A stretch of DNA of 64,000 nucleotides from Bryobacteraceae bacterium (GTDB lineage Bacteria; Acidobacteriota; Terriglobia; Bryobacterales; Bryobacteraceae), in assembly GCA_030041495.1 (NCBI GenBank), contig JASHNT010000091.1, positions 124,001 to 188,000 on the forward strand. Reading direction: 5' to 3'. The notes beneath the pieces are model-generated. The model ran no database searches. It saw only the letters and a program-made list of their open reading frames with translations, and was not told the DNA's origin. The position numbers and the translations under genes were made by a program. This document shows positions 1 to 64,000 of this stretch, piece by piece (within the stretch, counting starts at the first letter, position 1; each line of letters starts with the position of its first letter).

Positions 1-1116
1 ATGAAAGCAAAGGCGCGCGCAGCTCAACTGGATGTGGTCGATCTGGGGATGGGCAATCCGGACGGCGCGGCTCCACGGCCGGTGGTCAGCAAGCTGGTGG
101 AGGCCGCGCGCAACCCGCGCAACCACCGCTATTCGATGTCGCGCGGCATCCCGCAACTGCGTAACGAAATCGTCAAGCGCTACCAGCGGAACTACGGCGT
201 TACGCTCGACCCGGAAAAAGAAGCGATCGTCACCATCGGAGCCAAGGATGCTCTGGCGCATCTGCTGTTCGCCGTCATCGGCCCCGGCGACGCCGTGGTT
301 TCGCCCAATCCGTGCTATCCGATCCACCAATACGGCGTCATCATGGCGGAAGGGCACGCCTGCATGCTGCCCATGCCGACTCCCGCGGTGTTTCTGGAGC
401 GGTTGCAGGATCTGTACCAAAAGTCGGCGAAGAAGCCGACGATGATCCTGATCTCCTTCCCGCACAACCCCACCACCCAGTGCATCGATCTCGAATTCTT
501 AAAGGAGATCATCCGCCTGGCCGCGCATCACGGCACCATGGTGGTGCACGATTTCGCCTACGCCGACCTGGGCTTTGACGGCTACCGACCGCCCAGCATC
601 CTGCAAGTGGAGGGCGCCAAGGAAGTCGCAGTTGAGATTTTTTCGCTTTCCAAGAGCTACAACATGGCGGGCTGGCGCGTCGGCTTTTGTTTGGGCAACG
701 CGCGCATGATCCATGCCCTGGCGCGCATCAAGAGCTACCTGGATTACGGCGTGTTTCAGCCCATTCAGATCGCCTCCATCATCGCGTTGCGCGAATGCGA
801 GGAGGACACGCACAAGATCCGGGCCGTCTACCAGAAGCGGCGCGACGTCCTGATCCAGGGCCTGAACCGCGCCGGATGGCCGGTCGAGCCTCCCCGGGGC
901 ACCATGTTCACCTGGGCGCCGCTTCCGGAAAAGTACAAGCATCTGGGTTCGCTCGAATTCTCGAAGTTACTGCTCGAAAAAGCTTTGGTAGCGGTCTCGC
1001 CGGGCATCGGATTCGGGCCGCACGGCGAAGGCTATGTCCGCTTCGCTTTGATCGAAAATCCCCATCGTACCCGCCAGGCGACTGCGAGCATCAAAAAAAT
1101 GTTGCAATCCGGCTGA
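1..1116 (+). CDS. alaC: Alanine/aspartate-type aminotransferase (AlaC-like), 5' end outside window
   Basis: Fold-type I PLP aminotransferase, expected to transfer the amino group between alanine (or a related amino acid) and 2-oxoglutarate/pyruvate in the cytoplasm. Visible are the N-terminal MGNPDG motif (residues 17-22), the NPCYP and PHNPTT substrate/PLP loops, and SLSK with the PLP-binding lysine at K218 of the visible frame. The ATG at base 1 aligns internally to AlaC-type proteins, which carry about 25-30 more residues (family knowledge), so the true start is probably upstream of the window. Exact substrate is uncertain: it could be another class I/II aminotransferase. The GNAT gene follows 25 bases downstream on the same strand. 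Confidence 0.85.
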   Translation: MKAKARAAQLDVVDLGMGNPDGAAPRPVVSKLVEAARNPRNHRYSMSRGIPQLRNEIVKRYQRNYGVTLDPEKEAIVTIGAKDALAHLLFAVIGPGDAVVSPNPCYPIHQYGVIMAEGHACMLPMPTPAVFLERLQDLYQKSAKKPTMILISFPHNPTTQCIDLEFLKEIIRLAAHHGTMVVHDFAYADLGFDGYRPPSILQVEGAKEVAVEIFSLSKSYNMAGWRVGFCLGNARMIHALARIKSYLDYGVFQPIQIASIIALRECEEDTHKIRAVYQKRRDVLIQGLNRAGWPVEPPRGTMFTWAPLPEKYKHLGSLEFSKLLLEKALVAVSPGIGFGPHGEGYVRFALIENPHRTRQATASIKKMLQSG

Positions 1117-1141
1117 TGCGATAGGCAAGGCAATTCTCCAT

Positions 1142-2122
1142 ATGGCCGCGCTCCCCGACCGATTCGCGGATACTCCACAGGCCCCTTTGATCGACTTGCG
1201 CGATCTTCAGCCGGAGCATCTCGCGCCTCTGCTCGAAGAAGAGATCGCGGCCTGGCGCCGCTCTCTGGATTGGGATTTCACGGCGTCGGCCGAATTGGTG
1301 CGCCGCTTCCTGCAAGTGCGCGCGTTGAACGGCTTCGCGCTGCTGGAAGGCGCGGGCCATAACACGCGCGTGGCCGGCTATAGCTACTACGTGGTGGAAG
1401 ACGGCAAGGGGCTCATCGGAGACTTTTACACGCGCGAGACTGTGCGCACGATAGCCAACGAGAATCGCCTGATGGAGGCGGTGCTCGACGCGATGTGGAA
1501 GACTCCGGTGCGGCGTGTGGAGGCGCAACTGATGATGCTTTCCTCCTATGCCAACCGCGTGGCCCCCTTTCTTTCCCGGTTCCGGCAGTATCCGCGCCAC
1601 TTTCTGCAAGCCACTCTGCCGGCAGCCGCGCTGGCCGCCCGAGCGCAGCCCGGCATTACCATTCTTCCTTGGACCAACCAGATGGGCGAGGAAGCCGCGC
1701 GCCTGATCGCCGGCTCCTACCAGAGCCACGTCGATAGCTGGATCAACGATCAGTACCGGTCCGTGGGCGGTGCGCTGCGATTTCTGAGTAACATCGTGCA
1801 ATTCCCCGGCTGCGGCCTGTTCTTCCAACCGGCTTCTTTCGCAGCCAGGGACCCCACCGGGGCCTTGTGCGGAGTCTCGCTCGCCAGCCTGGTCGCCTCC
1901 GACGTCGGCCACATTACGCAGTTGTGCGTCGCGCCTTCCGAGCGCGGCCGAAGCCTGGGTTACGAACTCATGCGCCGCAGCATGGAAGCGCTGGCCGCGC
2001 ACGGCTGCCGCAGCGTGACGCTAACCGTCACCTCTTCCAACCAGTCCGCCCTGCGCCTCTACCAGAGCATGGGTTTCCATCCGCGCCGGGATTTTGCGGC
2101 GTTCGTTTGGGAGATCGCGTAG
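1142..2122 (+). CDS. GNAT family N-acetyltransferase
   Basis: 326-residue protein with a C-terminal GNAT fold that uses acetyl-CoA to acetylate an amine. The acetyl-CoA-binding motif A is visible from about residue 260 (QLCVAPSERGRSLGYELM), followed by the motif B segment with SALRLYQSMGF near residue 305, typical of RimI-like members. The N-terminal ~180 residues are a second, poorly conserved half that may be a degenerate GNAT domain, as in double-GNAT proteins. It starts 25 bases after the aminotransferase gene and is probably co-transcribed with it. The substrate cannot be told from sequence. Confidence 0.75.
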   Translation: MAALPDRFADTPQAPLIDLRDLQPEHLAPLLEEEIAAWRRSLDWDFTASAELVRRFLQVRALNGFALLEGAGHNTRVAGYSYYVVEDGKGLIGDFYTRETVRTIANENRLMEAVLDAMWKTPVRRVEAQLMMLSSYANRVAPFLSRFRQYPRHFLQATLPAAALAARAQPGITILPWTNQMGEEAARLIAGSYQSHVDSWINDQYRSVGGALRFLSNIVQFPGCGLFFQPASFAARDPTGALCGVSLASLVASDVGHITQLCVAPSERGRSLGYELMRRSMEALAAHGCRSVTLTVTSSNQSALRLYQSMGFHPRRDFAAFVWEIA

Positions 2123-2196
2123 CCTCCTTAAAACGCGCGGGATCATCGAGCCCGCTCACTGAGGCCTTCGGCCACCGATCTGATGAGCGTCCTAGC

Positions 2197-2495
2197 TTAG
2201 CTCCTGCTCCGCTGTTGGGCGAGGCGCGGAAGAACCTGCATCGATCTGCCCGCCTTCTTTTCAGCCCGACGCATTACGTAGAGGCTCTGAAGGTTTAGCC
2301 AGAACTCCGGGGTGGTACCGAAGAAGTGGGCGAGGCGGAGGGCATTGTCTCCAGTGATCGACCGCCGGCCGTTCAGGATGCTGGAGACGCGATTGGTTGG
2401 CACGTCGATCTTGCAGGCGAGCTCGGCGGCACTCATGCCTGGTTCTTTGAGTTCCTCGGTCAGGTGTTCGCAAGGTGAATCGCGGGTGTTGGCAT
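2197..2495 (-). pseudogene. higA: higA-type antitoxin, frameshifted
   Basis: Xre/HigA antitoxin body is clear: a helix-turn-helix (AELACKIDVPTNRVSSILNG) followed by the family hallmark FFGTTPEFWLNLQ. The natural start is the ATG at 2495-2493, preceded by TAGGAGAACGCG and reading MPTPAIH, exactly how this family begins. That frame hits TGA after 11 residues (MPTPAIHLANT). The rest of the protein lies in another frame that joins near 2475 (SPCEHLTEELKEPGMS). Restoring one base near 2475 would reconnect MPTPAIHP to CEHLTEEL. So this is a one-base deletion or a sequencing error. A longer open frame from a TTG at 2646 passes through toxin remnants and is unlikely to be the real protein. Confidence 0.7.
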
Positions 2496-2504
2496 CGCGT
2501 TCTC

Positions 2505-2646
2505 CTAGGGATAATCGACGATTTCTACATTTGACGGGCCGGGCGTTCCGCTGGGCCATTCGAAGCACCCGGCGATCAAGCTTCAAACGGGCCGCACGTT
2601 CGAATCCGGTGAACGCCTTCACGCGTTTGCCCGCCGCGGTAGCCAA
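2505..2646 (-). pseudogene. higB: higB-type toxin remnant with internal deletion
   Basis: Two pieces of a HigB/RelE-like mRNA interferase survive. Bases 2628-2572 encode KRVKAFTGFERAARLKLDR, the N-terminal half of the family. In another frame, bases 2567-2505 encode GCFEWPSGTPGPSNVEIVDY plus one residue and a stop, the characteristic C-terminal strand of this family (usually ending VDYH). The middle (about 45 residues including the region before INDQWR in relatives) is missing and the reading frame is broken, so no active toxin can be made. The toxin stop lies 9 bases before the antitoxin ATG, the usual higB-higA order. Identification is by memory of the family, not by a search. Confidence 0.6.
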
Positions 2647-2813
2647 GGATCATCCGCAAATATAGGCTTTCGTTACGCCTTACGTCAGCGTAACGTCCGG
2701 CCTCTACCGCGTCCTGGCCTGAGGTCCGCCCTGTGAACGTCCTGTTGTGCTCACCTGGCATTGCGGATTACACCAGCGCAGCGTCCTGAGCAAGATGCCA
2801 TAGAATAGTTTCT

Positions 2814-4856
2814 ATGCGCGTGCCCCCGGCGCTTCGGTGCGCCTTGTTGGTGGCTCTAAGTTTGGCCCCCCCTGTGTTGGCCCAGAAGCAGCCCTTCACC
2901 GTCGAGACGCTCCTCAAAATAGCCCGCATCTCCGATCCGGCACTCAGTCCGAACGGGCGGCTGGTCGCCTTTACGGTTCAGTCGCCCGATCTCGACAAAA
3001 ACACCAAGCCCGAACAGATCTACGTGGTCTCGATCGACGGCTTCGCGCCGCCCCGCCAGCTCACCCAGGACGGCAGCGTGAATGAGCGGCCCCGCTGGTC
3101 GCCCGATTCGCGCCAGATTTATTTCGTTTCCAACCGCGGGGGCACGCAACAGATTTGGGTCATGGATGCGGACGGCGGCCATCCGCGCCAGATCACTCAC
3201 CTTCCCACCGAGGCCTCCGGCGAGACCGTTTCGCCCGACGGCCGCAAGCTGGTGTTCCTCTCAAGCGTGTACCCGGATTGCGGCGCGGACAACACTTGCA
3301 ATCAGCTCGCGCTGGATCGGGACGCGAAGAATCCAGTCAAAGCCCGCGTTTACACTTCACTGCTGTTCCGCCACTGGAATGAGTGGGAGGGCAAGCGCCG
3401 CCAGCACATCCTTTCGATGAATGTGGATGGAAGCGCGCTCACCGATCTTACTCCGGGCGACCGCGACGTGCCTCCGTTTTCGCTCGGCGGCCCGGATGAC
3501 TACGCCATCTCGCCGGATTCGATGGAGTTGGCTTACGTTACCAACACCGATCCCAATCTCGCAATCAGCACCAATTCCGATATCTACGTTGTTCCCATCG
3601 AAGGCGGCGATTCAAAGCGCATAACTACCAATCCCGGCGCCGACGAATCGCCGCAGTATTCACCGGACGGCAAAATGCTCGCCTACCGCTCCCAGGTCCG
3701 GGCCGGGTATGAGAGCGACCGCTGGCGTCTGATGGTGCTCGACCGCGCAACTTTGCGAGCCACCAATCTCACGGAGGGCCTGGATCGCTGGGTGGGCAGC
3801 TTTACGTGGTCGCCGGATTCCACGCGCCTCTTTTTTACGGTCGAAGACCGGGGCCGCACCGGAGTGCAGATGGTGCAAGCCACCGGCGGAGGGTCGCGTA
3901 ACGTGATTTCCGGCCCCTCCAGTCTCGACGACGTCCAGTTCACCTCAGACGGCCGCACCATGATCTACACCGCGGAAAGCGGATCGAGCCCGGCGGAAAT
4001 TTTCCGCGCCAATTCCTCCGGCGGACCGGCCATCGCGCTGACGCATTTGAATGACGCGCTGCTGTCCCGCGCGCAACTCACGCCGCTAGAAGAAATCTCG
4101 GTGGAAGCCGCAGACTACGCGCGCGTCTCGGCATTTGTCGTCAAGCCTCCGGGCTTCAGCGACACCGAAAAATATCCGGTGATTTTTCTGATTCACGGTG
4201 GTCCGCAAGGGGCCTGGGGCGAGACCTGGACCTATCGCTGGAATGCGCAGGTCTTCGCCGGGGCAGGCTACGTGGTGGTGATGCCGAATCCACGCGGTTC
4301 CACCGGCTACGGCCAGAAGTTCATCGACGACATCAACGCCGATTGGGGCGGCAAGGCCTTTGACGACATCATGGCTGTGGTCGACTACGTTTCGGGCTTG
4401 AAATACGTGGACCCCGACCGTCTCGCGGCTGCCGGCGGCTCCTACGGCGGCTACATGGTGAACTGGATGCTCGGCCACACGACGCAATTCAAGGCGCTGG
4501 TCTCGCACGATGGCGTGTTCGATCTGCGCAGCATGGCCGCTTCCACCGAAGAGCTGTGGTTCCCAATGTGGGAATTCAAAGGCATGCCCTGGGATAATCC
4601 GGACCTGTACGCGAAGTTTTCCCCCAGCTACTTTGTGAAGGACTTCAAGACTCCTACGCTGGTGATTCACGGCGAGCAAGATTACCGCGTTCCCTTGAGC
4701 CAAGCGCTGCAATTATTCACCGCCTTGCAGCTTCAGCACGTTCCTTCGAAGTTCCTGGAGTTCCCCAACGAAGGTCATTGGGTTCTCCAGCCCGCCGACA
4801 GCGCGTTCTGGTATCACACCGTGCTCGACTGGATCTTTCAGTGGGTGAGCAAGTAG
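2814..4856 (+). CDS. Exported S9 family peptidase (prolyl oligopeptidase/acylaminoacyl-peptidase type)
   Basis: Serine peptidase that cleaves short peptides, probably in the periplasm. A signal peptide is visible (residues 1-23, ending PPVLAQ). Residues ~30-390 form a WD40-like beta-propeller with repeated 'SPDG/SPDS' blades, the gate found in S9 enzymes. The C-terminal alpha/beta-hydrolase domain carries the nucleophile in GGSYGGYM (S543), the acid in GEQDYRVP (D623) and the histidine in NEGHWV (H655), so the catalytic triad is complete. The length of 680 residues matches S9C dipeptidyl/acylaminoacyl peptidases. It stands alone, flanked by the higBA remnant and an opposite-strand membrane protein gene. 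Confidence 0.92.
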   Translation: MRVPPALRCALLVALSLAPPVLAQKQPFTVETLLKIARISDPALSPNGRLVAFTVQSPDLDKNTKPEQIYVVSIDGFAPPRQLTQDGSVNERPRWSPDSRQIYFVSNRGGTQQIWVMDADGGHPRQITHLPTEASGETVSPDGRKLVFLSSVYPDCGADNTCNQLALDRDAKNPVKARVYTSLLFRHWNEWEGKRRQHILSMNVDGSALTDLTPGDRDVPPFSLGGPDDYAISPDSMELAYVTNTDPNLAISTNSDIYVVPIEGGDSKRITTNPGADESPQYSPDGKMLAYRSQVRAGYESDRWRLMVLDRATLRATNLTEGLDRWVGSFTWSPDSTRLFFTVEDRGRTGVQMVQATGGGSRNVISGPSSLDDVQFTSDGRTMIYTAESGSSPAEIFRANSSGGPAIALTHLNDALLSRAQLTPLEEISVEAADYARVSAFVVKPPGFSDTEKYPVIFLIHGGPQGAWGETWTYRWNAQVFAGAGYVVVMPNPRGSTGYGQKFIDDINADWGGKAFDDIMAVVDYVSGLKYVDPDRLAAAGGSYGGYMVNWMLGHTTQFKALVSHDGVFDLRSMAASTEELWFPMWEFKGMPWDNPDLYAKFSPSYFVKDFKTPTLVIHGEQDYRVPLSQALQLFTALQLQHVPSKFLEFPNEGHWVLQPADSAFWYHTVLDWIFQWVSK

Positions 4857-4886
4857 CGCGCTTAAGAAGCGACGCCCAACCCTGCC

Positions 4887-5273
4887 TCAATCCGTGATGG
4901 CGTGAAGGGCGACGATCGCCAGAAAGCCGCCCGCGGCCAGAGTAGCCAGCGCGATTAACAGCGTGGCTAAGTGAGTGCGCATCGTGGCGAGGACGTGGCG
5001 CGCGGCTTGGCGCAACTCCGCCTCGGCGGTCCAGCTTTGCGCGAGCATGGCGCAACCGCCGGCCAACACAGCCAGAGGAAAAGCGATCAAGAACAGCCAT
5101 AGACCAACGTGAGTCCTGGCCGCGTACCAATCGACGATGTGCGCCGCGGTGCGCGCCGGTTCGTATTCGAGCGGCTGCCAGTTGCGCACGAACAAGGAGC
5201 TCATGAACAGGGCCGCCGGGAAGATCAGCAGCAACTCCGCGGCGGCGATGGCGCGCTTTAGGGCGGGACTCAT
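4887..5273 (-). CDS. Small membrane protein of unknown function
   Basis: 128 residues from the ATG at 5273; the frame extends further upstream but that part is basic and unlike a protein. Three hydrophobic segments are visible: around AELLLIFPAALFMSSLFV, GLWLFLIAFPLAVLAGG and TLLIALATLAAGGFLAIV, with a charged loop rich in Ala/Arg/Glu between the second and third. No family is recognised. It lies downstream of, and on the same strand as, the AraC-type regulator (stop at 5317), 43 bases away, so the two could form one transcript. Confidence 0.6.
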   Translation of the reverse strand: MSPALKRAIAAAELLLIFPAALFMSSLFVRNWQPLEYEPARTAAHIVDWYAARTHVGLWLFLIAFPLAVLAGGCAMLAQSWTAEAELRQAARHVLATMRTHLATLLIALATLAAGGFLAIVALHAITD

Positions 5274-5316
5274 AATGTACTTTATACAACAAAGGTTCTC
5301 CGGGCGCAAGCTTTTT

Positions 5317-6156
5317 CTATTGCCATGCGGCTTTGACCGGGACCCAGATTTCCACACCGCCCAATCCGGTGCGTGGGTCGAAATTCTCTCCGTAGACCTC
5401 CAGCCATGGCGCGTCCAAGGCGTGCAATCCGGCTAGGCCGTGCTCCCAAATCGCCTGGAACGTACCTCGGATCGCGGAGATGTGGTCGCGATGCTCGAAC
5501 ACAGCGTAGGTCTGCGCGGGAATGCGCAGGCGCGTGAATTCGGGATGTGAGGGGAACGCGCTGACGGCCACGCCGCAGAGGTAGTCAAACTTGCCGGTGT
5601 CTTCGGAATTGTAGATCACGCCGTAAGTCGTGTGGCCGATCTGGCCTTCGATGTTTCCGATGTAGGGACCGAAGCGGTTCCACAGAGGCGGGATTCCGGG
5701 ATCGCCGGCGCGCTCACAATGCATCGACAACCCGAAAATCGAAAGTGTATCTGCCGCCACCAGACGCGGCGGAGTAAGTGGAGTAGTATTGGCGAGATTC
5801 ATTCGTAATGGCTCCTGTGTGGGGATGGATAGATTTTGTGAGCGCGCCTGCTCCGGCGTCACGCCGAACTGCTGGCGGAACGCCCGCGTGAACGCTTCGT
5901 GCGAGCCGTAGCCCGCATCCAGCGCCACGGCGAGTATATCGGAAGCGCCGTCGATCAACTGCTTGGCCGCCTCGCCCAGCCGCCGCGCGCGGATATAGGC
6001 GGCGAGCGGCACTCCCATGGTGGAGGCAAAGGCCCGCGAGAGATGAAACTTGGAGACTCCAGCCCCTTGGGCGATCGTTTCCAGCGACAACTCTTCGCTC
6101 AAATGCGTTTCGATGTACCACAGAGCTTTCGACGTTACGCTCACGTTGACCAGCAT
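5317..6156 (-). CDS. AraC family regulator with GyrI-like effector domain
   Basis: 279-residue transcription factor. Residues ~5-105 hold the two helix-turn-helix motifs of the AraC/XylS DNA-binding domain (SLETIAQGAGVSKFHLSRAF and the second helix near GYGSHEAFTRAFRQQFG). Residues ~130-279 form a GyrI/SOUL-like ligand-binding domain, recognisable by GIPPLWNRF and the C-terminal LEVYGENFD and VEIWVPV strands. This is the Rob/SbmC-type architecture, usually sensing small hydrophobic or cationic compounds. The ATG at 6156 is chosen because the upstream extension in frame is Arg-rich and overlaps the divergent gene. A good promoter lies just upstream. Confidence 0.88.
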   Translation of the reverse strand: MLVNVSVTSKALWYIETHLSEELSLETIAQGAGVSKFHLSRAFASTMGVPLAAYIRARRLGEAAKQLIDGASDILAVALDAGYGSHEAFTRAFRQQFGVTPEQARSQNLSIPTQEPLRMNLANTTPLTPPRLVAADTLSIFGLSMHCERAGDPGIPPLWNRFGPYIGNIEGQIGHTTYGVIYNSEDTGKFDYLCGVAVSAFPSHPEFTRLRIPAQTYAVFEHRDHISAIRGTFQAIWEHGLAGLHALDAPWLEVYGENFDPRTGLGGVEIWVPVKAAWQ

Positions 6157-6181
6157 AAACGGCTGCACGCGCCGGAGCTTG

Positions 6182-6210
6182 ATAGTTCTTGCGGTTTCTG
6201 GAACAGTCAA
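6182..6210 (-). promoter_or_regulatory. Sigma-70-type promoter for the AraC/GyrI gene
   Basis: On the minus strand TTGACT (6210-6205) and AACTAT (6187-6182) are separated by exactly 17 bases, and the ATG is 25 bases further on. The site occupies nearly the whole 59-base gap shared with the divergent beta-helix lipoprotein gene, so regulator binding here could affect both genes. Confidence 0.45.
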
Positions 6211-6215
6211 ATGTG

Positions 6216-7592
6216 ATGCGTGTGCGGACAATCGCCGTGCTGACCGCCGTGGGCGCGCTCGCGGCCTGCAATCGTTCGCCCGAGGCGCGGTTACGGCACG
6301 TGCTCGCGACGCAGACCAGCGGGAGGATTCAATTGCCGGCAGGAGTTGTCGAAATTTCCGCCGAGCTGACGCTTGCGCCCGGAGCGCACGATCTGGAAAT
6401 CGCCGGCGCGCCCCGCGGCTCAACGCTTAAGGCGAGCGCAGCGTTTCACGGCCGGGCTATCCTGGTGCTCGATCAAGCCAAGAACATCCGCTTGCACGAA
6501 TTTTCGATCGAGGGTAATCGGGAGACTTCGCCGAAGAGGCTGGAAATGGCGCCTCCGGAAAATTACTTCCGCATGTGGTATGCGGATAACGGGATACTGG
6601 CCGATCGCGTCGACGGGCTCACGGTCAGCGGCGTCCATCTGGCTCACGTCGCCAACTTTCCGATCCTGGTCAGCCGGTCCATGGACATCGCGATTTCGAA
6701 AGTTGTCGTCGCCGATTCGGGCTCGCTCAATGCGATGGGCCGCAACAATTTGAGCGGGGGAATTCTGATCGAGGAAGGCTCGGCTCATTTCGAGGTCCGC
6801 AATTCGACGTTTCAAAATATCGCGGGCAACGCGTTGTGGACACACTCGCTGCGGATTACTCCGCGCCTTTCCGACGGCGTTTTCGCCGGCAATCACATCG
6901 ATACTGTTGCCCGGGACGGGATTCAACTGGGCGCGGCGACTCGAGTCCGGGTCGAGAACAATACCATCGCCAACGTGGGGTTTCCGGTGAAACAGGTCGA
7001 CGTGGAGCATGCGGGGACGCCAGCCGGGATCGATACCGCCGGCAACGTCGATGACTCGGTTTACCAAGGGAATAAGCTCTCCGAAATCAATGGAAAATGT
7101 TTCGATCTCGACGGCTTTCACGACGGCGCTGTTAGTGGCAACACTTGCATCAATCGCAAGCCGCCGGAATTTTACGCGTTCGGGCACTTCGGCGTGGTGA
7201 TGAACAACACCGATCCGGGCATGCGCCCGCAAAACATCGAAGTCACGGGCAACACATTCGACGGGATGAAATTCGGCGGGCTGTTTCTGATCGGCGGCGG
7301 CCACAGGATCGCCGGCAACAAGTTCCTGAACCTGGACACGGCGGGCTGCAACGAAAGCGCGGCCAAATTCGGTTGCATCTACAAAAAGGACGAGCCGGAG
7401 ATGCTCGAATCCGGCATCTACCTGGGCCGCGCCGCGGAGCATTCCGCCGACACTCGGGGCAACGTTATCGAAGACAATCTGATCACCGGCCACGGGATGA
7501 CGCTGCACTGCATCCAGGCTGCGCCAGGCGTGGAACTGAAGTCCCAGACAATTAAGGGAAACACCTGTGCTGACGTAGACCGGTCGCGCTAA
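6216..7592 (+). CDS. Right-handed parallel beta-helix lipoprotein
   Basis: 458-residue exported protein. The ATG at 6216 gives a lipoprotein signal (MRVRTIAVLTAVGALAAC) with lipobox LAAC at residues 17-20, so it is probably lipid-anchored. The body shows repeated short strands with N/G-rich turns (SGNTC, VTGNTFDG, IAGNKFLN, IEDNLITG), typical of NosD/pectate-lyase-like beta-helices that bind or cleave polysaccharide. Several cysteine pairs are present near residues 300-400. No catalytic motif is certain, so a lyase, epimerase or binding role cannot be separated. It is followed after 16 bases by the Wzt-like pseudo-ATPase gene, which suggests a carbohydrate link. Confidence 0.75.
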   Translation: MRVRTIAVLTAVGALAACNRSPEARLRHVLATQTSGRIQLPAGVVEISAELTLAPGAHDLEIAGAPRGSTLKASAAFHGRAILVLDQAKNIRLHEFSIEGNRETSPKRLEMAPPENYFRMWYADNGILADRVDGLTVSGVHLAHVANFPILVSRSMDIAISKVVVADSGSLNAMGRNNLSGGILIEEGSAHFEVRNSTFQNIAGNALWTHSLRITPRLSDGVFAGNHIDTVARDGIQLGAATRVRVENNTIANVGFPVKQVDVEHAGTPAGIDTAGNVDDSVYQGNKLSEINGKCFDLDGFHDGAVSGNTCINRKPPEFYAFGHFGVVMNNTDPGMRPQNIEVTGNTFDGMKFGGLFLIGGGHRIAGNKFLNLDTAGCNESAAKFGCIYKKDEPEMLESGIYLGRAAEHSADTRGNVIEDNLITGHGMTLHCIQAAPGVELKSQTIKGNTCADVDRSR

Positions 7593-7608
7593 AGTAGACT
7601 ATTCTCTA

Positions 7609-8568
7609 GTGTCCATCGAGTTCCGTAACGTAACGCTGGGTGCTCTCAAAAGCTTTCGCGCGGTGGCACCTTCGGGTGTCATCATCGGCGTGATTGGCGA
7701 AAAAGGTTCTGGTGTCTCCGAGCTGTTGAAGCTCGCCGGAGGCGCGGTGCAGCCGGAACAAGGCGAGATCACCGCCGGACCGCAGCGGCGCCTGGTGAGC
7801 CTCGGCGAACCTTTGAATCTCGCGCCGGGTGACGTGATCGTGCTGGATCAGGCGCTGGCCACGCAAGACGCGGTGGTGCGCGCGCGCACGTTGACCGGCC
7901 TCGACCGCTTGCGCCGCGCTGGCTCGACCATCTTTTTGGGCTCGAATGAAACCGGGCTGCTGGAGCGGCTGTGCGACGAAATCTGGTGGATCGATTCGGG
8001 CGAACTCGCGGCCAAGGGCGATCCCAAGGAAACGCTGCTGAAGTACGGGCGCCATGTGGCGGAGCGCATCCGGGCCTGGGGCGAGACCATTCCGCCGCGA
8101 CTGGCTCCGTCTTTTAGGAGGGGGGACGGGCGATCCGAGATCATTTCCATCGAGACTTTGGGCGCGGACGGTAAGCCGACCATCGTGTGGAAGAGCGGGG
8201 AAATGGTCAGTGCGCGCGCGGAGGTGCGCTTTCACGAGGCGGTAGACAATCCGGTGCTGGGGCTGATGATCCGCACGCAGATCGGCTTCGAAGTTTATGG
8301 CACCAATACGGAACTGGAGCGAGTCAAGATCGGGCCGCGCAAGGCGGGCGAAACGGCGGTGGTCACGTTCTCCTTCCTGTGCGACTTGTGCCCCAACGCT
8401 TATACGTTGACTCTCGCTTCGCACGATCCCGACGGCACCGCGCATGACTGGCTGGATGACGCCATCGCCGTCACCGTAACGGATGAGCGCTATACGGCGG
8501 GGGTAGCGAATCTGCACGCCAAGGTAACGGTGGAAATCCCTCAGCCGACGGGCGAACTCAGCGCATGA
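7609..8568 (+). CDS. Wzt-like protein: degenerate ABC ATPase fused to a carbohydrate-binding-type C-terminal domain
   Basis: 319 residues from a GTG start. Residues 1-150 align to ABC exporter nucleotide-binding domains of the Wzt/TagH class, but every catalytic position is changed: Walker A reads GEKGSGVS (V36 where lysine is required), Walker B reads VIVLDQ (Q81 instead of Glu), and the switch histidine is N113 in GSNETG. Only about 45 residues separate the Walker motifs, so the helical subdomain with the LSGGQ signature is missing. Residues ~195-315 resemble the Wzt C-terminal sugar-recognition domain (GLMIRTQIGFEVYGTNTE). ATP hydrolysis is therefore unlikely. A scaffold or substrate-recognition role is inferred. 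No permease gene is adjacent. Confidence 0.7.
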   Translation: MSIEFRNVTLGALKSFRAVAPSGVIIGVIGEKGSGVSELLKLAGGAVQPEQGEITAGPQRRLVSLGEPLNLAPGDVIVLDQALATQDAVVRARTLTGLDRLRRAGSTIFLGSNETGLLERLCDEIWWIDSGELAAKGDPKETLLKYGRHVAERIRAWGETIPPRLAPSFRRGDGRSEIISIETLGADGKPTIVWKSGEMVSARAEVRFHEAVDNPVLGLMIRTQIGFEVYGTNTELERVKIGPRKAGETAVVTFSFLCDLCPNAYTLTLASHDPDGTAHDWLDDAIAVTVTDERYTAGVANLHAKVTVEIPQPTGELSA

Positions 8569-8889
8569 CCGCCGATGTCACTTCCGGCAAGGGTGAAGAG
8601 GCGAAGCAGAAGCGCCACCGCAAGGCTGCCGCGCGTTGCTTCGGCGTGTTTGCCCGAGGCGATCCGCGGCGCTCGGGAAACGTGAAAGAAGTGGTCAGGG
8701 AAATTGCGCGGCGCAAGCATGCCCTTGCTGGTGTTGGGGTCGTTCCCACCGATTTCAGGATCTACCGCATCGGCGGCCGCGCCCCGGCTTTACCGGTTGC
8801 TTATACTGACGATGGCTCCCGCGCCTCCGGACGAGCCTCCATCCACCGGCTTCGGTGAGCTTGAATGACGTCGCGGACCTTCAAGGACG
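8569..8889. other. Intergenic region without a convincing gene
   Basis: A 97-codon open frame starts at an ATG overlapping the previous stop (8565) and runs to 8858. Its product is Arg/Ala-rich with no recognisable motif, and the minus strand is also open for 63 codons here, so GC bias explains both. A TATACT hexamer at 8802-8807 precedes an ATG at 8811 that reads only 18 codons. I see no hairpin with a T-tract. Treated as non-coding. Confidence 0.3.
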
Positions 8890-10236
8890 CTACTTGCCTT
8901 CGAGTAAGAAGGTCGGCGCCAAGCCGGTCAGCGTGGAGAACGACGACGGTCCGGCTACATCCAGCCAGCTCGAGCAGCCCTGCACCGACCCCAAATACGC
9001 ATGCGGCTGCACGTCCACCAGCATCTCCTTCATCATCAGGCTGCCGTATTGCAGCATGGGGAAGACGGCGCGAGCGGGAGGCTCGGCGGCTTCCTGCACC
9101 ACGTAAGGGCTGCGCATGGCTTGGCGCAGAGCTTTCTCCCAGTTGAGATCCGTCACGTCCGCGCCGCGGACCGGATGAACTTCGGTGGAATTGTCGTTGG
9201 GACGCAGCACCAGCTTGGCGCGATGCTTCATCACGAATTCGGGCAGGTCCACGGTGTGGCCTTTGTGGGTGGTTTTGGCGGCCTGCACCAGTCGCGTCCA
9301 CGGCACGAAGTCTTTGATCGCCTTGCGCTCCGCCGCCGGAAATTTCGCCGTGACGGTGTCATCGGTCAACAAATCGAACAGAGCCTGTTTGGAGGCAAGC
9401 TCCGTGCGAAAGCTGTTGATCATGCACACGGTGCGATCCTTGGTGGCGCGCACCAGCGGATGATTCAGATCGAAACGCACCAGGAATTCCTGAAGCTTGA
9501 CGTTGCGATACACCACGTCGATGGTAAATTCTCCGCGATGCAGCACATTGTTGCGATATTCGAGCTGATCGGGCGAAACTACTTCTGTTGGAAACCCTTC
9601 GCGCGTGAGGAAGTCCGCCAGCAGCAGGCTGTCCGAAGAAAACATCGGCTGGCGGAACTCGACTACCGCGATGTTGGGGCGCTTATTCTTGCCGCCGGAT
9701 TCCTTGTACGCCTTCAGGATCGCGCTCAATAATGGCTTGACGCCGGGCAGCTTCTTGAGCTTGAATTTCTTGCGCAGTTCTTTTACCGGCGCGGCATCGT
9801 AATACAAATCCGCCAGCGCTTCGCCATAAATCGCGCCAGGAGAAGCCACGCCGCTGTGCCCGCCGAAGCGGACGGTCCCGTCGTTCAGTTGAGTGTGCAA
9901 AGTTCCGGCCACGCTGAACGCGGAATAGCCGGGGTCGACGGCAGCCAGCATGCGCTCGGCCGGCAGCAGTTGCACGCGCGCCAGCAGCGCCGGATTCGCC
10001 AGCGCCATACGCTCCACGCGATCGATGGCCGAGAGCAGACTCTCCGCGGCCTTGACCATCGTCGCGTAGTCGCGGCTGGAGATCAGGTGAGGGCGCAGCA
10101 CCGGCGAGAGCGGACCGTCCTCCAGCTTGAGCGCCTTCTTACGCTCCTGAAGCGCCTGGGCCCATCCCAGGTCAATATACGGTTCGCTTTCGATGAGTTT
10201 GTGATAACGGGCGATCGCTTCGCCGACCAGAGTCAT
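8890..10236 (-). CDS. ATP-grasp-like protein (glutathionylspermidine-synthase/circularly permuted type), function unknown
   Basis: 448-residue cytoplasmic protein. The C-terminal third has features of ATP-grasp ligases: KLVLRPNDNS near residue 355, like the lysine plus glycine/serine nucleotide loop, then YVVQE (about residue 390), like the adenine-binding hinge, and a late metal-binding-like segment. The N-terminal half contains VDPGYSAFSVAGTLHTQLND and NIAVVEFRQPMF, resembling the pre-ATP-grasp fold of glutathionylspermidine-synthase-like proteins. These assign a fold, not a substrate; amide or peptide ligation is the likely chemistry. It is a single gene, convergent with the pseudo-ABC gene and followed upstream by typA on the same strand. 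Confidence 0.55.
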   Translation of the reverse strand: MTLVGEAIARYHKLIESEPYIDLGWAQALQERKKALKLEDGPLSPVLRPHLISSRDYATMVKAAESLLSAIDRVERMALANPALLARVQLLPAERMLAAVDPGYSAFSVAGTLHTQLNDGTVRFGGHSGVASPGAIYGEALADLYYDAAPVKELRKKFKLKKLPGVKPLLSAILKAYKESGGKNKRPNIAVVEFRQPMFSSDSLLLADFLTREGFPTEVVSPDQLEYRNNVLHRGEFTIDVVYRNVKLQEFLVRFDLNHPLVRATKDRTVCMINSFRTELASKQALFDLLTDDTVTAKFPAAERKAIKDFVPWTRLVQAAKTTHKGHTVDLPEFVMKHRAKLVLRPNDNSTEVHPVRGADVTDLNWEKALRQAMRSPYVVQEAAEPPARAVFPMLQYGSLMMKEMLVDVQPHAYLGSVQGCSSWLDVAGPSSFSTLTGLAPTFLLEGK

Positions 10237-10350
10237 GCGTTGTAATGACGTTTAGTATCGCATGAGGGACCTGATTTTGGAAGGCGCCGGGGTCCGATTA
10301 TGCGGGTCAAGTTGCTGATACAAGGGAACTTAAAATTAAAGCAGAAATGC

Positions 10351-12153
<1,803 letters not shown>

Positions 12154-12194
12154 TTACTCATATTGTGGCGTGCGACCATGGGAGATTGCCAACC

Positions 12195-13505
12195 ATGTCT
12201 GCCTCTCTGCGGTCCGCCGGGCTCCCTTCGGTTGTGATTGTCGGCCGGCCCAACACCGGAAAATCGACCCTGTTCAACGCCATCCTGCGCGACCGGCGCT
12301 CGATCGTCGGCGACGAGCCCGGCATCACGCGCGACCGCATTCATGGCGAAGGCGCGCATCGGGGGCGGAAATTTGAGCTGATCGACACCGGCGGCATTAT
12401 TCCGAATGACGCGGAGTTGATTCCCAGCCAGATCCTCAAGCAGGCTCGCGTGGCGCTGGAGGGCGCGTCGCAGGTGATTTTCCTGATCGACGGGCGCACG
12501 GAGATTACCGGCGCGGATCGCGATCTGGCCGCGATGCTGCGCAAGCTGGGCAAGCCGGTCACGCTGGCGGTGAACAAGATCGACAGCCCGCGCCGGGAGG
12601 ATCTGGCGCACGAGTTTCACTCGCTCGGCTTCGAGAACCTGTTTCCGGTCTCGGCCGAGCATCGCCTCGGTTTGGACGAACTGCTCGATCACGTGACGCG
12701 GGATTTTCCGGAAAGCCCGGCCGAGGAGGAAGCCGAGAAGACGGCACGGATCAAAGTCGCAATTCTGGGCCGGCCCAACGTGGGGAAATCGACTTTGCTG
12801 AACGCGCTGACCGGGACCGAGCGCGCGATCGTCTCGCCCATTGCGGGAACCACGCGCGACGCAGTGGACGAAACCGTGACGCTGGAGGACGTCGAGTACG
12901 TGTTTGTTGACACCGCCGGAATCCGCCGCAAGGGCAAGACGCATTTGATGGCGGAGAAGTTATCGGTGGTGATGGCGCGCAAACATCTGCGCATGTCGAA
13001 TGTGGCGCTGCTGGTGCTGGACGCGAGCGAAGCGGAAGGAGTAGTCGCGCTGGACGCCACCATCGCCGGCTACGCCCACGAAGAAGGCCGCGCAGTGATT
13101 CTGTGCGTGAACAAATGGGATATCGCAGCAGAAAAAAGCAAGCGCAAATTCATCGAGACCATCCGGGATAATTTGAAATTTCTGGAATACGCTCCCATCG
13201 CGTTTATGTCCGCGGATAGGAAACAGGGGACACGGGCGCTGTTCCCGCTAATCCGCAAGGCCTACGATGCGGCTTCGAAGCGCATTGGGACGGGCGAGCT
13301 TAACCGTTTCGCGGAGACGCTCGCATGGGAGTACGACGCCAAGATCCACTACATCACGCAGGCCTCGGTGCGTCCGCCGACCTTCATCGTCTTCACGGAT
13401 CGCCCCAATCTGCACTTCTCCGCGCAAAGGTTTCTGATCAACCGCCTGCGGGAGAAGTTTGGGTTTCAGGGCACGCCGGTGGTGATCAAGACCAAGCGCA
13501 GGTAA
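12195..13505 (+). CDS. der: Ribosome biogenesis GTPase Der (EngA)
   Basis: 436-residue double-GTPase required for 50S subunit maturation. Two tandem G domains are visible, with G1 motifs GRPNTGKST (residues ~15) and GRPNVGKST (~residue 190), G3 DTGG and DTAG, and G4 NKID and NKWD, followed by the KH-like C-terminal domain ([27 protein letters not shown] is its core). The ATG at 12195 is chosen because it sits just before the conserved N-terminus and has GGGAG upstream; the frame itself opens further upstream inside the typA leader. The C-terminus ends KTKRR, with a basic tail as usual. Confidence 0.97.
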
Positions 13506-13511
13506 TCCGGC

Positions 13512-14156
13512 TCAAGCCGTGGCTTCGTCAAAAGGGGCCGCCGAAACACCCTGCTCAGCCACGCACACCGCGTGTCGCAGGATGCGCTCCAGATGCCTGG
13601 CGATGAGCATTAAATCCACGTATACGGGAGCGTCTCCCGGCGTGGAGGTGAGCTGGGAGAGCTTCTCGTAAAGGGCCTCGCATTCAGCGCGGATGGCCGT
13701 CTCCCGCGAGCGAATCGGCGCGGCGCCGGAGGTCGAGCCGCGCCACACGTCAATGGCGGCTTTCAGCACCTCGCTTATTTTGGCGGCGGCCGCGGAGACC
13801 TGCGAAGCGACCGACGGCGACGGCCGGCGCGGCATTGCCGAACTCAGGCTCGCGATCTCATAGGCGTAGTCGCCGATTAACTCGAGATCGACAATCGCGT
13901 CCAAGATCCCGGTAATGAGCCGGGCGTCGCGCGCCACCGGCGCTTGCAGCGTGATCAGGGTAAGGCACTGGTCGTGAATGGAGCGGTGTTTGTGGTCCGT
14001 TTGGGCCTCCAACTCGCTGGCCTTCTCCAGGCCGGTGGCGCTCGGCTCAGAGATGGCTTGGACCGCTTGCGCGAAGAGTTGTTCGGTGGTCTCGCCCATC
14101 TGAATCAGATTCTGGCGAACGGCGGCCAATTCCATGAAGTAGTGCGTTCTGCTCAT
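13512..14156 (-). CDS. PhoU-like phosphate-signalling regulator
   Basis: 214-residue all-helical protein with the PhoU repeat pattern. Helical segments include MGETTEQLFAQAVQAI, RDARLITGILDAIVDLELIGDYAYEIA (the E/DxxxD metal-binding region of PhoU) and a second half with MLIARHLERILRHAVCVAEQGV. PhoU proteins modulate the Pst transporter and PhoR kinase. No pst or pho genes are near, so its partner is elsewhere. The ATG at 14156 has AAGGAA eight bases upstream; an upstream in-frame extension is rejected. The gene is convergent with der, six bases apart. Confidence 0.8.
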   Translation of the reverse strand: MSRTHYFMELAAVRQNLIQMGETTEQLFAQAVQAISEPSATGLEKASELEAQTDHKHRSIHDQCLTLITLQAPVARDARLITGILDAIVDLELIGDYAYEIASLSSAMPRRPSPSVASQVSAAAAKISEVLKAAIDVWRGSTSGAAPIRSRETAIRAECEALYEKLSQLTSTPGDAPVYVDLMLIARHLERILRHAVCVAEQGVSAAPFDEATA

Positions 14157-14282
14157 GTACGGTTCCTTTTGTTCCACAACGGTCAAAAAGCGCGAACCGT
14201 GCGGAGGATATGGTCCTCTCAGTTTCCCGCGCTGGTGTGACAATTGCGTTAAAGGTGCGTCGCCGGCGAAGGCCGCCGGGAT

Positions 14283-15029
14283 TCAAGTGGCGCTTGCCGT
14301 GCCGCCGTGGCCGGATTGGTAGGCTTTCAGAACCTGGTCGACCGGGCCGCTGGTGACGACCCTTCCGCGTTCCAGCCACATCGCATGCTGGCACAACATT
14401 TCCATCAATTTTGGCGAATGCGACGCCAGAAGAATGGTTTTCCCCTCGCTTTGGAAGCGCCGCATGCGCTCCAGGCATTTGGCCTGGAAGTCGTTATCAC
14501 CCACGCCGATCATTTCATCGATCACCAGAACATCCGGGTTCATGTGCACAGCGACAGAAAACGCCAGCCTCATCTGCATTCCGCTCGAATAAGTGCGTAA
14601 AGGCTCGCGAATAAAATCGCGCACTCCGGAAAACTCGATAATGTCTTCGAAGCGCTCTTTGGTTTGCCGCCGCGTCAGACCGATCATGGCGGCGTTGACA
14701 CGCACGTTCTCTTCGCCGGTCAAGTCAGGGTGAAAGCCCGAGCCGAGCTCAAGCAGCGCGCCCACGCGCCCGTGGACCTCGATTCGCCCGGAATCGGGTT
14801 GCGAAAGCCCGCACACCATATTGAGCAGCGTGCTCTTGCCTGCTCCATTCGGTCCGATCAAGCCGAGCCCGTCGCCGCGCGGCAGTTGGAAGGAGACGTC
14901 CTTGAGCACTTCCAAACGGTGCCCGGGTGCGGAACGGAATAGTTCCGCGATGCGCTCTCGCAGCAGGCGCGGGCCGGTGTGATGCGCGAAGGATTTCGAA
15001 ACCCGGTCAAATACCAACGCCGCTGTCAT
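14283..15029 (-). CDS. ABC exporter ATPase, polysaccharide type (Wzt/TagH-like), no C-terminal sugar-binding domain
   Basis: 248-residue nucleotide-binding subunit that drives export of a lipid-linked polysaccharide. All motifs are intact: Walker A GPNGAGKST, signature YSSGM (the Wzt/KpsT form of LSGGQ), Walker B VLVIDE and switch histidine in LASHSP. The long insertion before Walker A with RERIAELF is typical of this subfamily. The protein stops right after the ATPase fold; the Wzt C-terminal carbohydrate-recognition domain is absent. Its ATG at 15029 overlaps the permease stop (ATGA), so the two are translationally coupled. Confidence 0.9.
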   Translation of the reverse strand: MTAALVFDRVSKSFAHHTGPRLLRERIAELFRSAPGHRLEVLKDVSFQLPRGDGLGLIGPNGAGKSTLLNMVCGLSQPDSGRIEVHGRVGALLELGSGFHPDLTGEENVRVNAAMIGLTRRQTKERFEDIIEFSGVRDFIREPLRTYSSGMQMRLAFSVAVHMNPDVLVIDEMIGVGDNDFQAKCLERMRRFQSEGKTILLASHSPKLMEMLCQHAMWLERGRVVTSGPVDQVLKAYQSGHGGTASAT

Positions 15030-15808
15030 AGATGTTCGTAAAAGCGGTCCTTCAGCCGGCGGAAGAGCCACGTCCCGGCCACGGCAGTGAAGGTCGCGGC
15101 AATGGTCATGTTGCGCAGCAGCGACGGCGCCGGAGCCTGCCGTTCGATCATGATGTTGCGCATCGCCATCACCAAGGCGGCCACGGGATTGAACTGGTAC
15201 ACATCGCGAAAACGGTCCGGAATGTAGCTGAAGGGGTAAAAGATCGGCACCAGCCAGAACAACACCAGGTTGAAGGATTCCACCACATAGCGGGTGTCGC
15301 GAATGAAAACGTTGACCGCGCTAGCGCCCAGCGCCAGCCCGCACACAAACACGATGAATAGCAGCCAGACCAGCGGCAGCCACAGCCAGGAAACGGCCGG
15401 AGGCAGGCGGTAGACGAGAGCGAAACCTACCAGCAATCCAAACTGGATCAGCAGATGGACGCAGTTGGAAAGCACGGACGCCACCGGCACTACTTCTCGC
15501 GGCACGGCTACGCGTTTGACCAGGGGCGCGCTATCCAGGATGGAGGTGGTTCCAGCCAGCAGCGCCCCGCTGAAGAAATTGAATGGAATCAAGCCGCACA
15601 GAATGAACAGCGGATAGGCCGCGATGCTCTTGTTGGCGAAGACGTTCGAAAAGATGAACGTCATCACCCCCATCAGCACCAGCGGATTGATCAGGCTCCA
15701 CATCACGCCCAGGCTCATGTTGCGGTAGCGGATGCGGAAATCCTTGAGAATCAGATTTTCGAGAAGGAAAAGCAGGTCGCCTCCCCACTTACGCGGCGGA
15801 GTGGTCAT
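15026..15808 (-). CDS. ABC-2 type polysaccharide export permease (Wzm-like)
   Basis: 260-residue inner-membrane subunit with six hydrophobic segments. Family features are the amphipathic start LLFLLENLILKDFRIRYRN before the first membrane helix, WSLINPLVLMGVMTFIFSNVF, and the C-terminal region NPVAALVMAMRNI followed by a last helix and the cytoplasmic end RRLKDRFYEHL. It pairs with the Wzt-like ATPase directly downstream. The start at 15808 is preferred because the upstream extension in frame is polar and unconserved; a TATACT hexamer (minus strand, 15832-15827) lies about 20 bases upstream and could be the -10 box. Glycan substrate unknown: no glycosyltransferase cluster is next to it. Confidence 0.88.
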   Translation of the reverse strand: MTTPPRKWGGDLLFLLENLILKDFRIRYRNMSLGVMWSLINPLVLMGVMTFIFSNVFANKSIAAYPLFILCGLIPFNFFSGALLAGTTSILDSAPLVKRVAVPREVVPVASVLSNCVHLLIQFGLLVGFALVYRLPPAVSWLWLPLVWLLFIVFVCGLALGASAVNVFIRDTRYVVESFNLVLFWLVPIFYPFSYIPDRFRDVYQFNPVAALVMAMRNIMIERQAPAPSLLRNMTIAATFTAVAGTWLFRRLKDRFYEHL

Positions 15809-15890
15809 TGTGAAGAATAAAAACAAGTATACAATGCGGGCTCTTGAGGCCTGGAGCGTCGTATACGGCCGCAGCATGGCATCATAGTTC

Positions 15891-17087
15891 TTGCGCTCCT
15901 CTCCGCTGCTTCCCATCTTTCTGATCGTGGCCGTGGACGTCCTCGGCCTCACGATCATGATTCCGCTGCTGCCCTTCTACGCCGAAAAACTGGGCGCGAG
16001 CCCGTTTGAGGTCGGCTGGCTGATCGGCGCTTACGCGGTTTGCCAGCTCATCTCCGGTCCGTTGCTGGGGCGCATGTCGGATCACATGGGACGCAAGCCG
16101 CTGTTGATCGTGAGCCAGCTCGGCACGTTCACCGGTTTCATCATTACCGCATTCGCGCCGAATCTCGCGATCCTGTTTCTGGCGCGAGCCATTGATGGAT
16201 CGACGGCCGGAAATCTATCGCTGGCGCAGGCTTACATCTCCGACGTCACCAAACCGGAGGAGCGCGCGAAGTCATTCGGCATTATCGGCATCGCGTTCGG
16301 ACTCGGGTTCTTGATCGGACCCGCGATATCCGGATTCCTGGCGCGATACGATTATCGCGATCCCATTTTCGCCGCGGCTCTCCTCTCGTTTTTGAGCATC
16401 ATGGCCACGACAGTGCTGCTCCCGGCGACCAAGCCCAGCGCGGACAAGCCCACGGGTCCGGGAGGCACGCGTATTTCGCTGGTGGAATGGGGCGCTTATG
16501 CGGCGTACTTCAAGCGCGCCAGCCTGGCTCCGCGCCTGTTCGAGTTCTGCGCGTTCGCGTTCAGCTTCGCGTGGTTCGTCTCGGGGTTGCCTCTGTTTGC
16601 CGAGCGCCGGCTCACCTGGCACGGAATGCCGTTTGGACCGGTGCAACTCGGCTACATTTGGGCCTACGCCGGATTTCTGGGCATTTTCCTACAAGGCCCG
16701 GCTCTGGGCAGGCTGGTGAAGCGTTTCGGGGAAAAAGCTCTGCTGCGAACCGGGTTCCTAGGTTACGCGCTGGGGTACCTGCTGCTCGCCGTTTGCCACA
16801 ACTTGTCTACATTGATCTTGGCGAGCACGGTGGCGGCGATTGGCGGACTGGTGCGCCCGACTCTGACCAGCATGATCACGCAAGCCACCCCGCGCGAGGA
16901 GCAGGGCGTTGTGCTGGGCCTGACGCAATCCTTGACTTCGGTTTCACAGATCACTGCGCCGCCGATTGGAACCTGGCTGATTGGACAAGGTCTGTTGACC
17001 AGTTGGGGCGCGGCCGCAGCGGCTGTGGCTGCGGTTGGCTTGATGCTCGCGTACAGGTCCTTTGCGCAAGCGCAAGAGCCCCGCTAA
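15891..17087 (+). CDS. MFS transporter, DHA1/TetA-like
   Basis: 398-residue inner-membrane exporter with about 12 hydrophobic segments. Motif D1-like VDVLGLTIMIPLLP lies in helix 1, and motif A GRMSDHMGRKPLL between helices 2 and 3, as in the tetracycline/multidrug drug:H+ antiporter families; motif C-like GLGFLIGPAISGFLA lies in helix 5. The likely start is TTG at 15891, because an in-frame stop (TAG at 15885) precedes it. It is divergent from the Wzm gene; two GTATAC palindromes (15827-15832 and 15861-15866) lie in the shared 82-base gap. Substrate unknown. Confidence 0.85.
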   Translation: MRSSPLLPIFLIVAVDVLGLTIMIPLLPFYAEKLGASPFEVGWLIGAYAVCQLISGPLLGRMSDHMGRKPLLIVSQLGTFTGFIITAFAPNLAILFLARAIDGSTAGNLSLAQAYISDVTKPEERAKSFGIIGIAFGLGFLIGPAISGFLARYDYRDPIFAAALLSFLSIMATTVLLPATKPSADKPTGPGGTRISLVEWGAYAAYFKRASLAPRLFEFCAFAFSFAWFVSGLPLFAERRLTWHGMPFGPVQLGYIWAYAGFLGIFLQGPALGRLVKRFGEKALLRTGFLGYALGYLLLAVCHNLSTLILASTVAAIGGLVRPTLTSMITQATPREEQGVVLGLTQSLTSVSQITAPPIGTWLIGQGLLTSWGAAAAAVAAVGLMLAYRSFAQAQEPR

Positions 17088-17187
17088 AGACCGGCCGCAA
17101 CGCGGGGGCGTACGACTCCTCAATCGACACTTAGTACCTACACCCCCTTTGGTTCACTGTCGATCTACCCCGCTTAAGGGAACAGTA

Positions 17188-17856
17188 GTGGATCGACTAA
17201 CCGTATTCGTCTGCGAATCTCAGCCGATTGTGGTCGAGGGTTTGACGAAAGTCCTGAGCGGCTGCGAAGACTTGGAGTTTAGCGGCGCCGTTTCGCGATT
17301 GGGTGAGGCTCTCGACGCGATCCGCTCCGTCCAGCCGGACTTGGTGCTGGTAGACCAGGCGGCGGGTCTTAAGATGGTCTTCCAGTTCATCACCGACGCC
17401 AAGAGCACTTGGCCGCGCTGCCAGCCCATCTTATGGGTCAACGACCTGGCCGAGGTCGATTGCTTCCGTGCTCTGCAATTGGGAGCGCGCGGCATCATCA
17501 AAAAGAACCTGCCGATCGAAGCGCTGCGCGAATGTCTGCGGTCGGTGGGGCGAGGCAATGTGTGGATCGAGAATTCGCTGCCGGAGTCCGCGGGGCCGGT
17601 GGAGCGCCGCTCCGCTCCGCGTCTGACGCCGCGGGAAAAAGAAATTGTCCATCACGTCTGCGGCGGGCTCAAGAACAAAGAGATCGCCGGGCAGCTTCGC
17701 ATCACCGCCGGTACGGTGAAAGTGCACCTGATGCACATCTTTGAGAAGACCGGCGTGCGCGACCGGTTCGAGCTGGCGGTCCATGGCCGGAAGCTGCTGG
17801 GCTCGGAGCATGCCGACGAAATTTCGCGGGCCGAAAACGCAACCGCAGCGACATAA
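17188..17856 (+). CDS. NarL/LuxR-type regulator with atypical receiver domain
   Basis: 222 residues from GTG at 17188, which has AAGGGAA upstream; the longer frame overlaps the MFS gene. Residues 1-120 are a CheY-like receiver: the phosphoacceptor aspartate is D56 in LVLVDQ and the conserved lysine is K105, but the acidic pair that binds Mg2+ is E10-S11 instead of two acidic residues, so phosphorylation may be weak or absent. Residues ~155-215 are a LuxR helix-turn-helix (LTPREKEIVHHVCGGLKNKE, then ITAGTVKVHLMHIFEKTG). No sensor kinase is adjacent. It may regulate the next gene, a GT-C-like membrane protein. Confidence 0.82.
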   Translation: MDRLTVFVCESQPIVVEGLTKVLSGCEDLEFSGAVSRLGEALDAIRSVQPDLVLVDQAAGLKMVFQFITDAKSTWPRCQPILWVNDLAEVDCFRALQLGARGIIKKNLPIEALRECLRSVGRGNVWIENSLPESAGPVERRSAPRLTPREKEIVHHVCGGLKNKEIAGQLRITAGTVKVHLMHIFEKTGVRDRFELAVHGRKLLGSEHADEISRAENATAAT

Positions 17857-17910
17857 CAGCGGTAGACCTAAAGTACCAGCGTGGATCGGGCGAAGTAATT
17901 CGTAGGGAAA

Positions 17911-19488
17911 ATGACTCCGCCGCAAGTATTGCCGGGCATGCGCGCCCCCGCGCGCAGCGTCGAATCGGTGCTCACCGCACGGTGGGCCCGGGTCCTGATT
18001 CCCTCTCTTTCTGACATCTTCTTCCTGGCGATCCTGGTGTGGTTGTTCATGAGCTCCGGCGCATCGGGGTGGCAAGGGTTGCTGCTGGATGCGGACGCAG
18101 GCTGGCATATTCGCACCGGGCAATATGTTTTGGATCACCACGCGGTTCCGCATCAGGATTTGTATTCTTTCTCCAAGCCGGGCGCGCCTTGGTACGCATG
18201 GGAATGGGGCTCCGACGTGATCTTCGGTTCTCTGGACCGCGTGGCGGGATTGAAAGGCGTGGTGTTGTTCACCGGAGTGCTGCTGGCCGCATTCGCCACG
18301 ACTTTGATCCGGCGCATGATCTGGCGCGGAGTGCACGTGTTCGTGGCCCTGGCGGTAGCGCTGCTATCGGTGGGCGCGGCGTCCATCCATTTTCTGGCGC
18401 GTCCCCATATTTTTACTCTGCTGTTTTTATCGATCTCGGTATGGCTGATCGAGCGCGACCGCGAAAAGCAGAGCCGGCGTATCTGGCTGCTGGTTCCGCT
18501 TACGGTTGTCTGGACCAATCTGCATGGCGGCTTTCTGGCGCTGATCGTGGTGCTAGGGCTGTGCGCGGTGGGCACGGCAGTGGAAGCTTATGCGGCGCGC
18601 GAACCCTGGGGTGGATTGTGGTGGCGCAACGCAGTGCGTTACCTGGGCTTGGCCGCGGCCTGCGCTGGCGCGTCGCTGATCAATCCCTACGGCTACCACC
18701 TGCACCAGCACATGGTTCAGTACCTCCGTTCGGACTGGATTCGCACGGTCATTCAGGAGTTCATGTCGCCCAGCTTCCGCAACGAGAACATGCTTCAATT
18801 CGAAGCTTTGCTGCTGATCGGTCTGATCGCCGCGGGCGGGCTGTTCCGGATGAGGCGGATCGTGGAGGCGCTGTGGATCGTATTTTTCGCGCATATGGCT
18901 CTGGCCAGCGTGCGCCACGTTCCCGTGTATGTCACCGTGGTGGGCCCGGTGGTCGCCTATCAGGTAGCCGGCTGGTGGAAGAGCTGGACGCACGGGGCGG
19001 CAAAGAAATCTTTTCCGGCGATCTTGAACCAGATCGCGGCGGACGCGGCTCCCGGCTTCCGCCGCAGCAGCATCTGGCCGGTGGCGGTTGTGGGAGCGTT
19101 AGTGGCGATCGGCGCGCCGGTTCCATGGCCCAAGGATTTTCCGGACCTTACCTTTCCGACTCAGTTGGTGCATGATCACGCCGCGCAGATCCTGAGCTCG
19201 CGGGTTCTTACCACCGACCAATGGGCGGATTACTTGATTTACGTCAATCCGCGCCAGAAGGTTTTCGTCGATGGCCGCAGCGATTTCTACGGCCCCGACA
19301 CAGGGAATGAGTATATCCGTTTGGTGAACGGCGGACCGGACTGGCAGGACTTGCTGCGCAAGTACAACTTCAATCTGGCCCTCCTTCCGCACGAGATGGC
19401 TATCGTGCAACTGCTCAAGACACAGCCCGATTGGCGCGTCGTCTCAGATGACGGTAAGAGGATTCTCTTAGCCCGCACCGCACAGTGA
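17911..19488 (+). CDS. Polytopic membrane protein, probable GT-C-type glycosyltransferase
   Basis: 525 residues with about ten hydrophobic segments in the first 400 and a soluble C-terminal domain of about 120 residues. The first large loop contains LLDADAGWHIRTGQ, an Asp-rich motif in the position where GT-C enzymes (dolichol/polyprenol-sugar-dependent, as in STT3/PMT) keep catalytic acids, and TNLHGGFL and INPYGYHLHQH follow in later loops. The C-terminal part has VFVDGRSDFYGPDTGNEY, a pattern I associate with uncharacterised acidobacterial proteins. Enzymatic role is inferred from layout only. AGGGAAA precedes the ATG. Confidence 0.6.
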   Translation: MTPPQVLPGMRAPARSVESVLTARWARVLIPSLSDIFFLAILVWLFMSSGASGWQGLLLDADAGWHIRTGQYVLDHHAVPHQDLYSFSKPGAPWYAWEWGSDVIFGSLDRVAGLKGVVLFTGVLLAAFATTLIRRMIWRGVHVFVALAVALLSVGAASIHFLARPHIFTLLFLSISVWLIERDREKQSRRIWLLVPLTVVWTNLHGGFLALIVVLGLCAVGTAVEAYAAREPWGGLWWRNAVRYLGLAAACAGASLINPYGYHLHQHMVQYLRSDWIRTVIQEFMSPSFRNENMLQFEALLLIGLIAAGGLFRMRRIVEALWIVFFAHMALASVRHVPVYVTVVGPVVAYQVAGWWKSWTHGAAKKSFPAILNQIAADAAPGFRRSSIWPVAVVGALVAIGAPVPWPKDFPDLTFPTQLVHDHAAQILSSRVLTTDQWADYLIYVNPRQKVFVDGRSDFYGPDTGNEYIRLVNGGPDWQDLLRKYNFNLALLPHEMAIVQLLKTQPDWRVVSDDGKRILLARTAQ

Positions 19489-19965
19489 GTACTTGCATCG
19501 GGCAATTTAAGCCCGGAACCAAGGTTCTAAGGGACACAGGTATTGGGCTCCGTCGGCCTAATGAAAACCACCGACCCGTCCGAAATAGTCAATGGGAGCA
19601 CACGGAGAGATGAAGCCCCAGAACGCGAGCCAGCGCCAAACCGGCTCTGGCAGGCGAAGTTCGCCCATGCGGATTCCACAAATCCCCATGGAGTGGATGG
19701 ACCCGATGAGTTGGCGCTTGCCTTCGGGAAAAGCGCTGGCCGAATTCGCGTTGCAGGCGGGGTTTCTGGCGCCGTTGATGCTGAGCGGTCCGGGGGTGAA
19801 GAAGCGGAATAAAGCGGCGGCAGCGGCGGACCAGACGGGAGTGAAGGCGCGGCTGGAAAAGCCCGCGGGGGAGGGGCCGGAACATTCCGGCAGCTTTCGT
19901 TCCCCCGGTCTTGGGCCCGAGAACTGAACGCCGGCCGGAAGCTGTGGGCGAGGGTTTGAACGACG
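19489..19965. other. 477-base region without a convincing gene
   Basis: Lies between the GT-C-like gene and cpaA. Open frames exist on both strands (111 codons plus strand 19592-19927; 139 codons minus strand 19558-19977) but they overlap each other, lack recognisable motifs, and the stretch has the GC bias that creates such shadows. No rRNA, tRNA or RNase P motifs are seen. The promoter of the tad operon should be here. Confidence 0.35.
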
Positions 19966-20439
19966 ATGAACGCACAAGTAGCGATCGCGATTCTGGTGGG
20001 ACTGGCGGCGGCCGTGGATGACTTAGCGCGCCGTCAAATCTCCAACTGGATTCCGGTGGCCGCGCTGGTGGGAGGGTTTGGCTGGCAAGTTGGCCTGCAC
20101 GGCTGGAGCGGCCTGTGGATCGCTGTGGCGGGAACGGCGGCTGGTTTTGCGGCGTTTCTCGTTTTTTATCTATTGGGTGGCATGGGAGGCGGAGATATCA
20201 AGCTCATGGCTGGATTCGGCGCGCTGCTGGGCGCCGGCCGGCTGGCGGAAGCGGCCTTATGGACCGCCGGGGCCGGCGGGTTGCTGGCTTTGAGCGTGTT
20301 GGCGTGGAGGGCCGTGCGGAGGCGAGTGGGGAAGCCGGTTCAGCCGAAGCCCGCCGATCCCAGCTCGATTCCGGACTCGATTCCCTACGCCCCGGCGATT
20401 GCCCTGGGTGTGTGGCTTGCGCTGGTGCCCAAGGGGTGA
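19966..20439 (+). CDS. cpaA: A24 prepilin peptidase (CpaA/TadV)
   Basis: 157-residue inner-membrane aspartic peptidase that processes Flp-type prepilins. The two catalytic aspartates are visible: VDDLARRQISNW near residue 18 and the GxGD-type motif GGGDIK at D77. About five hydrophobic segments are present, and the short form without the N-methylase domain is usual for TadV. It is the first gene of a seven-gene tad/cpa operon, all on the plus strand; cpaB starts 43 bases on. Confidence 0.92.
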   Translation: MNAQVAIAILVGLAAAVDDLARRQISNWIPVAALVGGFGWQVGLHGWSGLWIAVAGTAAGFAAFLVFYLLGGMGGGDIKLMAGFGALLGAGRLAEAALWTAGAGGLLALSVLAWRAVRRRVGKPVQPKPADPSSIPDSIPYAPAIALGVWLALVPKG

Positions 20440-20482
20440 CCGGCGCGACGCGATTTTAGAAGTGGTGTAGAGGAGAACAAGT

Positions 20483-21397
20483 ATGGATCGCAGATTTCTC
20501 ACGGTCTTGGGCGTGAGCTTGGTGTTTGCGCTGGTGGTCTCCAGCGTGTTTTATCAAATGACCTCACGCGGACGGTCCACGGCCACGCAGCAAACCACCG
20601 ATATGCGCGACATCGTGGTCACCACCCGTCCGCTCTCGGTCGGAGCGCTGATCAAGCCCGCAGACGTCAAGCTGTCCAAGATTCCGGCGCAAGCCTTCCC
20701 GAAGGGCGCCTATTCGAAGGTAGAGGAAGTGCTGGACCGCGGGGTAGTCTCCAACATGCTGATGGAGGAGCCGATTCTGGAAGGCCGCTTGGCGGCCAAA
20801 GGCAGTGGTCTGGGCCTAGCCACGGAGATCCCCGTCGGCATGCGCGCCGTCACGGTGCGCGTCAACGACGTGGCCAACGTAGCCGGCTTCGTGCTGCCGA
20901 ACATGCATGTGGACGTGCTGGTGACCGGCCGGCCTCCCGGGGGAGAGGGCGACATGACCACCACCTGCTTGCAGAACATGCTGGTGCTCTCCTCGGGCAC
21001 GACGCTGCAGCCGGATGCGCGAGGACAGGCGATCAATTCCCCGAACGTGACGCTGTTGGCCACTCCCGAACAGGCCGAAACGCTGACTCTGGCCAACTCC
21101 GACGGGCACATCCAACTGATCTTGCGCAATTCGACCGATGCCGGAGTGGAACAAACTCCAGGCCGCTATCTCGAAGAGTTGTATTCGGCCCATCGCCACG
21201 CCCCGGAAAAGGAGATCACCGCTGCGGTGGCTCCCAAGCCGCGGCCCAAGCCGGTGGAGCCGCCGGTCCAGGCTGCCGTGCCGCCTCCGCCGCCTCCGGT
21301 GGCCGTGGCTCCCGTGGCTCCGCCGCCGGACCAGGTGGTCATCATTCGCGGCAACCAGAGGACCGTGGAGACGCTTCCGGCGCGCGCCTCTAACTAA
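20483..21397 (+). CDS. cpaB: Flp pilus assembly protein CpaB (RcpC)
   Basis: 304 residues with an N-terminal membrane anchor (LTVLGVSLVFALVVSSVFY) and a periplasmic SAF/beta-clip domain (VTTRPLSVGALIKPADVKLSKIP is too typical to miss in the first 100 residues). The C-terminal ~70 residues are proline-rich (VQAAVPPPPPPVAVAPVAPP), an extension not always present in CpaB. CpaB is thought to stabilise the secretin. AGAGGAGAACAAGT precedes the ATG. Between cpaA and cpaC in the operon, as expected. Confidence 0.92.
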   Translation: MDRRFLTVLGVSLVFALVVSSVFYQMTSRGRSTATQQTTDMRDIVVTTRPLSVGALIKPADVKLSKIPAQAFPKGAYSKVEEVLDRGVVSNMLMEEPILEGRLAAKGSGLGLATEIPVGMRAVTVRVNDVANVAGFVLPNMHVDVLVTGRPPGGEGDMTTTCLQNMLVLSSGTTLQPDARGQAINSPNVTLLATPEQAETLTLANSDGHIQLILRNSTDAGVEQTPGRYLEELYSAHRHAPEKEITAAVAPKPRPKPVEPPVQAAVPPPPPPVAVAPVAPPPDQVVIIRGNQRTVETLPARASN

Positions 21398-21423
21398 GGG
21401 AAGGGAAACAAAGGAACAGCACA

Positions 21424-22833
21424 ATGATCCGGACTAGCATTCTCAAAAAACATCGAGGCGCGCTGTTCTGCGCCGCCCTGGCCGTCGCGGGAGCGGTTCG
21501 CCTGCCGGCTCAAAACGCCGAGGACCTCCGCCTCACCTCCGGCAAGAGCGTGATCATGGACTATCCTTCCGACGTCAACACCGTGAACACCAGCAATCCG
21601 GACGTGGTGGACGTGACGTTGCGGACCACGCGCGAGATTCTGCTGACGCCCAAGACCATCGGGGCCGCCACGCTGATCGTGTGGAATCGCGCCAACCAGC
21701 GCACCATGTACAACATCAACGTGGAGATGAACCTGGAGTCCCTGCGGCAGCTCTACAAGGATTCTTTCCCCAACGAAAACATCCAGGTGCATAGTTCGCG
21801 CGACACCATCACGCTGACCGGCACCGTATCCAGCAAGGAAGTGGCGGATAAAGCCGGCGCGGTGGCGGCCGGGTTCGCCAAGACTGTGCTCAACAACCTG
21901 ACTCTGCCCGCTCCGACGATGGAAAAGCAGATCCTGCTGCGCGTCAAATTCGCCGAGTTGGACCGCTCTAAGGAGGTTCAATTTGGAGTAAATCTGCTGG
22001 CGGCCCCAGGCAACATCCCCATTGGAGCGAGTACCGGGCAATTCGCGAACGGATCCTTTAGCGGATCCCTTACCGTTCCGCCTTCATCCGCCGGCTCGAC
22101 CACGACCTGTACCGCCGGGGGTTGCCAGACCACGACACAGGGCAACAGCGGAACCTTCACCATCACGCAAGCCCTGAACCTGTTCGCCTTGGATCCCAAG
22201 CTGAACCTGGGCGCGTTCGTCAAGGCTCTGCAGCAAGAGAACATTCTGCAAATCCTGGCGGAACCGAACCTGGTCACCTCCAACAACAAGGAAGCCAATT
22301 TCCTGGTAGGCGGCGAATTTCCGGTTCCGGTGGTGCAGGGCGGCGCGACTTCCGGCGCCGTCACCGTGCAGTACAAACAGTGGGGCATCCGCCTGCTGTT
22401 TACTCCCAGCATCACCCCGGTGGGCACCATTTCGATGCACCTGCGGCAGGAAGTCTCCGCGCTGGACTATACCAATGCGGCGGTGCTGAACGGATTCACC
22501 ATTCCCGGCCTCACCTCGCGCACCGCCGAATCGACGGTGGAGCTGGGCGAAGGGCAGAGTTTCGTGGTGGCTGGCCTGGTCAACAACCAGGAGCAGTATG
22601 TTCTGTCCAAGGTGCCGTTCATCAGCAGCATCCCGATTTTGGGGAACCTGTTCAAGTCCAAGGACGACAAGGTCACGCGCACGGACCTGATCATGATCGT
22701 GACGCCCGAAATCACGATGCCGCTGGGGCCGAACGATCCCAAACCGGATATTTACATGCCCAAGGATTTCTTAAAGCGGCTGGATCCCAAAGACATTCCC
22801 CCGACACCGCCGGTCAGCAGAGCGAAGAAGTGA
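21424..22833 (+). CDS. cpaC: Outer-membrane secretin CpaC/RcpA
   Basis: 469-residue secretin forming the outer-membrane channel for Flp pili. After a signal peptide (to about residue 29) comes the pilus-assembly N domain (SGKSVIMDYPSDVNTVNTSNPDVVDV), a BON-like fold (residues ~105-160) and the secretin core (LVTSNNKEANFLVGGEFP, then VPFISSIPILGNLFKS), all canonical. Unusual: residues ~217-247 form a Ser/Thr/Gly-rich insert holding two cysteines (C229, C234), likely an exposed loop. The stop is followed directly by the cpaE ATG. Confidence 0.94.
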   Translation: MIRTSILKKHRGALFCAALAVAGAVRLPAQNAEDLRLTSGKSVIMDYPSDVNTVNTSNPDVVDVTLRTTREILLTPKTIGAATLIVWNRANQRTMYNINVEMNLESLRQLYKDSFPNENIQVHSSRDTITLTGTVSSKEVADKAGAVAAGFAKTVLNNLTLPAPTMEKQILLRVKFAELDRSKEVQFGVNLLAAPGNIPIGASTGQFANGSFSGSLTVPPSSAGSTTTCTAGGCQTTTQGNSGTFTITQALNLFALDPKLNLGAFVKALQQENILQILAEPNLVTSNNKEANFLVGGEFPVPVVQGGATSGAVTVQYKQWGIRLLFTPSITPVGTISMHLRQEVSALDYTNAAVLNGFTIPGLTSRTAESTVELGEGQSFVVAGLVNNQEQYVLSKVPFISSIPILGNLFKSKDDKVTRTDLIMIVTPEITMPLGPNDPKPDIYMPKDFLKRLDPKDIPPTPPVSRAKK

Positions 22834-24036
22834 ATGAGTTCCTGGTCTCAGAATGAAGCGGAGATCACGGCCCTCCTGATCGCTCCGCACCGTGAGCTCG
22901 CGCAGCAGTTCCTGGCGACTCTTCCGCAGACGCGCGCCTTTCAAATTTTGGCGGACCTGAAAAGTTACCCGCCGCACCAGACCCTGGACATTCGCGCGCG
23001 GCAGCTCAAGCCGAACGTCATTCTTCTGGATCTGGTGACCGACCTGGCGGCGGCTGTGGAATTGATCAAGTGGGTTGCGGCGCTCAATCCGCCGGTTCAT
23101 GTGGTCGGGCTGCATACGCACAACGATTCCACGGCGATTCTGCAATCTCTCCGCGCCGGCGCCTCCGAGTTCCTCTACGCTCCGTTTGAGTTGTCACAGC
23201 AACGCGAGGCGATTGCCCGCCTGCGCCGGATGATCGTGCCGGAGACCCCGGCCCCTTCCGAAGAGGGCCACGCGGTCGCCTTCACCAGCCCGAAGCCCGG
23301 CTCCGGCGCCTCCACCATCGCGACCCAGACGGCGTTCGCGCTGGAGCGGCTCACTGGCAAGCGCGTGCTGCTGGCCGACGGCGACCTGACCGGAGGGACC
23401 ATCGGTTTTTATCTTAAGCTCAGCCACAACTACTCGCTGGTGGACGCGCTGCAGCACGCCGAGCACCTCGATCCGGCGCTGTGGAGCTCGCTGACAGTCA
23501 ACTACGGAGGCGTGGACATTCTGCCTGCGCCGGCTGCGCCCTACGCCGACCCGATCGATCCGGCGCGCATCCGCATGCTGGTGGACCAGGCCCGCCATTT
23601 GTACGACTGGGTGGTGGTGGATCTTCCGACGGTATTCAGCCGCACCAGCTTGATGGCCGTTTCGGAATGCGAGCGCGCGTTCCTGATTTCAACCTCCGAG
23701 CTGCCCAGCCTGCATTTGACGCGCAAGGCGATCAACATGCTGGACCAACTCGGCTTCCCGAAGGACCGCTTTTACGTGCTGGTGAACCGGGTAAGCCGCC
23801 GCGACCGCATGGGGCTGGAGCACATTGAGGCGCTGTTCGGATGCAAAGTGCACGCCCGCTTGCCCAACGATTATTTCTCTTTGCACCGCGTGGTCACTCT
23901 GGGCCAGCCTCTGGGCGGAGAAGGGGAACTGGGCAAGGCTATTGAAAGCGTCGCCACGCAGCTCGCCGGCAGCGTGACGGAGAAGAAGAAAGGCGGCGGA
24001 GCGCGGGACCTGAAGCCCGCGCTGCAACAGGCGTGA
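22834..24036 (+). CDS. cpaE: Tad localisation ATPase-like protein CpaE/TadZ
   Basis: 400 residues. Residues ~10-125 form a receiver-like domain without the phospho-site consensus; residues ~145-370 are a MinD/ParA-type ATPase domain. The deviant Walker A reads SPKPGSGASTIA: the signature lysine (K154) remains but the P-loop lysine before S/T is A159, so ATP binding is doubtful, as in some other TadZ proteins. DGDLTGGTIGFYL and VVVDLP carry the remaining motifs. TadZ directs the Tad machine to its site in the cell. It abuts cpaC with no gap and precedes cpaF by 17 bases. Confidence 0.9.
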   Translation: MSSWSQNEAEITALLIAPHRELAQQFLATLPQTRAFQILADLKSYPPHQTLDIRARQLKPNVILLDLVTDLAAAVELIKWVAALNPPVHVVGLHTHNDSTAILQSLRAGASEFLYAPFELSQQREAIARLRRMIVPETPAPSEEGHAVAFTSPKPGSGASTIATQTAFALERLTGKRVLLADGDLTGGTIGFYLKLSHNYSLVDALQHAEHLDPALWSSLTVNYGGVDILPAPAAPYADPIDPARIRMLVDQARHLYDWVVVDLPTVFSRTSLMAVSECERAFLISTSELPSLHLTRKAINMLDQLGFPKDRFYVLVNRVSRRDRMGLEHIEALFGCKVHARLPNDYFSLHRVVTLGQPLGGEGELGKAIESVATQLAGSVTEKKKGGGARDLKPALQQA

Positions 24037-24053
24037 GGTCCGCATAGGAATAT

Positions 24054-25421
24054 ATGTTTTCGTCCATCGATCACGGCAACAAGAGCAACCAGCAGGTCTC
24101 CTGGGAACAGAGGCTGTTGAAGAATTCCACTCGCCAGAAGGCCTCGCTGAAGCCTGAGTATCAGGAGCTGAAGTTCACCCTGCACCGCAAGTTGGTGGAC
24201 AAGATCAACCTGGAGGCGCTGGCCTCCATCGACAATCAGCGCGTCCGGAGCGAGGTGCGGCAGGCGGTGATCTCGCTGATCGACGCCGAGCCGACGCTGC
24301 TGAGTTCGCTCGAAAAGCAGCAGATTTCCGATGAAGTCCTAGACGAGGTTTTCGGTCTGGGTCCGCTGGAGCCGCTGCTTCAGGACCCGACCATCTCCGA
24401 CATCCTGGTGAACACCTACAAGCAGGTCTACGTGGAGCGGCGCGGCTTGCTGGAGCTGACCAACGTCAACTTCCGCGACGATTCGCACCTGCTGCGCATC
24501 ATCGACAAGATCGTCAGCCAGGTGGGCCGCCGCATCGACGAATCGACTCCTATGGTGGACGCGCGTTTGAGCGACGGCTCGCGCGTCAACGCCATCATTC
24601 CGCCGCTGGCGGTGGACGGGCCGCTGCTCTCCATCCGCCGGTTTTCGACCGACAAACTGATGCCGCCCGATTTGATCGACCGCCGGGCGATGACGCCGGG
24701 CATGATGGAGCTGCTGGAGGCCGCCGTGAAGGCGCGCATGAACATCATCATCGCGGGTGGCACCGGCTCCGGTAAAACGACGTTGCTCAATGCGCTGTCC
24801 GTGTTCATCAGCTCCAAGGAGCGCATTGTGACCATTGAAGACGCGGCGGAATTGCAGCTCAAGCAGCCGCACGTCGCGCGTCTGGAAACCCGTCCGCCGA
24901 ACCTGGAAGGCACCGGCGCGGTGCGCCAGCGCGAGCTTCTGGTCAACAGTCTGCGTATGCGTCCCGACCGCATCGTGGTGGGCGAAGTCCGCGGCGAGGA
25001 GGCCCTGGACATGTTGCAGGCGATGAACACCGGTCACGATGGCTCGCTCACCACCATCCACGCCAACTCCCCGCGCGACGGGGTGAGCCGTCTGGAAGTC
25101 ATGGTGTCGCTGGCCAATTCCAACATGCAACTGACGTCCATCCGCCAGCAGATTGCCAGTGCGGTCCACTTGCTGGTGCAGGCCGCGCGCATGAGCGACG
25201 GCTCGCGCCGTGTGGTCAGCCTCACGGAGGTGACCGGCATGGAAGGCGACGTGGTGACTCTGCAGGATCTATTCGTTTTCGAAAAGCGCGGCCTGGATCC
25301 GGACGGGAAAGTGGTGGGGCGCTTCGCGGCCACCGGAATCCGGCCCAAGTTCTACGAAAAACTCTTGAGCGCCGGCATTCGCCTGCGCCCCGACTTGTTC
25401 GACGAGGTTGTGGAGGTCTAA
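24054..25421 (+). CDS. cpaF: Tad secretion ATPase CpaF/TadA
   Basis: 455-residue cytoplasmic hexameric ATPase that powers Flp pilus extension/retraction. All PulE/VirB11 motifs are present: Walker [10 protein letters not shown] (K241), Asp box [14 protein letters not shown], Walker [15 protein letters not shown], and the His box [11 protein letters not shown]. The N-terminal domain has [24 protein letters not shown], the standard start of CpaF. Length and motif spacing are normal. The stop is followed at once by the tadB ATG. Confidence 0.97.
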
Positions 25422-26399
25422 ATGGGATTCCTACTGCTGTTGGTGATGGTCTGGGTGGTCGCCGTCGGCGCCTGGATCGTGTTGTCCAAATACGCCACGT
25501 CGGCGGACGCCCAGAAGATCAAAGACCGGCTGGTGGGAACCAGCAAGGCGAAGAAGTCCAAAAAGAAGGACACTCCTGAGCAACAGTCCGTGATTCATCA
25601 GCAAGGCCAGGCGGTCAACAAAGTCGCCCAGATGCTGGTGGACAAGTACAAGCTGGCTCCCAAGATCGAGGCGCTGCTGGAGCAGGCCGGCTTGCGCTGG
25701 CCGCCGGCGCGGCTGGTGCACTTGTGCCTGCTCGCCTTTGGCGGCGGCGTTGTGGTGGCCTACGTGTTGCTGCCGATCCCCACGTTTCTCGACGTGCTGG
25801 TGGGCGCAGCGGCGGCCGGCGCGCCCGTGCTGTACGTGTTGATGAAGCGCAAGGCGCGGCTGAAGCGTTTCGAGGAGCTGTTCCCCGACACGCTCGAATT
25901 CATCGGGCGCTCCATGCGCGCCGGTCACGCTTTCTCGGTTTCCTTGGAGATGATCCATCGCGAGTTCCAGGAGCCGGTGGCGGGCGAGTTCCGGCGCACT
26001 TTCGAGGAACATAACCTGGGCTTGCCGATCGAGGTGGCCCTGCAGAAGCTGGGTCAGAGAGTGCCCTCGCTGGATGTGCACTTCTTCGTCTCGGCGGTGC
26101 TGCTGCAGAAGCGCACCGGCGGCAACCTGGCGGAGATTCTGGACAAGCTGGCGTACGTCATCCGCGAGCGCTTCAAGCTGCGCGGCCGCATCCGCGCGGT
26201 CAGCGCCCACGGAAAAATGACCGCGACAGCGCTGAGCTGCATCCCTATCGCGGTAGCGATCCTGATGTTTTACACCAACCCGGACTACGTCAACTTCTTT
26301 TTCAAGGACGACGTCGGCAACATCATGCTGGGCGGAGCGGTGGTGTTGCAACTGATCGGCTACGGGATTATGAAGAAAATCGTGAATATCGAGGTATAA
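25422..26399 (+). CDS. tadB: Tad platform protein TadB
   Basis: 325-residue inner-membrane protein with a GspF/T2SSF domain. An N-terminal membrane helix, a basic KKSKKKD linker, two central hydrophobic segments, the cytoplasmic helical core (FPDTLEFIGRSMRAGHAFSVSLEM) and two C-terminal helices are visible. It forms the platform with TadC on which CpaF acts. Its start directly follows the cpaF stop. Confidence 0.93.
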   Translation: MGFLLLLVMVWVVAVGAWIVLSKYATSADAQKIKDRLVGTSKAKKSKKKDTPEQQSVIHQQGQAVNKVAQMLVDKYKLAPKIEALLEQAGLRWPPARLVHLCLLAFGGGVVVAYVLLPIPTFLDVLVGAAAAGAPVLYVLMKRKARLKRFEELFPDTLEFIGRSMRAGHAFSVSLEMIHREFQEPVAGEFRRTFEEHNLGLPIEVALQKLGQRVPSLDVHFFVSAVLLQKRTGGNLAEILDKLAYVIRERFKLRGRIRAVSAHGKMTATALSCIPIAVAILMFYTNPDYVNFFFKDDVGNIMLGGAVVLQLIGYGIMKKIVNIEV

Positions 26400-26403
26400 A
26401 CCC

Positions 26404-27321
26404 ATGCCTTTTATATTAATGGTCTTGATTTTTGTCGCTTTGGCCATGGGTGTTGCCGCGGCCGGCATGAAGGCCTACGTCCGTCCCAAGGAAGCGATGG
26501 AGCGCGTGGCCGGAGGCAGCGCCGCAGCGGAGCAGATGCCCGCCCACCCCAGCCTGGCGATGCACGAGCTGATCAAGAAGCTGGGCGATATCATTCCGCA
26601 GTCTCCCAAGGACGTTACCGTGATGCAGCGCCGGCTGATCCGTGCCGGCATTCGCGGCCCCAACGCACTCAAGATGCTGTACGGCGCCAAGGTGGTGATG
26701 GGGATCGCTCTGCCCTTGCTGGCGGCCGTTTCCGTGGTGGGGATGTCGTCGGATTCCGGGAACAAGATCATGGTGGTGCTAGCCGCTGCCGCGCTGGGTT
26801 TTTTTGGACCCAATATCTATGTCGACCGGATGTATTCGCGGCGCCAGCATGAAATCGCGAAGGGGTTGCCCAACGCGCTGGATCTTCTGGTGGTCTGCGT
26901 GGAGAGCGGACTCGGACTCGACCAGGCGATTTTGCAGGTGTCCAAGGAACTGGATGCGGCGCATCCGGAAATCAGCGAGGAGTTCGGCATGGTCAATCTG
27001 GAGCTGAAGGCCGGCAAACGCCGCGTGGAAGCGCTCCGGAATTTGGCCGAGCGAACCGGCGTGGACGATTTGAAAAAGCTGGTGGCGGTGCTGATTCAGG
27101 CCGACCGCTTCGGCACCGGCGTGGCGCAAAGCTTGCGCGCACACGCCGACTTCATGCGCGTGCAGACCCGCCAGGTGGCCGAGGAAAAAGCCGCCAAGCT
27201 GGGCGTGAAATTGATCTTTCCGATTTTCTTCTGCATCCTGCCGTCACTGTTCGTGGTGACCGTTGGGCCCATTGCGGTGAAGATCATTCGTGAGCTGATA
27301 CCGATGATGAATAGCATCTAG
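26404..27321 (+). CDS. tadC: Tad platform protein TadC
   Basis: 305-residue inner-membrane protein, second T2SSF-domain platform subunit. It shows the LPNALDLLVVCVESGLGLDQ segment typical of TadC, followed by EFGMVNLELKAGKRRVEALR and TGVDDLKKLVAVLIQADRFG, and a last hydrophobic helix (IFPIFFCILPSLFVVTVGP). It starts four bases after tadB. Last of the recognisable tad genes; TadD-TadG and pilin genes are not in the window. Confidence 0.93.
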   Translation: MPFILMVLIFVALAMGVAAAGMKAYVRPKEAMERVAGGSAAAEQMPAHPSLAMHELIKKLGDIIPQSPKDVTVMQRRLIRAGIRGPNALKMLYGAKVVMGIALPLLAAVSVVGMSSDSGNKIMVVLAAAALGFFGPNIYVDRMYSRRQHEIAKGLPNALDLLVVCVESGLGLDQAILQVSKELDAAHPEISEEFGMVNLELKAGKRRVEALRNLAERTGVDDLKKLVAVLIQADRFGTGVAQSLRAHADFMRVQTRQVAEEKAAKLGVKLIFPIFFCILPSLFVVTVGPIAVKIIRELIPMMNSI

Positions 27322-27384
27322 TACCGGCTAAAGGTTAGGGCTAGTTGAGCCGAATTAACTCTTGTCAGGAAAGGAGAAAGGACC

Positions 27385-27480
27385 ATGGACACTAATACTG
27401 TTCGTTACGTATGCGCCGCGCTGGCTTTGCTGCTGGGTGGGGCTATCTGGTTTCGCCGCAAAAAGAACGCCGATGACTAA
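27385..27480 (+). CDS. 31-residue single-pass membrane peptide at the end of the tad operon
   Basis: Very short gene: ATG at 27385 with AAAGGAGAAAGGACC directly upstream (strong ribosome site), stop at 27478-27480. The product has a polar start (MDTNTVRY), one hydrophobic helix (VCAALALLLGGAIWF) and a basic end (RRKKNADD), so it should insert with the C-terminus inside. It lacks the G/(E)xxxxEY cleavage context of Flp prepilins and is not proposed as the pilin. Its position 63 bases after tadC suggests co-transcription and a possible accessory role. Confidence 0.55.
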   Translation: MDTNTVRYVCAALALLLGGAIWFRRKKNADD

Positions 27481-27490
27481 GGCTGGGTTA

Positions 27491-27529
27491 GGCGGGGAAG
27501 CGCCCGCGCTGCGAGCGCGCTTCTCCGCC
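27491..27529 (+). terminator. Strong hairpin after the tad operon
   Basis: GGCGGGGAAGCGC (27491-27503) pairs with GCGCTTCTCCGCC (27517-27529): a 13-base-pair stem with a single G-U pair and a 13-base loop. No T-tract follows, so it is either a factor-dependent terminator or an mRNA 3'-end stabiliser. The rest of the 290-base gap up to the next gene holds no gene I can support. Confidence 0.45.
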
Positions 27530-27770
27530 CCAGGACCTTCGAGCGGGAGCAAACTCAAACCCACGGTGCGGCAAGTTTATCGGGTGAGCGCAGCCGGGGT
27601 ACAAGCAGTTGAAGCAGGAAGGCAAGGATAGGCAGGCAGGAGAGTGCAGAGGGATAGGAAGGCGCCGAGGCCGCCCCGATCGAAAGGCGGCCCGGCAAGC
27701 CTTCGATAAAAAAAACCGCCGCAATCAAGAGTGTGGAGTAGGAGCCTCGCGGTAGGAGATGGAGTCACGT

Positions 27771-30700
27771 ATGCTTCGGAAGTCATGGTTATGGGCGATG
27801 AAATGGGTAGTGTTGGGCGCGGCGGCTCTCGCCGGGCCGGCCTGGGCTGGAACCTTTGGGACGGTGGTGCCCATCGGCGGCGAGGGAGCGGACCTTGCGC
27901 TCGATGAGCCGCGCGGATTCCTCTACGTCGCGGACTTCACCGCCAACCGCGTCGATGTGATGTCGCTGGCGACCAACCAGATTCAGACCTCGATCAACGT
28001 GCCGGCGCAGCCCAGCTCGCTGGCGATGTCGCCTGACGGGCACTGGCTGCTGGTGGGTTGCTACGGCAACAACACGCCTCCGGCAACGCAGCAGAGCGGC
28101 CTGACGTTGATCGACTTGACGAACAACTACGCGCAGCAGACCTTTGCGCTGGGCAGCCCGCCGATGGGTATCGGCTTCGGCGTGGACGGCCAGGCGCTGG
28201 TGGTGACCACCACGGCGTTCATGATCTTCAATCCGTCCAGCGGGACCAGCAGCAATATCACCACGATCGCGAACGCGGCGGCGCAGGCGGTGCCAGTGCC
28301 GCTGGTCAATTTCCCGCCCAACATTACGGGCGCGAGCGTGGCCACGTCGGCGGACCACACCGCCATCTACGGGCTGGCCGATAACCTGATGTTCTACTAC
28401 GACGCAGTGCACCACACCCCCTATTACGGCAACTACACGTCAACGCCGCCGCAAGGGCCGCGTGCGGTCAGCGTTGCCGCCGACGGCAGCTTCGCGGTGA
28501 TGGGCTGGATGCGCGTCAACCAGCAACTTCAGGACACCGCCGAGTTTGGCGATTCGGCGAGTTCGTCGAATACTCCGGCGGGGGTGCTGAATATCGGCGC
28601 TCATGCAGTGGACTCCAATAACGGCGTGGTGTATTCGCAAGTAGTGCTGGGCAGCGGCGCGACCGCGAACGGTCAGGGCGTGAGCCCTTCATTGCAGATT
28701 TTAGCCTCCGACAATCTGACCGTTTTAGATACGATCTTCCTGCCGGAGAACCTGGCGGGCAAAGCGGTGATCAAAAGCGACAGCAGCGCGGTCTACGCGC
28801 TGAGCCAGAGCGGCGTAACGGTGCTGCCGGTGGGCTCGCTGAACCAGTATCCGCGGATCCAAACCAGCGTTCCCAATCTGATGTTCCTGGACGGTTTTTG
28901 CACGCGTAACGCGACCAGCCAGACTTTCACGATTGCGGACCCGGGCGGGAACAACACGCCCTTCAGCATCGCTTCCTCCAATCCTGGCGTAACGGTCTCG
29001 CCGTCTGCCGGAGTGACGCCGGCTACCATTACCGTCACGGTCGATCCCAACCAATTCGCCGCGCAAAACGGCACCACTGACGTTAGCTTGTCCATCAGCA
29101 GCGTGGCTGCGATCGACGCCACGCCGTCGGTGACCGTGTCGGTGAATGCGCCGCAACCCAGCCAACGCGGCACGATCGTGCCCATTCCGGGGACGCTGGT
29201 CGACTTGCTGAGCGACAGCACGCGCGTTCAATATTACGTGCTCCGCCAGGACATCAATCAAGTGCTGGTGTTCAACGGGACCAATAATACCCAAATCGCC
29301 ACTTTGCGCACTTGCCCCCGGCCGATGGGGATGGCGGAAACCCTGGACGGCAATGAGCTGCTGGTAGGCTGCGATGCCTCGCACATTATCGACACATACG
29401 ATCTCAATGCTTTGCAGCCATTGACGCCGATCGATGCACAAAGCGGCTATACGCAGTCGATTGCGACCTCCAACGGCATGACGCTGGCGGTCATGCGGGA
29501 CGGCGCCGGTGGCCCGCCCTATATTGCTTCCGTTGATCTGGTGTTGAACCAGGCGACCAGGTTGCCCAGTCTGGGCGTGTATCAGAATCAGCTCAGCTCG
29601 GTCAATACCGTGCTGGCGGCTTCGCCCAACGGATCGACCATCCTGATTGCTTCTGCGGACGGGCACACGATGCTGTACGACGCGAACGTAAATTCGTTCA
29701 CCGTTTCGCGTGATGATTTTACATCTCTCACCGGTGCCTACGCCGCGTCCGCCTTCGGGCAGTACGTAGTGGGCGGCACCATTCTGGACGCGTCCCTGGT
29801 CCCGACTAACGCGGTCAACACCCAAGGCGCCGAGCCTTCGGGCTTTGCGTTCGTAGGCCAGAACGGCTACATGACTTCCTCGACCGGCACCACCGCTCCG
29901 GGCGTGATTCAGCAGGTGAACCTGACGACGGGATCGGCGATTCAGCCGACCACGATGGTGGAATCTCCGGCCTTGGCCAACCAGCCTCCGACCGCCACTG
30001 TGGGCACGGTGTGCACCACCACCACCAGCGGCAACAGCAATCAGGAGGTGTGCCAAACCGGATTGACCCTGACCATCACCAACTGCTCGACCACCACGAA
30101 CAGCTCCTCTGGATCGACGACGAATACTTGCACCACCACCACCTCCGCGCTGCTGCCTCCGGCCAATTCCTTCACCCGCTCCCTGGCAATGCTGCAGGAC
30201 GGTAGCGCATTCATCAATCTGTCGACCTCGGGCGTGGTAGTGTTGCCGCCCAATTACGCGGCATCCGTGCAGCCGCCGCAGATCAGCGCGGTGGTGAGCG
30301 CGGCGGACTTCCAATCGCCGGCGGCTCCCGGCGGCTTGATCACCGTCTTCGGAACGAATTTGAGCCCGACCAACCAGGCCACCAGCGAAATTCCGCTGCC
30401 GACGGCTCTGGCGCAGAGCTGCCTTACGGTAAACGGCCAGCCCATGCCGCTGATCTTCGTCTCTTCCACTCAAGTCAACGCACAGATGCCGTTCCAGGCT
30501 TTCGGCGACGTGGTGATGGTGGTGCATACGCCGGGCGGCGTCAGCCCCAACTTCAATCTGGTGGTCCAGGAGAACGCTCCGGCGGTGTTCTTGAGCGGCA
30601 GTGCGGGCCCCTTGACCGATCTACCGATCGTAATCCGGCAGAGCACGAATCTGCTGGTGACCGATTCGAACCCGGTTCATATCGGCGACAACCTGACCTT

Positions 30701-30971
30701 GTACACCACGGGACTGGGCGCCGTGACACCGTTGGTTGCCAACGGACTGCCCGGTCCGACGCAGCCCTTGGCCATCGCCGTTCTCCAGCCGACTGTAACC
30801 TTGGGCAGCGCGCCGATGATTCTGAGCTATGCCGGGTTGGCTCCCGGTGAGGTGGGTGTGTATCAGATTAACGTGACGGTTCCAGGCGACGCCCCGCAAG
30901 GGCTCAACGTGCCGTTGACGATCGCGCAAGGCTCTAATTCACAGACAGTAAACGTGCGCGTCGTTCAATAG
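27771..30971 (+). CDS. Large exported beta-propeller protein with Solibacter-type C-terminal domain
   Basis: 1066 residues from the ATG at 27771 (GGAG six bases upstream; an earlier ATG at 27759 lacks spacing). Signal peptide to about residue 26. Residues ~30-360 and ~460-700 contain YVTN/SMP-30-like propeller repeats (VAVDPDG-like 'SPDGHWLLVGCYGNN', 'SPNGSTILIASADG'), with an Ig-like strand region between them (SNPGVTVSPSAGVTPATITV). Residues ~745-800 are Thr/Ser/Asn-rich with four cysteines (C748, C761, C772, C787). Residues ~836-1066 are the TIGR03437-type domain found mainly in Solibacter relatives. Probably a surface or secreted adhesin-like protein; its location after the tad operon may be coincidence. 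Confidence 0.8.
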   Translation: MLRKSWLWAMKWVVLGAAALAGPAWAGTFGTVVPIGGEGADLALDEPRGFLYVADFTANRVDVMSLATNQIQTSINVPAQPSSLAMSPDGHWLLVGCYGNNTPPATQQSGLTLIDLTNNYAQQTFALGSPPMGIGFGVDGQALVVTTTAFMIFNPSSGTSSNITTIANAAAQAVPVPLVNFPPNITGASVATSADHTAIYGLADNLMFYYDAVHHTPYYGNYTSTPPQGPRAVSVAADGSFAVMGWMRVNQQLQDTAEFGDSASSSNTPAGVLNIGAHAVDSNNGVVYSQVVLGSGATANGQGVSPSLQILASDNLTVLDTIFLPENLAGKAVIKSDSSAVYALSQSGVTVLPVGSLNQYPRIQTSVPNLMFLDGFCTRNATSQTFTIADPGGNNTPFSIASSNPGVTVSPSAGVTPATITVTVDPNQFAAQNGTTDVSLSISSVAAIDATPSVTVSVNAPQPSQRGTIVPIPGTLVDLLSDSTRVQYYVLRQDINQVLVFNGTNNTQIATLRTCPRPMGMAETLDGNELLVGCDASHIIDTYDLNALQPLTPIDAQSGYTQSIATSNGMTLAVMRDGAGGPPYIASVDLVLNQATRLPSLGVYQNQLSSVNTVLAASPNGSTILIASADGHTMLYDANVNSFTVSRDDFTSLTGAYAASAFGQYVVGGTILDASLVPTNAVNTQGAEPSGFAFVGQNGYMTSSTGTTAPGVIQQVNLTTGSAIQPTTMVESPALANQPPTATVGTVCTTTTSGNSNQEVCQTGLTLTITNCSTTTNSSSGSTTNTCTTTTSALLPPANSFTRSLAMLQDGSAFINLSTSGVVVLPPNYAASVQPPQISAVVSAADFQSPAAPGGLITVFGTNLSPTNQATSEIPLPTALAQSCLTVNGQPMPLIFVSSTQVNAQMPFQAFGDVVMVVHTPGGVSPNFNLVVQENAPAVFLSGSAGPLTDLPIVIRQSTNLLVTDSNPVHIGDNLTLYTTGLGAVTPLVANGLPGPTQPLAIAVLQPTVTLGSAPMILSYAGLAPGEVGVYQINVTVPGDAPQGLNVPLTIAQGSNSQTVNVRVVQ

Positions 30972-30973
30972 CC

Positions 30974-31014
30974 GCGTTCCACAGGCCGCCGGCGACAGCC
31001 GCGCGCCGGAACGC
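30974..31014 (+). terminator. Inverted repeat after the propeller gene
   Basis: GCGTTCC (30974-30980) pairs with GGAACGC (31008-31014), with further GC pairing possible inside the 27-base loop; no T-tract. It begins three bases after the stop codon. A second small hairpin GCGGC-GATA-GCCGC (31031-31044) and a tandem AAAGCGACC repeat (31045-31062) follow before the next gene. Confidence 0.3.
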
Positions 31015-31079
31015 CGTGTCCGCGTGAGAAGCGGCGATAGCCGCAAAGCGACCAAAGCGACCGGAAAAGAGAGAAGGGG

Positions 31080-31724
31080 ATGGATATGAGACTAGCTCAA
31101 ATGCTCGTAGTGTGCGCAAGCGTGGCCGCCGTGCCGGCTGCGTGGGGACAGAAATGGGAAATCGGCGGAGCGGTGGGCGGCGGGTTTTACACTTCGCAAG
31201 ACATCACCGCGCCCACTGGATCGGCCTCCGCGTCGATTCAGCCAAACCTGATGGGCAGCGTGTGGGTGGGGAGCACCGGAACCGGGCATTGGGGCGGGGA
31301 GCTTCGCTACGACTACGGCATGGGGGATCTCCACTTGAGCGGAGGCGGCACCAGCGCCAGCTTTGCCGCGCACAGCCAGGCGATCCACTATGACCTGCTG
31401 TGGCATTTCCTGGGAAGCGAAGCCACGGTTCAGCCTTTTGTGGCAGCCGGCGCAGGCATTAAGATCTACACGGGGACGGGAACGCAGATGGTGTATCAGC
31501 CGTTAAGCAACGTCGCGCTGCTGACCCAGGCGCAGGATTTGACGCCGATGGCCAGCGTGGGCGGCGGGCTCAAGTTTAAACTCGCTCCGCACGTCAACCT
31601 GCGCCTGGAAGTTCACGATTACCTCACGCCCTTTCCCAAGCAGGTGATCACTCCCATCACCGGCAAGACCCCCGGCTGGTTGCAAGACTTCGCGCCCGCG
31701 GCGGGAGTAGCGTTCGAGTTCTGA
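31080..31724 (+). CDS. Outer-membrane beta-barrel protein (OmpA/OmpW-like fold)
   Basis: 214 residues with signal peptide (ending AWGQ, residue ~24). Alternating hydrophobic strands such as WEIGGAVGGGFYTS, HWGGELRYDYGMGDL, PFVAAGAGIKIYTG, HVNLRLEVHDYLTPFP and a C-terminal aromatic residue (AGVAFEF) are the pattern of small eight-strand barrels. The start may be the second ATG (31086), which is better spaced from AAGGGG. Function unknown; it may be co-expressed with the propeller protein upstream (about 110 bases away). Confidence 0.7.
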   Translation: MDMRLAQMLVVCASVAAVPAAWGQKWEIGGAVGGGFYTSQDITAPTGSASASIQPNLMGSVWVGSTGTGHWGGELRYDYGMGDLHLSGGGTSASFAAHSQAIHYDLLWHFLGSEATVQPFVAAGAGIKIYTGTGTQMVYQPLSNVALLTQAQDLTPMASVGGGLKFKLAPHVNLRLEVHDYLTPFPKQVITPITGKTPGWLQDFAPAAGVAFEF

Positions 31725-31755
31725 TTCGGGTGCTTCAGCACACGCCTAAGGAACC

Positions 31756-31772
31756 ATCGGCGAATTGCCGAT
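31756..31772 (+). promoter_or_regulatory. Perfect hairpin just upstream of a ribosome-binding site
   Basis: ATCGGC (31756-31761), loop GAATT, GCCGAT (31767-31772), immediately before AGGACGAGC and the ATG at 31782. The stem touches the ribosome site and could tune translation of the small membrane protein. No T-tract, so not an intrinsic terminator. Confidence 0.3.
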
Positions 31773-31781
31773 AGGACGAGC

Positions 31782-32096
31782 ATGGAGTTCAACGCCACCT
31801 CCCTCAACGTCACCGAACTCCTGGTGGTGGCGCTGGCGGTGGTCTCTCTCCTGATGGTGCTGCGCAAACGTTACACGAGCAGCCTGCCGCTGCTGTTTTA
31901 CTTCACCTTGATCGTGTTCACCAACATGACGGACCGCGAAATCAACCCTTATCTCCTATACGCAGGTCTGCTTTTTGCCATGGTCCTGCGTTTCGAGTAC
32001 ATGGGCGGACCGTTCGTGAAACTGATTGCGTTCATGACTTCGGCGATGCTGGTGGCGATCGCTTACCTGATGGTGTCCGACGTTTTTACGGCCTGA
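31782..32096 (+). CDS. Small membrane protein, unknown function
   Basis: 104 residues with three hydrophobic helices (TELLVVALAVVSLLMVLRKR, SLPLLFYFTLIVFTN, LIAFMTSAMLVAIAYLMV). AGGACGAG lies upstream of the ATG. No family is recognised. It is convergent with the DnaC-like gene, seven bases apart. Confidence 0.65.
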   Translation: MEFNATSLNVTELLVVALAVVSLLMVLRKRYTSSLPLLFYFTLIVFTNMTDREINPYLLYAGLLFAMVLRFEYMGGPFVKLIAFMTSAMLVAIAYLMVSDVFTA

Positions 32097-32102
32097 AGGC
32101 GC

Positions 32103-32843
32103 TCAGCGCGGGCGTTTCAAACGATAATCCGGCATCCCGGACAAATCCAGGATCCTGCACATCTCATGCAGCCGGCTCCGTGCGCGTTCTCCGATCACTT
32201 CCGTCAGCGTCTTCCGCGCGTAGTCCTTGCTTTTGCCGTTCAATTCATGATCCGGGAGATTGGTGGTGGCGATCAAAGGTTTAACGTTGTTGTAACGGTA
32301 GGTGATGATCGAGGTCATCGTGTCCATCACCCAATCGATGGGGCGCTGCGAGCCGAGATCGTCGAGCACGAGAACCTCAGCCTCAAGCGCGGAGCGGTAG
32401 GCCTCGCGGTCCGCGGTTCCGGCTGTCGAGTCCCAGCTCGAGCGGATGCGGTCGATGAGGTTCTGGTAATCGAAGAAGAGGCACTCCCGTCCACGGCTCA
32501 GTAACGCTTTCATGACGGCCACAGCCAAGTGCGTCTTGCCGACGCCCGGATCGCCGGTCAGCAGCAGCCCGGGATGATCGGCGGCCGGGAATTCACGCAC
32601 GAAGTTCTTCACCTGAATCAGCGCCTGACCCAGAGCCGCTCTGACGATGGGGTGATCGCCGGGGATTTCGAAATTTTCCAGCGAGACGTGCTGATAGTTC
32701 GGTGGGATGCCGGCGGACTCCTGGAGTTCACGGGCACGCCGTTCGCTGTAACAGGAGCAGCGTTCAACCCCGGAGAGTCCGGCGCGCTGAACGGTCTTCC
32801 AACCGGTACCTTCGCAAATCGGACAAACTGCCGCTTCGGTCAT
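32103..32843 (-). CDS. DnaC/DnaI-like AAA+ ATPase with N-terminal zinc finger
   Basis: 246 residues. An N-terminal cysteine cluster (C7, C10, C29, C31 in CPICEGTGW and RCSCY) suggests bound zinc. The AAA+ core has Walker A GDPGVGKTH (K103), Walker B VLVLDDLGS, sensor 1 PLIATTNLP and an arginine-finger region GERARSRLHEMC, all as in the helicase loaders DnaC/DnaI and IstB. It probably loads the replicative helicase, or acts like an IstB protein, although no transposase is near. The ATG at 32843 overlaps the stop of the upstream hydrolase (ATGA), meaning coupled translation. Confidence 0.85.
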   Translation of the reverse strand: MTEAAVCPICEGTGWKTVQRAGLSGVERCSCYSERRARELQESAGIPPNYQHVSLENFEIPGDHPIVRAALGQALIQVKNFVREFPAADHPGLLLTGDPGVGKTHLAVAVMKALLSRGRECLFFDYQNLIDRIRSSWDSTAGTADREAYRSALEAEVLVLDDLGSQRPIDWVMDTMTSIITYRYNNVKPLIATTNLPDHELNGKSKDYARKTLTEVIGERARSRLHEMCRILDLSGMPDYRLKRPR

Positions 32844-33973
32844 TTTGTTTCGTATCCCAACCGTATCATCCCTTGATCCTTGCCTTCGGCAGTCCCTTTG
32901 GTCAACCACTCCAGCGAGGTCTGGAACAGCAGCAGGTGATTCTTCTCCCACATGGCGTTGTGCGAGGAGCAAGCCAGATCGACGAAGACCTTCTTGGGTG
33001 CGCCCCAATCCATGTACAGCTCCCGTACACGGTCCGGATTGACCTGCTTGTCATGCGCGCCAGAGACCAACAGGACCGGGATTTGAGTCTGCGAGACCAC
33101 GGCGCTAGTCCAGCCCCAGGTTGTGGTTTGCGGGGCACGGCGCACACCGGTTCCCCAAGTGGCTCCTACCGGATCGGATGCGAGCATTTCCGACCAGACG
33201 GAATTCAGCGCGCCCGCTTCGTACTGTTCCGGGCAGCCGACTTGGCGATCCCAGTTCGCGATGAACTCTTGGCGCGATTGGGTGTTGAACGCCGCTCCGT
33301 TGGCCGGAACCTGCGCGGGCGCTTCCGCGCGAGCGTTGCGATTGTAGGCCGGAGCAAGCAGGACCAGCTTGAGCACTCTATCGGGATGCGCGGCCGCATA
33401 GCCGGCTGAGCGCGGGCCTCCCAACGACCAGGCCAGCAGGTTCACTTTATCCACATGCCGGATGGCCCGGATGTGATCGACGACGGTCTCAATATCGTGC
33501 CAGTCGGAAGCGAGCGTGGTCATTTGATGCGGGTAGCCGGCGTCGCAGGGTGCGGGAATAAGGGACGGGACGAAGAGCGCCTGCTGGGCCTTGCTGAGAT
33601 TGCAGGGGTCGTTCATCGGGTTGGGGCGCGTGGAGCGGCCGTAACCGGTCATGTCCATCGCGAAGACGTCGAAGCCGGCGTTGGCTAAGTACGCCATCCA
33701 ACTGTAGTCGTGATAGGGAACGTCGAAGGCGACTTCGGCCGGCGTACCCGCGCCGTGAATGAACAGCGCGACTCGATCCGGTGCGGGTCCTCCGCGCAGA
33801 GCGATACCGGGATCGACCACCTCGCGCACGTAGATCGCGGTGGTTTGGCCGGAGACGGCGGGGACCGCGGAGCGCACCTCGACGTAATGATCAAGCCGGA
33901 GAAGAGGGGACGGAGCATCGGCTCCGAAACAGAGCGCGGCGAACGTGATTAACAGGGCGCAGAGCGTTTTCAT
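32840..33973 (-). CDS. Exported alpha/beta hydrolase
   Basis: 377 residues with a signal peptide (MKTLCALLITFAALCFGADA). The alpha/beta-hydrolase fold is shown by the oxyanion segment FIHGAG, DMTGYGRST, nucleophile elbow AWSLGG (S183), the acid in SGAHDKQVNPDR and a late histidine in CSSHNAMWEKNH. Extra cysteines (residues ~124, 143 and others) suggest disulfides in the periplasm. Esterase/lipase or related hydrolysis is likely; substrate unknown. Its 3' end overlaps the DnaC-like gene by four bases, an odd pairing of an exported enzyme and a replication-type ATPase. Confidence 0.82.
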   Translation of the reverse strand: MKTLCALLITFAALCFGADAPSPLLRLDHYVEVRSAVPAVSGQTTAIYVREVVDPGIALRGGPAPDRVALFIHGAGTPAEVAFDVPYHDYSWMAYLANAGFDVFAMDMTGYGRSTRPNPMNDPCNLSKAQQALFVPSLIPAPCDAGYPHQMTTLASDWHDIETVVDHIRAIRHVDKVNLLAWSLGGPRSAGYAAAHPDRVLKLVLLAPAYNRNARAEAPAQVPANGAAFNTQSRQEFIANWDRQVGCPEQYEAGALNSVWSEMLASDPVGATWGTGVRRAPQTTTWGWTSAVVSQTQIPVLLVSGAHDKQVNPDRVRELYMDWGAPKKVFVDLACSSHNAMWEKNHLLLFQTSLEWLTKGTAEGKDQGMIRLGYETK

Positions 33974-34028
33974 GAGGGTCGCCTCATGGGTGAGTTTACT
34001 GCATTTCAGTGAAGCCGATTTGCCGGTT

Positions 34029-34541
34029 CTACTCCACGACGGCGAGAACCTCTCCGGCGGCCACGGTAGAGCCCGGCTGGACCCGCACTTCGATCACCTT
34101 GCCGGATTTGGGCGACTTCACCTCGTTCTGCATCTTCATCGCTTCGACCACCACCAGGCCCTGGCCGGTTTCAACGGAGTCTCCTGCCGAGACCAGAAGC
34201 CGCATCACTTTCCCGGACATCCGAGCGGAAACGTCGAGGCGTCCCTGCGCGGAGACTGCGGCCCTGCGCGAACGGAGGGCGCGGGGATCGAATAACTCGA
34301 CCGGAATCGGCACACCGTTGACGACCGCCTCGCGCGGCGCTCCCGGTGAAACGCGGCAGACATTGCCCTCGATGATCACAGCGCTCGAGCCGGCATCCAA
34401 CTGCCGTAAGGAAAATTCGCCTTCCAGAAGCCGGCCGTCTTCAAGTTGGTAGCGGAAACGGGAGCCGTTGATTTCGATTGTCCCGGAACGGCCACCGATG
34501 AGGGTTTCGAGCTTCACGTTCGATACACGAGTGTAGCGCAA
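34029..34541 (-). CDS. Biotin carboxyl carrier protein (acyl-CoA carboxylase type)
   Basis: 170 residues. The C-terminal ~75 residues form the biotinyl/lipoyl domain: VVEAMKMQNEVKSPKSGKV with the biotinylated lysine at K136. The N-terminal part has short strands (IEINGSRFRYQL) as in the linker regions of propionyl/methylcrotonyl-CoA carboxylase alpha subunits. It carries the CO2 made by the biotin carboxylase encoded upstream at 36718-35228. The two genes point the same way but are separated by ~690 bases holding an opposite-strand toxin-antitoxin pair. A GTG start eight codons later is an alternative. Confidence 0.88.
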   Translation of the reverse strand: MRYTRVSNVKLETLIGGRSGTIEINGSRFRYQLEDGRLLEGEFSLRQLDAGSSAVIIEGNVCRVSPGAPREAVVNGVPIPVELFDPRALRSRRAAVSAQGRLDVSARMSGKVMRLLVSAGDSVETGQGLVVVEAMKMQNEVKSPKSGKVIEVRVQPGSTVAAGEVLAVVE

Positions 34542-34574
34542 ATGCGGCGCTGACCCTTTCCATCGGCCGCCAGA

Positions 34575-34603
34575 TTGATTTGACTAAAAAAAAAGACTAA
34601 ACT
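34575..34603 (+). promoter_or_regulatory. Promoter of the Phd/VapC-type toxin-antitoxin operon (leaderless)
   Basis: TTGATT (34575-34580), 17-base spacer with an A9 tract, TAAACT (34598-34603). The antitoxin ATG begins at 34610, only six bases after the -10 box, so transcription should start at or next to the start codon, giving a leaderless mRNA; no ribosome site is visible. Confidence 0.5.
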
Positions 34604-34609
34604 GAAGAC

Positions 34610-34843
34610 ATGACGGTGAGCGTTCACGAGGCCAAGACGCAACTCTCCCGGCTGCTGGACCTGCTGGAAGAAGGCGAGGACATCGTAATCGTCCGGCATG
34701 GCAAGCAGGTCGCCCGATTGGTCCGGGCCAAGGCCGCGGCCAAACCCCAGGTCGGGAGCATGAAGGGGCAGATCTCCTGGAAAGAGGGCTGGGAGCGTCC
34801 GATGACCGATGAGGAAGCCGACGCGTTCTGGGAGGGGCGGTGA
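34610..34843 (+). CDS. Phd/YefM-type antitoxin
   Basis: 77 residues. The N-terminal Phd/YefM dimerisation and DNA-binding domain is clear: VSVHEAKTQLSRLLDLLEEG then DIVIVRHGKQVARLVRA. The C-terminal ~30 residues (from QISWKEGWERPMTDEEADAFWEG) should wrap and inhibit the toxin. GTGA overlap with the toxin gene (34840-34843) couples their translation. Antitoxin-operator autoregulation at the promoter just upstream is usual for the family. Confidence 0.88.
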   Translation: MTVSVHEAKTQLSRLLDLLEEGEDIVIVRHGKQVARLVRAKAAAKPQVGSMKGQISWKEGWERPMTDEEADAFWEGR

Positions 34844-35223
34844 CGAACGGTCCGTTTCTTCTGGATACGAGCACGATTCTTTGGGCGCTAGCTGCACCGG
34901 AACGGCTGTCGCCCCAGGCGAGCCAAGCGCTAAAACGTCCGCTAGTTTTAAGCGTGGTCAGCTATTGGGAAGTTGTTATCAAATCGCGCAAAGGCCTTCT
35001 GAGTGTCGGAAATCCCGTACAGTGGTGGTCGCGGGCGGCTGAGGCGATCGGCGGAACGATCCTTGCCGTCCACGCGGCCCACATTTCCGCGCTGTCCGGA
35101 CTTCCCGATTTTCACAAGGACCCGTTTGATCGCATGCTTATCGCGCAAGCGGGCCAGGAACGGCTCACGCTTCTCACCAGTGATCAAGTAGTGAGACGGT
35201 ACCCAATTCCGACTTTGTGGTGA
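34840..35223 (+). CDS. PIN-domain ribonuclease toxin (VapC-type)
   Basis: 127 residues from GTG at 34840. The four acidic active-site positions of PIN nucleases are visible: LLDTSTILWAL (D9), SYWEVVIKS (Glu), DPFDRMLIAQA (Asp) and LLTSDQVVRRY (Asp). The family cleaves RNA (tRNA or mRNA) when freed from the antitoxin. Reading frame is intact with the normal C-terminus, so the pair looks functional, unlike the higBA remnant near base 2400. Ends five bases before the biotin carboxylase stop on the other strand. Confidence 0.9.
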   Translation: MTNGPFLLDTSTILWALAAPERLSPQASQALKRPLVLSVVSYWEVVIKSRKGLLSVGNPVQWWSRAAEAIGGTILAVHAAHISALSGLPDFHKDPFDRMLIAQAGQERLTLLTSDQVVRRYPIPTLW

Positions 35224-35227
35224 AGCG

Positions 35228-36718
35228 CTAACGCAGCAGATTCCGCCGAGCTTCGGCGAGCCACCCCGATACCCCTTCGCCGGAAGCGGCCGGTTCCGGC
35301 TGAGCGAACGATGCCGCCAGCGCCAATGCCGCTGCAGCTTCGGATTCCAGAGAAACGTCAGGTTTCGTGCGCCGCGAAAAGAAACCGTCGAGAAACGCGG
35401 TCGACAAGCGGCCTGCACGGAATTCCGCGTCCGCCAGAACCTCGCGGAAGAAGGCGACGTTGGTGCGGATGCCGGAGATCGAATACTCCGCGAGCGCGCG
35501 ATCCAATCGTCCGATGGCCCGTTCCCGCGCCGGCCCCCACACCGCAAGCTTGGCAAGCAGAGGATCGTAATCCAGCGGCACGGTGAAACCGGGATAAATG
35601 CCGGAATCGAGGCGCACGCCGGGCCCGGAGGGCTCGCGCAGATGCTCGATCCTGCCGGGCGAGGGCATGAAACTATTGTCCGGGTCCTCGGCGTAGATGC
35701 GGCATTCCATGGCGGAGCCGGACCAGGAAACATCTTCCTGGGAAATTGTTAGACGCTCGCCGAAGGCGATGCGGAGCTGCCATTCCACTAAATCAAGCCC
35801 GGTCACCAGCTCCGTTACCGGATGCTCCACTTGCAGCCGCGTGTTCGATTCCAGGAAATAGAAGTTGCGATCGCGGTCCACCAGAAACTCCATGGTGCCC
35901 GCGTTGGTATAAGCGGCTGCGCGAGCGATGCGAAGAGCGGCTTCGCCCATTCGCTGGCGGAGCTCGGGGTAAGCCAACATGACTGGCGAGGGACATTCCT
36001 CAATCACTTTTTGGTGGCGGCGCTGGATGGAGCATTCACGCTCGCCCAGATGGATCAGGTTGCCGTGATGGTCGCCCAAGATCTGGATCTCGATGTGCCG
36101 CGGCTCGACCACCACTTTTTCGATGTACACCTCGCTGTTGCCGAAAGCCCGCTGGGCTTCGCTGGAGGCGTCACGCAAAGTGGAGGCGAGATCCTGCTCG
36201 CGATCCACCTGACGCATGCCCTTGCCGCCTCCGCCGGCGGACGCTTTCAGAAGGACGGGGTAGCCGAGGCTGCGCGCGATGGACTTCGCCTGATCGAGAT
36301 CGGCGACGGGTTGTTCGGTGCCGGGGACAACCGGAGCTCCGGCGGCAATGGCCAGCTTGCGGGCGGAAATCTTGGAGCCCAGGCGGCGGATGGCCTCGGC
36401 GGGAGGACCGACGAAGACGATTCTAGCGTTTGAGCAGGCTTCCGCAAAATCCGGATTCTCGCTCAAGAAACCATAGCCGGGATGGATCGCATCCACGCGA
36501 TGGCGGCCCGCGGCATCCAAAATTTTGCCGATATTCAGGTAGCTTTCCGTAGAAGGCGAGGGGCCCAGATACGCTGCTTCATCGGCAAGCGAGACCGCCA
36601 AGGAGGCCTGATCGGCATCCGAATAAACGGCCACGCTCCGGATTCCGAGCTCGCGCAGCGCCCGAATCAGGCGCACGCCTATCTCTCCGCGGTTTGATAC
36701 CAGTACCTTGCCGAACAT
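35228..36718 (-). CDS. Biotin carboxylase subunit of an acyl-CoA carboxylase
   Basis: 496 residues. ATP-dependent carboxylation of biotin on the carrier protein. Motifs: N-terminal KVLVSNRGEIGVRLIRA, ATP-grasp glycine loop LLKASAGGGGKGMR, catalytic ECSIQRRHQKVIEE, and the metal/ATP region FLESNTRLQVEHPVTE. The ~45-residue C-terminal extension beyond a minimal AccC resembles the acetyl/propionyl-CoA carboxylase alpha subunits that normally continue into a carrier domain. Here the carrier is a separate gene (34029-34541). No carboxyltransferase gene is in the window, so substrate is open. Confidence 0.93.
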   Translation of the reverse strand: MFGKVLVSNRGEIGVRLIRALRELGIRSVAVYSDADQASLAVSLADEAAYLGPSPSTESYLNIGKILDAAGRHRVDAIHPGYGFLSENPDFAEACSNARIVFVGPPAEAIRRLGSKISARKLAIAAGAPVVPGTEQPVADLDQAKSIARSLGYPVLLKASAGGGGKGMRQVDREQDLASTLRDASSEAQRAFGNSEVYIEKVVVEPRHIEIQILGDHHGNLIHLGERECSIQRRHQKVIEECPSPVMLAYPELRQRMGEAALRIARAAAYTNAGTMEFLVDRDRNFYFLESNTRLQVEHPVTELVTGLDLVEWQLRIAFGERLTISQEDVSWSGSAMECRIYAEDPDNSFMPSPGRIEHLREPSGPGVRLDSGIYPGFTVPLDYDPLLAKLAVWGPARERAIGRLDRALAEYSISGIRTNVAFFREVLADAEFRAGRLSTAFLDGFFSRRTKPDVSLESEAAAALALAASFAQPEPAASGEGVSGWLAEARRNLLR

Positions 36719-36757
36719 GCAGGTCGATTGTAGCAGTTCGAGGGTCGGGGAAAGGCC

Positions 36758-37042
36758 TTAAAGCAGGGTGACGATGGTAGCTCCCCAACCACCCGCTTCT
36801 GCGGGTGCATCGCCGTAGGAAGTCACGTAGGGAGTACCTGCCAGAATTGCCCGAACCATCTCTCTCTGGACCCCGATCCCGCGCCCGTGGATAATCCGCA
36901 AAGCCTTGAACCCCAGGCGATTGGCCTCCGAAAGATATTCCTCTACAACAGCTTTCACATCGCGCGGAGAAACGGAGTGCAGATCCAGCACGTCTTGTAT
37001 GGGAATCGGCACGGGATCGGGGAAGGGATCGTCGGGTTGCAT
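36758..37042 (-). CDS. Smr-domain protein
   Basis: 94 residues, essentially one Smr domain, a nicking/structure-specific nuclease fold related to the MutS2 C-terminus. Conserved elements: LDLHSVSPRDV (Asp-Leu-His) near residue 20, IIHGRGIGVQ near residue 50 and the GGWGATIVTLL end. It lies 39 bases upstream of the biotin carboxylase gene on the same strand and could be co-transcribed with it. Confidence 0.85.
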   Translation of the reverse strand: MQPDDPFPDPVPIPIQDVLDLHSVSPRDVKAVVEEYLSEANRLGFKALRIIHGRGIGVQREMVRAILAGTPYVTSYGDAPAEAGGWGATIVTLL

Positions 37043-37178
37043 ACGCCTCAGCTTTGACGTTTGAGTCGATGATACACCTGAGAACTATTGGGGTAGGGGA
37101 AGCACACCCTTAGCAATTCTTCCCTTAGGACGGACGTTTTGCGAGTAACCCTTGATAAAATCGGGCTACGGAAATAGG

Positions 37179-38168
37179 ATGACAAGGCTCTGTTTCCTTT
37201 GCGGAAAGAAGATCGGCTTTCTCCGGTCACTGACGGACCAGCAATACTGCTCCGCCGAGCACCGGCAGGAGGCGCGTCTGGCCTCGACGCAATTATTGCG
37301 CGAAGAAGAGGAATTAGAGCCATGGTCAGTGGAAAAATCCCGCACCCGGCGGAAGAGCGGCGGATTGGGAAGCTCCGCCGCGGGCCAGGCGTCTGTGTTT
37401 GCGTTCCTCACCGTGGGCGCGCTGCTCCTGGCTGCATTAATGATGATGCAACAAGGGAATCCCACCACCACCTATCCGCCGGCGGTATCTCTGGAGGCGG
37501 GGCTGAAGCGAGGATTCCTGGAACGCGCGGGATCGGCCATTAGCGAGGCTGTCCGGAGTAGCGCCCCGGTGACGCTGCATCACGACTTCCATTCCGGGAT
37601 GAGCGATTGGTCGACCCTCGCCCTGAACAGCACCGTTGACGATCCGAGGAACTGGCTTAATTCGGCATCCGCGCCGGATGTCGCCAGGCCCGGCGTGCTT
37701 CGGCTGTGGACGCGTTCGATCACTCTCAAGAACTATCAGATGGAGTTCGAGGGGCAGATCGAGAAGCACAGTTTGAACTGGGCGTTCCGCGCTACGGATC
37801 AAAACAACTACTACGCGAGCAAGTTGGTGATCACCAAGCCTGGCCCGCAGCCCAACGCCAGCCTGTTGCGCTACGTGGTCGAGAACGGGCAGGAGTTGGA
37901 GCGGAGCACTTCGCCTCTCTTTCTGACTCTCGAGAAGGGCGTGAGCTATCACATCCGCGTCAGCGTCGAGGACGACAAGTTCGTCACCTACCTGAACGGG
38001 CAGCAAATCGGCGATTGGACCGATCACAAACTGGGCCGCGGCGGCGTGGGCTTCATCAGCGACGAAGACGATCCGCAGCAGATCGCCTGGGTGGATGTGA
38101 GCGAGCGCGATAGCTTCCTGGGACGGATGCTGGCGCACTTCTCGTTGTTCGTCGCGCCCGGCGAGTAA
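37179..38168 (+). CDS. Zinc-finger / single membrane helix / lectin-like protein
   Basis: 329 residues from the ATG at 37179 (GGAAATAGG upstream). The N-terminus has a cysteine/histidine cluster (CFLCGKK ... YCSAEHRQEAR) like a small zinc ribbon facing the cytoplasm. One hydrophobic helix (FAFLTVGALLLAALMMM) follows at about residues 75-92. The remaining ~200 residues form a concanavalin/LamG-like sandwich (DWSTLAL, YQMEFEGQIEKHSLNWAFRA, YHIRVSVEDDKFVTYLNG, GGVGFISDEDD). The layout suggests a membrane protein that senses or binds glycans outside; that role is inference. Confidence 0.65.
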   Translation: MTRLCFLCGKKIGFLRSLTDQQYCSAEHRQEARLASTQLLREEEELEPWSVEKSRTRRKSGGLGSSAAGQASVFAFLTVGALLLAALMMMQQGNPTTTYPPAVSLEAGLKRGFLERAGSAISEAVRSSAPVTLHHDFHSGMSDWSTLALNSTVDDPRNWLNSASAPDVARPGVLRLWTRSITLKNYQMEFEGQIEKHSLNWAFRATDQNNYYASKLVITKPGPQPNASLLRYVVENGQELERSTSPLFLTLEKGVSYHIRVSVEDDKFVTYLNGQQIGDWTDHKLGRGGVGFISDEDDPQQIAWVDVSERDSFLGRMLAHFSLFVAPGE

Positions 38169-38218
38169 GCTGGCCGCGAATCCACGCAATAACGACACCA
38201 AAATGTAAGAATGCGAGT

Positions 38219-39088
38219 ATGAGACTGCTCGCGTTGGCGCTGCTCGCCGCAGCTACTTTGAATGGAGCCAGCGCAAAGCGAGAGCTGGTTGAGTGGGCCG
38301 AGGCGCAGCCCTGGAGAATGGGCCGCGCCGCGGATCCGGCCAAGATCCCCACGCGGAAAGGCATCGAGTTCTCGCGCCCGGACGGGGAGCCGGCGTGGAT
38401 TCAACTGACCACTCGCGTGGATGTTGCGTGCGGAGAGGATACCTCGGCGTATTTGTACGAATGGTCGGGCGATCATTGGGCGCGGAGGTTTGCACTCGAA
38501 CCCGGTAGTCCCGTGGATTCGCTGCGCATCCAGGCATCGAACACGCTGGTGCTGGCCACGGGCTGGGAGCCGGCGTGCACTTCCATATGGCATCCGTTCT
38601 TCGTCGGCCTGTATCAGATTGGCGCGGGGCAGAAGACGGTGCTGGAGGGAACGGAAAACGGCAATCCGGACGGCGAGACAGTAGCGAAGCTGGAGCCCAA
38701 CGGAATTCGCGTGGAGTTCACCGGCGCCTCCATCGATCCCTTGCTCGGCTTGCGCCGCCACGTACTGCATTACACCATCGATGCGAGCGGCGCGCATCGG
38801 GTCGATCCGCTGGCGCTTTCCGCACAGGACTTTGTGGATGAATGGATTTCGAGTCCGTGGAGCGACGCATTCGCATGGAGCGATCCCGCGCTGGCGGCGA
38901 TTCACGATCAGTTGCCCAAGCGCGGGCAGATGGGAACGGTGGCGCGCTGCGCGGACTACGGATCGGTATGGCAGGTGGCCGTGGCGCTCAATCAGAGCTG
39001 GCGCTACTTCCGCGTGAGCGAGCAGGGCGAGCACCGCTACCGGATGGTCGCGGTAAGCGAGAAGCCGTGCAAGGCGGCGAAGCGGTAG
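38219..39088 (+). CDS. Exported protein of unknown function
   Basis: 289 residues with a signal peptide (MRLLALALLAAATLNGASA). The mature part is rich in Trp and acidic residues and has four cysteines (around residues 72, 122, 245 and 283), fitting an exported, disulfide-bonded protein. No family is recognised. It lies 50 bases after the zinc-finger/lectin-like gene on the same strand and may be co-transcribed. Confidence 0.6.
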   Translation: MRLLALALLAAATLNGASAKRELVEWAEAQPWRMGRAADPAKIPTRKGIEFSRPDGEPAWIQLTTRVDVACGEDTSAYLYEWSGDHWARRFALEPGSPVDSLRIQASNTLVLATGWEPACTSIWHPFFVGLYQIGAGQKTVLEGTENGNPDGETVAKLEPNGIRVEFTGASIDPLLGLRRHVLHYTIDASGAHRVDPLALSAQDFVDEWISSPWSDAFAWSDPALAAIHDQLPKRGQMGTVARCADYGSVWQVAVALNQSWRYFRVSEQGEHRYRMVAVSEKPCKAAKR

Positions 39089-39095
39089 GATAAGC

Positions 39096-39293
39096 GTGGC
39101 GCTGGCGATTGTCAGAGATCCCGAGATCATGCACGGAACTCCCGTCTTTCGCGGGACCCGAGTACCGGTCCAGACCTTGTTCGACTACCTGGAAGGCGGG
39201 GAGACTCTGGAGGATTTTCTGAAGGGCTTCCCGACGGTGCCGCGCGCGTTGGCGCTTGAGGTGCTTGGCTACCCCTGCGGCTCGCCGCTATGA
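39096..39293 (+). CDS. DUF433 (VapB45-like) antitoxin, possibly shortened at the C-terminus
   Basis: 65 residues. The DUF433 helix-turn-helix is clear: RDPEIMHGTPVFRGTRVPVQTLFDYLEGG then TLEDFLKGFPTVPRALALEVL. Family members normally continue with a helical tail and are followed by a DUF5615/PIN-like toxin gene; here the tail ends GYPCGSPL and no toxin follows. Either the tail is frame-shifted or the toxin has been lost. The stop overlaps the next ATG (39290-39293). Confidence 0.75.
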   Translation: MALAIVRDPEIMHGTPVFRGTRVPVQTLFDYLEGGETLEDFLKGFPTVPRALALEVLGYPCGSPL

Positions 39294-39523
39294 AACCGCG
39301 GGACCGGGAAGACTGTCTCCGGCAATTCCCAAAACTGCAACGCTGGATTAACACCTGCGCCCACTGCGGTCGCCAGGGGTACCAGCCCGAGATGCTTGAC
39401 GAGTACTTCCACGCGGGAATCGCCGCGCACTACATCCGCAGCTACTTCGAACCCCTATCCCTCCAGGACAACGGACTTTGCCCTGAGTGTGTCTGCGTCA
39501 TCTTTGGCCCAAAGGCCGGCTGA
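39290..39523 (+). CDS. Cysteine-rich small protein, unknown
   Basis: 77 residues. It contains two cysteine pairs, CAHCG near residue 23 and CPECVC near residue 64, suggesting a bound metal ion, and a helical middle (EMLDEYFHAGIAAHYIRSYF). ATGA overlap with the DUF433 gene makes translational coupling likely, so it may have taken the toxin's place in that operon. No family is recognised; could be spurious but codon order and coupling favour a real gene. Confidence 0.5.
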   Translation: MKPRDREDCLRQFPKLQRWINTCAHCGRQGYQPEMLDEYFHAGIAAHYIRSYFEPLSLQDNGLCPECVCVIFGPKAG

Positions 39524-39532
39524 CCCGCCTGC

Positions 39533-41539
39533 TCACCCCAGCCCTGCGCGGACCAGCAGCGCATTGGGGTCTGGGTCGCGGCCCATAAAGGAGCGGTAGA
39601 GATCCGCAGGATCTTCGCTGTCTCCACGCGAGAGGATCTTGTCGCGATAGTCGCGGCCGGTGGAAGTGCTGAAGACGCCCTCCTTCTTGAAGCGCGTGAA
39701 GGCGTCGGCGTCGAGAACCTCGGCCCATTTGTACGAGTAATAACCGGCGCCGTAGCCGACCGGGCTCGAAAACAGATGCGTGAAGCCGGCCAGCATGGCG
39801 TGCTCCGGCGGAAACGGCGCGGGCGAGAATTGTTGCAGGACGGCTCGCGACCACGCGATCACGTCGCCCGAGCCGTCCCACTCCCGGTGCAGCGCAAGAT
39901 CCACGTAGCCGAAGCCGAGCTGGCGCATCTGATTATTTGCGGCGCGGAAAGTTTTGGCGCGGCGCATTTTCTGGAATAAATCGTCGGGTACCGGAGAACC
40001 GGTCTCCCAATGGCGCGCGAACAGGTCCAGAGCCTCGCGCTCCCAGCACCAGTTCTCCATGATCTGCGAAGGCAACTCGACGAAATCCCACGCGACGCTG
40101 GTGCCGGCCAGGCTGCGCACTTCCACCAGGCTCAGCATGTGATGCATCAGGTGACCGAATTCGTGGAAGATCGTCTCCACTTCGCGATGCGTCAGCAGGG
40201 CGGGACGGCCGTCGACGGGCGGTGTCAGATTGCCGCAGATCAGCCCCAGGTGCGGCTTGCCGGCGGAAGGATTGCCGGTGATGAGCGCGTCCATCCACGC
40301 GCCGCCGCGCTTGTTCTCACGCGGGAACCAGTCGGCGTAAAACGAGCCCAGGTACGTGTTGTGGCGCGGGCCGAGGGAATTGTCATAGACGGCGTAGGTT
40401 TTGACGTTCGAGTCCCACACCGGCATGCCGGGATCGGGCTCAACGCGAATACCGAAAATGCGTCCGAAGATATCGAACATTCCGTTTACAACATGTTCCA
40501 GCGGGAAGTAGGGACGCAGCGCCTCTTCGTCGAAATCGTAAAGCTTGGCGCGCTGTTTCTCGGCCCAATAGCCGATGTCCCAGGGTTCCAGCCGCATGCC
40601 GGCGAAAGTTTCCAGCTCGCGATTTTCTTCCGCGAATCGTTTCTCCGTTTTGCGGCGCAGATCTTCGAGGAAACTTTGCGCGCGGGCGCCGGTGTGAGCC
40701 ATGCGATCGTCCAGCACTAGGTCGGAGAAATCGCGGAAACCGAGCAATTGCGCCTTCTCCTTGCGCAGCGCGAGGATTTTGACGATCAGCGGCATATTGT
40801 CGAAGGCCGAACCGCCGGGGCCTGGCGCGGTGGCGCGAGTCGAATAGGCGCGGTAGAGCTGCTCGCGAACGGCGCGGTCGTCAAGATAAGTCATCGCGGC
40901 GAGGTAGCTGGGCGCTTGCAAGGTGAAGCGCCACCCGGATTGGCCCTTGGATTCCGCGGAAGCTCGCGCGGCCGCCACCGCCGTGGGAGGAAGACCCTGG
41001 AGGCGGCTTTCGTCCCCGATCACCAGCTCATACGCGTTGGTCGAGTCCAGAACATTTTCCGAGAATTTCGTGGTGGCCTCCGCCAGCGCGACGTCGATCT
41101 CCTGAAGACGCTTTTTGCCGGCGGGGTCGAGTTCCGCGCCGTGGCGCTTGAAGGAGTCGATGGTTTTGGTGAGGTAGCGGTGCATGGTGCCGGTGAGCGC
41201 GCGCGCTTCATCGGTCCCGGCGTAATGCTTGACCGATTTCCACAAATCTTCGTTCAGCGGAAGGCTGGAATAAAATGCGCTGACCTTGGGCTGGACGGCG
41301 TTGTGCGCGGCGCGCAACTCGGACGTGGTAGCGACGCTTTCCAAGTGACGGATCACCCCCATGGCGTAGTCGAGTTTCTCGGTCATCGTGTCGAGCGCCT
41401 GCAACGGGTGCGGCGACGCGATGGTCTGGTTGAGACGCTCACCGGCGTCCGCCAGTAGCTGATCGATGGCCGGCTCCACGTGCGAGGCCTCAATCTGGTC
41501 GAAGGGAATGCGGAATTGGATCTCGAGAAGCGGATTCAT
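39533..41539 (-). CDS. M3 family oligopeptidase (OpdA/PrlC or Dcp type)
   Basis: 668-residue cytoplasmic zinc metallopeptidase degrading short peptides. The zinc site is HEFGH at residues 459-463, and the third ligand is E488 in FVELPSQ, 29 residues after the first histidine as in thimet oligopeptidase. Other family segments are GSFYADWFPRENKRGGAW, ICGNLTPP and the C-terminal YYSYKWAEVLDADAFTRF with the substrate-binding tyrosines. Length agrees with OpdA. No signal peptide. Monocistronic. Confidence 0.93.
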   Translation of the reverse strand: MNPLLEIQFRIPFDQIEASHVEPAIDQLLADAGERLNQTIASPHPLQALDTMTEKLDYAMGVIRHLESVATTSELRAAHNAVQPKVSAFYSSLPLNEDLWKSVKHYAGTDEARALTGTMHRYLTKTIDSFKRHGAELDPAGKKRLQEIDVALAEATTKFSENVLDSTNAYELVIGDESRLQGLPPTAVAAARASAESKGQSGWRFTLQAPSYLAAMTYLDDRAVREQLYRAYSTRATAPGPGGSAFDNMPLIVKILALRKEKAQLLGFRDFSDLVLDDRMAHTGARAQSFLEDLRRKTEKRFAEENRELETFAGMRLEPWDIGYWAEKQRAKLYDFDEEALRPYFPLEHVVNGMFDIFGRIFGIRVEPDPGMPVWDSNVKTYAVYDNSLGPRHNTYLGSFYADWFPRENKRGGAWMDALITGNPSAGKPHLGLICGNLTPPVDGRPALLTHREVETIFHEFGHLMHHMLSLVEVRSLAGTSVAWDFVELPSQIMENWCWEREALDLFARHWETGSPVPDDLFQKMRRAKTFRAANNQMRQLGFGYVDLALHREWDGSGDVIAWSRAVLQQFSPAPFPPEHAMLAGFTHLFSSPVGYGAGYYSYKWAEVLDADAFTRFKKEGVFSTSTGRDYRDKILSRGDSEDPADLYRSFMGRDPDPNALLVRAGLG

Positions 41540-41894
41540 AGGACTCGGATTATTAGGCTAGCAGGCTCACCGGGTGCGCGGCTGGGGCCCTCGCCGGGGG
41601 CCTGAAGCTCTGCTCCGTTTTGCGCCGGTTACTGTGCGTCTGCCACAGTGCGGGGTTATAAAACGGACCGCGGTCAGGCGCGGGCCATCGCTTCAAACCG
41701 CGAGCGGCTGGATTCGCTGCCCCAATGCGTGAAATCCGTACGCAGCGGCGCGGCGGAGGCTGATACGCTTTTCATTTTGGCCTACCAACAGCTTCGTGCC
41801 GACAACTTTTCGTTCAATGAGTTATGCCGTACGGTGAGGCAGGCATCGCTGGCGGGATCCTTTTTGGCCGCTAAGTTGCTAGATTGTAAGCGGG
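41540..41894. other. Gap with one weak reading frame
   Basis: A 90-codon frame (GTG at 41648 to 41920) predicts a polar helical product containing ADTLFILAYQQLRADNFSFNE but no family feature, and it overlaps the DUF488 start by 26 bases. It may be a small gene coupled to DUF488 or an artefact; I give it about one chance in three. GC-rich inverted sequence near 41560-41610 (GGGGCCC / GGGGGCC) is visible without a T-tract. Confidence 0.3.
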
Positions 41895-42284
41895 ATGATT
41901 CATCTGAAGCGCGTCTATGAGGCGCCTTCGCGCGGCGATGGCGCGCGTTTTCTGGTCGAAAGACTGTGGCCGCGGGGAATCCGCAAACAGGAGCTGATAA
42001 TGGAGGCTTGGCAAAAGGATGCCGGGCCGAGTGTGCCGTTGCGCAAGTGGTTCTCGCACGATGCCGCCAAATGGGACGGCTTCAGAAAAAAGTACTTCAT
42101 CGAGCTGGACGCACATCCTGAAGCCTGGGAACGGCTCTGCGACTCGGCGGGGCGCGGTCCTGTTACGCTGCTGTACAGCTCGCATGATCAGGAGCACAAT
42201 AACGCTGTGGCTCTCAAGGAGTACCTGGAGCAGAAGCTGGCGCGCCGGCGAATTCGCGCCGATCAGCCCTTGGCGCGAGATTAG
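41895..42284 (+). CDS. DUF488 family protein
   Basis: 129 residues matching the short DUF488/YeaO-type proteins: IHLKRVYEAPSRGDGARFLVERLWPRGI at the start, then LRKWFSHDAAKWDGFRKKYFIEL and the end GPVTLLYSSHDQEHNNAVALKEYLE. The conserved Arg/Trp/Asp residues are all present. Function of the family is not established. The next small gene starts 13 bases after. Confidence 0.88.
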   Translation: MIHLKRVYEAPSRGDGARFLVERLWPRGIRKQELIMEAWQKDAGPSVPLRKWFSHDAAKWDGFRKKYFIELDAHPEAWERLCDSAGRGPVTLLYSSHDQEHNNAVALKEYLEQKLARRRIRADQPLARD

Positions 42285-42297
42285 GGGGCAACGAACG

Positions 42298-42549
42298 ATG
42301 ACAGAAGCGACTTTGCCCGGCATAGAAGAGCTGGATGCTTTGCTGGCGGCGGTCGACCGCTGTGAGCCCGCCGATCAGGCCGAGTTCGCTCACGAACACA
42401 TTCAGGATGCGCGCATTTACGCCCTGGGGGCCATGCCGCGGGAATGCGAATGGAGTCTGGAGCTGGCACAGAGAACTCTGGCAGGTATGCCCGCTAGCCA
42501 GGAGTCGAAGCGGGCGCGAGAAATGCTCGCGGAAGTGTTCCCGGGCTAA
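42298..42549 (+). CDS. Small helical protein, unknown
   Basis: 83 residues from the ATG at 42298, preceded by AGGGGG. Acidic, helical, no membrane segment ([26 protein letters not shown], then [19 protein letters not shown]). Follows DUF488 by 13 bases and precedes the site-2 protease by 76 bases; likely one transcript. No family recognised. Confidence 0.55.
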
Positions 42550-42625
42550 GCGGCCAACCGTCGCGCGGCCGGCGTCGCGCGCTAAATTTTTGCGCGGTCA
42601 ACCTTGCTGGCGAAATGAGGAGGCC

Positions 42626-43768
42626 ATGCGATCGCAAATTAAGCTAGGCAAAATCTTCGGGATCGAGGTCGGGCTGCACTATAGCTGGTTCCTGATCGCG
42701 TTGTTGATTGCGTTCTCGCTCGTCGCTCAATTCCACGCCACCAATCCGGCCTGGGGCGAAGGCGTCATTGCCGCCGTGGCGGTGGCGACCGCGGTGCTGT
42801 TCTTCGTCTGCCTACTTCTGCATGAGCTGGCGCATTCCTTGGTGGCGACGGCCAATGGATTACCGGTGAAGGAGATCACGCTGTTCGCTTTGGGCGGTGT
42901 TTCGCAGATTGAGCGCAACCCGTCCAGCGCAAAGCTCGAATTCTGGATGGCCTTCGTAGGGCCTTTGACCAGCGCCGTGATCGGCGGCCTGTGCCTGTTG
43001 GGTGTGCATCTGATCGGAACCGCGGCCCTGGTGCCGGGCGTCGCCATGCTGGAATGGCTCGGCTATATCAACGTCATGCTGGCCGTGTTCAATCTCATCC
43101 CCGGATATCCGTTGGATGGGGGCCGCGTGCTGCGGGCAATCATCTGGTGGAAGACCGGTAATGCCGAGGGCTCGACCAAATCCGCGGCGCGCGTAGGCCA
43201 GATGGTCGCGTTTCTGTTCATCGCCTTTGGCATCTACCGCTTCTTCATGGGTGCAGGCTTCGGAGGCTTGTGGATCGCCTTCATCGGATGGTTCCTGCTG
43301 CAGGCCGCGCGCGAAAGCTACCTGCAGGCGGGACTGACTCATGCGCTGGAAGGCGTGAAGGTCGAGGACGTGATGAGCCGCGATTGCGCGATGGTCGAAG
43401 GCTGGCTCAATCTGCAGAACTTCGTGGAGCAGGAACTGCTGCGCACCGGGCAGCGCTGTTTCATCGTCGTGGAACAGGGCGAGGTAAAGGGCCTGGTTAC
43501 GCCGCATGAGATTCGCACGGTCGATCGCGCGAAGTGGCCGTACACCACGCTGCAGGAGGTGATGCGGCCGATTGAGGAAGTGCGCTCGGTAGCGCCGGGG
43601 ACCACTTTAGCTTCCGCGTTGCAACTCATGAGCCGCAACGACCTCAATCAGCTTCCCGTGGTCTCGCACGGGCACCTGGAGGGTGTTTTGTCGCGCGCCC
43701 AGGTAGTCAGCTACCTGCAAACCAGGATGGAATTCAACTCCGGGAACGGGCACGGACCCGGCCATTGA
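42626..43768 (+). CDS. M50 site-2 protease with CBS domains
   Basis: 380-residue intramembrane zinc protease. The ATG at 42626 has a near-perfect GAGGAGG upstream. The active-site motif HELAH (residues 66-70) lies in a hydrophobic helix, and the aspartate ligand motif [16 protein letters not shown] follows about 100 residues later. Residues ~250-375 carry a CBS pair ([30 protein letters not shown] ... [23 protein letters not shown]), which usually binds adenine nucleotides and regulates activity. Six to seven membrane helices. Substrate, often an anti-sigma factor, is not visible nearby. Confidence 0.93.
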
Positions 43769-43829
43769 GCCCGGCCCCGGCCATTTAGCTTCGTTGCGAC
43801 TCGCGTCCCGCGCCAAGCATCCCAAAAGT

Positions 43830-43985
43830 ATGAAGTGGGAATACATGGAAGAACAAGTTCACGGCTGCATCGATGTGGAGCGCCTGAACGCGCTGGGTGA
43901 GCAAGGCTGGGAATTGTGCGGCATCGTGCCGGCGGAATCCTTGCGGGTGCTGGTTTTCAAGCGGCACAAGCCCGCCCACGTGTAA
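43830..43985 (+). CDS. Small DUF4177-like protein
   Basis: 51 residues from the ATG at 43830. The pattern MKWEYMEEQV, LNALGEQGWELCGIVP and VLVFKR matches the short DUF4177-type fold (strand, helix, GWEL turn, two strands). Function unknown. It follows the site-2 protease by 61 bases. A longer frame from 43794 adds only a basic, unconserved segment. Confidence 0.65.
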   Translation: MKWEYMEEQVHGCIDVERLNALGEQGWELCGIVPAESLRVLVFKRHKPAHV

Positions 43986-44049
43986 CACTGGGGCAGGGTT
44001 GCGAACGCAGGGGAGGCAGGAAGGCAAAGAGCTCGCGTACCGCCGCGGA

Positions 44050-44796
44050 CTAACGGCCGGCGCCCAAGGACGCCACGCGAATGCGCCGGCGCGGGAACAG
44101 CATCGCCACCGCAATGAGGAGCAGCGCCAATCCCGACGGCACGCTCCCGATCACGAGGAACTGCCCGTCGCGGAGTCCGTAGAGCTGCATCAGAGCGGTG
44201 ATCGCGAACAGCGCTCCGGTCAGCCGCCACAGCAGTTTCGCGGTACGGAAAAAGTAGATCGAGAGTAACAGCCGGATGGCCGAGTCGAGCGTCCAATAGA
44301 CGAATCCGGCGCTGCGGATGGATCTGATCATGGGCGCGGTCACGTCAAACAGGTTCACGTCCAGAATCCGCAGGACGGCTAGATCACTCACCGCGCCAAA
44401 ACCGGCCGAGGCGACCGCGAGAACCATCGCCGCGGGAGCGATCATGCGGCCGGCCGCGCCCGATCGCAGCAGCAAAACGGAAAGCGCCACAAACAGGACC
44501 GTATACGCAGCCAGCGAGGCGAAGGCGACGCGCTCCTTGACTCGCATGACCTCCCGATCCTGGCTGGGCGCTTCGCCCAAAACATAATCCACATCTTTCG
44601 TGCTGCGCGCGGCTTGAATGGCGATCACCGGGTCGGTGATGCCGCCAACCGGGAGGGACGCGTTCGAGAACGCCGGCTTGCCCAGCAGCAGGATGGCGAT
44701 CACCAGGCACAGAACGGCGAAGACGCCGGCGGTCTTCTCCGCTGTCCACCACTCAGGCGACCTTTTACCCGAGAAGACGCGCGGCATCGCAGGCAA
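44050..44796 (-). CDS. Polytopic membrane protein, unknown function
   Basis: 248 residues with six to seven hydrophobic segments ([80 protein letters not shown]). A soluble loop after the first helix contains [16 protein letters not shown]. Its ATG lies inside the 3' end of hemB (overlap 32 bases, or 23 with the ATG at 44787), so it is co-transcribed with hemB. No family recognised. Confidence 0.65.
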
Positions 44797-45736
44797 AATA
44801 GGTGAGGATGATGTCGGCGCCCGCGCGCCGGATGGAGATGAGCGATTCCATCATGGCGCGCTCATATTCCAGCCAGCCGCGTTCGACCGCTGCCATCAGC
44901 ATGCTGAACTCGCCCGAGACCTGATACGCCGAGATGGGTACCGGAAAACGGTCGCGAGCTTGGCGGATCAAATCCAGATACGGAAGAGCCGGCTTGACCA
45001 TGAGCAAATCCGCGCCCTCTTCGAAATCGAGCTCCATTTCGTGCATGGCCTCGCGGCCGTTGGCAGGGTCCATCTGGTAGGTGCGGCGGTCGCCGAACTG
45101 CGGCGCGGACTCGGCGGCTTCGCGAAACGGCCCGTAGAAAGCGGAGGCGTACTTGGCCGCGTAGGCGAGGATCGCCGTATTCTGGAAGCCGCTTTGGTCG
45201 AGCGCGCCGCGAATGGCCGCGACGCGGCCGTCCATCATGTCGGAAGGCGCGACGATGTCGGCGCCGGCGCGGGCATGGGAGACAGCCGAGGCCGCTAGCC
45301 ATTCCAGTGTTGCGTCGTTATCCACATCGCCGTTGACGATCTTGCCGCAGTGGCCGTGGCTGGTGTATTCGCAGTTGCAGACGTCGGTGATCAGCAGCAG
45401 CTTGGGAAGAGCGCGGCGCACCGCGCGCAGAGCCCGCTGCACAATGCCCTCCTCGGCGTAAGCTCCGGAAGCCGAGTCGTCCTTGGCATCCGGGATTCCG
45501 AATAGGATTACTCCTCCGATGCCTAAGGCGTGCGCCTTATCGCACTCTTTGACCAATTCGTCGATGGAGAGCTGAAAGTTGCCGGGCATCGACGAGATCG
45601 GCTTGCGGATCCCTTCTCCCGGGACAACGAACAGCGGTAGTACGAACTGGGAGGGTTCCAGGTGGTTCTCGCGGACCATGCGGCGCATCGGCTCGGAGAC
45701 GCGCAGGCGGCGCTTGCGATGGATGGGGAAGGACAT
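44765..45736 (-). CDS. hemB: Delta-aminolevulinic acid dehydratase (porphobilinogen synthase)
   Basis: 323 residues from the ATG at 45736, condensing two 5-aminolevulinate molecules in tetrapyrrole synthesis. The zinc-binding cysteine cluster is [14 protein letters not shown] (the Zn type, not the Mg type), the two active-site lysines are in [16 protein letters not shown] and [24 protein letters not shown] and YQVSGEF are also conserved. The upstream in-frame extension is Arg/Ala-rich and rejected. The membrane protein gene downstream overlaps it. Confidence 0.97.
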
Positions 45737-46277
45737 TGGCTCAATTAATTGTACCCTTCGCGTTGGCGAGGCCCCTCCAGCGGCACAGGGCCGGCGCTGC
45801 CTCGTATTCCGTAGCTCCGCCGGACTTAACCGCGCCAGGCTCCGTTGTGCCGCTGGTCCCGATGAGTGGCCCGTGACATGCTGTATCACCGGGCATGAAG
45901 TTGCTTGGGGCGCAGAATCAAGCAGTTAGCGGCTGCGGGGGGAAGTATTTTCCGGCTTGGCCCGGGAATCTTCTACCGCTAAGACCCGCCGCCGTACTTC
46001 AGAAACTCGCGGTGCAACGGAGCCTTCCGAGTGCCGCGGGACAAGATCCCGTGGTTGCTCCCGCGGGCTCGGTTCTCCGGGTTTGGCTGACGCAAGCGCT
46101 CGATTTTTGGGCACGGCCGGCCCGGAGACCGCTCAACAGGGGAGCCGGGATCAGGCCCGTCGGATGGCATGCAGCCGCCCTTCAACGGTACAATCTTACT
46201 GAGAAATGTTTTAAAGCGAGCGGGAGCAAAGGGTAGTACAGATCTAGTTCAAGTTCAGTGTAAGAGGAGAAAATCCA
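45737..46277. other. 541-base non-coding region upstream of the OmpA lipoprotein
   Basis: Frames here (for example 45895-46236 plus) are short and unrecognisable, and overlap frames on the other strand. Visible structure: an inverted repeat CGGGA-CAAGA-TCCCG around 46037-46055, several GC-rich runs, and a TACAAT hexamer (46189-46194) that could be a -10 box about 85 bases before the OmpA-type gene, whose ribosome site is AGAGGAGA. The length would allow a small RNA or a long leader, but I cannot identify one. Confidence 0.35.
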
Positions 46278-47069
46278 ATGACCAAGACATATTTGACCAT
46301 GGCGGGGGCAGTGGCGCTGAGCGTGTTGAGCGCCAGTTGTGCGACCAAGAAGTACGTCGCTCAAACCGTGGCCCCGGTAGAAACCCACGTCGCGAACGTC
46401 GAGTCCAAGAACGACGCCAAGAACGCCGAGCAGGACAAGACCATCGCGGCGCAAGCGCAGCAGATCAGCGACGTAACCACGGACCTGTCGCGCACCAAGG
46501 AGAAGTTGAGCGATACCGACAACAAGGCCACCCAAGCCGGCCAGGCAGCGGCACAAGCTAACCAGGCGGCGCAGGAAGCCAACCAGGCCGCCGGCCGCGC
46601 GCAGCAATCGGCCGATGGCGCCCGCACCTTCGCCGACCAGGGCTTTACCCGCCTGGAGCGGACCATGGACGCCATGAACAAGTACCAGATGGTGAAGAAC
46701 ACCACGGTGCTGTTTGCCGTCAGCGAATCCAAACTGACCGACGAAGACAAGAAGGCGCTGGACGATTTCGCCCAGCAGACCCAGGGTCTGGATCGCTACG
46801 TGATCGAAGTGCAGGGCTTCACGGACAAGACGGGCACGGCCTCGTTTAACGATGCGTTGAGCCAGAGGCGGGCGGAGGCCGTGGCGCGGTACCTGAACGA
46901 CGAGCATAAGATTCCGGTGCGCAGCATCGATATGCTTGGCTCGGGCTATGCGCAACCGGTGGCCGACGACAAGACCCGCGACGGCCGCAAGCAAAATCGC
47001 CGCGTGGAAGTGCGGTTGTTCGTGCCGGAGGCTTCTTCGGCCACGAACGTAGCTCAGGCGCAGCAGTAG
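46278..47069 (+). CDS. OmpA family lipoprotein with alanine-rich coiled coil
   Basis: 263 residues. Lipoprotein signal with lipobox (LSASC, cysteine at 21), so anchored in the outer membrane. Residues ~30-135 are a long Ala/Gln-rich heptad region (TAQQAQQISDVTTDL-like repeats with QAAAQANQAAQEANQAA), resembling Lpp-type coiled coils. Residues ~140-250 form the OmpA peptidoglycan-binding domain (VEVQGFTDKTG-like EVQGFTDKTGTASFN, SQRRAEAVARYL, DGRKQNRRVEV). The protein should tether outer membrane to peptidoglycan. AGAGGAGA is eight bases before the ATG. Confidence 0.9.
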   Translation: MTKTYLTMAGAVALSVLSASCATKKYVAQTVAPVETHVANVESKNDAKNAEQDKTIAAQAQQISDVTTDLSRTKEKLSDTDNKATQAGQAAAQANQAAQEANQAAGRAQQSADGARTFADQGFTRLERTMDAMNKYQMVKNTTVLFAVSESKLTDEDKKALDDFAQQTQGLDRYVIEVQGFTDKTGTASFNDALSQRRAEAVARYLNDEHKIPVRSIDMLGSGYAQPVADDKTRDGRKQNRRVEVRLFVPEASSATNVAQAQQ

Positions 47070-47168
47070 ACTTTCAGCCGGCGGGTTTTGAGACCGCCGG
47101 CGAGAGAACTTGTCCAGGAGGTTTGGCGGCCGGCCCCTCCGACCTGGCGGCCATGGCTCTGGCAAGTG

Positions 47169-47777
47169 TCAAGGCAGGCGATCGAGCAGATCTTTCGCGA
47201 GCGTGTCCGCACGTCTTGCGAGGTTGACGGCCGTCACCAGATCTTGCTCCCTCGCCTGCTTTGCTTGTGTAAGCAATTCGTGTATCTGGGCCATCCGATC
47301 GCGCTGATCGGCGTCGAGATTCTTTCTCGCCAATGCCTCCAAGGCCCGTTGATCCCTTTCCAGAATATCGTCTAGCTCGCGGTTGTAGGCGCGCTGCTGC
47401 TCCGCCGGAAAGAGCTGCACAATTTTGGGCGCCGGCGCCTCCGGCGCGGCCGGGGGCGGAGCAGGCTTCGGACCGGTAACAATGGGCGAGCGCGGACGTG
47501 GCGGCGGCGGAGGTTGGGGCGGCACGCCGATATCCGCCGTCGGCGAACCCAGATCGAGATCCGGGACTGCCATCAAATCCGCCGCGGCCAGCAGCGGAGG
47601 GTCCTGATTCGCGGGCAGTTTTGGCGGCGCCGGCACGGGATGATGGATGGCCGGCGGCACGAAGACGCGAGGCATCGTCTTGTGGCACGCGCTGGCGCAC
47701 AACATTCCGGCGATCACGGTCACGCGGAAGACAACGCCGGTGCCGCGGGCCTCGCAACTGCGCTGGGAATCAAACAT
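47169..47777 (-). CDS. Proline-rich lipoprotein with helical C-terminus
   Basis: 202 residues from the ATG at 47777, which overlaps the end of the histidine kinase gene by eight bases. A signal peptide with lipobox-like CASAC (residues ~26-31) suggests lipid attachment. Residues ~40-120 are proline-rich (PPQPPPPPRPRSP), probably an extended spacer; residues ~125-200 form a charged helix (EQQRAYNRELDDILERDQRALEAL). It could span the periplasm and interact with the sensor kinase, an inference from the coupled genes only. Confidence 0.6.
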   Translation of the reverse strand: MFDSQRSCEARGTGVVFRVTVIAGMLCASACHKTMPRVFVPPAIHHPVPAPPKLPANQDPPLLAAADLMAVPDLDLGSPTADIGVPPQPPPPPRPRSPIVTGPKPAPPPAAPEAPAPKIVQLFPAEQQRAYNRELDDILERDQRALEALARKNLDADQRDRMAQIHELLTQAKQAREQDLVTAVNLARRADTLAKDLLDRLP

Positions 47778-49380
47778 GCCGGATGGCTGACGGAAACTCG
47801 AGTCGGAACGTCGTACCTCGTCCCTCCTCGCTATCGAATGCGATAGTACCATTATGCAACTGTACGGCCCGGTACGTAAGGGCTAGTCCTATGCCTGAGC
47901 CCATATTTTTTGTTGTGAAATAAAGTTGGAACACGCGGTCGCGCTCCGCGGCTGGAATGCCGGGACCCGTATCGGCAACCTCCAGGCTCACGGCGCCATT
48001 CTGGCTGGACGTGGCCAGGCGTAGCGAGCCGCCGTTGCCCATGGCCTCGATGGCGTTGGTGACCAGATTCAGAACCGCCTGCTTGAGCAAGTCCACGTCG
48101 CCACGAAGCATCACCGGGGATTTTGGGGCGTCGACCGCCACATCGACATGCGCCAGCCGTGCGGGCGGCGTCATGAGATCGGCCACTTCGCGGGTGAGCG
48201 CGGAAAGATCGACTTCCTCGAAGTGGACCTCCACCGGACGGGAAAAATCGAGAAACGTTTTTACCACGCGGTCCAGGCGCGCGATTTCCTTAGCCAGAAC
48301 GTCGATATCCTTCCCCAGCTCTTCTTCCGGCGCGCCCAGCTTGGCGCGCAGAAAATCCAGGCGCAGGGCGATGGCGTTGAGCGGATTCTTGATTTCATGC
48401 GCGACCCCGCCGGTGAGCCGGCTGATGGCGGCCAGCCGCGAAGCGACGTCCAGTTGCGAGGCCATCCGTTCCAGCAAAAGGTCGACGTCATGCCGCAACT
48501 CCGTGGCGTTTTCTCGCGCGCCCAGGAACTGCTGGCCCAGCAGGTTCAATTTGTTCTCCAGCACCGCGAACTCCTTGGGCGCTCCGCGGACGGGATTCGA
48601 GCCGGCGCCCGTGGTTCGAACGAATTCGCCTTGCACGATGCGGTCGATGGTTTGATCGATGCGCTTCAAGGGCCGTAGCGCGAAATTGGTGGCCAGCAGC
48701 GTAATCAGCAAGACCGCCAGCAGTGAGCCGCCGGAGACCAGCGCCAGCCATTTCACCTCCTGGAACACCGGGTCATGCAGTAACACCGCGGACACAACTA
48801 CTTGAATCGAGAGCACGCTGATCGGCTGGTCCTGGATGCCCAGGGTGGCCATGACCTGGAAATTGGCATCGCTGCTCAACAGATCCACCAGGCGCGAGCG
48901 AATCGGGCCCTTGGTCCATTGCGCGAAGTCCCGGAGGCGCAGCATGCTCATACCCACGCGCCGTTCACTTGAAGAGGCGAGGATCTTGCCGGACTGATCC
49001 GCTACATTGATCTCAGTCAGCGAAGGCCAAACGGCCATAGTCTTGACCAAACGGCTGGCGATCTCGGGATCGTTCGAGACGATGTTGTACCACTCCTCCT
49101 TGGCGCCCTCCGTGCCGTTGGGAGTGGGGCTGGCGTGCTGGTTGAGATAGTCGATCAGGAAGGAGCTGACCTCCTGGCTGGCGCGCTGGCTGCGATCGAG
49201 CGAGTCCTCGGAGAGCGTGTTGATCAGCGTGTCCAGGTGCAGCGCGGAAAGCGCCAGGGCCACCAACGTGACCAGCGTCACGATGAGCAAAACCAAGCGA
49301 ATTCGCAGCGACATACGGCCGGCGAGCGCGACCTCTCTGCGCGCTTTCTTTCTCCGGAGCAGGCGGATGCGTACAACCAT
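47770..49380 (-). CDS. NtrY/NtrB-type sensor histidine kinase
   Basis: 536 residues. Membrane helix near residues 25-45, a periplasmic sensor domain (~45-215), a second membrane helix (LALVSGGSLLAVLLITLLA), a HAMP linker (FALRPLKRIDQTIDRIVQGEF), the H-box GGVAHEIKNPLNAIALRLDFL with the phosphorylated histidine, and an ATPase domain with N-box NLVTNAIEAMG, G1 DTGPGIP and G2 GSGIGLAL. It phosphorylates the NtrC-type regulator encoded immediately upstream (stop at 49386, five bases away). The signal is unknown. Confidence 0.93.
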   Translation of the reverse strand: MVVRIRLLRRKKARREVALAGRMSLRIRLVLLIVTLVTLVALALSALHLDTLINTLSEDSLDRSQRASQEVSSFLIDYLNQHASPTPNGTEGAKEEWYNIVSNDPEIASRLVKTMAVWPSLTEINVADQSGKILASSSERRVGMSMLRLRDFAQWTKGPIRSRLVDLLSSDANFQVMATLGIQDQPISVLSIQVVVSAVLLHDPVFQEVKWLALVSGGSLLAVLLITLLATNFALRPLKRIDQTIDRIVQGEFVRTTGAGSNPVRGAPKEFAVLENKLNLLGQQFLGARENATELRHDVDLLLERMASQLDVASRLAAISRLTGGVAHEIKNPLNAIALRLDFLRAKLGAPEEELGKDIDVLAKEIARLDRVVKTFLDFSRPVEVHFEEVDLSALTREVADLMTPPARLAHVDVAVDAPKSPVMLRGDVDLLKQAVLNLVTNAIEAMGNGGSLRLATSSQNGAVSLEVADTGPGIPAAERDRVFQLYFTTKNMGSGIGLALTYRAVQLHNGTIAFDSEEGRGTTFRLEFPSAIRHV

Positions 49381-49385
49381 CCGCT

Positions 49386-50783
<1,398 letters not shown>

Positions 50784-50852
50784 TCTTTCCCTATTGTGAC
50801 AGCCCGGTAGGCTGGCGTGCTATGATTCTCGGCGCGGAGCGAAATCCGGGCC

Positions 50853-51338
50853 ATGGAGATCAGGCAATCCTTAAAGGGGGTCAAAGCAGCCTACTTACTG
50901 TGCGTGCTTCTGGAGATCGTGATTGTGGCGCTGTGGTACGCGCAACAGCTCCCGATTCCGCTGGAAGCCGCAGCCGTGCTCCCCTTGGTCCTGGCGATTT
51001 TCGTGGTCACGCGGCACGTCCGGCGGCGCATGACCAAGATTACTATCTCGGCTGACCGTCTGCATTATGAGACTGGGATCGCCTCCAAGTCGACGCGCAC
51101 GGTGGAGCTGGCGAAGGTGCAGGACGTCCGCGTCAGCCAGACCATGTGGCAGCGGATCTTCAACATCGGAACCGTGTCGCTGGAGACCGCCGGAAGCTCC
51201 AGCCGCATTGTCATGGAGTCGGTTGACCGGCCGCAGGAGATCGCCAATCACATCCTGGATATGGCGAGGGCTGCGGGAAAAGCGGCTGGGCCGCAAATCC
51301 AGGGCGGGCAAATCAGCGCCAGCGAGCCTCATTCATAG
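50853..51338 (+). CDS. PH-domain (bPH2/YdbT-type) membrane protein
   Basis: 161 residues. Two N-terminal membrane helices (YLLCVLLEIVIVALWYA, LEAAAVLPLVLAIFVVT) followed by a bacterial PH domain: ITISADRLHYETGIASKSTRTVELAKVQDVRVSQTMWQRIFNIGTVSLET covers its strands and the conserved QDV and GTV elements. The family (DUF304) is of uncertain function. Divergent from the two-component operon, with about 70 bases between. Confidence 0.82.
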   Translation: MEIRQSLKGVKAAYLLCVLLEIVIVALWYAQQLPIPLEAAAVLPLVLAIFVVTRHVRRRMTKITISADRLHYETGIASKSTRTVELAKVQDVRVSQTMWQRIFNIGTVSLETAGSSSRIVMESVDRPQEIANHILDMARAAGKAAGPQIQGGQISASEPHS

Positions 51339-51516
51339 CGCAAGGCAATCGCTGGACCGGCCCAGAACGATCCGCGCGCCCAGGAGCGCCGGGAAATCGG
51401 GGAAGACTGATGCTGTTTACACGATGGCCGAGGAGTTCACGGGCAACGGGACCCTGGCCGATAGCGGCGAGGCCAGCCACGGGCATCGAAGGAACCGTGG
51501 GGTTGCCGGTATCGAC

Positions 51517-51695
51517 TGCGCTGTCGAGCCAGGCCCAGCGCCATACCGCCCGCCTGTCGTCGAGATGCAGCGTACGATTGCCGAACTGGCTCAGGGCTTG
51601 CGCGCGGGCTTCGGACTCGGAAAGGCCGGGCCCCATCAGATCCGCAACCTTTCCGCCAAATGCTCGCGAATTCCGTCGTTGAGGCCGTTATTCAT
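51517..51695 (-). pseudogene. Remnant of a second ADOP-type permease gene
   Basis: The minus strand from the ATG at 51695 reads MNNGLNDGIREHLAER and then reaches a stop after 19 codons, but one base deleted near 51650 explains this: in the neighbouring frame the sequence continues ADLMGPGLSESEARAQALSQFGNRTL and on to VWRWAWLD, a close copy of the first 60 residues of the intact ADOP protein (which has LSESEARAQALPEFGNRTL and VWRWGWID). Similarity ends near 51517. The ATG overlaps the stop codon of the intact gene. This looks like the leftover of a tandem duplication. Confidence 0.7.
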
Positions 51696-54273
51696 TGCGG
51701 AGTGCGGTAACCGGGTCGACGCGCGCGGCCCGCAGCGCTGGTAGATAGCTGGCGACGAACGCAGCCGTGAGTAGCGCCGCAGCCATCGCGGAGAGAGTGA
51801 GCGGATCGAAAGCGGCCACGCCGGGGAGTTGATGGGCGAGCACCCGGCCGCTCAAAGCCGCGCCGCAAATTCCCAGCCCGGCGCCAATACCGGCCAGTTT
51901 GAGCCCCTGTCCGACGACTTCGCGGATCACCGAGCTGGAGCTCGCGCCCAGAGCCACGCGAATCCCGATTTCGCGCGTGCGATGGGCGACGGAGTAACTG
52001 ATGACGCCATACAGCCCGAGAGCCGCCAGGAACAGAGCGGTCGCTCCGAAGAAGCCGAGCAGGCGCATGCCGAATTGCCGCGGCGCGAGCGAGGCCGCAA
52101 CCATTTCCTCCATCGGCCGGATCGAATAGATCGCCTGGTGCGGGTCGGTTGCGCGGACGGCCTCACGGACGGCCGGAGCTATCGCGGCCGGCTCACCCTT
52201 GGTTTTTACCACGACCGATGCCATCCGGCCCGCGCGCTGGAACAGTGTGAAGTAATACGCCCCGCGCCCGCTATCGGCGGCGAGATCGGAGTGCAGCACG
52301 TGGCCGACTTCGCCCACGATGGTGCATGTGACCGGTCCCAGTTTAATATGTTGACCGATGGGGTCCTTGCCGGGCCAGTAACGTTGTGCCAAAACGTCGT
52401 CGATGACAGCCACGGGTTGCGTGGTGACGCGATCCTGATCCGTGAAGCTGCGTCCGCGCAGAAGCGGAATCGAAAGAGCCTCGAAATACCCGGGAGTCAC
52501 GAAGCGGTCATCCCCGTGCGGGCCGGGATCGCCCGGAGGCGGGACATAGCCTTCGATGTCAAAAGCGCCCGACTCATCGATGCCACTGAAGGGAATCGGA
52601 TAACCCAGCGCGGCGGAAGCAACTCCGGGCGTACTCCGCAGTCTTTCGAGCAGTGTCCGGTAAAACTCCGCCTGTTTTTGACCGTCCGGATACGCTGCCG
52701 TTGGAAGAGTAAAGGATGCTGTCATGACGCCGCCGGGATTGAAGCCTGGATTCGCAGCCTCCAGTTGAACGAAGCTGCGCAGAAACAGTCCTGCCGCGAC
52801 CAGTAACACCAACGCGAACGCGGTTTCTGCGATGACCAGCGCGGAACGCAAACGCTGGCGTTTGCGTTCGGCAGTGGAGGACCGGCCGCCCGTCAGCGCT
52901 TCGTTCGGATCGCTACGGGAGATGCGCCACGCCGGGACAATTCCAAACAGAAGGCCCGAAAAAATCACCGTGGCGCCGCAGAATAGCAGGACGTAAGCAT
53001 CGAGCGCCGGGCTAAGACCGGCGGAAGCACTTTCCGGGGCAAGCTGCAGAAGCAGACGCGTCGCCCCGTAGGCCAGGGCGAGACCGGCCGTGCCGCCGGC
53101 TGCCGCCAACGCCGCGCTCTCGGTTAGCAAGATACGAAGCAGCCGCCCTCTGCCGGCGCCCAGCGCCGAACGCACGGCGAATTCCCGTGAGCGTGCGGAA
53201 GCTCGCGCCAGCATCAGACCCGCGATGTTGGAGCAGGCGATCAAAAGAACGAAGCCGACCGCGGCGGCCAGCACCAGCAGCGGGGTCTTGGTCGCCCCCG
53301 CAAAAGAATCGGTGAAGGCAATGTCGAACAAACCCCACTTCGCCTCCGTCACCCACGGGAGATTGCTTTGCCGCACGCGGCTCGTCAGCACGTCCATCCA
53401 GGCACTGGCCTGTCTTGGGGAAACGCCGGGTTTCAGGCGCGCTACGGCGAAGAAGCGCTCGTTGAACCGAAACATTTCGGCGAACTGATCGGTGGGCCAG
53501 CCCAACGGAGTCCACAAATCCGCGTTCTGAGGGAAGCGGAACGACGGCTTCATGACGCCGATGACCTGATATGAGGATTGGCTCAGCCGGATGGTGCGGC
53601 CAATCACGGAGCGGTCTCCGCTGAACAAACGCTCCCAGGCCGCATAAGACAGGATCGCCACATGATTGGCGTTCGGTTCGTCTTCCTCGGCACGGAAGAC
53701 ACGGCCTAGTAGGGGCCGCGCGCCGAACACGTCGAACCATTCGGAAGTGACCGCCGCTCCGATCAGTCTTTGCGGCGTGTCGCTGTCGGTGTAGTTCAGG
53801 TCGACCGCCCTAGTGATGGCGGCGTGGTCGAACACCTGGCGGCTATTGCGCAGGTCGGCGAAAGTGGGCGCGGAAACGCCGATGTCCAGCAGCTTGAGTT
53901 TGGTGTAACGGGTGCGAACGGCGACGACGCGTTCCGGAAGGTCGATCCCGGCCGGATGCAGTAGAAGCTGATTCACCAAGCTGAAGATGGCCGTGTTGGC
54001 TCCGATGCCGAGCGCTAGTGTCGCGATGACGATGGCCGTGAATCCGGGGCTGCGGCGCATCCCGCGCAGCGCGTGACGGAAATCCTGATTGAGCCGGTCA
54101 ATCCAGCCCCAGCGCCACACATTGCGGCTGTCTTCCAGATAGAGCGTGCGATTGCCGAACTCGGGCAAAGCTTGCGCGCGGGCCTCGGATTCGGATAGGC
54201 CGCGCTCCATCAGGTCTGCGATTTTTTCCTGAAGATGCTTGTGCATCTCGTCGTTGAGGTCGGAGAAGTTCAC
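51688..54273 (-). CDS. ADOP family ABC permease (duplicated MacB/FtsX type)
   Basis: 861 residues. The N-terminal ~60 residues are the acidobacterial 'permease prefix' (LSESEARAQALPEFGNRTL). A membrane helix and the periplasmic MacB-like domain follow, then an FtsX-type membrane block with IACSNIAGLMLARASARSREFAVRSALGAGRGRLLR, and after a further periplasmic domain a second block (GVISYSVAHRTREIGIRVALGA), ending with DPVTALRNE. No ATPase gene accompanies it, the usual situation for this family. It probably works with a MacB-like ATPase elsewhere, or is a stand-alone mechanotransmitter. Preceded by its PadR regulator 11 bases upstream. Confidence 0.93.
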   Translation of the reverse strand: MNFSDLNDEMHKHLQEKIADLMERGLSESEARAQALPEFGNRTLYLEDSRNVWRWGWIDRLNQDFRHALRGMRRSPGFTAIVIATLALGIGANTAIFSLVNQLLLHPAGIDLPERVVAVRTRYTKLKLLDIGVSAPTFADLRNSRQVFDHAAITRAVDLNYTDSDTPQRLIGAAVTSEWFDVFGARPLLGRVFRAEEDEPNANHVAILSYAAWERLFSGDRSVIGRTIRLSQSSYQVIGVMKPSFRFPQNADLWTPLGWPTDQFAEMFRFNERFFAVARLKPGVSPRQASAWMDVLTSRVRQSNLPWVTEAKWGLFDIAFTDSFAGATKTPLLVLAAAVGFVLLIACSNIAGLMLARASARSREFAVRSALGAGRGRLLRILLTESAALAAAGGTAGLALAYGATRLLLQLAPESASAGLSPALDAYVLLFCGATVIFSGLLFGIVPAWRISRSDPNEALTGGRSSTAERKRQRLRSALVIAETAFALVLLVAAGLFLRSFVQLEAANPGFNPGGVMTASFTLPTAAYPDGQKQAEFYRTLLERLRSTPGVASAALGYPIPFSGIDESGAFDIEGYVPPPGDPGPHGDDRFVTPGYFEALSIPLLRGRSFTDQDRVTTQPVAVIDDVLAQRYWPGKDPIGQHIKLGPVTCTIVGEVGHVLHSDLAADSGRGAYYFTLFQRAGRMASVVVKTKGEPAAIAPAVREAVRATDPHQAIYSIRPMEEMVAASLAPRQFGMRLLGFFGATALFLAALGLYGVISYSVAHRTREIGIRVALGASSSSVIREVVGQGLKLAGIGAGLGICGAALSGRVLAHQLPGVAAFDPLTLSAMAAALLTAAFVASYLPALRAARVDPVTALRNE

Positions 54274-54284
54274 GGCATCCTCCT

Positions 54285-54623
54285 TTATGAAGTGCGGGCC
54301 TTCATCGCCCGCGCTATGCCCTCCAGCATGCGCTCAAACGCCGAAACTTTGCGCTCGAGTTGCTTGCGCCCAAGCGGAGTGATTCTATAGATCCGCACGC
54401 GGCGGTTGCGCGCGGATAGGCCCCATTCAGCCGTCACCCACTTGGCCTTGAGCATCCGCTGCAGGGCGGGATAGAGCGAACCTTCTTCGATTTCCAGCAG
54501 GTCGCCGGAGGACTGCCGGATGTGCTGGACCAAGGCGTAGCCGTGCATCGGCTCGCGGCGCAAGGCCTGCAACAGCATCATTTCGAGGGCTCCGGGAAAA
54601 AGATCGCGTGCCGCGGGCTCCAT
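54285..54623 (-). CDS. PadR family transcriptional regulator
   Basis: 112 residues. Winged helix-turn-helix of PadR type: LEMMLLQALRREPMHGYALVQHIRQ, then LEIEEGSLYPALQRMLKAKWV and the wing with NRRVRIYRITPLGRKQLE. It is the first gene of the PadR-ADOP operon and most likely represses its own promoter, which lies just upstream. Confidence 0.93.
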   Translation of the reverse strand: MEPAARDLFPGALEMMLLQALRREPMHGYALVQHIRQSSGDLLEIEEGSLYPALQRMLKAKWVTAEWGLSARNRRVRIYRITPLGRKQLERKVSAFERMLEGIARAMKARTS

Positions 54624-54631
54624 ACTAGTTC

Positions 54632-54660
54632 ACTCTATGCCTAGAGCAAAATAATGTCAA
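54632..54660 (-). promoter_or_regulatory. Strong promoter with operator-like palindrome upstream of padR-ADOP
   Basis: Minus strand: TTGACA (54660-54655), 17-base spacer, TAGAGT (54637-54632). The perfect inverted repeat CTCTA-GGCA-TAGAG (54646-54633) overlaps the -10 box and is a good candidate operator for PadR. The start codon at 54623 is only eight bases after the -10 box, so the mRNA should be leaderless or nearly so. Confidence 0.65.
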
Positions 54661-54677
54661 GGGCGGGCATGCGAATG

Positions 54678-55169
54678 TTAAGTGGTCTTCAGCGCCGCGC
54701 TCACGCGTTCCCAGGTGACCGAAAGCTCTTCGGGGAGCACGCGGGTTTCCGAGACCGTGGTGATAAAGCTGGCGTCCCCGCACCAGCGCGGCAGCACGTG
54801 CATGTGGATGTGTCCGGCGACCCCGGCTCCGGCGCAGGCGCCCAGGTTCATGCCGACGTTCATCCCGTCGGGTTTGTACAAAGCGCGCAGGGCGAGGTCG
54901 GCGCGCCGCGCCAAACGGATCATTTCTTCCAAGACCAGCCCGGAAGCGTCCTCCAAAGTTGCCACATGCTCGTACGGCGCGATCATCAGGTGGCCACTGG
55001 TGTACGGATAGAGATTCAGCAGGATGAAATTGTGCTCGCCGCGAAACGCGACCAGATTGCTCCGGTCATCGGAGGACCCGGCCTTGGCGCAGAACAGGCA
55101 AGCTTCGGGATCGGAAGGAGGCGCCGAGGAGACGTAGCGGTACCTCCAGGGGCTCCACAAGTAATCCAC
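54678..55169 (-). CDS. HIT family hydrolase (Ap4A-type)
   Basis: 163 residues with the histidine-triad motif HIHMHVLPRW near residue 120 and N-terminal CLFCAKAG, a cysteine pair typical of the Ap4A phosphorylase-like HIT proteins in this phylum. The family hydrolyses nucleotidyl bonds in dinucleoside polyphosphates or AMP-lysine. It follows the HU/IHF gene by eight bases on the minus strand and is likely co-transcribed with rpsA and HU. Confidence 0.9.
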   Translation of the reverse strand: MDYLWSPWRYRYVSSAPPSDPEACLFCAKAGSSDDRSNLVAFRGEHNFILLNLYPYTSGHLMIAPYEHVATLEDASGLVLEEMIRLARRADLALRALYKPDGMNVGMNLGACAGAGVAGHIHMHVLPRWCGDASFITTVSETRVLPEELSVTWERVSAALKTT

Positions 55170-55177
55170 GGAAGGTC

Positions 55178-55486
55178 CTAAGGCTGTGCAGGCTCGGGCG
55201 CGGACGAAGCCCCGCCGTTGACCAGATCCTTCAGCTCCTTCGAGGGCTTGAAATACGGAATGCGTTTAGCCGGCACTTCCACGCGAGCGCCGGTCTTGGG
55301 ATTGCGGCCCACGCGCGGCTGCCTCTGCCGCGTGCGAAAACTGCCGAAGCCGCGGATTTCGATCTTGTCGCCGGAGCGCAGCGCGCGCACCACGCTATCG
55401 AAGATGGCTTCGACGATCACCTCGGAATCCTTGCGCGTCATCTCCACTACCCGGGAGACTTCTTCAATCAATTCGGCTTTGGTCAT
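55178..55486 (-). CDS. HU/IHF family DNA-binding protein
   Basis: 102 residues: MTKAELIEEVSRVVEMT at the start, dimer core DSVVRALRSGDKIEIRGFGSF, the DNA-contacting arm RVGRNPKTGARVEVPAKRIPYFKPSKEL, and a short Pro/Ala-rich C-terminal tail. The arm and NPKTG motif mark it as HU/IHF; the two subfamilies cannot be separated here. Lies three bases downstream of rpsA, the ihfB-like arrangement after rpsA known from proteobacteria. Confidence 0.95.
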   Translation of the reverse strand: MTKAELIEEVSRVVEMTRKDSEVIVEAIFDSVVRALRSGDKIEIRGFGSFRTRQRQPRVGRNPKTGARVEVPAKRIPYFKPSKELKDLVNGGASSAPEPAQP

Positions 55487-55489
55487 ATT

Positions 55490-57208
55490 TTATCGGCCTT
55501 CCCCTTTGCCCCGTATGTTCATTGCTTCTTCGATGGTCATGGTAGCAGCGGCGGCCTGGCGCTGGTAATCTTCCAGCCGCGCGCGCTCTTCCTCCTCGGC
55601 CACAGCCCGCAGACTCAAGCCGATCTTGCGTTCCGCTTCATTCATCTTAATAATTTTGAAATCGTATTCTTCGCCGATGGGCAACAGGTTCTCGCCCTGG
55701 CGATCCGGCATGGCCGGAATTTCCGATTTGTGGCACAGCCCCTCGACACCCGGCGCCACTTCCACGAACACGCCGAACGCTGCCGCGCGGCACACCCGGC
55801 CCCGCACCAGGTCATTGACCTCATGCGAGCGGAAAAAGCTCTCCCAGGCGTCGGGCTGAAGCTGCTTGACGCCCAGCGACAAACGCCGGTTGGGAGCGTC
55901 GATATTGAGAATCACCGCCTGCATCACTTGCCCCTTGCGCACCAGCTCGGTTGGATCCTTGACGTGCTTGGTCCAGGAAAGGTCGGAGACGTGAATCAAT
56001 CCGTCCACGCCTTCTTCGATCTCGAGAAACGCCCCGAAATCGGTGAGCTTGCGCACCCGCCCTTCCACTACGCTGCCGATGCTGTAGCGTTCGGCCACGG
56101 TGGTCCACGGGTCGGCTTCGAGCTGCTTGATGCCGAGAGAAACCCGCCGGTCGCGCGGCCTCACGTCGATCACTACGGCTTCGACGTGATCGCCCACTTT
56201 CACCACCTTGGACGGGTGCTTCATGCGCCGGCTCCAGGTCATCTCGGAGATATGGATTAGACCCTCCACGCCGGGTTCAATTTCAACGAAAGCGCCGTAA
56301 TCGGTGATGCTCATCACCCGCCCCACCACGCGGCTGCCCGGCGGGCACCGCTGCGGCAGAGTCTCCCACGGATCCGGCGTGAGCTGGCGCAAGCCGAGCG
56401 AGATGCGCTCCTTTGGCCGGTCGAATTTCAAAACCTTGACCGTGAGCTCCTGGCCTACCTGCACCACTTCGGAGGGATGGGTGACGCGGCCGTGCGACAT
56501 GTCGCTGACATGGAGCAGCCCATCGATTCCTCCGAGGTCCACAAACGCCCCGTATTCGGTGAGATTCTTGACGACGCCCGTCACCACCGCGCCCTCTTCC
56601 AGATGTTCCAGCGCGCGCGACTTGCGAGCCTTGAGATCTTCCTCGATCGCCAGTTTGCGGGACACCACCACGTTGCCGCGGCGGCGGTTGATTTTAATGA
56701 CCTTGACCGGAATGTCCTGGCCCAGAAACTGGTCCAAATCGTGCGACGGGCGCACGTCCACTTGCGAGCCGGGCATGAAGGCGGGCACGCCCACGTCCAC
56801 CATCAGTCCGCCCTTGGTCCGCTCCATGACGCGGCCGCTGACCAAAAGCTGCTGGTTCATGGCCTGCTCCAGGTTGTCCCAAACACGCAGACGGCTGGCC
56901 TTGGAGTGTGACAACAGGACATAGCCTTCGGGTTGCTGTCCATGCCGGTCGACCATGACGTCGATGGAGTCGCCGCGATTGAAAGGGACTGTTCCATCGG
57001 GCAAACGGACCTGGTCTAACGGCACCACGCCTTCAAGTTTGTAGCCGAAATCGACGATCAATTCCTGCGGGCCGACCTTAACTACATGGCCTTGCAGTAA
57101 TTCGCCTTCGGAGGGAGGGGCAAGATGACTGTAGTCCTCGATGAGGTGCTCATACTCCTCATCTACGGACAGCTTGACGTCGTCCCGTTCGTTTGTGCCG
57201 CTTGCCAT
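55490..57208 (-). CDS. rpsA: 30S ribosomal protein S1
   Basis: 572 residues from the ATG at 57208, with six S1 repeats (about 35-100, 115-180, 200-270, 285-355, 370-440, 460-535). Diagnostic pieces include GVVKNLTEYGAFVDLGGIDGLLHVSDMSH, GLIHISEMTWSRRMKHPS and GLIHVSDLSWTKHVKDP. It binds mRNA on the small subunit and helps initiation on structured messages. HU/IHF and HIT genes follow closely. The upstream DUF1684 gene ends 66 bases before. Confidence 0.96.
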   Translation of the reverse strand: MASGTNERDDVKLSVDEEYEHLIEDYSHLAPPSEGELLQGHVVKVGPQELIVDFGYKLEGVVPLDQVRLPDGTVPFNRGDSIDVMVDRHGQQPEGYVLLSHSKASRLRVWDNLEQAMNQQLLVSGRVMERTKGGLMVDVGVPAFMPGSQVDVRPSHDLDQFLGQDIPVKVIKINRRRGNVVVSRKLAIEEDLKARKSRALEHLEEGAVVTGVVKNLTEYGAFVDLGGIDGLLHVSDMSHGRVTHPSEVVQVGQELTVKVLKFDRPKERISLGLRQLTPDPWETLPQRCPPGSRVVGRVMSITDYGAFVEIEPGVEGLIHISEMTWSRRMKHPSKVVKVGDHVEAVVIDVRPRDRRVSLGIKQLEADPWTTVAERYSIGSVVEGRVRKLTDFGAFLEIEEGVDGLIHVSDLSWTKHVKDPTELVRKGQVMQAVILNIDAPNRRLSLGVKQLQPDAWESFFRSHEVNDLVRGRVCRAAAFGVFVEVAPGVEGLCHKSEIPAMPDRQGENLLPIGEEYDFKIIKMNEAERKIGLSLRAVAEEEERARLEDYQRQAAAATMTIEEAMNIRGKGEGR

Positions 57209-57274
57209 CACCCGAAGCTCCGACAAACCGTTGATACATCAAGGCTCCTTGACGCCCTTGCCGCGTTAAGGCCC

Positions 57275-58141
57275 CTAGTGATGGCCATTATACATTAATT
57301 CACCTGCTGGAACGGAAAGACTTAAGCGGTTCTGCGGCGGAGGCAAGGGACAAGTTGCGTAAGCGGTGAAAACGCAAGGCGGATTATAGGCCTCATTAAA
57401 GTCCAGAACAATAGTTCCCGGAGCCTTCAGATTTTTCGGAAGCACGATATCCAGAAAGCGCCCCGCGCCGTAAGTCGTCTTGCCCGCGGTCTGATCGCGG
57501 AAGACAATCGAGCCGTCGGAGGCGGGCTCCAGCCTATATTCTTTGTTATCACGCTTGAAGCTCAAATAACCGGGTGAAGAATCCTGCTCCTGCAAACCGG
57601 AGATGACGGTATCGAAGCTCAGAGAGTGGGGCTTGTCCCAGGGAACGTACTGGGCCGTGATACGCCACGTGGGGTCGAGGGGGTACCAGCTCAGGTGTGT
57701 AAACTGCTTGCGCGTAGCTGCCTCGCTATCTTTGATCCGAATGGCGAATTTGTCGTTGCGCTGTATCAGGAAAAACTTGACCGTACCAAGAGTGAGGACG
57801 TCTTTGTTCGGAGCGAGATCCTTGGCGGGCAGTTTCATTCCACCAGCGGGCTGAAAGTGGACCTTTCCTGCATGCAGCGTGAAGACGCCAACGCTGGCGG
57901 GCGCCGAGGCCGGCAACTCAACGTCGGCCTTGGGATCGGAACCGGCGCGATTGTCGCCCTGCTTCAACCAAGCAAGGCCGACCACGGTAGTCCAGCCATC
58001 GGGGGCAATGAGAGACTTCTCTTCGTCCGCGCGAAACTTGGCGACCTGCGCGGCGTACTTGGACGACGCGGCCTTGGATGACGTATCTCCGGCGGCAAGT
58101 AGCGCTGAAGCCGTGACCAAAAGTAGCAGGAGCCTCCGCAT
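57275..58141 (-). CDS. Exported DUF1684 protein
   Basis: 288 residues from the ATG at 58141 with a signal peptide (MRRLLLLLVTASALLAAGD). The DUF1684 pattern is clear: EEKSLIAPDGWTTVVGLAWL near residue 40, then GKTTYGAGRFLDIVLP and the end LDFNEAYNPPCVFTAYATCPLPPPQNRL with its two cysteines. Function of the family is unknown. The start shares its A with the pgsA-like stop (TGATG), so translation is coupled. Confidence 0.9.
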   Translation of the reverse strand: MRRLLLLLVTASALLAAGDTSSKAASSKYAAQVAKFRADEEKSLIAPDGWTTVVGLAWLKQGDNRAGSDPKADVELPASAPASVGVFTLHAGKVHFQPAGGMKLPAKDLAPNKDVLTLGTVKFFLIQRNDKFAIRIKDSEAATRKQFTHLSWYPLDPTWRITAQYVPWDKPHSLSFDTVISGLQEQDSSPGYLSFKRDNKEYRLEPASDGSIVFRDQTAGKTTYGAGRFLDIVLPKNLKAPGTIVLDFNEAYNPPCVFTAYATCPLPPPQNRLSLSVPAGELMYNGHH

Positions 58142-58656
58142 CACTTCCGAGTATAGGCGAAGCGCCAGGCATAGTGAGCGAAGCTGATCGATGTCAGCAC
58201 GGCGCAGGTCCAGATGGCGAGGGGAACCATCAGTTCGATGGAGCCGGTGACGATCACCACCAGCGACATCTGCACGATGGTCGAAAGCTTGCCCCAAATC
58301 GACGGCGGAAAGCGGCGCGGAGCTTTCGACACGAGCAGCACGAGCCCAACGGCTATCAGAATCAGCACGTCGCGGCCCAGCACCATCGCCGTCAGCCATC
58401 CCGGGATCGCGGCGGCCAACCACAAGCCCAGGAATGCAGCGGTCAGCAGCACTTTGTCGGCGATGGGATCGAGCACTTCGCCCACACGGCTCGAGCTATT
58501 CCAGCGGCGGGCGAGGTACCCGTCGAAGGCGTCGGTCCACGCAGCGATGAACATCACGATCAGCGCCGCGCGGAAGCTGTGATTCCACAACAGCCACAGT
58601 AAATACGGCGCTGCCGCCAGCCGGGATAGGCTCAGTAAATTCGGGAAGACTGCCAA
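58141..58656 (-). CDS. pgsA: CDP-alcohol phosphatidyltransferase (PgsA-like)
   Basis: 171-residue inner-membrane enzyme joining a CDP-diacylglycerol phosphatidyl group to an alcohol, most likely glycerol 3-phosphate. The family signature D-x2-DG-x2-AR-x8-G-x3-D-x3-D is exact: D42, D45-G46, A49-R50, G59, D63, D67. Five to six hydrophobic segments surround it. The start is TTG at 58656, three bases after the lpxC stop. A related cardiolipin-synthase-type activity cannot be excluded. Confidence 0.87.
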   Translation of the reverse strand: MAVFPNLLSLSRLAAAPYLLWLLWNHSFRAALIVMFIAAWTDAFDGYLARRWNSSSRVGEVLDPIADKVLLTAAFLGLWLAAAIPGWLTAMVLGRDVLILIAVGLVLLVSKAPRRFPPSIWGKLSTIVQMSLVVIVTGSIELMVPLAIWTCAVLTSISFAHYAWRFAYTRK

Positions 58657-58659
58657 ACG

Positions 58660-59550
58660 TCAGGATACAAGAGCGTGCGTGGAATGTTCGGCGAGTTGAT
58701 CGAAAGCCAGAATCTCGTACAGCGTCGGATCGGTCATGATGCGGTTGACCAGCGCGAAGTGCATCGCGTGACCGGCCTTTTCCGCGATCACGTGCCCCAG
58801 CAGAGGACGGCCGATCAGCGCAAGATCGCCGATCAGATCCAGAGCTTTGTGCCGGCAGCATTCGTCAGGGAAACGCAAACCTTCGGGATTGAGGATGCCG
58901 CCGCGATCGAAGCACACCGCGTTTTCGAGCGAAGCCCCGCGGATCAGCCCCATGTTGCGCATCTGCGCCAGCTCATATTCGAAGCCGAAGGTTCGCGCAG
59001 GCGCGATTTCGTGCGCGTAGCGCTCGGGGCTCACTTCCATTTGAAGCTGCTGGCGGCCGACCAGGGGGTGGTCGAAGAACACGTCGCAGGTGAGCAGGAA
59101 ACGGTCTGAGGGAACGATGGTGATGCGTTTGCCTCCGCCTTCCACCGAAACCGGGCGGCGGATGCGCAGATACTTGCGGCGCTTGCGGTGATACTTGATG
59201 CCCGCGGACTGAATCAGCTCCACGAACGGCTGGCCGCTGCCATCCAGGATCGGCACCTCCAGGTTATCGATCTCGACAAAGGCGTTGTCCACGCTCATGC
59301 TGTAGAACACGCTCAGCAAGTGCTCCGTGGTGGAGATCAGCACGCCCTGACGCATCAGGCTGGTGGCGTAGCTTACCTTCTGCACATAGCGCCAGCTTGC
59401 GGGAATGGAAAAATGGTCGAGATCGGTGCGGAGGAAGACGATGCCGGTAGAAGGTGGTGCGGGAAGAATACGGATGCGAACGGGAACTCCGGAATGTAAC
59501 CCAACGCCGGACGCCTCTACCGCTCGCTGGACGGTAGTTTCAAAACGCAA
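58660..59550 (-). CDS. lpxC: UDP-3-O-acyl-N-acetylglucosamine deacetylase
   Basis: 296 residues; committed step of lipid A synthesis, which marks the host as lipopolysaccharide-making. Zinc ligands are visible: H77 in STTEHLLS, H234 and D238 in RHKALDLIGD, and the catalytic histidine in EKAGHAMH. The likely start is TTG at 59550 reading LRFETTV, with GAGG six bases upstream; the longer frame runs into the polA leader and has no conserved content. Followed directly by the pgsA-like gene. Confidence 0.94.
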   Translation of the reverse strand: MRFETTVQRAVEASGVGLHSGVPVRIRILPAPPSTGIVFLRTDLDHFSIPASWRYVQKVSYATSLMRQGVLISTTEHLLSVFYSMSVDNAFVEIDNLEVPILDGSGQPFVELIQSAGIKYHRKRRKYLRIRRPVSVEGGGKRITIVPSDRFLLTCDVFFDHPLVGRQQLQMEVSPERYAHEIAPARTFGFEYELAQMRNMGLIRGASLENAVCFDRGGILNPEGLRFPDECCRHKALDLIGDLALIGRPLLGHVIAEKAGHAMHFALVNRIMTDPTLYEILAFDQLAEHSTHALVS

Positions 59551-59793
59551 GAAAAGCCTCGATTCGAACTTGCAACATCGTACCTGTAGATTTGACGCTA
59601 TTGTAGCAACCCGGATTACAAAAATTCCACTCTCTTGATTGAAAAAAAAGAACTTGCGCCGAAAGATGTGTGGTAAATCAGCCACAATAGAGGGCTTCAA
59701 GCGTGGCTGGCACGCCACGATTTCGGGTGCTCGGCGAATTTCGTTCCGAACAGCACAGGCTCCTCCGCCGGGCTCTCTCGCTAATATGGATGG
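59551..59793. promoter_or_regulatory. Divergent promoter region between lpxC and polA
   Basis: The lpxC side has TACAAT (minus strand, 59605-59600) in the right place for a -10 box about 50 bases before the TTG. The polA side contains an imperfect palindrome TGTGG-N8-CCACA (59669-59686) next to an AT-rich stretch with A8. No gene is supported here. Confidence 0.35.
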
Positions 59794-62298
59794 GTGCCCC
59801 GCCTGTTCCTGATCGATTCATTCGGGTTCATCTTCCGCGCCTATCATGCGCGCGCCAGGTCTGGCGCACCGCCGATGCGCACCGCCGGAGGCACCGCGAC
59901 GGAAGCCGTCTACATTTTCCACAATATGCTGCGCAAGCTCAAGACGCAGCACAAGCCCGACTACCTGGCGGCGATTTTCGAAAGCCAGGGCCCCACCTTC
60001 CGCGATGAGGCGTTTGAGGCATATAAGGCTAATCGCACCGAAACGCCGCCGGATCTGCTGGAACAGATTCCGTGGATTCGCAAAACTCTCGAAGCGATGC
60101 ATGTTCCGGTGCTCGAATACACGGGATTCGAAGCCGATGACGTGATCGGCACGCTGGCACGGCGCGCGCAGGGCCGGGGCGTTGACGTGGTGATCGTCTC
60201 CAGCGATAAGGACATGCTGCAGCTCGTTAACGACCGTACGGCGATGCTCAATCCCATGAAGGACGACTTGGTCTACGATGCCGCGGAGACCGAAAAATTC
60301 ATGGGCGTGAAGCCTTCGCAGGTAGCCGACCTTCTGGCGCTGAAGGGCGACGCGGTCGATAACATTCCCGGAGCGCCGGGCATCGGCGAGAAAGGCGCGA
60401 AGGATCTGATTCTGCGCTTCGGCTCGCTACAAGGCGCTCTGGAGCATGCTGGCGAGGTCGAGCGCAAAACCTATCGCGAGAGCCTGCAGAACCATCGCGA
60501 GCAGATTCTGCTCAGCCAGCGCCTGGCAACCATTCATTGTGACGTGCCCGTGCCGTTGGATCTCGATGCTCTAGAGGCGCGCGATCCCGATACCGAGGCT
60601 CTGCGCGAGTTGTATAGGACGCTCGAGTTTCATTCCCTGCTGCGCGACCTCGGCCCCGCGCCTAAGGCCGCGGGCAAGAGGGATTACGCGCCGATCGACA
60701 ACGTTGAGGAATGGCTCGCTGGAGTTCCCGCAGAGCAGTTGCTGGCGATTGCGGTCCAAGAAACGATGGGCGAGACGCTGACGGGCCTGTGCGCCGAACC
60801 GGGCGTGGCGCGCTATTTGCCGCTTTCAAAGATCCCGGAGCGGGCCTCGGTGTGTCACGATTTGAAATCGCTGGTGCGCAAGTTCGGCGATGCTCCGGCG
60901 CTCCGTCATGACGTGATGTTGTACGGATTTCTGCTCTCCGCTGATCCGGGCGCTTGCTCGCTGGCCGTGCTCGCCGAGCGGCACCTTGACGAAGCGATGG
61001 ATTCCGATCCCGCCGGTCAAGCCGACGCCGTATTGCGGCTCTACCGCAAGCTGCGTCCTGAAGTGGAAAGGCTCAAGCTGGACGAACTGTACGAGACCAT
61101 CGATCTGCCGCTGGCGCGTGTTCTGGCGCGGATAGAGCAGACCGGGATTCTGATCGATCCCCAGCAACTCGGCGTGATGAGCGTGCGGATGGAAGAGGAG
61201 ATCGCGCAGGTTTCCGCCGAGATCTACGAACTGGCCGGAAAAACCTTCAACATCAACTCACCGCAACAATTGGGGAAGGTTCTGTTTGAGGATTTGAACC
61301 TGCCGGCTCCGGTAAAGATGGGCAAAGGGAAGGTGATTTCCACCGCTGCCGACGTGCTGGAAAATCTTGCGGAAGAGTTTCCCATCGCCCGCAAGGTGCT
61401 CAACTTCCGCCAGACCGCCAAGCTCAAAGGCACTTACGTGGACGCGTTGCCGGCTCTGATCGAGCCCGCGACCGGGCGTCTCCACACTACCTTCAATCAA
61501 GCCGGCGCAGCTACTGGCCGCCTGTCTTCGTCCGATCCCAACCTGCAAAACATTCCGATTCGCACGGCGGTCGGCCGCGAAATCCGCGCGGCCTTCGTTC
61601 CGCGGCCGGGTTGGAAATTGATCGTCGCCGATTATTCGCAGATTGAACTGCGCTTGCTGGCGCACTATTCGCACGATCCTGTATTGGTCGAAGCATTCCG
61701 CAACGGCGAGGATATCCATACGCGCACCGCGGCGGAGGTTTTCGGCGTGCCACCGCTTATGATCACGCCGGAGCAGCGGCGCAACGCCAAAGCCGTGAAC
61801 TTCGGAATCGTGTACGGGCAGACTCCGTTCGGCCTGGCCCAATCGTTGGGGATTGAACGCAAAGTCGCCGAACTGTATATTCGCGCTTACTTCGAGCGCT
61901 ATGCGGGAGTCCGCAAATTCATCGACGCAACCATCGCCAAGGTGCGGCGCGACGGATTCGTTACCAGCATGTTCGGTCGGCGCAGGCCGATTCCGGATAT
62001 GAACAGCCGCAATCCCAACGCGCGCAATTTCGCCGAACGCACGGCGGTCAACACTCCGTTGCAAGGAACGGCCGCGGATTTAATCAAGCTCGCCATGATC
62101 CGCATCGACCAAAAGCTGGACAGCATGCAGGCGAGGATGCTCTTGCAAGTACACGATGAATTGGTGTTCGAGGCTCCGCTGGAGGAGGTAGGTGCGATTC
62201 GCGCGATGGCAAAAAAAGAGATGGAGCAAGTGGCCAAGCTCGACGTGCCGCTGATTGTGGACGTGGGTGTCGGGGAGAATTGGCGCGATGCGAAATAG
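59794..62298 (+). CDS. polA: DNA polymerase I with 5' nuclease; proofreading site lost
   Basis: 834 residues from GTG at 59794. Residues 1-285: 5'-3' exonuclease/flap nuclease (FRDEAFEAYKANR, FEADDVIGTLAR, SSDKDMLQLV, KGDAVDNIPGAPGIGEKGA). Residues ~295-430: 3'-5' exonuclease fold, but the expected DxE in motif Exo I reads AVQET and the later aspartates are also replaced, so proofreading is predicted inactive, as in Taq polymerase. Residues ~430-834: polymerase domain, motif A DYSQIELRLLAH, motif B RRNAKAVNFGIVYG, motif C VHDELVFEAP. Shorter than the E. coli enzyme (928). Confidence 0.95.
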   Translation: MPRLFLIDSFGFIFRAYHARARSGAPPMRTAGGTATEAVYIFHNMLRKLKTQHKPDYLAAIFESQGPTFRDEAFEAYKANRTETPPDLLEQIPWIRKTLEAMHVPVLEYTGFEADDVIGTLARRAQGRGVDVVIVSSDKDMLQLVNDRTAMLNPMKDDLVYDAAETEKFMGVKPSQVADLLALKGDAVDNIPGAPGIGEKGAKDLILRFGSLQGALEHAGEVERKTYRESLQNHREQILLSQRLATIHCDVPVPLDLDALEARDPDTEALRELYRTLEFHSLLRDLGPAPKAAGKRDYAPIDNVEEWLAGVPAEQLLAIAVQETMGETLTGLCAEPGVARYLPLSKIPERASVCHDLKSLVRKFGDAPALRHDVMLYGFLLSADPGACSLAVLAERHLDEAMDSDPAGQADAVLRLYRKLRPEVERLKLDELYETIDLPLARVLARIEQTGILIDPQQLGVMSVRMEEEIAQVSAEIYELAGKTFNINSPQQLGKVLFEDLNLPAPVKMGKGKVISTAADVLENLAEEFPIARKVLNFRQTAKLKGTYVDALPALIEPATGRLHTTFNQAGAATGRLSSSDPNLQNIPIRTAVGREIRAAFVPRPGWKLIVADYSQIELRLLAHYSHDPVLVEAFRNGEDIHTRTAAEVFGVPPLMITPEQRRNAKAVNFGIVYGQTPFGLAQSLGIERKVAELYIRAYFERYAGVRKFIDATIAKVRRDGFVTSMFGRRRPIPDMNSRNPNARNFAERTAVNTPLQGTAADLIKLAMIRIDQKLDSMQARMLLQVHDELVFEAPLEEVGAIRAMAKKEMEQVAKLDVPLIVDVGVGENWRDAK

Positions 62299-62908
62299 GG
62301 GCCTCGCGGCCGGCTTGGTCGCACTCGGCATTGTCTTAGCGGGTGGTTGCTCGAAGCAGCAGGTCGAGCCGCCGGTTCCGGACGTGTTTCGCGTCAAATT
62401 CGAAACCACGCAAGGCGATTTCACGGTGGAGGCGCACAAGGCTTGGGCTCCGGCCGGGGTGGACCGTTTCCACGAGCTGGTCTGGATCAGGTACTTCGAC
62501 CAAGGCCGTTTTTTCCGCGTCCTGCCCGGCTTCATCGCGCAGTTCGGAGTGAACAAGGATTTCAACGTGCACGACAAGTGGCGGGAAAATTTCATCCCCG
62601 ACGATCCGCGCAAGCAGGACAACAGCCGCGGGACTCTATCCTTCGCCAAGTCCGGCCCGGCGACGAGAGCCACCGAGATCTTCATCAATTTGGCGGACAA
62701 TCCGATGCTGGATGAGCAGGGCTTTGTGCCGTTCGCCAAGATTGTCGCGGGAATGGACGTGCCGGACAAATTCTACTCCGGCTACGGCGAACTGGGGCCG
62801 GAGGGCAAGGGTCCGGAGGCGGGAAGGGTCGAGGAAGAGGCCAACGAGTATTTGGTGCTGCGTTTCCCGAAGCTCGATTACATCAAAAGCGCCACGTTTG
62901 TGCCATAG
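62288..62908 (+). CDS. Lipoprotein peptidyl-prolyl isomerase (cyclophilin type)
   Basis: 206 residues from the ATG at 62288, overlapping the polA end by 11 bases. Lipobox LAGGC (cysteine at residue 20) makes it a lipoprotein. The cyclophilin fold is seen in FETTQGDFTVEAHKAWAPAGVDRFHELV, YFDQGRFFRVLPGFIAQFG and GTLSFAKSGPATRATEIFINLADNP, including the catalytic-loop FRVLPGFIAQ. It probably helps fold exported proteins. Followed by the second PadR gene. Confidence 0.9.
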   Translation: MRNRGLAAGLVALGIVLAGGCSKQQVEPPVPDVFRVKFETTQGDFTVEAHKAWAPAGVDRFHELVWIRYFDQGRFFRVLPGFIAQFGVNKDFNVHDKWRENFIPDDPRKQDNSRGTLSFAKSGPATRATEIFINLADNPMLDEQGFVPFAKIVAGMDVPDKFYSGYGELGPEGKGPEAGRVEEEANEYLVLRFPKLDYIKSATFVP

Positions 62909-62929
62909 ACAGTGCAGTGGCGTTTCCTA

Positions 62930-62958
62930 TTGCTTTCCCAGCGGAGCCATGTTAGGCT
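62930..62958 (+). promoter_or_regulatory. Promoter of the second padR-ADOP unit
   Basis: TTGCTT (62930-62935), exactly 17 bases, TAGGCT (62953-62958), then the ATG at 62977. It resembles the promoter of the first padR-ADOP unit (17-base spacing, TAG-type -10), but here a short leader with GGGAAG precedes the start and no palindrome covers the -10 box. Confidence 0.45.
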
Positions 62959-62976
62959 CTCTTGTGGGAAGCCAAT

Positions 62977-63321
62977 ATGAAAGACAAATCCGACGTCTGG
63001 CAGGGCACGTTGAGTCTGATGGTGTTGAAGACCCTCGACCTGCTGGGGCCGCAGCACGGCTACGGCATCGCGCGGCGGATTGAGCAGACCAGCGGAGAGC
63101 TGCTCTCGATCAATCACGGGACTCTGTATCCGGTGCTGCTGAAACTTGAACAGGAAGGTTCGATCGCGTCCGAGTGGGGCGTTTCCGACAACAATCGCAA
63201 AGCCAAGTTTTACCGCATCACACGATCCGGGAAGAAGGAGCTGGCCGCGGAAGAGCGCGAATGGCAACGCGCCACCGAAATCATCGCACGCTTTTCCAAG
63301 AGCGGGGACCAATCCATATGA
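62977..63321 (+). CDS. PadR family transcriptional regulator
   Basis: 114 residues from the ATG at 62977. PadR winged helix: GTLSLMVLKTLDLLGPQHGYGIARRIEQ, then LSINHGTLYPVLLKLEQEGSI, wing NRKAKFYRITRSGKKEL, and a C-terminal helix. The stop overlaps the ADOP permease ATG (63318-63321, ATGA), so regulator and permease are translationally coupled. Likely autoregulatory. Confidence 0.93.
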   Translation: MKDKSDVWQGTLSLMVLKTLDLLGPQHGYGIARRIEQTSGELLSINHGTLYPVLLKLEQEGSIASEWGVSDNNRKAKFYRITRSGKKELAAEEREWQRATEIIARFSKSGDQSI

Positions 63322-64000
63322 AGACGCTACGCCGCACTTGGAAACGGCTGCTGGGCCTGACCGGGAAGCCGCGCCGCGAGCGCGAACTGGCGGATGAAAT
63401 CGCCTCCCATCTGGAGATGCTCATCGAGGAAAACATCCGGGCCGGCATGACGCCGGAGCAGGCAGAGCGCGCCGCTCGGCTCACCTTCGGGGGCATTGAA
63501 GCGGCCAAGGAAAGCTACCGGGATCAGCGCGGCTTACCCTTTATCGAGTCATCGCTCGCCGACCTACGCTACGCGTTGCGCAGCCTCCGCAAGAACAAGG
63601 GGTACGCGCTGACCGCCCTCCTGGTGCTGGCGCTGGGCATCGGCTCGACCACGGCCATTTTCTCCGTCGTCAACCAATTGCTGCTGAAGCCGCTGCCGAT
63701 CTCCGATCCGGACCGGCTGGTGGCGTTGGTGCAGGGTCCCGAAGGGAGCCGCAACATGACCGCGTCGCCGGCCCTGTTCGCGCACTGGCGCGCGCAGTCC
63801 AGCGTGCTCACGGACGTATCCGCTTTCGTCGCCGACGACACCGTGATGAATTATACCGGTGCTGAACTGGTGGAGCAGTGGCGCACCCAAAGGGCATCAG
63901 CTGACTTTTTCGGCTGCGTCGGATTTCACGTCTTGTATGGCCGTACGTTCACTCAGGATGAAGACCTGCCCAACGCTGCCCGAGTCGTGGTTCTTGACGA
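63318..64000 (+). CDS. ADOP family ABC permease, cut by the window end
   Basis: Open reading frame from the ATG at 63318 to the last base with no stop (227 codons seen). The N-terminal ~75 residues are the permease prefix (RERELADEIASHLEMLIEEN, MTPEQAERAARLTFGG), then DLRYALRSLRKNKGYALTALLVLALGIGSTTAIFSVV gives the first membrane helix of the MacB/FtsX fold, and the periplasmic domain begins after it (QLLLKPLPISDPDRLVALVQG). Homologous to the intact permease at 51688-54273 but clearly diverged. Total length is probably 800-900 residues. Confidence 0.93.
   Translation, partial: MKTLRRTWKRLLGLTGKPRRERELADEIASHLEMLIEENIRAGMTPEQAERAARLTFGGIEAAKESYRDQRGLPFIESSLADLRYALRSLRKNKGYALTALLVLALGIGSTTAIFSVVNQLLLKPLPISDPDRLVALVQGPEGSRNMTASPALFAHWRAQSSVLTDVSAFVADDTVMNYTGAELVEQWRTQRASADFFGCVGFHVLYGRTFTQDEDLPNAARVVVLD

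Follow-up and report, generated by a model that had tools for sequence, protein, structure and literature searches.

The 64,000-nucleotide stretch of Bryobacteraceae DNA analysed here (the window) encodes a reduced Wzt protein, mini-Wzt, which combines an apparently dead ATPase half with an intact Wzt_C carbohydrate-binding domain (CBD). Judged by alignment and phylogeny, mini-Wzt is one side branch of the Wzt ATPases, in which the helical subdomain is gone and the catalytic lysine and glutamate are missing from nearly every member. It is real, conserved and biologically coherent, and is built on a known domain; its substrate and partner are predictions.

The degenerate ATPase half

The mini-Wzt gene (7609–8568, forward strand; 319 amino acids) was defined from its open reading frame, Pfam matches, predicted structure and alignment. 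The frame and the residues at the ATPase landmarks were as the first-pass annotation had described them. The window protein has valine in place of the Walker A lysine (V36), glutamine in place of the Walker B glutamate (Asp80-Gln81) and asparagine in place of the switch (H-loop) histidine (N113). These landmarks lie in the NBD remnant (residues 1–161; 7609–8091, forward strand), delimited from the model and the alignment, together with a DExWW motif (residues 123–127) and a hinge helix (residues 139–160). In Pfam, ABC_tran matched this half just as a 39-residue fragment (residues 21–59; 20.2 bits, below the cut-off of 25), while Wzt_C (PF14524) matched residues 170–301 with an E-value of 4.1e-31 (score 108.3 bits, cut-off 30.4), as expected from the C-terminal pattern noted at first sight.

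The ATPase half lacks about 62 residues comprising the helical subdomain and the ABC signature, in addition to the Walker A lysine and the Walker B glutamate. We aligned 52 mini-Wzt members, and the spacing between the positions of G45 and A88 was 43 residues in 32 of them and 0–56 in the other 20, against 105 in all 25 full-length Wzt proteins, in agreement with the earlier reading of a missing subdomain. Among the 26 closest sequences (window protein included), the Walker A lysine position is occupied by Val (16), Leu (4), Ile (3), Gln (2) and Lys (1), and the Walker B glutamate position by Gln (21) and His (5), so that the lysine is gone in 25 of 26 and the glutamate in all 26. The H-loop position shows His in 23, Asn in two (the window protein and its nearest relative) and Gln in one. 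Of the three substitutions singled out by the first-pass annotation, the first two are thus shared by the relatives, whereas N113 is a lineage change, since His is present in 23 of the 26 close sequences. Its statement that all catalytic residues are lost was too strong, because the Walker B aspartate and the D-loop aspartate are each kept in 25 of 26. By this comparison, the conserved losses of mini-Wzt are the Walker A lysine, the Walker B glutamate and the helical subdomain.

Exceptions in the wider alignment are few. Four of the 52 members (L028, L066, L131 and L132) retain the Walker A lysine, but each has His or Arg at the Walker B glutamate position and no helical subdomain; an eroded member (L127) has a glutamate in the Walker B column and no Walker A lysine. 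The lysine and the glutamate occur together in none of the 52, and orthologues with intact Walker motifs, which would have indicated recent decay, were not found among them. The DExWW motif is present in 47 of the 52 and in none of the 25 full-length proteins. In some genera most of the P-loop lobe has been lost (e.g. L114, 248 amino acids). Nevertheless, erosion leaves the part from residue 81 onward largely untouched, with a block occupancy over the 52 members of 0.96–1.0 there and of 0.75–0.76 for residues 41–60. The idea that the ATPase half was reduced to a scaffold therefore holds in so far as this half is degenerate throughout a conserved family, but the N-terminal lobe does not qualify as an essential scaffold, because some genera have shed much of it.

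The AlphaFold2 model of mini-Wzt (30 aligned rows) has a mean pLDDT of 88.4 and a pTM of 0.58, and the low pTM agrees with two predicted domains of uncertain relative placement. The comparison with Wzt and TagH structures that had been proposed at the outset gave clear matches. The best Foldseek match was the Wzt of A. aeolicus (7k2t, E-value 3.7e-23), and the isolated A. aeolicus CBD with 3-O-methyl-mannose (8dky) matched over 134 columns (E-value 3.9e-11, rmsd 1.9). Residues 1–161 were superposed by VIA-align on the 241-residue NBD of TagH over 160 residues (Z 22.3, rmsd 2.0), and are predicted to be the NBD core minus the helical lobe. Mini-Wzt thus shares the NBD fold with TagH and RfbE-type Wzt proteins, which lack a CBD. 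Unlike mini-Wzt, TagH and RfbE-type proteins are ATPases without Wzt_C.

Distribution, ancestry and selection

Orthologues of the same build are encoded in 20 of the 22 other genomes of the genus, with 64–87% identity, and are absent from G011 and G022. By hand count, the reduced form is present in 32 of 61 genomes from the genus, family and order (window genome included); G028, whose gene is split between two contig ends, was counted as a carrier. A scan of named genomes, which overlaps this sample, yielded 19 loci (L010–L028; 48–87% identity), mostly titled Bryobacterales, Bryobacteraceae, Terriglobia or Acidobacteria. One of them (L012), a clear family member with 76% identity, lies in a record titled Bordetella parapertussis, a title that looks wrong for this MAG. 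In a set of 160 genomes of the order, 98 were classified by hand as carrying the reduced form. Match coverage and the length of the open frame decided the status in this set; an A1 match was present in 114 genomes, 16 of which were set aside as having full-length Wzt only.

A maximum-likelihood tree was built from residues 106–308 of the 52 mini-Wzt members together with 15 class A and 10 class B full-length Wzt proteins (77 Wzt-type proteins). All 52 members form one clade (support 99/92), and a branch separates them from all the other proteins in 98% of 200 bootstrap trees. When the tree is rooted on class B, the clade is placed beside class A, which is itself weakly resolved (62/51). By both sequence and tree, the nearest full-length relatives are the class A proteins of the same order (e.g. 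G000 C76:55710–56924, beside LptD), with about 35–44% identity over residues ~66–309. Unlike mini-Wzt, class A Wzt has an intact P-loop (15 of 15) and an SSGM signature (13 of 15). The residue comparison with full-length Wzt left out four class A loci that were partial or contained Ns (L029, L035, L039 and L043).

Across 21 sequences of the genus, dN/dS had a median of 0.16 in the NBD remnant (196 of 210 pairs finite) and of 0.13 in the CBD (202 of 210). The absolute values are rough, because synonymous sites are close to saturation (median pS about 0.6). By these ratios, both halves of mini-Wzt are under purifying selection. Together with the single conserved clade, they bear out the early suggestion that the open frame is maintained by selection, and recent decay is ruled out by the orthologue survey and dN/dS. 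A decaying pseudogene whose frame stays open by chance would fit the progressive loss of NBD segments across genera; however, its probability is negligible in view of the retention across the order, the open frame, the dN/dS ratios and the invariant pocket residues.

The cap pocket of the carbohydrate-binding domain

The Wzt_C domain of mini-Wzt (residues 170–301; 8116–8511, forward strand) was delimited by Pfam, and its cap pocket by residue mapping and conservation. In A. aeolicus Wzt, 3-O-methyl-mannose is contacted by Asn313, Thr346, Ala348, His350, Trp362 and Leu300, among others (PMC9445017). These residues correspond to N233, T268, A270, H272, W281 and M220 of mini-Wzt; for the pocket and the hinge, an offset was applied in the mapping, as the PDB index is one above the numbering of PMC9445017. 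The window protein therefore carries the methyl-cap-type pocket set of Wzt_C. The N/T/A/H/W pocket is whole in 49 of the 52 mini-Wzt members and in none of the 25 full-length paralogues, in which the position of the pocket histidine is Gln (15 of 15 class A) or Ala, Ser or Val (10 of 10 class B). The intact sugar-recognition domain of the first-pass annotation is thus supported at the residue level.

The hinge presents a different picture. In the hinge helix of A. aeolicus Wzt, Tyr233 touches the polymer (PMC9445017), and at the aligned position Tyr occurs in none of the 52 mini-Wzt members and none of the 25 full-length relatives. This position (147) is Gly in the window protein, and Arg (21), Gly (2), His (1), Ala (1) or Gln (1) in the 26 closest sequences. 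The neighbouring Tyr146 is Tyr in 47 of the 52 members, Trp in four and Phe in one. Compared with the Wzt of the WzmWzt O-antigen ABC transporters of A. aeolicus and E. coli O9a, mini-Wzt has in common the domain order, Wzt_C, the cap-pocket residues and the H-loop/hinge region, but is devoid of the Walker A lysine, the Walker B glutamate, the signature, the helical subdomain, an adjacent Wzm (in the window) and the hinge tyrosine.

Homology and pocket conservation suggest that mini-Wzt recognizes a sugar. In the known pathway, attachment of a cap stops chain growth and the CBD of Wzt admits capped chains only (PMC9445017, PMC3482155, PMC11231755). We see about an even chance that mini-Wzt acts in the cytoplasm, without ATP, as a reader of methyl-capped glycan ends. 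A soluble, trans-acting cap reader is the most economical reading, because the cap pocket and the CBD-facing surface of the NBD are kept while the parts that bind and burn ATP are shed. Alternatively, mini-Wzt might have a regulatory or moonlighting role, in which the fold is a protein-protein scaffold (e.g. one that controls the methyltransferase or the beta-helix product described below) and the sugar pocket is structural. The family-specific DExWW motif does suggest a new interface; however, the pocket of mini-Wzt resembles that of A. aeolicus more than do the pockets of the full-length paralogues. This speaks for selection on the ligand and against mere upkeep of the fold, and we regard this role as improbable.

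No description of a naturally ATPase-dead, stand-alone Wzt was found in the literature titles and abstracts searched, where subscription papers are thinly covered. In the papers cited here, the Wzt cap readers are parts of exporters, and action in trans is that of a separately expressed CBD. A naturally separated reader that is found across an order and has lost its ATPase stepwise would show a route from transporter subunit to lectin. Mini-Wzt would also be a pointer to a methylated glycan in soil bacteria that are widespread but little studied.

Linked genes and candidate exporters

Directly upstream of mini-Wzt, the window encodes a putative exported right-handed beta-helix lipoprotein with a polysaccharide-lyase-like fold (6189–7592, forward strand; assigned from Pfam Beta_helix, the model and linkage). 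The gene stops 16 bases ahead of the mini-Wzt start on the same strand, and this arrangement recurs in 12 of the 18 named loci L010–L027. In distant genera, the beta-helix gene is a divergent neighbour of mini-Wzt (L028, 4 of the 10 loci L074–L083 and 11 of 20 further loci). The two genes are on different contigs in G032, G036 and G049, and contig ends leave their linkage open or partly seen in G025 and G028. Across the 61 genomes, a beta-helix orthologue was detected in 22 at E < 1e-90, all of which carry mini-Wzt; G029 and G039, which have no mini-Wzt, showed weak matches that fail this rule. Among the 160 genomes of the order, 85 have both genes, 13 mini-Wzt only, 5 the beta-helix gene only (G081, G149, G161, G162 and G171) and 57 neither. 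In G081, a divergently placed mini-Wzt could lie off the contig, because the start of the beta-helix gene coincides with the end of the contig.

The predicted structure of the beta-helix protein (pLDDT 88.3) is a right-handed beta-helix. Its best PDB match by Foldseek was the polysaccharide lyase RbmB of V. cholerae (E-value 1.5e-9, 14% identity), which is also a weak sequence match, and further matches included a mannuronan epimerase, other beta-helix enzymes and tailspikes. The likeness to RbmB is one of predicted fold, and the beta-helix protein differs in its lipobox-like N-terminus. A lipobox-like stretch holds Cys27, which is almost invariant across 11 rows, and the lipoprotein call was made by eye.

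The second recurrent gene encodes a SAM methyltransferase (METHYLTRANSFERASE; 431 amino acids at L076:4239–5534; Pfam Methyltransf_11). It adjoins the beta-helix gene on the same strand in 13 loci (L028, L075, L076, L078, L082, L108, L109, L114, L119, L120, L126, L127 and L129) and lies directly beside mini-Wzt in G025. Genes for mini-Wzt, the methyltransferase and the beta-helix protein are thus often neighbours. In the window genome the methyltransferase is on another contig (C41:5131–6450, 50%), and it is not linked with mini-Wzt in the genus of the window; its neighbours there (a SYLF lipoprotein, CbiX and an NAD/FAD oxidoreductase) do not look like polysaccharide genes.

The methyltransferase follows the distribution of mini-Wzt closely. 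In the 61-genome sample, it was matched in 31 of the 32 mini-Wzt genomes and in none of the 29 others (C-terminal-half matches, E up to 1e-30). The sole mini-Wzt genome of this sample without a match, G002, is 65% complete, and a second query at 1e-20 gave no such match in G011, G022 or G029. In family f3, mini-Wzt and the methyltransferase are found in the same 3 of 18 genomes. Among the 160 genomes, 96 have both genes, 2 mini-Wzt only (G104 and G148), 6 the methyltransferase only (G064, G081, G097, G141, G149 and G162) and 56 neither, when the C-terminal half of the methyltransferase alone was the query (E up to 1e-8). With matches often listed for the N-terminal half only, the count was 95/3/6/56, the change being G061. 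Fisher values for co-occurrence in the 160 genomes were 1.4e-33 for the methyltransferase and 1.3e-24 for the beta-helix gene, and are descriptive, as relatedness is ignored. The G061 relative (L121, 3246–4160), of which just the C-terminal half is well recognized, still lies beside mini-Wzt, and given this locus the C-terminal half may have a function of its own. This half resembles TIGR03437 weakly (28.8 bits against a cut-off of 29.05).

WbdD-type terminating methyltransferases produce chain ends that are read by Wzt domains (PMC3482155). The partner gene of mini-Wzt is likewise a SAM methyltransferase and could provide a glycan cap for recognition by a Wzt-type protein, which makes the guess at the ligand directly testable. 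Unlike WbdD, however, the linked methyltransferase has no kinase domain recognized in a Pfam scan, and its C-terminal half is unassigned, the likeness to TIGR03437 being below the cut-off. The enzyme need not act on a sugar, because it is assigned at the level of the SAM-MT superfamily only and among its PDB sequence matches a D-glucose O-methyltransferase ranks below phosphoethanolamine and phospholipid methyltransferases. PADLOC matched it to mad2 over residues 60–173 only, which we read as a match to the general methyltransferase domain.

If mini-Wzt is a cap reader, the methyltransferase may cap the end of a lipid-linked polysaccharide with a methyl group, and mini-Wzt may bind this cap through Wzt_C, probably as a CBD dimer. 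It might then hand the completed chain in trans to a Wzm/Wzt exporter, or signal chain completion, and the beta-helix lipoprotein would act on the polymer outside the inner membrane. We tentatively propose, as a somewhat doubtful extension, a dispersed module for a methyl-capped polysaccharide in which the methyltransferase writes, the retired ATPase reads without ATP and an exported beta-helix lyase or epimerase edits. Such a module would represent a soluble, transporter-independent chain-end checkpoint in this acidobacterial order.

Exporters in these genomes bear on another reading, in which mini-Wzt is a trans-acting CBD subunit of one exporter, for example through CBD heterodimers. A separately expressed CBD restores transport by CBD-truncated WzmWzt, according to earlier work cited in the introduction of PMC9445017, so that CBDs can function in trans. 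The window holds a possible recipient 5.7 kb downstream of mini-Wzt, namely a short, CBD-less Wzt-like ATPase with a Wzm-like permease (14283–15958, reverse strand), which in NCBIfam resembles TagH and galactan export best, below the cut-offs. The permease gene of this pair (15026–15958), beside its own ATPase gene, is the nearest to mini-Wzt, and no Wzm permease adjoins mini-Wzt in the window. However, among the 61 genomes this permease (matches of at least 45%; a partial one in G031 included) follows mini-Wzt less well, with 23 genomes having both, 9 mini-Wzt only, 9 the permease only and 20 neither. The pair has no match of at least 45% in the near-complete mini-Wzt genomes G001, G003, G007, G014 and G034, and is therefore ruled out as an obligate partner.

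Class A Wzt is the other candidate, and its co-occurrence with mini-Wzt (26 of the 61 genomes with both, 6 mini-Wzt only, 5 class A only and 24 neither, at an identity of at least 56% and with a fragment in G016 included) is in favour of this reading. Against this, class A was not found at that identity in six mini-Wzt genomes, G002 (65% complete), G003, G006, G010, G021 and G032. Moreover, mini-Wzt has no helical subdomain, which is the permease-contacting part of ABC transporters. We therefore consider an exporter subunit, of either the CBD-less pair or class A Wzt, unlikely. The methyltransferase tracks the distribution of mini-Wzt better than either, and no exporter is consistently linked to mini-Wzt.

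Some further genes were observed near these loci. In L089 (G000 C76), class A Wzt directly follows LptD (5051–8928), with no Wzm within the 18 kb taken, and in its relatives L042, L084, L085 and L087 Wzm is adjacent. Upstream of the window, L144 encodes an ABC-2 permease of the class B Wzm type (14724–16301) with no ATPase gene recognized adjacent to it; this orphan was rejected as the class A partner, being closest to class B Wzm (47–52%). A 448-amino-acid protein (window 8890–10236, reverse strand), without a match in Pfam (E up to 0.001) or NCBIfam, is encoded next to mini-Wzt at many of the loci inspected; PADLOC gave no match for it, mini-Wzt or the beta-helix protein. The window also encodes Flp-pilus-type genes (20483–25421, forward strand), including RcpC/CpaB, a secretin, a ParA-like protein and a T2SSE ATPase.
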